A DNA stretch of 41,421 bases from Prochlorococcus sp. AG-432-D11 (GTDB taxonomy: Bacteria > Cyanobacteriota > Cyanobacteriia > PCC-6307 > Cyanobiaceae). The notes beneath the pieces are model-generated. The model worked only from the letters and a program-made list of their open reading frames with translations, was not told the origin of the DNA and did not search any database. Each line of letters opens with the position of its first letter. Positions within the stretch are counted from its first letter, which is position 1. The translations under genes and the position numbers were made by a program. Positions 1 through 41,421 of the stretch are shown here, one piece after another. The stretch lies in assembly GCA_003212885.1 (NCBI GenBank), contig QCOP01000007.1:1-41421 (forward strand), read 5' to 3'.

Positions 1-232
1 TTTTCAAAGCAGTTTCAAAATCTATAGCTGATTGTTTTTCTGCAGCTTCTAAAGCTTTTTGCTTTGCTCTGCGATGTTCTACTTGCTTCATTACTGCAGG
101 AGTCACATTTTGAGCTTTCCCTTGAGGAAGTAAGAAATTCCTTGCATAGCCTGGGGCAACTTCAATTACATCTCCATCTTTGCCAAGACTGAGAATGTCT
201 TCTTTTAAAACAACTTGTACTCTCTTTGCCAT
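1..232 (-). CDS. rplI: 50S ribosomal protein L9 (partial, C-terminus off the left edge)
   Basis: L9 is a large-subunit ribosomal protein that binds 23S rRNA with its N-terminal domain and projects a second domain away on a long helix. The visible 77 residues begin [20 protein letters not shown] and continue with the L9 signature around [15 protein letters not shown]. They then enter a charged helix ([17 protein letters not shown]), which is the connector helix of the family. The start is the ATG complement at 230-232. The rest of the gene lies outside the window. It is downstream of and co-oriented with the desaturase gene, 42 bases away, so the two may be co-transcribed. Confidence 0.95.
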
Positions 233-274
233 GATTAATGAATCGTGATGTCAATGAAATTTGATATAACTAGC

Positions 275-1207
275 TTAGAGCCCCATGGGAAGACGAATTT
301 TCCTAGCAAGCCCTAATGCATTTAATAATCGAATATGTTGCCATGTAAGGTCAATCTGACCTTTTTGCAATCCTTGCTTGGCAGAACTCGGAAAAGCATG
401 ATGATTGTTATGCCATCCTTCTCCAAAAGTTAATGCTGCTACCCATGCATTGTTCTTAGAGTTATCACCACTATCATAAGGGGCTTTCCCCCAGCAATGC
501 GTTGCAGAATTCACTAACCATGTAATGTGATACACCACCACTAATCTTAAAGGAATCCCCCATAAGACCATCGCCCAGCCATTAATACCAGTTGAAGTGC
601 CGATCCAAAACAGTAGGAACCCTAGAGGGATTTGTAATAAAAGAAAGTATTTGTTTAGGAACCGATAATAAGGATCTTTAATTAAATCGCCACTAAATCT
701 GGGGACAACTGATAAGGCAGGAACATCCTCAAACATCCATCCCATATGGCTCCACCAAAATCCTTTTTGACTATTGTGATGATCAGGCTCGGTATCTGAA
801 AAAGTATGATGATGCCTATGTAGACCAACCCAGTCAATAGGACCATGTTGGCAGCTAATGGCTCCGCATGTCGCAAAGAACCTTTCAAGCCATTTGGGAA
901 CTTTAAAAGATCTGTGAGAGAGCAATCTGTGATAACCCAGTGTTACGCCTAAACATGCTGTCACCCAATAAAGAAAAAATAATGCGATAACACTTTGTAG
1001 ACTCCAAAATTTTGGACTTAATGCATATATAGATAAAAGATGGATTGTTAACATAAAAACTATTGTTCCCCAGCGCCTTTGAAACCTTGAAGGATATAAA
1101 GAAAGATCATTTGACAGCATATGCAGTTTTGCCGAAGCTGCCTTAGCTTGGTCTGCTGGGACTGGCCTCCGTAGAGGAGCGCTGGCCTCAATTACACTCA
1201 AAACCAC
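275..1207 (-). CDS. desC: Acyl-lipid fatty acid desaturase, delta-9 (DesC) type
   Basis: A membrane di-iron desaturase that introduces a double bond into fatty acids esterified to membrane glycerolipids, at the thylakoid or cytoplasmic membrane. The 310 residues carry the three histidine boxes of the family: HRLLSH at 93-98, HRHHH at about 130-134 and HNNHH at about 266-270. Hydrophobic pairs lie at about 48-90 and 190-235, as in acyl-CoA/acyl-lipid delta-9 desaturases. The length and box spacing fit DesC rather than the delta-12 (DesA) type; the exact regiospecificity is inferred. The N-terminal 30 residues are variable, and an internal ATG at residue 30 could be an alternative start. It is divergent from the gene at 1275, with 67 bases between the starts, and upstream of rplI. 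Confidence 0.9.
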   Translation of the reverse strand: MVLSVIEASAPLRRPVPADQAKAASAKLHMLSNDLSLYPSRFQRRWGTIVFMLTIHLLSIYALSPKFWSLQSVIALFFLYWVTACLGVTLGYHRLLSHRSFKVPKWLERFFATCGAISCQHGPIDWVGLHRHHHTFSDTEPDHHNSQKGFWWSHMGWMFEDVPALSVVPRFSGDLIKDPYYRFLNKYFLLLQIPLGFLLFWIGTSTGINGWAMVLWGIPLRLVVVYHITWLVNSATHCWGKAPYDSGDNSKNNAWVAALTFGEGWHNNHHAFPSSAKQGLQKGQIDLTWQHIRLLNALGLARKIRLPMGL

Positions 1208-1274
1208 ATCGATCCAATTTATTGTGGTTTATACTAGCTGATAATGATCCATATCGAAAAACAAAAGTAATCTT

Positions 1275-1991
1275 TTGAATGATGTTTTGACTGCTGGTTT
1301 TAGGGATCGACTTGCTAGTGGGCGCAGAGCGATGGCTCATTTGATTCATGTTTGGCATGAGCGCAACGGATGGTCTCATAAGGTTTTGCCTGCATTATCC
1401 GAAACTTTAGATCTTGGACGTGTTCATAATTCACAGATATCTAATTTGCGTAATGGTAAGCTTTCATCTCCAAGTCCAGAAGTTTTTCTTGCTTTAGCAC
1501 AAGCTAATTATGTTCTTTATCAAGGGATTGGAGTTATTAGGGACCGTCTGATTAATGATCATCCTGAATTGTTGAAGGTACTTTTAGACTCTGCAGAACC
1601 TTTGATAGGTGATAATCACGAACCACTTACTGGAGGAGATTTCTTTGAAATTTTTGTTGGCTTGTCTCCTTTGCCCTCATCTTTTGATTGGTTTATAGAG
1701 GAAGATGAAGCAACTTATATTAGTGCTGCTTTGGCTGATTATTTGTGTGATTTTAAGCCTTGGAGACAATGTCGAGAAGCTGTAATGAATGCATATCCAG
1801 TTCTTAAGCCCCTTAGAAGAGAAAGGTTTGCAGCCGTAATGGCAGGCTTGAAAGATTACACAGCTGAAGAATTGGATGGAGAGTTGCTAGATTTATATGC
1901 TACTTATCAAAAACTCAGTTCATCTGATTTAAGAGGAGTAGATGCTTTTTTGAATGAGTTGCGCCGAAATAAAGTTTTAAATACAAGATAA
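1275..1991 (+). CDS. Conserved-type hypothetical protein with possible N-terminal HTH
   Basis: I do not recognise the family. The 238-residue product has an N-terminal helical stretch, about residues 20-75, around LPALSETLDLGRVHNSQISN and NGKLSSPSPEVFLALAQ. Its pattern resembles an XRE-like helix-turn-helix, with two helices and a S-Q-I-S-N-L-R-N-G-K recognition-like segment. The remainder is acidic and helical with no catalytic motif I can name. There is no signal peptide or membrane segment. The start given is a TTG; an in-frame ATG at 1332 (residue 20) is the alternative and would still keep the HTH-like part. It is divergent from desC with a 67-base shared upstream region, and followed by the PLP-enzyme gene after 55 bases. 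A regulatory role is inference only. Confidence 0.6.
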   Translation: MNDVLTAGFRDRLASGRRAMAHLIHVWHERNGWSHKVLPALSETLDLGRVHNSQISNLRNGKLSSPSPEVFLALAQANYVLYQGIGVIRDRLINDHPELLKVLLDSAEPLIGDNHEPLTGGDFFEIFVGLSPLPSSFDWFIEEDEATYISAALADYLCDFKPWRQCREAVMNAYPVLKPLRRERFAAVMAGLKDYTAEELDGELLDLYATYQKLSSSDLRGVDAFLNELRRNKVLNTR

Positions 1992-2046
1992 TGCAATTGC
2001 TTGATATTGTTTCTAGTAGAATTCTTATTATAAATTTTTCTGCACA

Positions 2047-3327
2047 TTGAATAATAAAAATGAGATCGCTAAAATTGCATCTATATTTGTTGATAATATT
2101 GAAACTAAATTTTCATCTTTAGCTAATATTCGTTCAAAGAGAGTTGGGATTCATATAGAAAAAATTCTTCAATCTTTTAAAATGAATGGATTAGGATCCC
2201 ATCATTTTAGTTCTTCAAATGGATATGCTCATAGCGACATAGGTAGAGATGTTATTGACAAAATTTATGCATGTATATTTGGAGCCGAAAAGGCAGCAGT
2301 AAGGCTTCAATTTGTAAGTGGCACTCATGCGATTGCCTGTTGTTTATTTGGGATTTTACGACCTGGAGATAACCTTTTATCTATTTCTGGAAAACCTTAT
2401 GATACGCTCGAAGAAGTTATTGGATTACGAAAAAAAGGACAAGGTTCATTGATTGAATTTGGAGTCAATTATGAGGAGAATCTGGTTTTTGAAGATCAAT
2501 CAATAAATTATCAATTGTTAGATTCTTTGTTAGTTTTGCCTCGTAAATTAATTTTTTTTCAGAGAAGTTGTGGTTATTCTTGGAGATCAACAATATCAAT
2601 CCAATTAATTCAAGAAGCTTGTACTTATATTCATAAGATACAACCTCAGTGTATTTGTTTTGTTGATAATTGTTATGGTGAATTTGTAGAAGAAAATGAA
2701 CCAACGTTAGTTGGTGCAGATTTAATTGCAGGCTCTTTAATAAAGAATCCTGGAGGGACAATTGTTCCTACAGGTGGTTATGTAGCAGGTAGAGCTGACT
2801 TGGTCGAAAAGGCTTGTTGCCGTTTGACTTCTCCTGGCATTGGAATCAGTGGTGGGATGACTTTTGATTTAAATAGGATTGTCTTACAGGGTTTATTTTT
2901 GGCTCCTCAAATGGTAAGTGAAGCGTTGATTGGTGCAGACATTATTGCTGGTGTATTTTCGGAATTAGGCTTTACTGTGAATCCACTTCCTAATGCTTCT
3001 CGTGGAGATCTGATTCAGGCTATACGGTTTAATTCACCTGAGGCTTTGAAAATAGTATGTAAGGCTTTTCAAGAGGCCTCGCCTGTGGGTTCTTATTTGA
3101 ACCCTATACCAAGCTCAATGCCAGGTTACGAATCAGATTTAATAATGGCCGGAGGCACTTTTGTTGAAGGTAGTACTAGTGAGTTTTCCGCTGATGGCCC
3201 TCTGCGCGCACCTTTCAACTTATTTGTGCAAGGAGGTACTCATAGAGCTCATATAAAAATTGCAATTAGAAATGCTCTTATTGCTCTTTACAATGCTGAT
3301 CTAATAAAATTAGATCACATGGATTAA
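2047..3327 (+). CDS. PLP-dependent enzyme, methionine gamma-lyase / 'aluminium resistance' family
   Basis: A fold-type I PLP protein of the family annotated as methionine gamma-lyase or aluminium resistance protein (PF06838). It is probably a C-S lyase-like cytosolic enzyme, but the substrate in cyanobacteria is not established. The 426 residues include the GSHHFSSSNGYAHSDIGRD N-terminal signature, the FVSGTHAIACCLFGILRPGD cofactor-binding segment, an aspartate in CFVDNCYGEF, and the expected Schiff-base lysine at about K233 in SLIKNPGG. The C-terminal glycine-rich GGTFVEGSTSEFSADGP block is also typical. No ATG or GTG lies between the upstream in-frame stop (2017-2019) and the TTG at 2047, and the next ATG would remove family N-terminal sequence, so TTG is chosen. 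It lies just upstream of gcvH (21 bases), suggesting co-expression with glycine metabolism. Confidence 0.85.
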   Translation: MNNKNEIAKIASIFVDNIETKFSSLANIRSKRVGIHIEKILQSFKMNGLGSHHFSSSNGYAHSDIGRDVIDKIYACIFGAEKAAVRLQFVSGTHAIACCLFGILRPGDNLLSISGKPYDTLEEVIGLRKKGQGSLIEFGVNYEENLVFEDQSINYQLLDSLLVLPRKLIFFQRSCGYSWRSTISIQLIQEACTYIHKIQPQCICFVDNCYGEFVEENEPTLVGADLIAGSLIKNPGGTIVPTGGYVAGRADLVEKACCRLTSPGIGISGGMTFDLNRIVLQGLFLAPQMVSEALIGADIIAGVFSELGFTVNPLPNASRGDLIQAIRFNSPEALKIVCKAFQEASPVGSYLNPIPSSMPGYESDLIMAGGTFVEGSTSEFSADGPLRAPFNLFVQGGTHRAHIKIAIRNALIALYNADLIKLDHMD

Positions 3328-3348
3328 ATTACTAGTTACTTGTGCATA

Positions 3349-3738
3349 ATGGATTTTAATTTTCCTGATCATTTTCGTTTTGCTGATTCTCATGAATATG
3401 CAGTTGTTGATGGCGAGTACGTCCGCATAGGAATTAGTGAATTTGCCGTAGATCAATTGGGAGATATTGTTTTCGTAGAACTCCCGGAAGTAGGTGAGAG
3501 CATAATTCAAGGCAATAGCTTTGGATCTGTTGAGTCTGTAAAAGCTGTTGAAGATATGAATGCTCCTATCAGTGGTGAAATTGTCGAAATTAATCAGCGC
3601 GTTATTGATTCTCCAGAGAATCTGCAAAGTGATCCTCATCAGAAAGGCTGGTTGTTACTAGTAAAACCTGTTGACTTAGATGAATTGAAGCTTCTGATGG
3701 ATGCCAAAGCTTATGCGTCTAAAGTTGTATCTTCATAA
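3349..3738 (+). CDS. gcvH: Glycine cleavage system H protein
   Basis: The lipoyl carrier of the glycine decarboxylase complex; it shuttles the aminomethyl group from P-protein (GcvP) to T-protein and is then reoxidised by L-protein. In cyanobacteria it acts in photorespiratory and C1 metabolism in the cytosol. The lipoylated lysine is K65 in the SVESVKAVEDMNAP motif. The full-length hybrid-motif barrel is present, and 129 residues is the normal family length. The reading frame is open to a TTG at 3340, but the ATG at 3349 gives the canonical N-terminus (MDFNFPDHFRFADSHEYA), so I start there. gcvP follows after 74 bases. gcvT is not in the window and must be elsewhere if the complex is functional. 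Confidence 0.95.
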   Translation: MDFNFPDHFRFADSHEYAVVDGEYVRIGISEFAVDQLGDIVFVELPEVGESIIQGNSFGSVESVKAVEDMNAPISGEIVEINQRVIDSPENLQSDPHQKGWLLLVKPVDLDELKLLMDAKAYASKVVSS

Positions 3739-3812
3739 AATGTGTTTCTGTTTCTTATCAAAATCTTTCAACTTTTATTAGGCTTGATTTCGTTTGAAGT
3801 GCATCCTTCTTC

Positions 3813-6713
3813 ATGAGAAAGGTAAATAGTAATTTTGAGACCTTTGTTAATAGACATGTTGGTCTAACTCCCTTTGAAGAAGAGAAAATTCTGACTCAAC
3901 TTGGTTATTCGACGCTGCAAGAATTTATTGCTTCCGTTGTCCCAAAGGATATTTTAGAAAGTGACCCTATTTCTGAATTATTTATTCATGGTTGTAGTGA
4001 GGCCAATGCATTGTCTGAGCTGACTGAAATAGCTTCTAAAAATGTTTTGCGAAGATCTTTAATTGGACTTGGATATTATGGAACGAAAACTCCTTCAGTA
4101 GTACAGAGACAAATTTTTGAAAACCCTTCTTGGTACACGTCTTATACGCCATATCAAGCGGAAATAGCTCAAGGCCGTTTGGAGGCATTATTTAATTTTC
4201 AAACTTTAATTTCTGAATTGACAGGTCTTCCTATTGCAAATGCATCATTGCTTGATGAAGCAACTGCAGCTGCAGAAGCAATGAGTTTAAGCTATTCGAT
4301 CACAAAGAAAAAATCTGCAAAGAAGTTTTTAGTTGATAAATTTACTTTTCCTCAGACTCTTTCTGTTTTGCAGACAAGAGCAGATTCGTTAAATATTAAC
4401 TTGCAATTATTTGATCCTTTTGCTGATGAAATTGATGAACAAGTGTTTGGAATATATTTACAAATTCCTGCCTGTAATGGTCATTTTTGGGATCCATCTA
4501 TTTGCTCTAAAAAAGCCAAAGATGTTAATGCAATTGTTACTATTGGGATAGATCCCTTGGCGCAAGTTTTGTTAAAGCCTATAGGTGATCTAGGTGCAGA
4601 TATTGCTATTGGTAGTATGCAAAGATTTGGAGTCCCGATTGGTTTTGGTGGTCCTCATGCAGCATTCTTTGCTACAAAAGAGTCTTTTAAACGGCAAATT
4701 CCGGGAAGATTAGTTGGTCAGTCAGTTGATAAAGATGGTAAACCTGCATTGAGGTTGGCTTTGCAAACTAGGGAGCAACATATTCGAAGAGATAAAGCAA
4801 CAAGTAACATTTGTACAGCTCAAGTTCTTCTCGCTATTATTTCATCTTTTTATGCTGTTTATCATGGTAAAGATGGTTTAGAATTAATTGCTAAAAGAGT
4901 ATCTTTCTTTTGTAGATTAATTGAACAATCCTTGAGAAGTTATGGTTATAATATTGAGGATATTTCACGCTTTGATACGATTGATGTTTTTTGCGAAGAA
5001 TCAAAACTGATCCATTTGCTAGGGGCAAAAGAAGGGTTTAATTTTAAGATTTTACCGTTAGGTTCTTCTATTGATGAGTCTGAAGGTTTTGGTATTTCAA
5101 TCGATGAGCTAACAACAGTAAAAGAATTAAATAAACTATCTAGAGTTTTTGCGGATGCGAAAGCTCAGTCTTATCAAGAAATAATTATTAGTGATATAGA
5201 AAAATTCATGCCTTTTAGTGACCTACCATTAAGAAATAAACCTTGGCTTACTCAACCTGTTTTTAATATTTACAGAAGTGAAACAGAACTCCTGAGATAT
5301 ATTCATCGTCTAGCAAATAAGGATTTTTCTTTATCAAATGGAATGATTCCCTTAGGCAGTTGTACTATGAAATTAAATGCTGCTTCTCAATTAATACCTG
5401 TAGGGTGGAATGAGTTTTCTTTATTGCACCCTTTTGTTCCTGATGAGCAATGTTTAGGTTATCAACATTTAATTGATGATCTTGAAAAATGGCTTGCAAT
5501 ATTAACTGGTTTTAAAGGTGTTTCTTTGCAGCCAAATGCTGGTTCTCAAGGGGAATATGCTGGACTTTTAGTTATCAAAGCATGGCATAAATTTAATAAT
5601 CAAATCAATAGAAATATTTGTTTAATTCCTACTAGTGCTCATGGTACTAATCCCGCTAGCGCAGTCATGGCTGGCATGAAAGTTGTTCCAGTTAAGTGTG
5701 ATTTAGAAGGCAATATTGATTTTAAAGATCTTAAGGAAAAGATTGAGGAACATTCAAATAATCTTGCTGCTTTAATGGTTACTTATCCATCTACTCACGG
5801 TGTATTTGAAGAAGGTATTGGACAAATTTGTCAATTAGTTCACTTGCATGGAGGTCAAGTCTATCTTGATGGGGCGAATCTAAATGCCCAGGTTGGTATA
5901 TGTCGCCCTGGCAAGTATGGAGCTGATGTATGTCATTTAAATTTGCATAAGACTTTTTGCATCCCTCATGGAGGAGGTGGTCCAGGTATAGGACCAATAG
6001 CAGTTGCAGAGCATTTGACCCCATTTCTTCCAGGTCATCCTTTTAAATCTGTAGGAGGCCTACGTGATATTGGTGCAATTGCTGCTGCTCCTTATGGCAG
6101 TGCAAGCATCTTGCCAATTAGTTGGATGTATATACGAATGATGGGTGCTAAAGGACTTACAAAAGCAAGTTCTTTGGCTATTTTGTCTGCTAATTATCTG
6201 GCTAATAGGCTGACTAATTATTTCCCTATTCTCTTTAAAGGTGCCAATAATAGAGTCGCTCACGAATGCATTTTAGATTTGAGACCAATTAAAAATTTAA
6301 CGGGAATAGAAGTTGAAGATATCGCTAAACGATTGATGGACTATGGCTTCCATGCTCCTACTGTTAGTTGGCCTGTTGCAGGAACAATGATGGTAGAACC
6401 TACTGAGAGTGAGAGTTTGGGAGAATTGGATCGTTTTTGTGATGCAATGATTGGTATTCGAGAAGAGATTCGTGGAATTGAATCGGGTGAGTTTGATTCT
6501 CAAAATAACCCTATAAAACTTTCTCCTCATACTTTGGAAGAAGTAACCAAGGATAATTGGGACAAACCTTATTCACGCCAAGTAGCTGCATTCCCTTTAC
6601 CAAATCAGATTAAAAACAAGTTCTGGCCTGCTGTGTCAAGGATTAATAATGCTTTTGGAGATAGAAATTTAGTATGTGCATGTACTCCAGTAAAGGATTT
6701 TGAGACAAATTAG
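3813..6713 (+). CDS. gcvP: Glycine dehydrogenase (decarboxylating), P protein
   Basis: The PLP-dependent P-protein decarboxylates glycine and transfers the aminomethyl group to lipoyl-GcvH. At 966 residues it is the single-chain form, with two homologous halves (the N-terminal half starts at [17 protein letters not shown], the C-terminal half at about residue 480), not the split GcvPA/GcvPB form. The Schiff-base lysine is K713 in [18 protein letters not shown]. Other family blocks visible are [26 protein letters not shown] and the C-terminal [11 protein letters not shown]. The start is the ATG at 3813. It is the last of a co-oriented run PLP enzyme-gcvH-gcvP. A 138-base gap with no strong hairpin separates it from the next gene. 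Confidence 0.97.
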
Positions 6714-6851
6714 TTTTTTAGGACTGGCCGAGAACCGATTTAATAGTTAAATTTTCAGCGAAAACTAAATTTATGGTTTTTAATTTCCTACATATTTAAG
6801 AGTTCATCCTCTTAGCTATGTGGAGATGTCAACTTTAAGTTTGAGGACAGT

Positions 6852-7109
6852 ATGTCAAAAGACAATCATTCAGCTAATTTTCAACAGCTTGGAAAACATA
6901 ATTTGGACTTTCCTTTCTTTACTGGAGCTCTAGAAGAGATTCTTAGTTCTGGAAAGTTGTTTGAGATAGAAGGGACGAATGTTGTGAGAGTTCCTTTTGG
7001 GGTTCGCAGATCGCGAAAACATCGTCCTACTCATCCTGAAAGATTGGCTACTTTGGTTCTACCTTTTCAACCTCAAGGTTCACCAACCCCTCCTCCACAG
7101 GCTGCATAA
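6852..7109 (+). CDS. Small basic hypothetical protein
   Basis: An 85-residue protein I do not recognise. It has an amphipathic N-terminal part (DFPFFTGALEEILSSGKLFEIE), a basic middle (VPFGVRRSRKHRPTHPERLA) and a proline-rich end (PFQPQGSPTPPPQAA). There is no signal peptide, membrane helix or cysteine pair. An ATG start follows a GAGGA-like sequence at 6843-6847, a plausible ribosome-binding site, which supports real translation. It runs tail-to-tail with sqdX: its TAA ends at 7109 and the sqdX stop begins at 7111, so only one base separates them. The function is unknown. A small nucleic-acid-binding or assembly protein is possible from the charge, but this is speculative. Confidence 0.7.
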   Translation: MSKDNHSANFQQLGKHNLDFPFFTGALEEILSSGKLFEIEGTNVVRVPFGVRRSRKHRPTHPERLATLVLPFQPQGSPTPPPQAA

Positions 7110-7110
7110 T

Positions 7111-8259
7111 TTAAGCAGCTATCTTTGAGGAGTGTTTTTCAAGAACGTCAGTATAAAAACCTTTTAGTTGTTCTGTTGCTTTAAACCATCCCCATCGTTC
7201 AGCTTCTAATCTTGCTGCTTTTCGCATTGCCTTTCTCTCAATTTGATTTCCTAGAAGTTGTTTAGTTGCATTAATCAAACTTTCTGTTCCGTCATTTACT
7301 TCGTCTGGATCGTATAAGCACCCGTTTATCCCATCAGAAATAATATCAGGGATTCCTCCTTTGTTTGCTCCTACTACGGGGCAGCCAGCCGCCATGGCTT
7401 CAAGTAATACTAATCCCAGCGTTTCTGTACTTGAAGGGAACAAGAAGGCATCTCCAGAGGCATATGCACTTGCCAGAGCATCTCCTGAGAGATATCCCAC
7501 AAAAGTTGTTGGGGTATTTTCAAAGATTTTTTCTAATTGTTGTCTATATGGTCCATCTCCAACTAGTGCAAGTCTTGTATGAGGGAGGGCTTCAAGAACT
7601 GGTTTAATTCTTTCAATTTGTTTTTCTGCAGATAATCTTCCTACATAAATCAATAAAGAGCCTTCGTCACTGTTTTCCCCTAATAATTTTTTTCTCATTT
7701 CCTCAGAGCGCAATTCTGGACGAAATGTCTCTGTATCCACTCCTCTTTGCCATAGCGCAGTATGTTGAATTCCTTTTTCACTAAGCTCTTGAACCATCGC
7801 TGAGGAGGTGCACAGATTTAGAGATGCTTGATTATGAGCTGCCTTTAGTAATTCCCAAAGCAATGGCTCTAGCATACCCATTCCATAGTGTTCAAGATAT
7901 TTGGGTAGATGAGTGTGATAGCTAGCTACTAAAGGTATTCCATTTGTTTTTGCCAGCCAAATTCCCCCTAAGCCAAGTACCGCTGGATTGACAACATGAA
8001 TAATGTCAGGCTTAAAGGCTTCAATTGCTCCTGATACTGCTGGTCCAGGAAGACCAAGTTTCAGTTCAGGGTAGAGGGGTAACGGCATTGCTGGCACACC
8101 AATAACTCTTGCTCCCATATATTCATCAGGGCATCCCTCTGGACAAAAAATCAAGACCTCTTCACCAGATTTGGTTAAATTTTCTATTGTTTTAGTCAGT
8201 CTGGTGACAATTCCATCCACTTTTGGGAGAAATGTTTCTGTAAAAAACGCTATCTTCAC
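7111..8259 (-). CDS. sqdX: Sulfoquinovosyltransferase SqdX (sulfolipid synthase)
   Basis: A GT4-family glycosyltransferase that transfers sulfoquinovose from UDP-sulfoquinovose to diacylglycerol, the last step of sulfolipid (SQDG) synthesis at the membrane. The 382 residues start MKIAFFTETFLPKVDGIVTR, the typical SqdX N-terminus. The product has the GT-B nucleotide-sugar region LLIYVGRLSAEKQIERIKP and the GT4 acidic motif ETLGLVLLEAMAAGCPVVG at about 285-305. It lies 15 bases downstream of sqdB on the same strand, so substrate synthesis and transfer are encoded together. Sulfolipids substitute for phospholipids in low-phosphate oceans. Confidence 0.93.
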   Translation of the reverse strand: MKIAFFTETFLPKVDGIVTRLTKTIENLTKSGEEVLIFCPEGCPDEYMGARVIGVPAMPLPLYPELKLGLPGPAVSGAIEAFKPDIIHVVNPAVLGLGGIWLAKTNGIPLVASYHTHLPKYLEHYGMGMLEPLLWELLKAAHNQASLNLCTSSAMVQELSEKGIQHTALWQRGVDTETFRPELRSEEMRKKLLGENSDEGSLLIYVGRLSAEKQIERIKPVLEALPHTRLALVGDGPYRQQLEKIFENTPTTFVGYLSGDALASAYASGDAFLFPSSTETLGLVLLEAMAAGCPVVGANKGGIPDIISDGINGCLYDPDEVNDGTESLINATKQLLGNQIERKAMRKAARLEAERWGWFKATEQLKGFYTDVLEKHSSKIAA

Positions 8260-8274
8260 TGTAGTTTACTAACT

Positions 8275-9468
8275 TTAGGTCTTTTTGATGGCTTTTGCTT
8301 GACTAGAAGTCCAGGCAGATATGCATGGAATTCTTTTCTGATCACACCGATCAGTCCAACGTTTGGCAACGTCAACTACTTCAGTTAAAAGTCCATTGTC
8401 CAGGGTAGTTGGATTCAGGCCAAGTTCAAGGAAGCATTTGTTATCAACAATTAGATCATTTTCAACTGCTTCATTTCGTGGATTAGGTAAATAATTGATT
8501 GTTGCATTAGTCAGTTCAGCAACTTTCTTGGCTAGTTCACCAACTTGATGACTTTCAGTCATCTGATTAAAAATTTTGACCCTTTCTCCGGATTGTGGAG
8601 GGTTCTCTAGTGCTAATTGTACGCATTTAACTGAATCTTCAATATGAATGAATGCTCTTGTTTGTCCTCCTGTTCCATGAACTGTAAGAGGGTAATTGAT
8701 TGCAGCTTGCATTAGGAACCTATTTAGTACTGTTCCGTAATCACCGTCATAATCAAAACGGTTTGTTAAACGAGGATCTTTTAAGGTTGCTTTAGTATTG
8801 GTACCCCAAACAATTCCTTGATGAAGGTCAGTGATTCTAATATTGTCGTTTTTGTTGTAATAAAGAAAAAGCAGTTGATCTAGCGTTTTTGTCATGTGAT
8901 AAACGCTTCCTGGGCTAGCAGGGTGAAGGATTTCTTCTTCAAATCTTGTTCCATCTGGTTGTGGAACTTCTACTTTTAAGTAACCCTCTGGAATCGTTGC
9001 TCCTCTGTGAGATCCATATCCATAGACTCCCATTGTACCCAAATGAACAATATGTACATCCAACCCAGATTCAACGATAGCTGCAAGAAGATTATGCGTT
9101 CCATTGACATTGTTATCAACGGTATATCTTTTTGTTGAGCTGCTTTTCATTGAGTAAGGAGCAGCACGTTGTTCAGCAAAATGAACAATTGAGTCAGGCT
9201 TTTCATCAATGATCAGATCCAACAACCTTTGATATTCTTTGGCAATATCAAGTTGGATAAATCTCATTGGGTTGTTGCTCACTTCTTCCCAGGCTTTTAA
9301 ACGATCGCCTATTGAAGAAATAGGAGTCAGAGACTCTACTTCGAGATCAATATCTATTTTTCTGCGGCTTAGGTTATCTAAGATGACAACGTCGTGGCCT
9401 TGATCGGCCAAATTTACAGAACAAGGCCAGCCACAAAAGCCGTCACCACCAAGAACGAAAATTTTCAC
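8275..9468 (-). CDS. sqdB: UDP-sulfoquinovose synthase SqdB
   Basis: A short-chain dehydrogenase/epimerase-type enzyme that converts UDP-glucose and sulfite to UDP-sulfoquinovose using bound NAD+. The 397 residues begin MKIFVLGGDGFCGWPCSVNL, with the family's GGDGFCGWP dinucleotide-binding turn, followed by DNLSRRKIDIDLEVESLTPI, the SqdB signature. The Y-x-x-x-K catalytic pair is visible in SVYHMTKTLDQ. The length matches the family. It is 15 bases ahead of sqdX, and its own start is 58 bases downstream of the small membrane-protein gene. The start is the ATG at 9468. Confidence 0.96.
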   Translation of the reverse strand: MKIFVLGGDGFCGWPCSVNLADQGHDVVILDNLSRRKIDIDLEVESLTPISSIGDRLKAWEEVSNNPMRFIQLDIAKEYQRLLDLIIDEKPDSIVHFAEQRAAPYSMKSSSTKRYTVDNNVNGTHNLLAAIVESGLDVHIVHLGTMGVYGYGSHRGATIPEGYLKVEVPQPDGTRFEEEILHPASPGSVYHMTKTLDQLLFLYYNKNDNIRITDLHQGIVWGTNTKATLKDPRLTNRFDYDGDYGTVLNRFLMQAAINYPLTVHGTGGQTRAFIHIEDSVKCVQLALENPPQSGERVKIFNQMTESHQVGELAKKVAELTNATINYLPNPRNEAVENDLIVDNKCFLELGLNPTTLDNGLLTEVVDVAKRWTDRCDQKRIPCISAWTSSQAKAIKKT

Positions 9469-9526
9469 CTAAATCTCCTCTAGGTAAGATCGAAAGACTT
9501 AACTTATGAAAGCTACTACAGGGTTT

Positions 9527-9694
9527 TCACTTAATGACCAAAGAGAAGCCAATAGTACCAATTAGGAAGATTGACACTAGGACCGCTATTTGTTGAAAAC
9601 GCTTGCTATTACTTGTTTCTTCTGAAATTACTTCAATTTCGGGTTCTTTTGCAAAAGCATTAAGACGACCTCCCGACTCTTCAGTTACTGTCAT
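9527..9694 (-). CDS. Small single-helix membrane protein, Psb34/Ssl1498-like
   Basis: I found this 55-residue ORF by reading the thiG-sqdB gap. It starts at the ATG complement (9692-9694) and ends at a TGA at 9527-9529. The N-terminal part reads MTVTEESGGRLNAFAKEPEI, followed by a polar linker and one membrane helix at about residues 36-54 (QIAVLVSIFLIGTIGFSLV). The GGRLNAFAKEP pattern is what I associate with the cyanobacterial Ssl1498/Psb34 light-harvesting-like family, a photosystem II assembly protein related to high-light-inducible proteins; this is recalled, not searched. The helix lacks the E..N.R chlorophyll-binding pattern of true Hli proteins. It is co-oriented between thiG (68 bases upstream) and sqdB (58 bases downstream). 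Confidence 0.72.
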   Translation of the reverse strand: MTVTEESGGRLNAFAKEPEIEVISEETSNSKRFQQIAVLVSIFLIGTIGFSLVIK

Positions 9695-9762
9695 TTTCTT
9701 GCGCAATTCTTCGGAGACCCTATGGACTTAATTGCAAATATTATGAGTTTTGTTACTTTGCT

Positions 9763-10572
9763 TTACGAGATTTGTGTTTTGCTAATTCCTAATGTCGGGG
9801 AGCTTGGATTGGCTGTGTCTTTTTCTTGTAATCTGCCTGCAAGAAATGCTTGCCTACCAGCCTTAACGGCATGACACATAGCTTCTGCCATTAGAGAAGG
9901 CTGCTTGGCTTGAGCGATAGCGCTATTGATTAGAACGGCATCTGCTCCTTGCTCCAAGGCCTCGCAGGCGTGACTAGGTACACCTATGCCTGCATCAACA
10001 ATTACAGGTACTTTTGCATTTTCAATAATAATTTTGATATTTGCTTCATTTTTAATTCCTTGCGCTGATCCAATTGGCGATCCCAGAGGCATAACTGTTG
10101 CACAGCCAATCTCTTCTAGTCTTTTTGCTAATAAAGGATCAGCATTAATATAGGGGAGAACAATAAAGTTTTCTTTAATTAATTGTTCTGCTGCTATAAG
10201 AGTCTCAATTGGATCAGGTAATAAATAACGGGAATCTGGTATTACTTCAAGTTTAATAAAATTATTGTCTTCTTGGCCTGATAACTTAGCAAGTTCTCTA
10301 CCAAGTCTTGCAATCCTGATTGCTTCTTCAGAATTTTTGCATCCAGCTGTGTTTGGGAGCATCCAAAATTTGCTCCAATCTATTGCATCCATTAATCCAT
10401 GATGGCCAGGAGCTGCAGACTGGACTCTTCTTATTGCAACTGTAATAATGTCGCATTGAGAGTTAATTAGACTGTGTTGCATTGTCTCAATGCTTGAGTA
10501 CTTTCCAGTCCCTAGAAGTAGCCTGCTATTAAAGCATTTGCTGCCAATTTTTAATACAGAACTCTTGCTCAT
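9763..10572 (-). CDS. thiG: Thiazole synthase ThiG
   Basis: A (beta/alpha)8 enzyme that condenses deoxyxylulose-5-phosphate, dehydroglycine and ThiS-thiocarboxylate into thiazole phosphate in thiamine synthesis. The 269 residues include [10 protein letters not shown] near the N-terminus, [16 protein letters not shown], the Schiff-base lysine at about K107 in [17 protein letters not shown], and the C-terminal phosphate-binding [21 protein letters not shown] segment. The start is the ATG at 10572, 30 bases after the TPR gene. The C-terminal tail after about residue 255 is variable. No thiS or thiE lies next to it, and no TPP riboswitch is visible. Confidence 0.95.
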
Positions 10573-10602
10573 TGTTTATTTAAATTGATTCTTCTAATTA
10601 GA

Positions 10603-11160
10603 TTAAAAACCTTTTTTATAAGCTATATTAGGGGAATTATTTTCTTTTAATTTTGAGATTTTCTTTATTTGTTTTTCCGCTGTATTATTCTTAGGGTCCA
10701 ACTTTAATACTTTTATATATATATCATAGGCTTCATCTAGTAACAAAAGCTTTTGCTTAGCAAATGCCAAATTATTTAAAGCAACAGGGTAATTTTCTTT
10801 TGCTTTAATTGCATTTTTATAATGAATTATAGCTTCTTTAAATTTGTCTTGAGCCGCGAGAGAAAACCCAAGTGCATTTTCAATAATTGCTTTGGCTTCA
10901 TCCGGTTCTTCATTTAAATTGTCTAAGGCTTGTTTTAGGCTAGCAGTGGCTTGAGGGTACAATCTTTTCCTTAATTGTGCTGAGCCAAGCTCATATAACT
11001 CAGATGCTATTTGAGACTTTTTATTGCTTTTTTGTTCAAGTTCGACAAGATTTAGCTCATCTTGACGTACTTTGAAAAGTTGCCTGCCGACTAAGATTGA
11101 AATTATAGATAGTAATACTGTAAGTACTATTAAATAAGTTTGTGGGAGTGAGAATTCCAT
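10603..11160 (-). CDS. Membrane-anchored TPR-repeat protein
   Basis: A 185-residue protein with an N-terminal membrane helix (about 9-26, TYLIVLTVLLSIISILVGRQ). Tetratricopeptide-like repeats follow: one around AQLRKRLYPQATASLKQAL, then FKEAIIHYKNAIKAKENYPVALNNLAFAK and LLDEAYDIYIKVLKLDPKN. The last two show the W/Y-x-x-L-G, A and P consensus spacing. The TPR region would sit on one side of the membrane as a protein-binding scaffold; the partner is unknown. It lies between rplT (52 bases upstream) and thiG (30 bases downstream) on the same strand. Its function cannot be assigned from sequence. Confidence 0.8.
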   Translation of the reverse strand: MEFSLPQTYLIVLTVLLSIISILVGRQLFKVRQDELNLVELEQKSNKKSQIASELYELGSAQLRKRLYPQATASLKQALDNLNEEPDEAKAIIENALGFSLAAQDKFKEAIIHYKNAIKAKENYPVALNNLAFAKQKLLLLDEAYDIYIKVLKLDPKNNTAEKQIKKISKLKENNSPNIAYKKGF

Positions 11161-11212
11161 GCAATAGAAAATACTTCAAGTATTTCAGTTTCTTTGTACT
11201 TATTAATTATAC

Positions 11213-11560
11213 TTAGCTTTTGACTTCTGCAATTATCTTATTAAATGATTGAGGGTCGTGGATAGCTAGTTGAGAGAGCATTTTTCTGTTGATTCGAATA
11301 TCAACTTTTTTTAGGCTTCCCATAAATTTGCTATAACTGAATCCTTGCAGCCTTGCAGAGGCATTGATTCGGGCTATCCATAATCTGCGGAAGTCTCTTT
11401 TGCGTCTCTTTCTATCTCTATAAGCATTACATAGAGCTTTCATAACTCTTTGATTAGCTGTTCTAAATAGAGTTCCATTACTACCTTGGAACCCTTTAGC
11501 CAATTTAAGGATTTTATTTCTTCTCTTTCGTGCAACGTTGCCTCTTTTTACACGTGCCAT
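11213..11560 (-). CDS. rplT: 50S ribosomal protein L20
   Basis: L20 binds 23S rRNA early in large-subunit assembly. The 115 residues start [20 protein letters not shown] and carry the strongly basic, helical L20 sequence, with the conserved [11 protein letters not shown] and [20 protein letters not shown] blocks. The length is normal. It follows rpmI by 61 bases, the usual rpmI-rplT order, but infC is not adjacent here. Confidence 0.98.
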
Positions 11561-11621
11561 GATAAAAATGAATAATTGGGAACAAAGAAAGATGGGCTTT
11601 CTAGAAGTTGTTTGAAAATAC

Positions 11622-11819
11622 TTAACTGTAGGGAAGCATCAGACTTACGTTATCTGAATCCCTTTCATCTACCACAGCCTTTGTAGCGAGGTGGCGTTTT
11701 AACTTAGAGCTTTTGTGGTCGAGTAAATGATTCCGAAAAGCTCTTCTGCGAAGGAATTTGCCTGTTGCAGTTGCCTTAAACCGCTTGGCAGCAGCTTTGC
11801 GGGTTTTTAATTTAGGCAT
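11622..11819 (-). CDS. rpmI: 50S ribosomal protein L35
   Basis: A small basic large-subunit protein of 65 residues, beginning [20 protein letters not shown] and containing the typical [20 protein letters not shown] block. The length matches the family. It is the first gene of a co-oriented minus-strand series (rpmI-rplT-TPR-thiG-small membrane protein-sqdB-sqdX). It is divergent from the SpoIID-domain gene across a 106-base gap that should hold both promoters. Confidence 0.97.
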
Positions 11820-11925
11820 TTCTTTTCTGGCAAATTACAAATACAATCAACTACATTACTTCCTTGACCGTCCAATAGCCAAGTCCGATCTGGTTAGCTA
11901 GACATTTATTAATCCATTTAATTAT

Positions 11926-13464
11926 TTGAAAGTGATTCGTTTTAGATATATCTTTCCATTAGCAATATTTTTCACACCATTCTTCTTAAATGCTTCTTCT
12001 AGAGAGGTTTTAGAAGTATCTAACTCTGTGCCTCTTGCAAGTACGCATATTGTAGTTCCTGAGCCAAAATTTTCTATAGCTGATCAAGAACTATTAGTAG
12101 GATTGAAAGCTCATTTGGGCGGATCTAATACAAGTGGTTTGAAAAAAAAAATTAAATTAACTAGTGAAGACAAGTTGATTGAAATTCTTGACTCTCAGGG
12201 CTTAGTCCATAGGGCCAGGGAAATTTCTATTGGATGGAAGGAAATAACTCTTCCAACTTCTACGAAGTTTGCTAGACAAGTTCTTGGCCCATATGCCAGT
12301 TATGAATCGGCCAGCAGGATTGCTGCTGCAATACAAAAACTTGGAATTCGCTCACATATTGCGCATCCTTTTGATTGGGAGGTATGGATTTCTCATGATG
12401 CGATTCTTCCAGATGATTTCAAGACCAAGCTTGTTTATCAGACAAAACTTAGTCAAGTTCAACCGACTCTCAAATTAAAGTCAGGAGAATATCTTTTGTC
12501 TGGACCTATTCAAATATCTGCACCAAGTGGTCTTAGATTTCAAGGTGGTTGGTATTCGGGCCCTTTTCTTTTAAAACCTGATGCGTACGGAAGTTGGACT
12601 TTTATAGAGAAAGTATCATTAGAAAAATATTTACTTGGTGTTGTCCCTCATGAAATAGGTGCTTCTTCTCCGCTATCTGCTCTTGCAGCGCAGGCTGTTT
12701 TAGCAAGAACATGGGCATTGGCTAATAAAAACCGTTTTAAAATTGATGGATATCATTTATGCAGTGATACACAATGCCAGGTTTATAAAAATACGAAAGA
12801 AGTTAATCAAAATGTTGCTGATGCAATTACTCAAACTTCTGGAAAGATATTGACTTGGAAAGGACACCCCATTCATGCGGTTTATCATGCCACTAACGGA
12901 GGTATTAAGGCATCAGCGAATGAGGCTTGGGCAATGTCTGAGATTCCATACTTAACCAGTGCATTAGATGGTTCTTCAAGGTGGGAAAAAAAATTTCCCA
13001 TTTCTTTTACCAATGATCAGGAAATTAGGCGATTTCTTGCTGAACGGGATGGTGCATTTGGTAATAATCATTATCTGTTTCGTTGGAAACGTACCTTGAG
13101 TGCGGAGCAAATCTCTACTTTTCTTGGGAAAGCCAATAAATCTCTTAAAAGTCCTATGAATATAAAAGTGTTATCTCGTGGACCAAGTGGCAGAGTACTT
13201 TCTTTGATAATAAGTGATCAACAGGACACTCTAACTGTGACTCTCGAAAGGGATCAAATAAGAAGAATTCTCAAAAATATTCCCAGTACACTTTTCGTAA
13301 TTGACAAAGTTGGAGATAAAAAATGGCTTTTTACAGGAGGGGGATTTGGTCATGGAGCAGGTCTATCTCAGGCTGGGGCAATAGATTTGGGCCATAGAGG
13401 TTGGTCTACCAAAAGGATTTTGACTTATTACTACCCTGGAACAACTTATGAATCTTTGCAGTAG
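11926..13464 (+). CDS. SpoIID/LytB-domain protein, putative secreted peptidoglycan lytic enzyme
   Basis: A 512-residue exported protein. The N-terminal 25 residues (RFRYIFPLAIFFTPFFLNASS) form a signal peptide. A stretch at about 115-155 resembles a SPOR-like fold (FARQVLGPYASYESASRIAAAI). The SpoIID domain begins at about 210. Its catalytic glutamate is expected at about E243 in GVVPHEIGASSPLSALAAQA, and the family blocks HAVYHATNGGIKASANEAW and the C-terminal GGGFGHGAGLSQAGA are present. Bacillus SpoIID is a lytic transglycosylase on denuded glycan strands; the cyanobacterial substrate is inferred to be peptidoglycan. The open frame begins with TTG at 11926, and a GTG at 11932 is an equally possible start. 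The glycosyltransferase gene follows after 46 bases, possibly in the same transcript. Confidence 0.87.
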   Translation: MKVIRFRYIFPLAIFFTPFFLNASSREVLEVSNSVPLASTHIVVPEPKFSIADQELLVGLKAHLGGSNTSGLKKKIKLTSEDKLIEILDSQGLVHRAREISIGWKEITLPTSTKFARQVLGPYASYESASRIAAAIQKLGIRSHIAHPFDWEVWISHDAILPDDFKTKLVYQTKLSQVQPTLKLKSGEYLLSGPIQISAPSGLRFQGGWYSGPFLLKPDAYGSWTFIEKVSLEKYLLGVVPHEIGASSPLSALAAQAVLARTWALANKNRFKIDGYHLCSDTQCQVYKNTKEVNQNVADAITQTSGKILTWKGHPIHAVYHATNGGIKASANEAWAMSEIPYLTSALDGSSRWEKKFPISFTNDQEIRRFLAERDGAFGNNHYLFRWKRTLSAEQISTFLGKANKSLKSPMNIKVLSRGPSGRVLSLIISDQQDTLTVTLERDQIRRILKNIPSTLFVIDKVGDKKWLFTGGGFGHGAGLSQAGAIDLGHRGWSTKRILTYYYPGTTYESLQ

Positions 13465-13510
13465 TTAGATCCTGACAGTTTAGAGTCTCTTATCTAGCTT
13501 TAGTTTTCTC

Positions 13511-14821
13511 ATGCCAAAAGGTAATTCTAACGGAGGAAACCGCCGGATTAAGGCATTAGCCTTTTTAATGATTTGTCTTTGCTTGGGAGTACTACCCCAT
13601 TTCATGCCATCGCATCAGGCCTTTTTGCCTGCGATAGTTGTTGGGATTGTTGTTGGCGGATATGGATTATTTGTTGTCTTAAAAGGTCAAAGAATAGTCG
13701 ATACACTGAATTCCATACCAATTTTAGATAAGGACTTACCAACAATTGATATCTTAATATCAGCTAGGGATGAAGAAGCAGTAATTCAGCGATTAGTTGA
13801 CAGATTATTATTAATTAAATATCCAGAAAATAAGTTAAAAATCACTATTATTGATGATGGAAGTAATGATAATACAGCTAATTTATTAAGAGAATCATCT
13901 CAAAATGCCACAAATATTCAAGTTTTAAATCGTCCTCGTTTTTCAAAAGGTGGTAAATCCGGAGCTCTCAATTATGGATTGAAGTTAATCAAAGGAGATT
14001 GGATATTTATTTTAGATGCTGATGCACAATTTCAAGATGATGTCTTGTTGAAAATTGCTCCTACATTAGTAGCTCGCAAATGTGATGCTTTGCAACTTAG
14101 GAAAGCAGTCAGTAATCCAAAACAAAATTTACTTACCACATGCCAAGCTATGGAAATGGCAATGGATGCTGTTATTCAACAAGGAAGATTTTATTCTGGT
14201 GGTGTTACAGAACTTCGAGGGAATGGTCAGTTTATTAAACGAAGTGTCCTGGATAAGTGTGGAGGTTTTAATGAAGATACAGTTACCGATGATTTAGATT
14301 TAAGCTTTAGATTTTTAATTAATAGTGCAAGTATAGGAATAATTTGGGATCCCCCTATAGCTGAAGAAGGAGTTGAAAATTTATATTCACTTTGGAAACA
14401 AAGACAAAGATGGAGCGAAGGAGGTTTGCAAAGATTTTTTGATTATTTTCCTCATTTAATTTCTAATAATTTAACCATCTCAAAACGAATAGATCTTCTT
14501 TGTTTCTTTATTTTGCAGTATTTGCTGCCAGTAGTTTCATTTGTAGATGTTATTTATTCAATTGTTTCTAGAACAGTTCCTATCATTTGGCCCCTTTCAA
14601 TAATAGCTTTAGCTATTTCATCTTTTGCTTATTACGCTGGTTGTCGAAAAAGATCTTATGGCCCCCCAATACCCAGTCCAAAATTATTTCATATTTTTAT
14701 AGCTACAGTTTATTTAATGCATTGGTTTGTAGTTATACCTTTTATTACTTTAAAGATGTCATTTTTACCTAAAAAATTAGTCTGGGTCAAAACCAATCAT
14801 TTCGGAGTTACAAAAGAATGA
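13511..14821 (+). CDS. Family 2 glycosyltransferase, processive (cellulose-synthase-like) membrane type
   Basis: A 436-residue integral membrane glycosyltransferase. There are two N-terminal membrane helices (about 12-32 and 38-57), a cytosolic GT-A domain, and three helices near the C-terminus (about 335-425). The GT-A domain has TIIDDGSNDNT, the D-x-D pair D169/D171 in LDADAQF, VTDDLDLS in the TED position, and the Q/R-x-x-R-W motif (Q297, R300, W301) of processive synthases. It probably polymerises or transfers a sugar onto a lipid or polysaccharide at the cytoplasmic membrane; the acceptor is unknown. Its stop is only four bases from the dnaX stop (convergent), and a weak inverted repeat, AATGAT/ATCATT at 14817-14834, spans the two ends. 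Confidence 0.9.
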   Translation: MPKGNSNGGNRRIKALAFLMICLCLGVLPHFMPSHQAFLPAIVVGIVVGGYGLFVVLKGQRIVDTLNSIPILDKDLPTIDILISARDEEAVIQRLVDRLLLIKYPENKLKITIIDDGSNDNTANLLRESSQNATNIQVLNRPRFSKGGKSGALNYGLKLIKGDWIFILDADAQFQDDVLLKIAPTLVARKCDALQLRKAVSNPKQNLLTTCQAMEMAMDAVIQQGRFYSGGVTELRGNGQFIKRSVLDKCGGFNEDTVTDDLDLSFRFLINSASIGIIWDPPIAEEGVENLYSLWKQRQRWSEGGLQRFFDYFPHLISNNLTISKRIDLLCFFILQYLLPVVSFVDVIYSIVSRTVPIIWPLSIIALAISSFAYYAGCRKRSYGPPIPSPKLFHIFIATVYLMHWFVVIPFITLKMSFLPKKLVWVKTNHFGVTKE

Positions 14822-14825
14822 TACA

Positions 14826-16523
14826 TTAATCATTTTCGTTATTATCTATAATTGTTCCATTAAAGAATTTTGCAAAGTCCTTTGCTCCTTCTAAAGATAG
14901 ATCTATTTCCGTTGAATCTACTGAGCCTTCTTTTTTGACATTCAATTTTTTTTGTATTTGTTGAGACATTTCTTCGCAAGTTTTTTTTTGATTAGGTTGT
15001 TGTTGAATAATTTGATCACTGGGGCCTTTTTGATTTGCAATATTTGGTGTTATTTCACTAGTTAGTATTATTTCTTTTGAACTGCCTAATGCTTGTTCTA
15101 TTGCTCTACTTAGGATACTTTTTCTGCTTTGGATCATTCCTATCCAATTTGAAGACACACTAATTTCAATTTTTTTGTCAGTTAAGTTATATATTTTTGC
15201 TTGTTGAGATAAAAGCATTTTAGTAGATGGAAGTTCAATGTGAGCAAGTATTTTATCCCATGCAATTAATAGGTTCTCTTTGGAAGATTCCACATCTATC
15301 TTATGTTCTTTTTGAATATATTCTTTGTCTTGGAAATTTAGACTTTCTTTTTGATTAGTATTTTTTACTTTGTATTCATTTTCTTTGATCAATTGATTTT
15401 GTTCAATATTTTGAATATCGTTTTGATTTTTAGGATTGATCATTCCAAGAAGTAAAACTTCTATCCATAATCTAGGTTGAATACTATTTTTAAGATTTTG
15501 TTCGGAGCTCTTTAAATTTTTTTGGTATTGATATAGAGTTTCTAATGATACTTTTTGACTTAATATATTTAAGCTATCGCTATAATTTTTTGGCATTGAG
15601 TGTAATTCTTTTCTTTGCGGCGCTATTTTTATGAGAATAAGATCTCTTAAAATAGATGCAAGACCATGAAGAATAGACATTGCCTCTCTTCCTTCGTCAA
15701 TTAGTAATCTGATTTTACTTATTAGTTCAATTGCATCAGTCTCTATAAGTGCATTTGCTATCCCAATAATTTCATTAATAGGAACTATTCCTAAGAATTG
15801 ATATACATCATTCAGTTGGATTGGTTGAGGTAATAAGCTTAATTGATCAAGTAAACTTTCAGCATCTCGTAATCCTCCTTCAGCTCTTTGTGCGATCACT
15901 TTTAATGCATCATATTCTATTGAAATATCTTCTTTTTTCGCAATATAATGAAGGTATTCTGTTAGATCTTTTTCAGAAATTTGTCGAAAATAAAAATGTT
16001 GGCATCTGCTAATTATGGTAGGTAACAGTCTTTGTGGATCTGTAGTCGCTAAAATAAAAACTGTATTCTTTGGTGGTTCTTCTAATGTCTTTAATAGAGC
16101 ATTAAAAGCTGCAGATGAAAGCATATGACATTCATCTATTACATACACTTTCCACCTTGCCTGAACCGGAGCAAATCGTGATTTTTCAATTAATTCTCTG
16201 ATGTTATCAACACCCGTATTTGATGCAGCATCAATTTCAATTACATCTAAAGCAACACTATTGGATATTGTTTTGCATTGTTCACAAGTGCCACAAGGTT
16301 CAATAGTATGCGTTGTACTATTCAAGCAATTTAGAGATTTAGCTAGAATCCTTGCACTAGATGTTTTACCCGTACCTCTTGGTCCTGAGAATAAATAAGC
16401 TGGTGCAATCTTATTCTTGATTAACGCTTGTTTAAGAGTAGAAGTTATTGCTGTTTGTCCAATTAATTCATCAAAGGTTTTTGGACGATATTTGTGGTGT
16501 AACGGCTGATAATTAAAATTCAT
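14826..16523 (-). CDS. dnaX: DNA polymerase III subunit gamma/tau
   Basis: The clamp-loader ATPase that, with delta (holA, also in this window) and delta-prime, loads the sliding clamp. The 565 residues have YRPKTFDELIGQTAI at the N-terminus, Walker A GPRGTGKTSSARI, a zinc module of four cysteines (SLNC ... CGTCEQC), the DEC(H) Walker B VYVIDECHML, the SRC motif IISRCQHF, and a lysine/glutamine-rich low-complexity tail after about 375. No intein interrupts the Walker region. A run of nine A in the coding strand (14981-14989, codons 512-515) could permit slippage; see findings. It is 30 bases downstream of clpX and the last gene of the tig-clpP-clpX-dnaX series. Confidence 0.95.
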   Translation of the reverse strand: MNFNYQPLHHKYRPKTFDELIGQTAITSTLKQALIKNKIAPAYLFSGPRGTGKTSSARILAKSLNCLNSTTHTIEPCGTCEQCKTISNSVALDVIEIDAASNTGVDNIRELIEKSRFAPVQARWKVYVIDECHMLSSAAFNALLKTLEEPPKNTVFILATTDPQRLLPTIISRCQHFYFRQISEKDLTEYLHYIAKKEDISIEYDALKVIAQRAEGGLRDAESLLDQLSLLPQPIQLNDVYQFLGIVPINEIIGIANALIETDAIELISKIRLLIDEGREAMSILHGLASILRDLILIKIAPQRKELHSMPKNYSDSLNILSQKVSLETLYQYQKNLKSSEQNLKNSIQPRLWIEVLLLGMINPKNQNDIQNIEQNQLIKENEYKVKNTNQKESLNFQDKEYIQKEHKIDVESSKENLLIAWDKILAHIELPSTKMLLSQQAKIYNLTDKKIEISVSSNWIGMIQSRKSILSRAIEQALGSSKEIILTSEITPNIANQKGPSDQIIQQQPNQKKTCEEMSQQIQKKLNVKKEGSVDSTEIDLSLEGAKDFAKFFNGTIIDNNEND

Positions 16524-16553
16524 ATCTTTTATTTATTACATTTTTTCTTTTAA

Positions 16554-17915
16554 TTAGGCTGTTTCTTTATGTGAAAGCTTCTCGTTAGATGGTAAATGGA
16601 CTACTTTGCCATCAGTAAACTCTTCTACCATTTTGCGTGTAACGTTAAAGGTTGTTATTTGAGACTGAGATGGGAGTTTGTACATTATGTCGAGCATTAA
16701 TTCTTCTACAATTCCTCTTAAAGCTCTCGCTCCAGTTTTTCTCCTAAATGCTTCTTGAGCAATTGCCTGAACTGCATCATCTTCAAATTCAAGTTTTACA
16801 TTGTCCATACTGAGTAAAGTCCTAAATTGCTTAGTTAAAGCATCTCGAGGGTCTGTAAGTATTGCTTTTAAAGCTTTTGCATCAAGTGGTTCAAGCACTG
16901 CACTTACTGGCATTCTTCCAATAAATTCTGGGATTAAGCCATATTTGACAAGATCATCAGGCTCTAGCTTCATTAAAGCTTCATTAATTTGAAGATTATT
17001 TTTGGAATGCTTTTTGTTTAGGGAGGTATTGGGTACAAAGCCAATTGAGTTTTTACCTAATCTTTTTTGAACAATATCTTCTAAACCCACGAAAGCCCCT
17101 CCGCATATAAAGAGGATCTGGCTTGTGTCAATTTGTATGCAGTCGTGATACGGGTGTTTTCTTCCTCCTTGAGGAGGCACATTTGCTACCGTGCCTTCTA
17201 GCATTTTTAATAATGCTTGTTGAACACCTTCACCAGAAACATCTCTGGTAATGGATGGACTTTCACTTTTTCTGGCTATCTTATCTATCTCATCGATATA
17301 AATGATCCCTCTTTGAGCAAGCTCAATATCCATATCAGCTTTTTGTAATAACCTAAGGAGAATATTTTCAACATCTTCCCCTACATAACCTGCCTCTGTA
17401 AGTGTAGTAGCATCGGCAACTGCAAAAGGCACATCTAATAATTCTGCAAGTGTTTGTGCAAGTAATGTTTTACCGCTTCCAGTTGGACCTATTAGCAATA
17501 TATTTGATTTATGCAATTTAGTGGATGTTATATCAGTTTCATCTTTCTCTTCATTACCTTGCCAAGCTAAACGCTTGTAATGATTGTATACAGCTACAGA
17601 TAAGATTTTTTTAGCAGCTTCTTGTCCTACTACTTGTTTGTCTAGAAATTGTGAAATTTCAATTGGTTTGGGTATTGAAGATAGTGTTGGAGCTGGTTTG
17701 CTTGTTTTAGTACTGGTATTTGTTTCTTTCTGATTGTCATAATTACCTTTTTTACTTTTGCCTTGGGCATCTAAAAGCTCTTCATCCAAAATTTCATTGC
17801 AAAGGTCTATGCATTCATCGCAGATATATACTCCAGGTCCAGCGATCAATTTCCGAACTTGTTCCTGAGATTTACCACAGAAGGAGCATTTTAGATGGGC
17901 GTCAAATTTTGCCAT
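16554..17915 (-). CDS. clpX: ATP-dependent Clp protease ATP-binding subunit ClpX
   Basis: An AAA+ unfoldase that recognises tagged or specific substrates and feeds them to ClpP. The 453 residues show the N-terminal zinc-binding domain (CSFCGKSQ ... CDECIDLC), Walker [13 protein letters not shown], Walker [14 protein letters not shown], sensor regions, and a ClpP-docking IGF-type loop in the segment [10 protein letters not shown]. The arginine-finger region [12 protein letters not shown] is intact. A low-complexity linker (about 55-75, K/T/S/N-rich) follows the zinc domain. It is 113 bases downstream of clpP and 30 bases upstream of dnaX. In Synechococcus the equivalent clpP-clpX pair is an operon whose products work together. 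Confidence 0.97.
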
Positions 17916-18028
17916 CGAGCTTAATTAGAATCCATACAAGGTTTAAAGATTAAACACAGTAGTTTTAATCCATACTTATAGGATCGTCACTAAGCGGCGC
18001 TGCGTCAGCTTTCCTTAATGATTCCTAT

Positions 18029-18685
18029 TTAGTTAGGAGCTTGAACTACTTTGTCTATCAGGCCGTATTCAACCGCTTCTTGAGGAGAAAGGAAGTGGTC
18101 TCTATCAGTATCTTCTGATATTTTTGCAAGGGATTGACCTGTGTGGTGTGCTAACAGCCCATTAAGAGTTTCTTTTAGATAAAGGATTTCTTTTGCTTGG
18201 ATTTCTATTTCTACAGCCTGTCCTTGAGCTCCACCAAGGGGTTGATGAATCATGATTCTTGAATTAGGTAGAGATAATCTTTTGCCAGAAGCACCTCCCG
18301 CTAACAAAAATGCACCCATGCTTGCAGCTAAGCCGTAGCAGATTGTGACGATATCAGGATTTATATGTTGCATCGTGTCGTAGATCGCCAATCCAGCAGT
18401 TACTGAGCCGCCAGGCGAATTTATGTAAAGCTGAATATCTTTGTCAGGATCTTCGGCTTCTAAAAAAAGCATTTGTGCAACTAATGAATCAGCCACTTGA
18501 TCATTTACCTCAGTACCTAAAAAAATTATGCGTTCTCTTAATAGCCTTGAATAAATATCAAATGCCCTTTCTCCCCTCCCAGACTGTTCAACAACAGTGG
18601 GGAGCACCCCTGGGCTAGATAATGAAACTGGATAGGTTCCTTGCCAGAGATTTTTAATAGGATGACTTGTGCTGACGTTGATCAC
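18029..18685 (-). CDS. clpP: ATP-dependent Clp protease proteolytic subunit (ClpP2-type, clpX partner)
   Basis: The serine-protease chamber subunit. The 218 residues keep the full catalytic triad: S122 in [12 protein letters not shown]147 in [10 protein letters not shown] and D196 in TDRDHFLS. It is therefore an active ClpP and not a ClpR paralogue. The glycine-rich oxyanion segment [16 protein letters not shown] is present. Cyanobacteria carry several ClpP paralogues; linkage to clpX points to the ClpP2 group, which pairs with ClpX. The N-terminus is extended by about 20 residues over E. coli ClpP. It is 59 bases downstream of tig. Confidence 0.94.
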
Positions 18686-18744
18686 GCGAGAATTGATGTT
18701 ATGTGAATAATCTATATGGAAGATTTTAAGTATGAGCTTTTTTT

Positions 18745-20157
18745 TTAGGTTGTTTTTTCAGTTTCTTGCTTTTTTAAGGAAGCTTTTGGTTTGGATCCTT
18801 TCTTTTCTGAAGATTCTTGTGATACTTGATTTGTTTTTTCAGGTGCCTTTTCAATTATTTCGTTATTTTTTTCAAGCCACATAAAGATTTTTTCCTGCAA
18901 TAAATCTTCTTGCACAGCTTCTTTTAATTTTTGAGGGTCGATATTTTCTTCTGAAGAAAGTTCATTGCTTACATCTTTTAACTTCTCTTCCAGTTCATTG
19001 TCTTCCACAATTATGTTTTCATTTTGAGCAACAGATATTAATGCAAGGCTTCGCCGTACATTTGTTTCGGCTTCTGGTCTTGTTGATTCCATTAAAGATT
19101 TGACTAGTTCAGGGGTAAAAGTGGATTTAACATCAATACCTTGTTGTGCAAAATTACTTGCAGTTTGTTCGATCAACTTACGCACTTCTTGGTCAATAAG
19201 TGTTTTAGGTATTTCTACTTCAAGTTGTTCGACAATCCCTTTTAAAAGAGCATCATGACGATTCTTTTGATTTTTGAGTTTGGCCTCTTCTTTTAGTCTC
19301 GCTTCTAAGTCTTCTCTTAAATCTTTCATATTGGTTTTATCACTTGTTTGTTTAGCAAAATCATCATCGAGCTTTGGTAATTCCCTGATTTTGAGATCTT
19401 TAAGTTTTAGATCAAAGCTTGCTTTTCTTCCTTTAGCTTTTTCTTGAGGATAGTTTTCAGGAAAGCTGCATTCAATAATCTTTTCTTCATTGATTTGCAT
19501 GCCGATTATTCCTTCTATAAATCCAGGAATCATTTGACCTTTTTCTAGTTCAATATCCATTGATTCACTTGATCCACCTTCAATTTCAGAGTTGTCATCC
19601 ACGAATCGCCCTGTGAAACTTGCTACTGCAATATCTCCCTTTTGAGCGGCTCTATTTTCAACAGGAATTAATGTAGCTAATTGTTTTCTTGACTCTTCTA
19701 TGATTGTGTCGATCTTTGAGGGATCATAAATCACTGCTTCAGACTCAACTTTAAGCCCTTTATTGGTTTTGAGAATAGGACTAGGCTCTATATCAGTTTC
19801 CAGAGTTATTATTAATGATTTGGACGGATCATATTTTTCAAGCAAGTTTTCAAACCCATCCTTTAGATTTGGCTCGCATAGGGGTTCAATTGATTCTTGT
19901 TCCAGTGCTTGAGGCCAAATAGTTTCTAGCAATTTTTCAAGTGCTGATGCTTTGATCCTGGTAGGCCCAATTTGCTGAAGAATTACAGCTTTGGGAACTT
20001 TCCCTTTCCTAAAGCCTGGCAAATTAATCGATCTACTTAGTTTCGATAAGGCTTCGTCATAAGTTGTTTTACATTGCTCTGCTTGGATTTCGATTTCAAT
20101 TGCTAGCCGGCTATTAGGAAGACCACTAGTTTTTACGTTTAATTTGGGCTGACTCAT
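18745..20157 (-). CDS. tig: Trigger factor (ribosome-associated chaperone/peptidyl-prolyl isomerase)
   Basis: It binds the ribosome exit tunnel and shields nascent chains. The 470 residues have the ribosome-binding signature at about 45-55 ([14 protein letters not shown], with the GFRxGKxP motif). The FKBP-like PPIase domain is at about 165-250 ([20 protein letters not shown] ... [15 protein letters not shown]), followed by a long helical C-terminal domain. The last 35 residues are a charged K/E/S/T tail (about 436-470) that is not part of the conserved fold. The start is the ATG at 20157. It heads tig-clpP-clpX-dnaX, the order common in bacteria for tig-clpP-clpX. It is divergent from asd across 158 bases. 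Confidence 0.96.
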
Positions 20158-20315
20158 TGAATAATTGAGAAATAAGACCTCTTACTTGAGTACATTAAGA
20201 AAAAGTCTGTAAAAGAACCAAAAGTGATTGTTCATTTATAGACTCTAATTAAGATAGATGTGGATTTTAAAATAACCTAATTCCATAATCTACAAGGGCT
20301 TAAACCTGTAATAGT

Positions 20316-21347
20316 TTGTCTACTCAAGCATTATTACCTCATCGACCTTTAACAGTTGCCATTCTTGGAGCTAGTGGTGCTGTTGGTTGCGAGTTATTGG
20401 ATTTGTTAGAGCAAAGGGATTTCCCGATAAAAGAATTAAGGCTCCTAGCTTCTAAAAGGTCTTCGGGAACTATTCAAACTTGGAAAGGTTCACAATTGAC
20501 CGTCCAAGAAACTTCTTTAGAAAGCTTTTCCGGAGTTGACTTGGTTTTTGCTTCTGCTGGAGGCAAAGTTTCTTGCGCATGGAAAGAAGTTATTGTTTCT
20601 CAAGGGGCTCTCTTGATTGACAATTCCAGTGCTTTCAGAATGAATTCGGAAGTGCCTTTGGTTGTTCCTGAGGTGAATTCTCATGCTGCGCATTTTCATA
20701 AAGGAATTATTGCAAATCCAAATTGCACAACTATTTTATTGTCATTAGTTCTTGCACCTTTACATGCAAGGATTCCAATTAAAAGGGTAGTTGTCTCTAC
20801 GTATCAATCAGCGAGTGGTGCTGGGGCAATGGCTATGGAGGAATTAAAAAGTTTAAGTAGTGCAATGCTTCAGGGTAAACCCCTTTCAAGTAAGGTTCTT
20901 CCTTATTCTTTGGCATTTAATTTGTTTCTTCATAATTCTGATCTACAAGACAATAGTTATTGCGAGGAAGAAATGAAAATGGTCAATGAGATGAAAAAAA
21001 TTTTGGAGGCTCCTGAATTAAAATTAACCGCTACTTGTGTTCGAGTGCCTGTTTTGCGAGCACATTCTGAAGCAGTAAATATTGAATTTGAACAACCTTT
21101 TGAAGTAAATGACGCTCGAAACATTATAAAAAATTCTCAAGGTGTTGAGTTAATAGAGGATTTCAAAATGAATAGATTTCCAATGCCTATAGACGTAACT
21201 GGAAAAGATAATATTGCTGTAGGAAGAGTGCGACAGGATATAAGTCATCAAAATTGTTTGGAATTGTGGCTGTGTGGAGACCAAATTAGAAAAGGTGCTG
21301 CATTAAATGCAATTCAAATTGCCGAAGCATTGATCTCTCCTCAATGA
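20316..21347 (+). CDS. asd: Aspartate-semialdehyde dehydrogenase
   Basis: It reduces aspartyl phosphate to aspartate semialdehyde with NADPH, the common step towards lysine, threonine and methionine; lysC in this window supplies its substrate. The 343 residues carry the nucleotide-binding [16 protein letters not shown], the catalytic cysteine C137 in [26 protein letters not shown], and the substrate-binding [17 protein letters not shown]. The frame starts at a TTG at 20316; no ATG or GTG lies ahead of the conserved nucleotide-binding strand, so TTG is the best start. Its TGA overlaps the dapA ATG by four bases (ATGA), indicating translational coupling. Confidence 0.95.
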
Positions 21348-22252
21348 TCCCACTAGCTCAACTTTCTCCAACTCCCTTTGGCCGTTTGATTACTGCCATG
21401 GTTACTCCTTTTGATGGGCATGGCAAAGTTGATTTGTCTTTAGCGGCAAGTCTTGCAGAATATTTGGTCAATGAAGGTTCAGAAGGAATTGTTGTTTGTG
21501 GCACTACTGGTGAATCCCCAACATTGAGTTGGAACGAGCAGGAAAAGTTATTCGAAGTAGTTAAGAATGCTGTTGGATCACGAGCGAAGGTTCTTGCTGG
21601 TACTGGGAGTAATAGCACTTCTGAAGCAATTGATGCAACTATCAAAGCTGCTCATGCAGGCGCTGATGGTGCTTTGGTGGTTGTGCCCTATTACAATAAA
21701 CCTCCGCAAGAGGGACTTGAAGCTCATTTCCGCTCCATATCAAACTCAGCACCTGATTTGCCTTTAATGCTCTATAACATTCCAGGTAGAACAGGATGTT
21801 CTTTAGAACCATCTACAGTAGGAAGATTAATGGATTGTTCTAATATTGTTAGTCTCAAAGCAGCCAGTGGGACTACAAAGGAGGTTACAAGCTTGAGAAT
21901 CCAGTGTGGGCCGAAGTTATCAATTTATAGTGGTGATGATGCACTACTTTTGCCGATGCTTTCTGTTGGAGCTGTAGGTGTTGTCAGTGTTGCAAGTCAT
22001 ATAGTTGGAAAGAAGATTAGAACAATGATCGATTCTTATTTCACTGGCAATATTAATCTTGCACTTGGAATACATGAACAATTAATTCCCTTATTTAATG
22101 CTTTATTTGTTACTACCAATCCTATTCCTATTAAAGCTGCTCTCGAGATTCTTGGATGGCCAGTTGGCCCGCCTCGATATCCATTGCTACCTTTAAATGA
22201 TTCAATGAAAAATGAGTTAAATCAAGTCATCCAAGCCTTGCTAAAAATCTAA
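21344..22252 (+). CDS. dapA: 4-hydroxy-tetrahydrodipicolinate synthase
   Basis: It condenses aspartate semialdehyde with pyruvate, the first committed step to lysine and diaminopimelate for peptidoglycan. The 302-residue TIM barrel has [12 protein letters not shown] at the start, [11 protein letters not shown], the catalytic tyrosine in [11 protein letters not shown], the Schiff-base lysine K172 in [11 protein letters not shown], and [13 protein letters not shown]. It directly consumes the asd product, and the genes overlap by four bases. The next gene (rnj) follows after 68 bases. Confidence 0.97.
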
Positions 22253-22320
22253 TTATTTTTAAAAAGCCGGCTTTCGATCTTTAAAACGAAAACAAGTTTA
22301 TTTCTCTTCATATCAATCTC

Positions 22321-24300
22321 ATGTCAACAAGTCTTTCACTCAAAGCTAATTCAGCCATGACTTCTCAATCACAACAACAACCCACTCTTAGAGTTATCCC
22401 TCTTGGGGGGCTTCATGAGATAGGAAAAAATACTTGTGTTTTTGAGTATGGAGATGAGCTGATGATGGTAGATGCTGGTCTTGCTTTTCCCAGCGATGGA
22501 ATGCATGGTGTGAATGTAGTTATGCCAGATACTAGTTTTTTAAGAGAAAACCAAAAAAGAATTCGTGGAATGATTGTTACTCATGGGCATGAAGATCATA
22601 TTGGTGGTATTGCTCATCATTTGAAGAATTTCAATATACCGATCATTTATGGCCCTCGACTCGCCATGTCAATGCTGCAAGGCAAAATGGATGAAGCTGG
22701 GGTATCTGATAGAACAACTATTCAGACAGTAGGACCAAGAGATACTGTCAAAGTTGGTCAGCACTTTTCAATTGAATTTATTAGAAACACACATTCAATA
22801 GCTGATAGTTTTTCATTAGCAATTCAAACTCCAGTAGGCACAATAATTTTTACTGGTGATTTTAAATTTGACCATACGCCTGTTGATGGTGAGCATTTTG
22901 ACTTGGCTAGGATGGCTCATTATGGAGAAAAAGGCGTTTTATGTCTTTTTAGCGATTCTACAAATGCAGAAGTGCCAGGTTTTTGTCCTTCAGAAAGAAC
23001 TATTTTTGACCCATTAGATAGGCATATTGCTAATGCAAATGGCAGAGTGATTGTCACAACTTTTGCCAGCTCAGTTCATAGGGTATCTATGATTTTGGAA
23101 ATGGCTCTTAAAAATGGAAGAAAGGTAGGTTTGTTAGGCAGATCGATGGTAAATGTTATTGCTAAAGCACGTGAAATAGGTTATATGAAATGTCCTGATG
23201 ATTTGTTCGTTCCTATTAAGCAAATTAGAGATTTACCTGATAGAGAAACCCTTTTATTAATGACAGGTAGTCAAGGTGAGCCTTTAGCTGCTTTGAGTAG
23301 AATTTCTCGTGGAGAGCATCAGCATGTTCAGCTTAAAACGACGGATACTGTGATTTTTTCAGCTAGTCCTATTCCAGGGAATACAATTTCTGTTGTTAAT
23401 ACAATTGATCGTTTAATGAAGCTAGGAGCGAAGGTTGTATACGGAAAGACAGAGGGGATACATGTGTCTGGCCATGGTTTTCAAGAAGATCAGAAGCTAA
23501 TGTTGGCATTAACAAAGCCAAAGTTTTTTGTTCCTGTTCATGGTGAGCACAGGATGCTTGTTTGTCACAGTAAAAGTGCTCAAACCATGGGAGTACCAGA
23601 AGAAAATATTTTAATTATTGAAAATGGTGATGTTGTTCAACTTACTCCAGATTCAATTTCTAAAGGCGATCCAGTCAAAGCAGGAATAGAACTCTTGGAT
23701 GCTTCTAGAAATGGTGTTGTTGATGCTCGTGTTTTGAAAGAACGCCAGCAATTAGCAGAAGATGGGATTATTACTGTGCTCGCAGCAGTGAGTACTGATG
23801 GAGTGATGGTTGCACCTCCGCGAGTCAATTTGCGAGGAGTTGTGACTACAGCTGAGCCTAAAATGATGTCTTTTTGGACAGAAAAAGAGATTGGTTGGGT
23901 ATTAGACAATAGATGGAAGCAATTATCAAGACAAATTGGGAATAATGCCGCTGAAGTTGATTGGATTGGTTTCCAAAGAGAAGTGGAATCTGGCTTAGCA
24001 AGACGAATGAGACGTGAGTTACAAGTTGAGCCCTTGATTCTTTGTTTGGTCCAACCTGCACCTAGCGGAACACCTGCATATAAAAGTAGATTTGAGGAAG
24101 AATTAAACAATAAAAGAAATATGACTAGAAAAAATGTACCGACAAATATTATTAATCAAAAAAATCCTAGATCAACTGCTAATTCAGGCTTATCTTCTTC
24201 TAAAGCTTCAGTCAATACCACAGCAGATGTCTCTCTAGACTCTAATAATGATGATATTCCTTCTGGTAGAACACGTAGACGGAGATCTGCTGTTGGTTAG
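22321..24300 (+). CDS. rnj: Ribonuclease J
   Basis: A metallo-beta-lactamase/beta-CASP ribonuclease with 5'-exo and endo activity in mRNA turnover and rRNA processing. The 659 residues show LRVIPLGGLHEIGKN, the zinc motif HGHEDH at 88-93, FTGDFKFDHTPVDG, SDSTNAEVPG, the beta-CASP region TTFASSVHRVSMI and the metal-binding histidine in VPVHGEHRML. The final 60 or so residues are a basic, S/N/R-rich tail ending GRTRRRRSAVG, longer than in Bacillus RNase J. An ATG at residue 13 is a possible alternative start. It is convergent with tilS (33-base gap containing a weak TAGAA/TTCTA repeat). Confidence 0.95.
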   Translation: MSTSLSLKANSAMTSQSQQQPTLRVIPLGGLHEIGKNTCVFEYGDELMMVDAGLAFPSDGMHGVNVVMPDTSFLRENQKRIRGMIVTHGHEDHIGGIAHHLKNFNIPIIYGPRLAMSMLQGKMDEAGVSDRTTIQTVGPRDTVKVGQHFSIEFIRNTHSIADSFSLAIQTPVGTIIFTGDFKFDHTPVDGEHFDLARMAHYGEKGVLCLFSDSTNAEVPGFCPSERTIFDPLDRHIANANGRVIVTTFASSVHRVSMILEMALKNGRKVGLLGRSMVNVIAKAREIGYMKCPDDLFVPIKQIRDLPDRETLLLMTGSQGEPLAALSRISRGEHQHVQLKTTDTVIFSASPIPGNTISVVNTIDRLMKLGAKVVYGKTEGIHVSGHGFQEDQKLMLALTKPKFFVPVHGEHRMLVCHSKSAQTMGVPEENILIIENGDVVQLTPDSISKGDPVKAGIELLDASRNGVVDARVLKERQQLAEDGIITVLAAVSTDGVMVAPPRVNLRGVVTTAEPKMMSFWTEKEIGWVLDNRWKQLSRQIGNNAAEVDWIGFQREVESGLARRMRRELQVEPLILCLVQPAPSGTPAYKSRFEEELNNKRNMTRKNVPTNIINQKNPRSTANSGLSSSKASVNTTADVSLDSNNDDIPSGRTRRRRSAVG

Positions 24301-24333
24301 TTAAACTGTTTTTCTAGAAACTTTAGGTTAGTT

Positions 24334-25350
24334 CTATAATTTATCAATTAATGAAATAAATTCTTTATTCCAACAAATATTCCATCCTCCAGGAAGGTTC
24401 ATAGTTCCGGCATGTATTTTAGTAACTATAGAGTAACTTAACTCTTCGATTGTGGTTGCTTTTACTGATGGAACACCTTCTTCTTTTAACCATTCAGCTA
24501 AGATAGTTTCTCTAGCTAATCGTGAGAGTTGGCAAAATTCTTTTCTAGATAAAAGATTATCTTTTCTAAGTGAATTCAGTACAATTTTGATGAATTCTTT
24601 TTCATAGTTATATAGTTCTGATAACTTTTGTGATAGTGATGAAATTCTTAAAGTACATCCAGGGTGCAAACTTTCTAAGATTGGCATAATTTCTTTTCTA
24701 ATTTTATTTCGAGTTAAGTCAGAGCTTTCATTGGAAGGATCTAGCCAAATTGGCAAGTCAAAATCATTGCAGATTTGTTTTGTTTCTTCCCGTGTAAAAA
24801 TTAATAATGGCCTGATAAGTTGAATGCTTTCCTTTAACTTCCTTATATATTTTAGACTGCCAAGCCCATTAAGATTGCTTCCTCTTGCAAGATTCATAAT
24901 TAATGTTTCTGTTTTGTCAGAAGCAGTGTGACCAGTTAATACATAATTACAATTTCCTAAAGACTTGTATGAAGAAATTGTTTTTGCAGTATGAATTAGT
25001 TTTTCATACCGCCATTTTCTTGCTGATTCTTCATTATAGACTTCCTTTTTAGAAGCAATATCAAAATGGAAATGAATATTTTGTTGCTTAGTCCAAGCTT
25101 TCAGCTCTAGTGCAAATTCATTGGATTTTTGATGCCATCCGTGGTCACCATGCCAAATATGAATTTTCCATTTGTATATTCTTTGTAGATCTGAAATAAG
25201 TTTTAGGAGCGCCATTGAATCCTGACCTCCAGAGACTGATAAAAGTAATGATGCGCCTATAGGAAGTGGATGATTGTTTTTTTTTAGTGATTTGTGAAAG
25301 CGATTATGCCATTCACTCCATGGAGATTGCATTTTGGTAGATTGTGGCAT
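24334..25350 (-). CDS. tilS: tRNA(Ile)-lysidine synthetase
   Basis: It modifies the CAU-anticodon C34 of tRNA-Ile2 to lysidine using ATP and lysine, which is essential for decoding AUA. The 338 residues have the PP-loop SGGQDS at 40-45 in LLLSVSGGQDSMALL, the IWHGDHGWHQKS segment, LTGHTASDKTETLIMNLARG, and LIRPLLIFTREETKQIC. A shortened C-terminal helical region ends in PGGWNICWNKE; the long C-terminal domain of E. coli TilS is lacking. It is divergent from ycf23, with 78 bases between the starts that include a GTTCT/AGAAC inverted repeat at 25380-25395. Confidence 0.93.
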   Translation of the reverse strand: MPQSTKMQSPWSEWHNRFHKSLKKNNHPLPIGASLLLSVSGGQDSMALLKLISDLQRIYKWKIHIWHGDHGWHQKSNEFALELKAWTKQQNIHFHFDIASKKEVYNEESARKWRYEKLIHTAKTISSYKSLGNCNYVLTGHTASDKTETLIMNLARGSNLNGLGSLKYIRKLKESIQLIRPLLIFTREETKQICNDFDLPIWLDPSNESSDLTRNKIRKEIMPILESLHPGCTLRISSLSQKLSELYNYEKEFIKIVLNSLRKDNLLSRKEFCQLSRLARETILAEWLKEEGVPSVKATTIEELSYSIVTKIHAGTMNLPGGWNICWNKEFISLIDKL

Positions 25351-25428
25351 CTTTTTTGGTCACCAAAATTCTTTTTTTAGTTCTTTTTCTAGAACAATGT
25401 CAAAATCAGGTTATCTAAAAAACTACAA

Positions 25429-26208
25429 ATGTCTCGCATCAGTAATTTGCCTTTTCCCTTAAGAGAGGCTTTTGCCAATCAGTCGCTTTTAAAGGTTATT
25501 TCTGGTTTGAATAATTTTGATGCAATCAGCGTCAGTCAAGTTGCTAAAGCAGCCCAAGCAGGTGGGGCAACTTTGCTTGATATGGCTTGTGATTCTGGAT
25601 TAGTTCAAATGGTAAAAAGGCAAGTACAAATTCCTATTTGTGTAAGCGCAGTAGAACCTTCTTTATTTGGCGAATGTATTGAGGCAGGAGCCTCAATGAT
25701 AGAAATAGGAAACTATGATTCTTTTTATTCCCAAGGAAGGGTCTTTGAAGCAGAAGAAGTCTTATCATTAACTCGAGAGACTAGGTCGTTATATCCAAAT
25801 GTTGTTTTATCAGTAACTGTCCCTCACTTCCTTCCTCTACATTGCCAGTCTGCTTTGGCATTGGAATTAGTTGATTGTGGCGCTGATGTAATTCAAACTG
25901 AGGGGGGCACTAGTGCTTCGCCTTTAAGTCCTGGTACTTTAGGCTTAATAGAAAAAGCGTCTCCAACTCTTGCTTCAGTTTTTGATATTTCTCAGACTTT
26001 TCAACAGCATGGACTTACTGTTCCACTGATTTGTTCTTCAGGTTTATCTTCAGTTACGATACCTCTGGCTTATGCCAGTGGAGCTTGTGGTGTAGGAGTT
26101 GGTTCTGCCATTAATCGTTTGACAAATCAAATAGAGATGATTGCAATGGTCCGAACACTTGAGGCCTCAGTAATGAATTCACGACATCTCTCTCAGGTGT
26201 CTAATTAA
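25429..26208 (+). CDS. ycf23: Ycf23 family (DUF561) TIM-barrel protein
   Basis: A 259-residue protein of the DUF561 family, whose plastid members are called Ycf23. It has the look of a phosphate-binding (beta/alpha)8 barrel: repeated strand-helix units (LLKVISGLNNFD, GGATLLDMACD, ICVSAVEP, ASMIEIGNYDSF, VVLSVTVPHFLP, ADVIQTEGGTSA, LICSSGLSS) and a C-terminal GACGVGVGSAINRL phosphate-cup motif like those of ThiG, HisF and related barrels. The biochemical function is not established. It is conserved in cyanobacteria and red-lineage plastids, which suggests a photosynthesis-linked role. The next gene, uvrB, is 20 bases downstream. Confidence 0.88.
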   Translation: MSRISNLPFPLREAFANQSLLKVISGLNNFDAISVSQVAKAAQAGGATLLDMACDSGLVQMVKRQVQIPICVSAVEPSLFGECIEAGASMIEIGNYDSFYSQGRVFEAEEVLSLTRETRSLYPNVVLSVTVPHFLPLHCQSALALELVDCGADVIQTEGGTSASPLSPGTLGLIEKASPTLASVFDISQTFQQHGLTVPLICSSGLSSVTIPLAYASGACGVGVGSAINRLTNQIEMIAMVRTLEASVMNSRHLSQVSN

Positions 26209-26228
26209 TATTGTTTTAGAATCGTTTC

Positions 26229-28277
26229 ATGTGTGAAAGCAATATGGCTAGTTATTTTTTAGATGCTCCTTATGAGCCACGAGGGGATCAACCCCAGGCA
26301 ATAACTAAATTGGTTGATGGTGTAGATGATGGAATGAAATATCAAACTCTTTTAGGTGCTACTGGAACTGGTAAAACTTTTACTATTGCAAATGTTATTG
26401 CCAAGACTGGACGGCCAGCGCTTGTCTTGGCTCATAACAAAACTCTCGCAGCACAATTATGCAATGAGTTAAGAGAATTTTTTCCTAAAAATGCCGTTGA
26501 GTATTTTATTTCTTATTATGATTATTATCAACCTGAAGCTTATGTCCCAGTTAGTGATACATATATAGCAAAAACATCATCTATCAATGAAGAGATTGAT
26601 ATGCTACGGCATTCAGCTACTCGTTCATTATTTGAGCGGAACGATGTTATAGTTGTAGCTTCAATTAGTTGTATTTATGGTTTAGGAATTCCCAGTGAAT
26701 ATTTAAAGGCATCTGTTAAATTTAAAGTAGGTTCTACTATTAATATTCGTTCTTCTCTTAGAGAATTAGTTAATAATCAATATACTCGTAATGATTTAGA
26801 AATTTCGAGAGGTAAATTCAGATTAAAGGGTGATGTCCTTGAAGTAGGACCAGCATATGATGATCGATTGGTAAGGATAGAATTGTTCGGAGATGAAGTT
26901 GAAAATATTAAATATGTAGATCCAATAACTGGAGAAATTTTAGAAAATCTAGATTTTATTAATATTTATCCTGCAAAACATTTTGTTACCCCAAAAGATA
27001 GATTGAAACAGGCAATTGATGCTATTAAAAGTGAATTGATTGATCAAATTGATTTTTTTAATGATCAAGGTAAGCTTTTAGAAGCACAGAGGTTAGAGCA
27101 ACGAACTAAATATGATTTAGAAATGCTAAGAGAGGTTGGTTATTGTAATGGAGTTGAGAACTATGCACGTCATTTATCTGGACGAATAGCTGGGTCTCCT
27201 CCAGAATGCTTGATAGATTATTTTCCAGATGATTGGTTATTAATTATTGATGAAAGTCATGTGACTTGTTCTCAATTACAGGCAATGTATAATGGAGATC
27301 AATCTAGAAAGAAAGTTTTAATCGAGCATGGTTTTCGATTGCCTAGTGCTGCTGACAATAGACCTTTAAAATCAGATGAATTTTGGAAAAAAGCGAATCA
27401 AACTATTTTTGTAAGTGCGACGCCAGGGACCTGGGAATTACAAATAAGTTCTGATCAGGTTATTGAGCAAGTGATTAGACCTACAGGAGTGTTAGATCCT
27501 TTGGTTGAAGTGAGACCTACAAAGGGTCAAATCGATGACCTCTTAGATGAAATTCAGGCACGAGTAATTAAAAACCAAAGAGTTTTAGTTACTACCTTGA
27601 CCAAGAGAATGGCAGAGGATTTGACTGATTACTTGTCTGAAAAATCTGTTAAAGTTCGTTATCTTCACTCTGAAATTCATTCGATTGAGAGAATAGAAAT
27701 TATTCAGGATTTGCGAGTTGGAGCTTATGATGTTCTTGTTGGAGTGAATCTCTTGCGAGAAGGTTTAGATTTACCAGAAGTTTCTCTAGTTGTAATTTTG
27801 GATGCTGATAAAGAAGGTTTTTTGAGAGCTCAGAGGTCTTTGGTGCAAACAATAGGTCGCGCTGCAAGGCATATTGAAGGCATGGCATTGTTATATGCAG
27901 ATAATTTAACTGAATCAATGGCTCAAGCAATTTATGAAACTGAACGACGACGGAAAATTCAAAAAAAGTATAATTTAGATCATGGATTAACCCCGAAGCC
28001 AGCAGGTAAAAAATCTAATAATTCTATTCTTTCATTCTTAGAATTATCAAGGAAATTACAGAAAGATTCAAGTAGCGATGATCTTCTTAGTATTACAGAA
28101 AATGTTGTTGATAATTTTAAATTAAATAATGACTTAGATACATGTCTTGAGAATTTACCCGAGCTTATTGATCAATTAGAATCAAAAATGAAGAAGGCTG
28201 CAACCGAATTGAATTTTGAGCAAGCTGCTAAATTAAGAGATCAGATTAGTAAACTGCGTAAGAAGTTGCTTAGATAA
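26229..28277 (+). CDS. uvrB: Excinuclease ABC subunit B
   Basis: The damage-verification helicase of nucleotide excision repair, acting with UvrA and UvrC. The 682 residues contain Walker A GATGTGKT at 43-50, the beta-hairpin region [29 protein letters not shown], the DESH box IIDESHVT, helicase motifs V/VI in [15 protein letters not shown] and QTIGRAARH, and the C-terminal UVR coiled coil at about 645-680 that contacts UvrC. The length is normal. It is convergent with lysC (26-base gap). No SOS/LexA-like box is evident upstream. Confidence 0.97.
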
Positions 28278-28303
28278 GGAAGAATTAATATTACAGATAA
28301 TTT

Positions 28304-30067
28304 TTATAATATTTGATGTAAACCAAAACAATTGTGGATTGCTTTGAGTGCGTCCAATCCATCATCTTTGGCTACAATGCATGTTGTTCTGATTTCACTG
28401 GTTGCGATCATTTCGATATTTATATTTTTTTCTGCAATTGCTCGAAATATTTTTGCTGCTGTTCCCAATGTATAAGGCATACCTGCACCTACAGCGCTAA
28501 TTCTTGTAATAGCAGCTCCATCATTAAGTTTTGCATTTTGCCATTTTTTCATTAAACCATTAAGAGCAATATCTGCGCCTTTTCGATCATTTTTATTAAG
28601 TGTAAAACCAATTGTTCTTCCTCCTTCAGGAAGAGTTCTCTCTGATTGGACAATTGTATCTACGCTAATACCTGCATCAGCAAGTGTTTTGCACAGAGTC
28701 GCTGCTGTTCCAGGCAAGTCGGGAACGCCAATAACACTTACTTGTGCTTGATTAGGATCTAAAGCAATTCCTCTGACTGCTGGTTCTCCAAAATTAATGT
28801 TTTTGGGATTTATTTCAATTTGTTTTTTATCTAATTCAAATGCTTCTGATACATATCTAAGTGCTTTTGCTCCTAAATTGGCATTAATCACACAACTAAC
28901 TTTTACCTCACTAGTTGCAATTAGCCTTATGTTTATTCCAGCTTGTGAAAGGTTGTCAAAAAGTTTTGCTGCGATGCCTGGTCTTCCCATAATTCCTGCA
29001 CCACTAATACTTAATTTAGTCATGTCTTCTTGAATACATACTTTGCCTCCAATGGATTCAAGAATTTTTTCACATAGAACCTTGGCCTTAAGCAATTGCT
29101 TGCTAGCTACGGTGAAAGTAATGTCATTAGTATTTCCTTCATGTGTTGACTGAATTATGAGATCAACATTAATTCCTCCATTGGAAAGTTTTTCAAATAA
29201 ATCTGCTGCGATGCCAGGCTGATCAGGAATGTGCGACAGTCCCAACACTCCCTGATTCTCAACTAGTTCTAATCCTGTTACTGGTCGTCCTAGCTCTAAG
29301 CCCTCTTTTCTTATAGATTTTTTATTATGGCTAGTAAGAGTGGTTCCTGGTCCTTTTTCACGGCTTGATTTCACTATTAGTGTTACACCATAATTTCTTG
29401 CGATTTCGACAGCTCTGGGGTGTAAAACTGCCGCTCCTAAGCTTGCTAACTCGAGCATTTCATCACAACTAATTTTTTGTATTAATTGAGCTTCCTTGAC
29501 TTTACGAGGGTCTGTAGTCAGCACGCCTGGAACATCAGTATATATTTCACATTGAGCTGCTCCTAAAGCAGCAGCAACGGCCACTGCGGATGTATCAGAT
29601 CCTCCTCTTCCTAATGTTGTGATTTCTGCAGTTCCATCACTACTAAGGCTGGTGCCTTGAAATCCAGCAATGACTACTACATTTCCTTCATCCAAAAGAG
29701 TATTTATTTTTTCGGTTCTGATATCCAGTATTCGAGCTTTACCAAAGGAAGATTCTGTAATGATTCCTACTTGCGGACCTGTTAGCGATTTGGCAGGGAT
29801 CCCAATTTCATTAAGTGCCATTGCCAATAAGGAGATTGAGACCTGTTCTCCGGTTGAAAGCAACATGTCCATTTCCCTATTAGGAGGGTTATGAGTTATT
29901 TGATTCGCTAGTTGAGTTAGTTGATCTGTGGAATTCCCCATTGCAGAAACAATTATGACTAGATCGTGTCCATCAAGTTTGCTTGAAGCTATTTTTCGAG
30001 CAACCGATTTAATGTGATCAACACTTCCTACTGAGGTTCCACCAAATTTTTGCACCAAAAGTGCCAT
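28304..30067 (-). CDS. lysC: Aspartate kinase with four ACT domains
   Basis: It phosphorylates aspartate, the entry step to lysine, threonine and methionine, and is feedback-controlled through ACT domains. The 587 residues begin with the kinase signature MALLVQKFGGTSVGS, followed by GFQGTS, TLGRGGSDTSAVAVAAAL and a kinase domain to about 245. Four ACT units follow at about 265-345, 346-425, 440-515 and 520-587. They form two similar pairs: IPDQPGIAADLFEKLSNGGI and GRPGIAAKLFDNLSQAGINI match VPDLPGTAATLCKTLADAGI and YTLGTAAKIFRAIAEKNINI. This is the four-ACT architecture known for cyanobacterial aspartate kinase. It lies 34 bases downstream of holA on the same strand. Confidence 0.95.
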   Translation of the reverse strand: MALLVQKFGGTSVGSVDHIKSVARKIASSKLDGHDLVIIVSAMGNSTDQLTQLANQITHNPPNREMDMLLSTGEQVSISLLAMALNEIGIPAKSLTGPQVGIITESSFGKARILDIRTEKINTLLDEGNVVVIAGFQGTSLSSDGTAEITTLGRGGSDTSAVAVAAALGAAQCEIYTDVPGVLTTDPRKVKEAQLIQKISCDEMLELASLGAAVLHPRAVEIARNYGVTLIVKSSREKGPGTTLTSHNKKSIRKEGLELGRPVTGLELVENQGVLGLSHIPDQPGIAADLFEKLSNGGINVDLIIQSTHEGNTNDITFTVASKQLLKAKVLCEKILESIGGKVCIQEDMTKLSISGAGIMGRPGIAAKLFDNLSQAGINIRLIATSEVKVSCVINANLGAKALRYVSEAFELDKKQIEINPKNINFGEPAVRGIALDPNQAQVSVIGVPDLPGTAATLCKTLADAGISVDTIVQSERTLPEGGRTIGFTLNKNDRKGADIALNGLMKKWQNAKLNDGAAITRISAVGAGMPYTLGTAAKIFRAIAEKNINIEMIATSEIRTTCIVAKDDGLDALKAIHNCFGLHQIL

Positions 30068-30101
30068 TAAGTTCCCTAGAGTATATTTAAATATTTAATC
30101 A

Positions 30102-31097
30102 TCATTTTGACAAAAGGCTTTCTGTAAATGCATCCAATGGGGGTACTCCTTTCTTGATTAAACATTCAGCTTCTAAAACTTTGCTGAGTAATTTGATAAA
30201 TAGTGATGGTGATTTGTTTTGTATTTGTTTTCTAATGATATATATTCTTTTCGGATTTGAAATACCGGCTTTTTTAGCAATAAAATTAATATCGTGTTTT
30301 TTTTCTTTATCTAAAAGGCTGACCCAAAGCCAGCCTCTTACTTGACCTGTAAGAGTTGCAAGTATTCTTAGTGCAGGTTCTCCATTGGCCATTAATTGAT
30401 CTAGTCTAAATAATGCTTCACCATAATCTTCTTGCAATAAAAAATTTGCTATTTCAAGAGAATTAGTAGAAATACCTTCAATTAGTTCATTGACGCTTTT
30501 TTTGCTTATTAAAGTTATATCATTTGACTTTTGTTTTGTTTCTTCAAATAATGCCAATTTTTTTAATTCTTCTTCGATTCTTATGCTATCAGTTCCTAAA
30601 GTATCCATTAGAGATAAAATAGATTCTTCTTCAAAACATATCTTCAGTTCATTTGCTGTTTTTTCTATAAGTGCTCTTTTTCCAGCTGTATCCCATATTG
30701 CAGGTAATTGATAGTTATGTTGAGAGGCTCTTTCTAATTGGATCTCTTGCTGAATTAATTTTGTTGTTTTTAATCTTCCATCAGGTTTATTTAAATTGTC
30801 ACAGACTAAATGTGTGCTTTCTGGAATTTGTCTGACTATTCCTTCAAATCGACTTGCTAATTCGTTTGAACAATTATTAAAAAGAGTACTTTGTTTTAAG
30901 ATTATTATTCTTGCATTGCTTCCAAATGGTGGAGTCAATGAAGCTTGAAGTGCATTAAAGCATTCAAGTTGATCTTTTCCATTGAATCTGCTTAGATTCA
31001 TTGAAATCCAAGTTTGTTCAATGCTGTCTTTGATTAGCTTTTCTATGTAGCGCTCTTTAGCCCTAGTATCGTCACCCCAAAGTAAATGAATTGGCAT
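30102..31097 (-). CDS. holA: DNA polymerase III subunit delta
   Basis: The clamp-opening subunit of the clamp loader, partner of the dnaX product encoded 14 kb away. The 331 residues have the N-terminal IHLLWGDDTRAKERYIEKLI, the LIIL-type clamp-contact segment around SNARIIILKQSTLF, and the helical C-terminal domain with GEALFRLDQLMANGEPALRILATL, which is typical of delta. There is no Walker A, as expected for this family. The start is the ATG at 31097. It is divergent from cobH (65 bases) and followed by lysC. Confidence 0.9.
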   Translation of the reverse strand: MPIHLLWGDDTRAKERYIEKLIKDSIEQTWISMNLSRFNGKDQLECFNALQASLTPPFGSNARIIILKQSTLFNNCSNELASRFEGIVRQIPESTHLVCDNLNKPDGRLKTTKLIQQEIQLERASQHNYQLPAIWDTAGKRALIEKTANELKICFEEESILSLMDTLGTDSIRIEEELKKLALFEETKQKSNDITLISKKSVNELIEGISTNSLEIANFLLQEDYGEALFRLDQLMANGEPALRILATLTGQVRGWLWVSLLDKEKKHDINFIAKKAGISNPKRIYIIRKQIQNKSPSLFIKLLSKVLEAECLIKKGVPPLDAFTESLLSK

Positions 31098-31162
31098 TAA
31101 ACGATTAGCTCTTCATCTGAATTGATCATGCCTAAATAAAGCTAGTTTAGAAAGGAAAATTT

Positions 31163-31798
31163 ATGTTGATTGACCATCCAATATTCCTTCAAAGCATCCT
31201 TTACATCAAAACTAGGGTGACTACAAATGGCCGTGATTCATTGGAGCAAGATGTACTTGAGAGATTAATACATACAAGCGGTGATTTTAGTATTGAGTCA
31301 TTATTGAGATTTTCTACTGGTGCGTGCGAAGAGGGAATTAAAGCTTTAAAAGCTGGAGCACCCATTTTAACTGATACTCGTATGGCCTCTTGTGCAGTCT
31401 CTTCCATGGCTTATAAGACTTTAGGAACCAAGGTATATTGCTCTCTTGATTGGATAAAGGAAGATGATATCAATACTGTTCCATTAACGGCACAAGGCAT
31501 GGAAAGGGCTTGGAATGAATTATCTAATCAATTTAGTGTTGCTCAATCTCCATTAGTAATTTTTGGTAGTGCTCCTCAGGCAATGAAATTACTGATAGAA
31601 ATGATTAGGAATGGAGCCAACCCCCCTAGTTTAATTATTGGCATGCCTGTTGGATTTATTGGAGTATTAGAGAGTAAAAAGATTCTTAAAGAAGCCAATC
31701 TCCCTCAAATCGTTTTAGAAGGCAATAGAGGTGGCGCTGCAATGGCTGCTGCAACTGTAAATGCTTTATTAAGAGCGGCCGTAGTGCCTTCAAATTGA
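31163..31798 (+). CDS. cobH: Precorrin-8X methylmutase
   Basis: It moves the methyl group from C-11 to C-12 in corrin-ring synthesis (cobalamin or pseudocobalamin). The 211 residues begin DHPIFLQSILYIKTRV and carry the catalytic histidine at about H37 in VLERLIHTSGDF. Also present are LRFSTGACEEGIKALKAGAPILTDT, LVIFGSAPQAM and the C-terminal GNRGGAAMAAATVNALLR. The length is normal. An ATG start follows the purine-rich AGAAAGGAAAA at 31149-31159. No other cob gene is adjacent and no cobalamin riboswitch fits in the 65-base upstream gap. It is convergent with mutS. Confidence 0.95.
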   Translation: MLIDHPIFLQSILYIKTRVTTNGRDSLEQDVLERLIHTSGDFSIESLLRFSTGACEEGIKALKAGAPILTDTRMASCAVSSMAYKTLGTKVYCSLDWIKEDDINTVPLTAQGMERAWNELSNQFSVAQSPLVIFGSAPQAMKLLIEMIRNGANPPSLIIGMPVGFIGVLESKKILKEANLPQIVLEGNRGGAAMAAATVNALLRAAVVPSN

Positions 31799-31829
31799 TT
31801 AGTTTCTTTTTGGAGTGACAAATTACATT

Positions 31830-34649
31830 TTATTTACTTTCTAAGGATTCAAGTATTTTATTGGCCTGTTGAATAACTTGCTCTGGTACTCCTGCTAATT
31901 TGGCTGCTGCAATCCCATAACTTTTATCAGCGCCTCCTGGAATAACTTGATGTAGAAAAATTAAATTCTTTCCTTTTTCCTCAACTATCACTTGAAAGTT
32001 GGCAATATTTTTGAATGTCTTGCAAAGTTTATTAAGTTCATGGTAATGAGTTGCAAATATTGTTTTACTTTTAATTTTGTTTGCTAAAAATTCACTTACA
32101 GACCACGCTATTGATAGTCCATCGTATGTAGATGTGCCTCTTCCAATTTCATCGAGAAGAACTAAAGATTGATTAGTAGCATGATTAAGGATATAAGCTG
32201 TTTCAGACATTTCAACCATAAAAGTTGATTGACCACTTGCTAGATCATCTACTGCCCCAACTCTTGTAAAAATCCTATCTGCAATACTTAATGATGCTTT
32301 TTTTGCAGGAATCCAACTTCCAATTTGAGCAAGAATTTGTATTAAGCCAACTTGTCTTAAATAACAACTTTTACCACTTGCATTAGGGCCAGTGAGAATT
32401 ATTAAATCAACCTCTCCCCCTAATTCAACATTATTTTTTTGAAATTCTTTTTCGACAATCATTTGCTCTACTACTGGATGTCGAGACTCCTCAAGGTTAA
32501 TTTTGTTGTAAACTGTTTCTCCTTTCGAGCCAAATATATTTGGTTTACAATAATTATTAACAGCAGCTAATTCTGCTAAGCTTAAAATCACATCTAAACC
32601 AGCTACGGCCTTGGCAGAAAGACGAATTTGATTTGCTGATTTTCCTACAATAGTTCTAAGATTACAAAAGATTTCATATTCTCTTTGAGCTAACCTTGCC
32701 TTTAATTGAAAAATCTTTCCTTCTCTAGATTTAAGATCTGGAGTAATAAATCGTTCTTCATTAGCTAATGTTTGCCTTCTGATCCAGTGCTTTGGAACAT
32801 TTTTTGCTTTTGATTTACTTACTGAAAAGAAGTAACCAAATGTTCTATGAAATTGGAGTTTCAATGTTGAAATACCACTATGCTTTCTTTCAATAGATTC
32901 TTGTTCATTTAACCATTCACTTTCATCATCAAGTTGATTTCTTAGGCCATCTAGTATTGAATCAATGCCATCATGGATCAATCCTCCATCAGTAAGGTTT
33001 AAAGGAGGATTGTTAATTAGAGTTTCCCTAATTATTTCGGATAATTTTATTAAGCTAGGTTCAATATTTTTAATAATGTTAATCCATCCAGGGTACTCTT
33101 TAGGTAGTGGTTTCAGATTAGCTGCCAAGTGAGGCAGTCTCCCAATACCATCTGCTATTGCATTGATTTCTCTAGCACCTGCTTGTCCCGCTCCTGCTCT
33201 TCCTGATAATCGTTCAAGATCACTCATTGCTCTTAAAAATGATCTTAATGAATTTCTTAATGAAGATTGTTCTACGAAAAGGCTGATTAAATTTTGTCTT
33301 TCAATGATTTTTTGTTTATCAATCAAAGGTTCCTCTAACCATCTTCTTAGACATCGCCCTCCCATTGCGGTTAATGTTCTATCAATTGACCACAATAATG
33401 ATCCATGAAATTTACCATCTCTTTGGGTAGCGGTGATTTCTAAATTCCTCTTAGTTTGTGCATCAATGATTAATTTGTCGTTAGAAAATAAAATTTGTGG
33501 GAAATTTAGATTGATCTTTGTATTATTTTCTTTTTGAGTATTTTTTTGACTGGGATTTGTTTCATTAATATAATTCACTAACCCACCTGCAGCTCTTATT
33601 GCATGAGGAAACTCTTGTATATTTATTCCACCAAGATTCTGCAAACCATAAAACTTTAATAAATTTTTTTGAGCTTCATAAATGGAAAAAGGTGTTTTTG
33701 CTTTCTGTAAAAACTTGATTCTTTTTGGTGTCCAGCTTGTCATTACTTCTTGTTCTAACTTTTCACAGATAATTTCTGATGACTCAATTCGCATTAATTC
33801 TTGTTCTAGTAAATTGAGACCTTCACCTTCTTGGATTAAAAATTCTCCAGTACTAATATCTGCAGAGGCAATTCCCCATTTATTAATATCTTGGCCTTGT
33901 TGATTTTCAATTACAAATGATGTGAGCCAGTTATTTTTTTTTGCTTGTAACATGCCTGTTTCAATAACAGTTCCAGGCGTAAGAATTCTTGTGATACCTC
34001 TTTTAATTAGTTTGCCTTCTTTATTGTGAAAGCTTTCTAGTTGCTCGCATATGGCGATTGAAAAACCTTTTTGAATAAGAGCTGTACAATATTTGTCTGC
34101 AGCATGATGAGGGATCCCAGCCATAGGAACCCGTCCAATATCTTTTCCTCCTTCTTTTCCAGTAAGAGTTAGTTCAAGAAGCTGTGATAATGAAATTGCA
34201 TCTTCAAAAAAACATTCAAAAAAATCACCCAGTCTATAAAGCAAAATTCTTCCTGGATTTTGCTCCTTTAATTCCACATAGTGTCTAAGGATAGGAGTCA
34301 GATGCTCTTTATTTACAGTTTCGTGATGATTCCAGCTTGTGGTTTGTGAGGAATCGGTAAGGTTTTGTTGTGAATCCCAAGGATTCTCTGTATTTCCTTC
34401 ATTAAGAGAGGCGGTTTTTTTTCGTGGCCGAGAGTGAGCATCTTGTTGCAATTGTTCGTTTGTTAACTCTTCAGTTTGGTTTGCTCTAGTCTTCACAACC
34501 TTTTTCGGAGAGCTTTGTGAGAGTCCTCCAAATAAATTTCCTTGTAAAAGGCTCTCATCTCCTGCCATGGATAATTTGATTACTGCCATTGATTGTTGGC
34601 ATAGTAAAGGCGTTTTTTGCTTTTGGATGTGAAGCCTCGCGACAACCAT
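31830..34649 (-). CDS. mutS: DNA mismatch repair protein MutS with N-terminal extension
   Basis: The mismatch-recognition ATPase. The 939-residue frame has the mismatch-contacting F-x-E motif at about F143-E145 (RLGDFFECFFEDA), about 107 residues later than in E. coli MutS. The connector, lever and clamp regions follow, then Walker A GPNASGKSCYLRQ, VDDLASGQSTFMVEM, Walker B LVLLDEIGRGTSTYDG and FATHYHEL. It stops at QQANKILESLESK, so the C-terminal tetramerisation and clamp-binding tail of E. coli is missing. The N-terminal extension is polar and low in complexity apart from LLQGNLFGG (about 34-42), which contains a Q-x-x-L-F motif. The true start may be the ATG at 34649, 34589 or 34568; all keep QGNLF. 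It is divergent from psbZ. Confidence 0.93.
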   Translation of the reverse strand: MVVARLHIQKQKTPLLCQQSMAVIKLSMAGDESLLQGNLFGGLSQSSPKKVVKTRANQTEELTNEQLQQDAHSRPRKKTASLNEGNTENPWDSQQNLTDSSQTTSWNHHETVNKEHLTPILRHYVELKEQNPGRILLYRLGDFFECFFEDAISLSQLLELTLTGKEGGKDIGRVPMAGIPHHAADKYCTALIQKGFSIAICEQLESFHNKEGKLIKRGITRILTPGTVIETGMLQAKKNNWLTSFVIENQQGQDINKWGIASADISTGEFLIQEGEGLNLLEQELMRIESSEIICEKLEQEVMTSWTPKRIKFLQKAKTPFSIYEAQKNLLKFYGLQNLGGINIQEFPHAIRAAGGLVNYINETNPSQKNTQKENNTKINLNFPQILFSNDKLIIDAQTKRNLEITATQRDGKFHGSLLWSIDRTLTAMGGRCLRRWLEEPLIDKQKIIERQNLISLFVEQSSLRNSLRSFLRAMSDLERLSGRAGAGQAGAREINAIADGIGRLPHLAANLKPLPKEYPGWINIIKNIEPSLIKLSEIIRETLINNPPLNLTDGGLIHDGIDSILDGLRNQLDDESEWLNEQESIERKHSGISTLKLQFHRTFGYFFSVSKSKAKNVPKHWIRRQTLANEERFITPDLKSREGKIFQLKARLAQREYEIFCNLRTIVGKSANQIRLSAKAVAGLDVILSLAELAAVNNYCKPNIFGSKGETVYNKINLEESRHPVVEQMIVEKEFQKNNVELGGEVDLIILTGPNASGKSCYLRQVGLIQILAQIGSWIPAKKASLSIADRIFTRVGAVDDLASGQSTFMVEMSETAYILNHATNQSLVLLDEIGRGTSTYDGLSIAWSVSEFLANKIKSKTIFATHYHELNKLCKTFKNIANFQVIVEEKGKNLIFLHQVIPGGADKSYGIAAAKLAGVPEQVIQQANKILESLESK

Positions 34650-34728
34650 CTTGATCTTTCGTTCAAAGAGCCTTTCTCATGTGACAATAAGGAACCAATT
34701 AAGTCTTTGCTCAATCGCTTAACTTCTC

Positions 34729-34926
34729 ATGCAGCTAATTAGTTCTGTTGCTATTAATGCCCTTCTCTTTGCTTCCTTATTGCTAGTTATTGGGGTTCCA
34801 GTGCTTTATATGACTCAATCCAATCCAGGGGATCGTCGTAATGGAGAAATAAAGAAAATTGAAATCATTGGTGGGGTATGGTTTCACCTAGTCCTAGTCA
34901 ATGGATTACTTTCATACTTTGTTTGA
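34729..34926 (+). CDS. psbZ: Photosystem II protein PsbZ
   Basis: A two-helix subunit of the PSII core periphery near CP43. The 65 residues form two membrane helices, about 8-27 (NALLFASLLLVIGVPVLYMT) and 45-64 (IEIIGGVWFHLVLVNGLLSY), joined by a short polar loop (QSNPGDRRNGEIKK). The VGVPV-type end of helix 1, as in IGVPVLY, is characteristic. The length is close to the usual 62. The loop is more charged than in freshwater PsbZ. It is divergent from mutS and 56 bases before ribH, a linkage that fits Prochlorococcus/Synechococcus genomes. Confidence 0.9.
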   Translation: MQLISSVAINALLFASLLLVIGVPVLYMTQSNPGDRRNGEIKKIEIIGGVWFHLVLVNGLLSYFV

Positions 34927-34982
34927 ACTTAGACGCTCAGCATGCGATGGTTGAATTGTTTAGGGAACTTGTAAATTAGAAA

Positions 34983-35459
34983 ATGGCTTCATATGAAGGG
35001 CGTTTTACCGATGCTTCTGATTTAAAAATCGGAATTGTTGTTGCGCGTTTTAATGATTTGATAACCAACAAGCTTTTGAGTGGTTGTCTTGATTGTCTTT
35101 CTCGCCACGGTATGGATGTTTCTGAGAATAGCTCTCAACTAGATATAGCTTGGGTCCCAGGCTCTCTTGAACTTCCAATAGTTTGCCAATCCTTTGCAAA
35201 GAGTGGTAATTATGACGCCTTAATTACATTAGGGGCTGTTATTAGAGGTGATACGCCTCATTTTGATGTAGTCATTAATGAATCCAGTAAGGGAATTTCC
35301 ACCATTGCTAGAGAATCTGGTGTTCCAATCATTTTTGGAGTATTGACTACTGACACAATGCAGCAAGCATTGGAAAGAGCTGGTATAAAAAGCAATCTTG
35401 GTTGGAATTATGCTTTGCAGGCTCTTGAGATGGGCTCTTTAATGAAATTATTCAGTTAA
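34983..35459 (+). CDS. ribH: 6,7-dimethyl-8-ribityllumazine synthase
   Basis: It condenses 5-amino-6-ribitylaminouracil with dihydroxybutanone phosphate, the penultimate step of riboflavin synthesis. The 158 residues show [33 protein letters not shown], the phosphate/substrate loop [15 protein letters not shown] with the catalytic histidine, and [16 protein letters not shown], all diagnostic. The start is the ATG at 34983. It is 86 bases upstream of the tRNA-Gly gene. Confidence 0.97.
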
Positions 35460-35525
35460 TTTTTAAGCATCATTGAAAATTTCAATTGACCATATCCCCC
35501 CTGTTGAGGCATGCTGTTTTGATAA

Positions 35526-35542
35526 CAGAGAATATTTCTCTG
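35526..35542 (+). other. Perfect hairpin immediately upstream of tRNA-Gly
   Basis: CAGAGAA (35526-35532) and TTCTCTG (35536-35542) are exact reverse complements with a three-base loop. The hairpin ends three bases before the first base of tRNA-Gly. It may act in 5'-leader processing or as the end of the ribH transcript; no U-run follows it, so classic intrinsic termination is unlikely. Confidence 0.4.
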
Positions 35543-35545
35543 ATT

Positions 35546-35617
35546 GCGGATGTAGCTCAGTGGTAGAGCATCTCCTTGCCAAGGAGAGGGTCGAGAGTTC
35601 GAATCTCTTCATCCGCT
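35546..35617 (+). tRNA. tRNA-Gly (anticodon GCC)
   Basis: A complete cloverleaf can be folded by hand. The acceptor stem GCGGATG pairs with CATCCGC (35546-35552 with 35610-35616), with discriminator T at 35617. The D-arm is GCTC/GAGC. The anticodon stem is TCTCC/GGAGA around TTGCCAA, with anticodon GCC at 35578-35580. The variable region is GGGTC, and the T-arm is GAGAG/CTCTT around TTCGAAT. The GTTCGAAT block is canonical. The 3' CCA is not encoded. It sits at the left boundary of the sparse, AT-rich region that runs to secA. Confidence 0.97.
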
Positions 35618-35631
35618 TTGTTGAACACTAT

Positions 35632-35658
35632 TAAAGGACTAGTCTTCCCAGTCCCTTA
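35632..35658 (+). other. Imperfect hairpin downstream of tRNA-Gly
   Basis: TAAAGGACT (35632-35640) faces AGTCCCTTA (35650-35658): eight pairs and one A-C mismatch around a nine-base loop. It lies 14 bases past the tRNA end, so it could delimit the tRNA precursor. No T-run follows, which argues against a standard intrinsic terminator. Confidence 0.4.
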
Positions 35659-35710
35659 CAGGAGTAGATAATACTAACGATGAACTTGATTATTTAAACT
35701 TTTTCTTTTT

Positions 35711-35729
35711 GACGAGAGTTCGTAGTCTC
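35711..35729 (+). repeat. Degenerate partial copy of the tRNA-Gly T-arm
   Basis: GACGAGAGTTCGTAGTCTC at 35711-35729 matches GTCGAGAGTTCGAATCTC of tRNA-Gly (35590-35607), with a ten-base exact core (CGAGAGTTCG), two substitutions and one inserted base. The acceptor-stem part of the tRNA is not recognisable after it. It may be a decayed attachment-site remnant or tRNA fragment; chance is not excluded. Confidence 0.4.
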
Positions 35730-35872
35730 AAAGCTTTCTATGAGTTATTTGTAGTTAATTTCGATGCAAATTGGAATAAATTTTAGTGGTCTGATAAGTA
35801 GGTTAAAAAAATTAATGATGCAGTTTTTATTCTGAATTTTCAGTCTGATCAGCATTTTTATGTCGATCTGGA

Positions 35873-35985
35873 ATTGAACACTGATTTGTTATCGCACTGG
35901 GGGAAAACAGTCTAATAGGAAGGGTAACTACTGTCTCTATAGCCGCTAAAGACGCGTATCTCTTTACCGCTTTTGCTCTTTTGCT
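35873..35985 (+). ncRNA. Candidate small RNA (structure-based guess)
   Basis: A GC-richer block inside AT-rich non-coding DNA. It contains ACTG/CAGT (35896-35899 with 35908-35911) closing a GGGGAAAA loop, and an alternative ACAGT/ACTGT pairing (35907-35911 with 35930-35934). A hairpin CG-C-TAAAGA/TCTTTA-C-CG follows (35944-35952 with 35961-35969, one C-C mismatch), and then CTTTTGCTCTTTTGC, a T-rich tail compatible with a plus-strand terminator. The purine loop is loosely reminiscent of the GGAAACA loops of the Yfr2/Cyano-1 RNAs of marine cyanobacteria, but it is not an exact match. The 5' end is unknown. Confidence 0.3.
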
Positions 35986-36008
35986 TAATTAAGGCTCTTG
36001 CTATGCTA

Positions 36009-36287
36009 TTAACTTGCCAAATAACTGGTGATAACGGTTGAATCCCATATATGTCCACTGGCTTCAGCTATAGGTCTTGCACCTTCAAACATTTTTAATG
36101 CGGCGCCTTCTTCTCCCTGATGAATTACTAATACTGATGTCGGGTCATCCTTACTAACTCCTCTATATAAAGGTGTAATTCCTTTTGCTTTGTGCATTGC
36201 TTCGGCTTCTGGACTGTCAAAACCTTTAGCCCATTCAGCAAACGGAACAGAAATCTTGAAAGTGAATACTGTTGTTTCTAGTGCCAT
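36009..36287 (-). CDS. DUF3764-like small protein
   Basis: A 92-residue soluble protein that I associate with DUF3764, a family common in marine picocyanobacteria; the assignment is by remembered pattern only. Visible features are an N-terminal strand with TTVFTFKISVPFAEWAKGFDS, a middle GITPLYRGVSKDDPTSVLVIHQGE, and EGARPIAEASGHIWDSTVIT at the end. This suggests a ferredoxin-like or dimeric alpha-beta barrel fold of the antibiotic biosynthesis monooxygenase kind. There is no signal peptide and there are no cysteines. The function is unknown. It is flanked on both sides by non-coding stretches over 350 bases long, so it stands alone in the AT-rich region. Confidence 0.75.
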   Translation of the reverse strand: MALETTVFTFKISVPFAEWAKGFDSPEAEAMHKAKGITPLYRGVSKDDPTSVLVIHQGEEGAALKMFEGARPIAEASGHIWDSTVITSYLAS

Positions 36288-36638
36288 GAAAAAATAGAAT
36301 TGCTAGTGCCCAGACTATTACATGTTTCATATAATGTTCTATCTAACAATCTATTTTTTTAGATTCTTATGACACAAAAGAAAAATGCGTTGTTTTTAAT
36401 CTTGTGAGCATAATTAAATTTTCATAAAGGACGACTTCATTATTGCTGAGTTAGATTTGTTTCGCCAGGATGAGATGTTAATAAGTAATATCTAAAAAAG
36501 TAATTAGGTAAAGTCTTCTTGTTTGATAAAACAATCCTAATTTTGAACTATCTCTAACTTGATAAGCATATATTGTTTCTTGCCTACTTAGGTCAAAGAT
36601 TCCTCTGATTTAAAATTGTTTATTTCTTTCTTATCATT
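36288..36638. other. 351-base AT-rich non-coding stretch
   Basis: No open frame longer than about a dozen residues from an ATG, no tRNA and no strong hairpin were found here. It contains scattered A/T tracts and would have to hold the promoter of the DUF3764-like gene and the 3' end of the HAD-protein transcript. I see nothing else in it. Confidence 0.5.
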
Positions 36639-38771
36639 TTATTTATATCTAAGAATTACAAGAAAATCTTCATATATAAAAGAACATTTAATTTTTATTT
36701 TTTTGAATATATCGTTTGCGTTTAATGTTTTATTTCCAAAATTTGATTTTTTAGTATAACTTTGAAGACTATTACTTTGAGTCTTAGTATTCAGCTTTAC
36801 ATACAATTTTGAGTAAATTAGTAGCATCAAGTATATGGGAATATGAATTATATAGCCTAGTAATGGTGTATTTAATAAAGATAATTCCCTCCATGCTCGA
36901 CTCCCTGCAATTCTCTTATTTAATGCAATAGTTTGAAGATTTTTAGGACTTATGTTTTTTAAACTTGGTGATAATGGCTTTGCTATTGTTTTGTGTGAGA
37001 TGGCAAAGGATTCATTAACACATTTGATATTTTTAAAAATTTGTATCCACGATTTTTTTGGTTTACAAAAACAATGCTTTTGTAAAATCATTAATATACT
37101 TTGTAATTCATCATTGCTTCCTTGAAGAGAAGTTAAAGAGCTTGATGCAAATTTTTGAAGAGATTGGTTGAATTCTATGCGGAGATTTTTTTCACCGTCG
37201 TTTTCATAAATATTACAAAAAAGCAACTTCTTACTATAAGATTTTAATGAGTTTGAGCCATCACAACTTAAAAGAAGTTCAAATAATTGTAAGCGTCTAA
37301 AAAATTTAAAAATATCATTGTTTTCTATTTCTGTAGTTTGGTTTGTACTTTCTTGAAATACTGATTCATATCCGTATTTTGCGGCTTCGAAATTTCTGAG
37401 TTTCTTGACACCTAATAAATAAAATTTTGGTAATTTCTTAATGCCATATGAATTAAGTATGGAAGCAAGCATGTAGTGACACCTTAATGCCCAACCAAAA
37501 TCTACTATTGCTTTTTTTCTTTCTGAAAAAAGCCCAATTGATTGAAAATAATTGTAAGAAGCATTAGTTTCATTTTTTAAACTTTTACTTAAACGATCAA
37601 AGACCTTTTTATTTTCAAGACTTTTTAAAAAATTACACCAAATTTGATTATTATTTAAAATTAATTTTATGTCTTTAGGAATATTTTTATTTTGTTCTGC
37701 AGCCTCTCTATAGTCTTTAAGTGATATATCAAGGAATTCAAGAACTTGAATGATACTTTTGTTGTTAAAATACTCTTTTAATATGTCTAAATTAAACTTT
37801 TCATCTAGGTAAATACTAGATAGCATTAAAGCTTTTCTAGATACTGCAAAATAAATAATTTTAATTTGTAACTTCTTTTTGGTTATAAGATTTTTAAGGA
37901 TTATTTCTAATCCTAAGCAATCTCTTGAGCATAAATATAACTCTTTAATATCGGATCTTAAGCACTGGTTGATTATCCATTCTGCCAGTATCCATAAGAA
38001 AGGTCCAATGAAATAGCAAGTAAGATCATCATATATATTTCTTATTTGATGATTATTGCTTATTCTAAATGATCGTATAGAAGCAACTAATTTGGATGCT
38101 ATTAGACTAGATGTAGGAGAAATTAGATTTGCTAATTCATGTTCTCTTTCTGTTAATGCAGAGGGTTTAATATATTTAGTTTTGATTTGTAGGCGCTTTG
38201 CTTGAACAATATCTGAATGATAATTATTTCCGTGATGCTTCAGTTGGTGAGCTTGTATTTTTTCATTTTTTAGTACAGTTTTATATAAGGAGCCATCATC
38301 TTTTGATTTCTTATATTCACTTGATACGTATAGACTGTCTTTTGAATGGAAGAATCCATATTTAATTAATTGTTTTTTTAAGAATATAGTTGGTAAATAC
38401 ATATCAGAAATGAATATAACTTTGCCATATCTTTCTCTTGCTTTATTAACAAGTTTTAGTGTTTCGTAGCAAGGTAATAATGAATTCTCTTCTATCGATA
38501 ACTCAATATTTATTCCATTTTTTATAGATAAATCTGGGATTATTTTTTTTATTTCAATATAAATATCTTCTAGCTTTGGCTCTCCTTCCTTTATTTTATT
38601 TCTTACTAGATTCTCAGCTTGTTTTCTTATATTTGCAAATGATTCCTTGTATCTATCTCCAAATTGTTTTTTGAGATCTTCCTCAAGCTTTAGAGCAATC
38701 TCTAGAAATAAGTCATCAGGCTCTATATACAGCCTTGTTAAGCATGTATCATATACATCAAAAGACCACAT
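36639..38771 (-). CDS. Large HAD-superfamily protein of the surface-polysaccharide type (COG5610-like)
   Basis: A 710-residue protein. The N-terminal 200 residues are a HAD domain: motif I FDVYDTCLTR with D5 and D8, motif II VIFISDMYLP at about 115-125, and motif IV at about 178-192, HHGNNYHSDIVQAK, where the usual GDN is GNN. The middle part (about 250-470) has the second-domain pattern of COG5610 proteins, such as ELYLCSRDCLGLEIIL and KAIVDFGWALRCHYML. A hydrophobic segment at about 640-662 (LLGYIIHIPIYLMLLIYSKLY) may anchor the C-terminus. Such proteins occur in capsule and O-antigen loci; the substrate is unknown. Three sampled 60-base lines contain 8, 14 and 18 G+C, against 25 in a line of clpX, which suggests transfer. 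It is divergent from the SpsF-like gene. Confidence 0.75.
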   Translation of the reverse strand: MWSFDVYDTCLTRLYIEPDDLFLEIALKLEEDLKKQFGDRYKESFANIRKQAENLVRNKIKEGEPKLEDIYIEIKKIIPDLSIKNGINIELSIEENSLLPCYETLKLVNKARERYGKVIFISDMYLPTIFLKKQLIKYGFFHSKDSLYVSSEYKKSKDDGSLYKTVLKNEKIQAHQLKHHGNNYHSDIVQAKRLQIKTKYIKPSALTEREHELANLISPTSSLIASKLVASIRSFRISNNHQIRNIYDDLTCYFIGPFLWILAEWIINQCLRSDIKELYLCSRDCLGLEIILKNLITKKKLQIKIIYFAVSRKALMLSSIYLDEKFNLDILKEYFNNKSIIQVLEFLDISLKDYREAAEQNKNIPKDIKLILNNNQIWCNFLKSLENKKVFDRLSKSLKNETNASYNYFQSIGLFSERKKAIVDFGWALRCHYMLASILNSYGIKKLPKFYLLGVKKLRNFEAAKYGYESVFQESTNQTTEIENNDIFKFFRRLQLFELLLSCDGSNSLKSYSKKLLFCNIYENDGEKNLRIEFNQSLQKFASSSLTSLQGSNDELQSILMILQKHCFCKPKKSWIQIFKNIKCVNESFAISHKTIAKPLSPSLKNISPKNLQTIALNKRIAGSRAWRELSLLNTPLLGYIIHIPIYLMLLIYSKLYVKLNTKTQSNSLQSYTKKSNFGNKTLNANDIFKKIKIKCSFIYEDFLVILRYK

Positions 38772-38919
38772 ATACGAAATCTTATCAAAATAAGTTCATA
38801 TTATCAAACTCTAAAGTCATAGTGTAGTCAGTATTTTATTTTGTAAATTTAAGCTACCCAAAAAAATCTTGATTATTTAATATATATTTATTTCATTGGT
38901 CGTAATTTAATTTCTTGAA

Positions 38920-39657
38920 ATGAAAATAATTATAGGAATTCAAAGTCGGATTAGTTCTTCACGATTGCCTGCAAAGGCATTGTTGAGATTGGCAGATACT
39001 ACGGTTTTAGGAATGATAATTCAAAGAGCATTGACTACTACGTTTCCCGTTTATTTGCTTACTAGCGAGCATGAATATGATCATCTTCTAGAAAATGAAG
39101 CCTATAAGAATGGTGTTAATGGAGTTATTAAGGGGCCTTTAAATAATGTATTGGCTAGATTTATAAATTTAGCTGAGGAATATAAGCCTGATATAGTTAT
39201 TCGGGTAACAGCTGATAACCCTTTAACAGAGTTTAGATATATTAAACCTCTAGTAGATTACATGTTAGAAAATGGTATTGAATATAGTTGGATTAATCCA
39301 AGATTATGTCCAGATGGAACTAATTTAGAAGTTTTTGCGCCAAATCTTATTTTTAGATCTTCATCTGTTGATCATAGCCAATATAATAAAGAAAACGTCA
39401 CACCTTGGATGAAGAGTGTTTCTGGAAGCAAAAAGGATGCTTGTAATTCTTCGATTCAAAGTATTTTACCTATCAATGGACAGCATTATCATTTTGGAAT
39501 TGATACTTTAGATGATTACTGTAAGGTTTCAACTTTGATTGATCATTTAATTCAGAAAGGTTTTGATTGGAGACATCAAGATTTTGTTAAGGAATCTGTT
39601 TTAGAGGTTACAGGTTTAAATTCAAACTTCCCTTCAGGAAGAAGGCATGCTATATAG
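38920..39657 (+). CDS. SpsF-like cytidylyltransferase
   Basis: A 245-residue nucleotidyltransferase of the SpsF/NeuA-type family (COG1861), whose members are thought to activate acidic or amino sugars as CMP-sugars for surface glycans. The N-terminal CTP-binding motif is IQSRISSSRLPAKALLRLAD, with R10, S14, R15, P17 and K19 in the R-x-x-S-x-R-L-P-x-K pattern. VLGMIIQRAL, VIRVTADNPLTE (the metal-binding aspartate) and the late FGIDTLDDYCKV segment follow. It is complete in length. Its start is 148 bases from the HAD-gene start, so the two share a divergent promoter region. No sugar-synthesis or glycosyltransferase gene sits beside it, so the sugar is unknown. The name SpsF is by family, not function. 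Confidence 0.85.
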   Translation: MKIIIGIQSRISSSRLPAKALLRLADTTVLGMIIQRALTTTFPVYLLTSEHEYDHLLENEAYKNGVNGVIKGPLNNVLARFINLAEEYKPDIVIRVTADNPLTEFRYIKPLVDYMLENGIEYSWINPRLCPDGTNLEVFAPNLIFRSSSVDHSQYNKENVTPWMKSVSGSKKDACNSSIQSILPINGQHYHFGIDTLDDYCKVSTLIDHLIQKGFDWRHQDFVKESVLEVTGLNSNFPSGRRHAI

Positions 39658-39741
39658 ATCCAATGTTATTTGTTAATGTCTAATTTCTTGTAGTATTTCA
39701 AGAGTTCAATATGATTTAGTTTGATAGATTCTTTCAGATTG

Positions 39742-40194
39742 TTATTTTTTTTTTAATAAGCTTTGACTAATACATTTTTCAAAACCTAATTGCTCATAAA
39801 AATTTGAGCTTTTTGTTGTCATCAGATATATCCGTTCGACGTTCTTGATTTGGGAGGATGATAGAAGGGCCTTAACAACCTTACTTCCGAGTCCTTGGCC
39901 TTGAGAGTCTTCTGAAACTACTATGTCCCATAGAACTGCGCGAAAGATTCCATCGCTTGTTGCTCTACCAAAGCCAATAATTTTGTTGTGTTTCCATAAG
40001 CTGATTACGATTGTGCTTCCTGCTAAAGCTTGTCTTAATTCTTTGTAACTTCTTTTTTGGGCCCAAAAAGTGTGTTTATCTAAAAGATCTCTTAATTGGG
40101 ATAACCCTTTACGTGGCAGCAAATTAGGCCCTAGGCCAAATAAGCGTAGACCTGGTGCTCCTGATGCGTGACGAATAAGAATAATATCTGCCAT
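39742..40194 (-). CDS. GNAT-family N-acetyltransferase
   Basis: A 150-residue acyltransferase using acetyl-CoA; the substrate is unknown. GNAT features are the strand-turn LWKHNKIIGFGRATSDG, VLWDIVVSEDSQGQGLGSKVVKALL with the Q-x-x-G-x-G CoA-phosphate loop (SQGQGLG), and the C-terminal YLMTTKSSNFYEQLGFEKC, which carries the typical F-Y-x-x-x-G-F end. The frame is open to a TTG at 40209, but the ATG at 40194 (MADIILIRHAS) is preferred. It is divergent from secA with about 140 bases between starts. Its base composition is closer to the core genes than to the HAD gene, so it may mark the end of the accessory stretch. Confidence 0.88.
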   Translation of the reverse strand: MADIILIRHASGAPGLRLFGLGPNLLPRKGLSQLRDLLDKHTFWAQKRSYKELRQALAGSTIVISLWKHNKIIGFGRATSDGIFRAVLWDIVVSEDSQGQGLGSKVVKALLSSSQIKNVERIYLMTTKSSNFYEQLGFEKCISQSLLKKK

Positions 40195-40334
40195 GGTCTG
40201 TCTTAACAATTCTTCTATGGAAGAGTTTGCTTTGGAATTAAAAGCTAATAGTTTTATAGCGCTTAATGCATTTTTTACGAAGGGGTTGAGAGGTTAGTTA
40301 GGCTTAATTAGTATTTTTGTTGTTTCTGCCAATC

Positions 40335-41421
40335 ATGCTTAAGCTTTTGCTGGGGGATCCCAATGCTCGTAAGCTAAAGCGCTATCAGCCATTAGTGACT
40401 GACATTAATCTCTTGGAAGATGAGATAGCTCCTTTAAGTGATGAAGATTTGCGTTCTAAAACCTTTGAATATAAAAGGCTTTTAGATAAAGCTGCTTCTC
40501 TGGATAAACAACGGGATTTGCTGGATGAGCTTCTACCTGAGGCTTTTGCGGTTGTTAGAGAAGCTAGTAAGCGAGTTCTGGGAATGAGACATTTTGATGT
40601 TCAATTGATTGGAGGAATGGTGCTCCATGAAGGACAGATTGCTGAAATGAAGACTGGCGAAGGAAAAACTTTGGTTGCCACCTTGCCAAGTTACTTAAAT
40701 GCTCTTACTGGACGTGGAGTGCACGTTGTCACAGTTAATGATTATCTTGCTAGACGCGATGCTGAGTGGATGGGACAAGTCCATCGATTTTTGGGTTTGT
40801 CAGTTGGTTTGATTCAGCAGGATATGAATCCAATTGAAAGAAGTAAGAACTATAAATCTGATATCACATATGCGACTAACTCAGAACTCGGCTTTGATTA
40901 TCTTAGAGACAATATGGCTGGTGATAAGAGTGAAATAGTACAAAGGGAATTTCAGTTTTGTATTATTGATGAAGTAGATTCAATCTTGATAGATGAGGCT
41001 CGCACGCCACTAATTATTTCTGGACAAATTGAAAGGCCTCAAGAAAAATATCAAAAAGCAGCTCAGGTAGTTTCTTCCCTCAAGAGAGCAGCTGAGATGG
41101 GAAAAGATGGTATAGATCCAGAAGGCGACTATGAAGTAGATGAGAAGCAAAGAACTTGCACTCTTACTGATGAGGGATTTCAAAAAGCTGAGAAGCTCCT
41201 TATGGTAAGTGACTTATATGATCCCAAGGACCCATGGGCGCATTACATTACAAATGCTCTTAAGGCCAAGGATTTATTTACTAAAGATGTTAACTACATT
41301 GTTAGGAATGAAGAAGCAGTAATTGTTGATGAATTTACTGGTCGCGTGATGCCTGGCCGAAGGTGGAGTGATGGACAACATCAAGCTATTGAAGCAAAGG
41401 AAAACTTACCCATTCAACCTG
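40335..41421 (+). CDS. secA: Protein translocase ATPase SecA (partial, C-terminus off the right edge)
   Basis: The motor that drives preproteins through SecYEG at the cytoplasmic and thylakoid membranes. The visible 362 codons start at the ATG at 40335 ([20 protein letters not shown]). They include [20 protein letters not shown], Walker [28 protein letters not shown], the [17 protein letters not shown] segment, the DEAD-type [21 protein letters not shown], and the beginning of the preprotein cross-linking domain up to [19 protein letters not shown]. The sequence then runs off the window. Confidence 0.97.

Follow-up and report, generated by a model that had tools for sequence, protein, structure and literature searches.

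The 41,421-nt stretch of DNA analysed here (hereafter referred to as the window) is an entire contig (C7) of a 57-contig, 981-kb assembly, with an estimated completeness of 53.8% and a contamination estimate of 0.06. Gene content, together with the sequence-only reading, marks the source as a probable marine picocyanobacterium. Judging from sequence comparison, positions 35618–39741 form a genuine small accessory island of the glycan type. The explanation that we consider probable is that of a genome-specific, horizontally acquired glycan cassette, containing a two-domain ribofuranosyltransferase and lodged in a core-genome slot prone to gene gain and loss. The features of the region are listed in Table 1.

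Table 1. Features of the region from ribH to the contig end, with positions in the window, strand and supporting evidence.
Feature	Position	Strand	Evidence
ribH (lumazine synthase), conserved left flank	34983..35459	+	Pfam DMRL_synthase 1.6e-49; same position in relatives
tRNA-Gly(gcc), conserved left flank	35546..35617	+	ARAGORN, Rfam (tRNA, 74 bits); secA-linked in 34/45 genomes
Private insertion, 4.1 kb, tRNA-Gly to GNAT	35618..39741	.	Its three genes absent from 60 slot stretches
DUF3764 protein, 92 aa	36009..36287	-	PF12594 4.7e-38
710-aa PRP-gPRT, putative PRPP-dependent ribofuranosyltransferase	36639..38771	-	phmmer, model, Foldseek/VIA, invariant residues
PRP domain (residues 1-210), a phosphoribose phosphatase of HAD type	38142..38771	-	VIA rows over residues 1-210; D5, S122, K157, D187
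gPRT part, residues ~211-560, domain end approximate	37092..38141	-	R283, D284, S311, D424; model vs 8a0m_A over residues 1-639
Divergent intergenic stretch between two glycan genes, 148 bp	38772..38919	.	ORF coordinates
Cytidylyltransferase (CTP_transf_3), likely CMP-ulosonate synthetase	38920..39657	+	PF02348 1e-18; best relatives in NeuB-containing clusters
GNAT acetyltransferase, backbone right flank, not island	39742..40194	-	Acetyltransf_1 2e-13; relatives have copies close to secA, 55-68% identical
secA, 5' portion truncated at the contig end	40335..41420	+	Homologues 83-90% identical in relatives

The slot between tRNA-Gly and secA was compared in secA-upstream DNA from 40 family genomes, with extension of 15 of these stretches and the addition of five genomes, giving 60 stretches from 45 genomes, which were hand-picked for high-identity secA sequences and a spread over genera and are not a random sample. 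The usual order, mutS(-) psbZ ribH tRNA-Gly(gcc) GNAT(-) secA, was widely conserved. A link between tRNA-Gly(gcc) and secA was established for 34 of the 45 genomes (one contig was too short), and ribH was not seen within about 29 kb in 10 of the 45, in which the slot may be broken. No tblastn match (E up to 0.01) to the DUF3764 protein, the 710-aa protein or the cytidylyltransferase was obtained in any of the 60 stretches; 35618–39741 is, therefore, private to this genome within the sample, and the GNAT gene belongs to the backbone. The sequence-only reading of this region had proposed a small accessory island with surface-glycan content and had named, as the finding that would speak against it, the same genes in the same order at this locus in most close relatives. 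The proposal held, with no such arrangement in the 60 stretches from 45 genomes, but its right border, placed at 40194, is better set near 39741, because the GNAT gene is conserved backbone.

The top two secA matches (90% and 88%) both came from genus g17, in which the distance from tRNA-Gly to GNAT is 212, 86 and 36 bp (L040, L041 and L045, respectively), versus 4.1 kb in the window. Over the 34 linked genomes, the span from tRNA-Gly to secA ranged from 78 to 27,456 bp and was at most 1.4 kb in 21; within genus g5, the slot measured 78 bp (L133), 7.1 kb (L132), 15.6 kb (L131) and 16.6 kb (L130). The backbone of L132 and L133 is rearranged (psbZ-ribH, mutS, GNAT, then tRNA-Gly and secA), with GNAT on the opposite side of the tRNA. 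Five slots have no GNAT position in the distance table (L047 and L130–L133), the GNAT hit of L130 reaching merely 31%. Extra DNA of more than 1 kb was present on the GNAT-secA side in nine slots and on the tRNA-GNAT side in four, a tally that includes slots counted on both sides (L077, L127 and L129 are named). The long slots were rich in glycan genes. Among their 107 ORFs of at least 120 aa (17 stretches), glycan-type families led the Pfam matches, as tallied for the best 25 of 86 families: GDP_Man_Dehyd and Epimerase with 14 each (overlapping sets), Glycos_transf_1 with 10, ABC_tran with nine and NTP_transferase with five. TPR, SMC_N, HlyD and sulfotransferase families were likewise represented, and the nine GNAT matches include the backbone gene. 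The ribH/tRNA-Gly–secA slot is a variable core-genome site, probably one of frequent glycan-gene turnover.

The GC content per 500 bp fell to 0.24–0.28 across 36250–38999, from 0.37–0.40 on the left (35250–35999) and 0.38–0.40 on the right (39750 onward), and the AT-rich part begins about 630 bp past tRNA-Gly. At 0.270, the GC content of the 710-aa gene is below that of all 241 background ORFs of at least 200 aa, and values as low were found for three of the 340 background ORFs of at least 100 aa. The drop in base composition described for this gene by the sequence-only reading was thereby confirmed. Its GC3 (0.193) lies within the genome range, being just the 41st lowest of the 340, so the AT-richness of the gene is partly a matter of amino-acid make-up. 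Strongly atypical composition is confined to this gene: the DUF3764 (0.405) and GNAT (0.380) genes are ordinary and the cytidylyltransferase gene (0.325; rank 60 of 340) is mildly AT-rich. The segment 36250–39749 was matched in AT-richness by five of 1340 overlapping 3.5-kb windows from 400 kb of the same genome. All five come from one spot (contig C12:1–4500; L145 1–4500), where ORFs are small and few, one of them, of 139 aa, being membrane-like. The two non-coding gaps longer than 350 bases that had been noted are real (35618–36008, 391 bp; 36288–36638, 351 bp) but unremarkable, with 37 of 392 background gaps being at least 350 bp long. The promoter scan found 21 candidates versus 23.6 in shuffles, and the terminator scan four versus 2.2 (sd 1.6).

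The 710-aa protein gave only a sub-cut-off match in Pfam and weak HAD matches in NCBIfam. With phmmer, it matched Bcs3 (3.8e-12) and the ribofuranosyl transferase of Thermobacillus composti (7shg; 1.1e-7), at about 18–19% identity. A single-sequence AlphaFold model was discarded (pLDDT 34.8). An AlphaFold2 model built with 60 homologues had a pLDDT of 83.4 and a pTM of 0.85, the last 150 residues being mostly of low confidence. The top eight Foldseek rows obtained with this model were all Bcs3 or 7shg (E between 3.6e-20 and 1.8e-16, against 1.1e-4 for the row that follows). VIA aligned 593 residues with 8a0m_A (Z 26.5, rmsd 6.2) and 521 with 7shg_B (Z 22.8, rmsd 10.6), and its rows place a HAD fold at the N-terminus of the model; VIA adds no fold beyond those of Foldseek, and absence from VIA is uninformative. 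The structural model thus indicates that the protein is a PRP-gPRT (phosphoribose phosphatase plus glycan phosphoribosyltransferase), like Bcs3 CrpP-CriT. The earlier label of "HAD gene" was right as to the domain but incomplete as to the protein.

Across 61 sequences, there is no variation at D5, S122, K157, D187, R283, D284, S311 and D424 and almost none at R312, and the R-D and S-R residues of the PRPP site are thus kept. For alignment A5, 60 of the 78 usable loci (of 80) were retained, 18 being dropped by eye; in the more diverse nine-row alignment A2, the position of D284 is occupied by D or E. Residue N182, at a position usually occupied by D, is N in six of 21 rows, window included. The loop after VDFGW does not follow the common G-[ST/R]-x-Q pattern, and R430 takes the place of the S884-equivalent, a position occupied by S or T in Bcs3-like rows. 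This diverged loop and a long branch in the tree (see below) could be taken as marks of a decaying or repurposed, inactive remnant, as could the possibly orphan setting of the gene (PF03102, NeuB, has no match in its own genome, of which only about 54% is covered). We nevertheless regard such a remnant as distinctly improbable: the 710-aa frame is intact, the family-invariant residues are kept, the model is confident and N182 is shared with other homologues. In the available text of PMC10299916, PMC11127046 and PMC12887879, enzymes of this kind use PRPP to put ribose-5-phosphate on a glycan, from which the HAD domain removes the phosphate to yield beta-ribofuranose. The 710-aa protein should take ribose-5-phosphate from PRPP, attach it to a glycan and then strip the phosphate.

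Strong profile matches (E below 1e-70) to the 710-aa gene were obtained in three of 400 family genomes, its own, G030 and G044, with G030 itself part of the profile. Profile matches overall numbered 35 of 400, 32 of them covering merely a short part of the protein, mostly the HAD domain, and a single-sequence search found two of 201 family genomes (its own and G030). In a sample of the cyanobacterial phylum, 37 of 386 genomes matched, including its own and G030. A search with alignment A4 retrieved 385 relatives in genome_contigs (80 kept) and 15 in viral_contigs, with 23–30% identity; scans with the lone protein had yielded 84 and 8 candidate stretches, respectively, none of which was confirmed. 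The gPRT protein was matched in two of 50,697 phage records, over residues 1–284 and 3–209, and no phage DNA resembling 35618–39741 was found. In a quick tree of 64 rows, the window sequence grouped with L206–L208 (SH-aLRT 96), two Pseudomonadota and one PVC-labelled sequence, apart from the cyanobacterial rows, a placement that is only a lead, given the long branch and biased composition of the window sequence. The homologues of L206 and L207 lie within ABC-exporter and glycosyltransferase clusters and that of L208 beside a glycosyltransferase; those on seven plasmid stretches mostly have exporters, glycosyltransferases, sugar enzymes or kdsA/kdsB as neighbours. Matches in 35 cyanobacterial-phylum genomes outside the family, at 32% identity for the best, are in keeping with vertical descent of an ancient cyanobacterial gene and its loss from almost every picocyanobacterium. 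We consider this history very improbable, in view of the rarity of strong matches in the family, a GC content out of line with the genome and the position of the gene in the quick tree. The same three observations (three strong matches in 400 genomes, outlying GC and tree position) point instead to horizontal acquisition of the cassette, which we hold to be probable as part of the explanation put forward at the outset.

The divergently oriented neighbour (CYTIDYLYLTRANSFERASE), a CTP_transf_3-family cytidylyltransferase, belongs to the CMP-sugar cytidylyltransferase family of nonulosonate pathways (pseudaminic/legionaminic type) and, from its sequence relationships, is likely a CMP-ulosonate synthetase. 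It has matches in 50 of 400 family genomes, its own included. The best two other matches (43–44%) lie in clusters with NeuB and a DegT aminotransferase, and the cluster in L109 also contains Polysacc_synt_2. No tblastn match to it (E up to 1e-3) was found beside gPRT homologues in 29 loci, 21 of them with flanks of about 1.5 kb, and there was likewise none in 80 gPRT-homologue loci. A gPRT homologue on a Pseudomonas plasmid has kdsA and kdsB annotated two to three genes downstream, an analogy that supports, in kind only, the pairing of gPRT with a cytidylyltransferase.

The DUF3764 family was found in 57 of 101 family genomes and in none of 14 control genomes. It is a family with copy turnover; up to six matches were present in one genome (G055), some copies having internal stops. 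A 65-bp stretch upstream of DUF3764 (36316–36378) is 78% alike to one at C8:17084–17146 (L004 1501–1563), which lies upstream of an unrelated 131-aa ORF. It is absent from the DUF3764 loci of nine relatives, and its sequence makes a shared regulatory element possible. The distribution of DUF3764 also bears on whether the insertion could be an assembly or amplification chimera. The assembly is indeed fragmented and 54% complete, but the insertion is flanked on both sides by core genes whose order and strand are conserved, one of its genes is widespread in the family while lacking in the controls, and the contamination estimate is 0.06; we rate a chimera as the least probable of the alternatives considered.

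The sequence-only reading had also tied the island to insertion at tRNA genes and to tycheposons. Its starting points were sound: the stretch begins at tRNA-Gly(gcc), and no recombinase is present, none of the four ORFs between tRNA-Gly and secA containing a tyrosine recombinase domain. The tie itself was not borne out. Within the region, the tRNA-Gly 3' end is matched over 10 of 12 bases at best, and no copy was found in about 475 kb of the genome's own DNA, the PF00589 matches of which sit on contigs C9 and C10. Relative to tycheposons, as described in the available text of PMC10872708, the insertion has the one tRNA border and barely reaches the size range of 4–200 kb, but it lacks the tyrosine recombinase and the repeated tRNA 3' end.

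Contig C10 contains, at 24216–30817 (L304 9216–15817), tRNA-Arg(tct) followed by a tyrosine recombinase-like 441-aa ORF (Phage_integrase match below cut-off, 20.3 versus 27.1 bits), a DnaJ-like ORF and an 823-aa D5-type helicase (DUF3854/D5_N). The last 35 nt of this tRNA are copied with one mismatch on contig C13 (L146 1862–1896), where ARAGORN finds no tRNA. Together these features make a candidate element integrated at tRNA-Arg(tct), resembling a tycheposon or a phage satellite whose parts lie on separate contigs. Detection of the partial tRNA copy and the recombinase-like gene indicates that the scan was able to find such marks.

These genes suggest that such elements occur in the lineage and, with the insertion directly downstream of the tRNA-Gly 3' end, the island might be the remnant of a tRNA-Gly-integrated element, a tycheposon or other, from which the recombinase and one att site have disappeared. 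We judge this improbable, although less so than the alternatives above: the region and the genome DNA searched contain no tRNA-Gly 3' copy, the window has no recombinase, the longer inserts of relatives lie mostly beyond GNAT (nine slots versus four), and no integrase occurs among the best 25 of 86 Pfam and 25 of 36 PHROG families of the 107 slot ORFs.

Under the glycan-cassette explanation, the gPRT domain would transfer ribose-5-phosphate from PRPP to an acceptor sugar and the HAD (PRP) domain would then take off the 5-phosphate, so that a surface polysaccharide ends up with beta-ribofuranose. A CMP-ulosonic acid, perhaps for the same polymer, is the probable product of the divergent neighbour. 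The cassette may be swapped by homologous recombination on its core flanks, and the benefit may lie in altered recognition by phages or grazers. A bolder version, with a ribofuranose surface polymer (perhaps ribose-ulosonate, comparable to Kdo-ribose capsules) made by a PRPP-dependent enzyme from outside the cyanobacteria and a lineage-wide, integrase-free cassette-exchange slot, seems to us rather unlikely.

New here are the identity of the island's principal gene and the account given of the slot, and both belong to known kinds. The 710-aa protein resembles Bcs3 CrpP-CriT of Haemophilus influenzae (8A0C/8A0M) and 7SHG in having a HAD phosphatase followed by a gPRT, in its whole-length fold and in its invariant residues, but it has no CroT-type domain, its loop after VDFGW has diverged and it has a separate C-terminal part of about 150 residues modelled with low confidence. 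The Kdo-ribose capsule polymerase KrkA of Escherichia coli K13, as presented in the available text of PMC12887879, shares the PRP-gPRT and, probably, a CMP-ulosonate supply; unlike KrkA, the window protein has no fused Kdo transferase domain, and the cytidylyltransferase is a separate neighbour. The glycan islands of Prochlorococcus and Synechococcus (PMC7522525, available text) are similarly variable regions of gained genes between core genes, but the insertion here is small, at 4.1 kb, and the ribH/tRNA-Gly–secA slot is not named in that text. Titles and abstracts retrieved for Prochlorococcus together with ribofuranose contained nothing about glycans.

These results provide a predicted function for a gene without any Pfam family above the cut-off, and they predict that a surface glycan of a picocyanobacterium contains ribofuranose, a prediction open to chemical testing. 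The compact, core-bounded slot lets the turnover of sugar-coat genes be tracked across picocyanobacteria, with possible links to recognition by phages and grazers.
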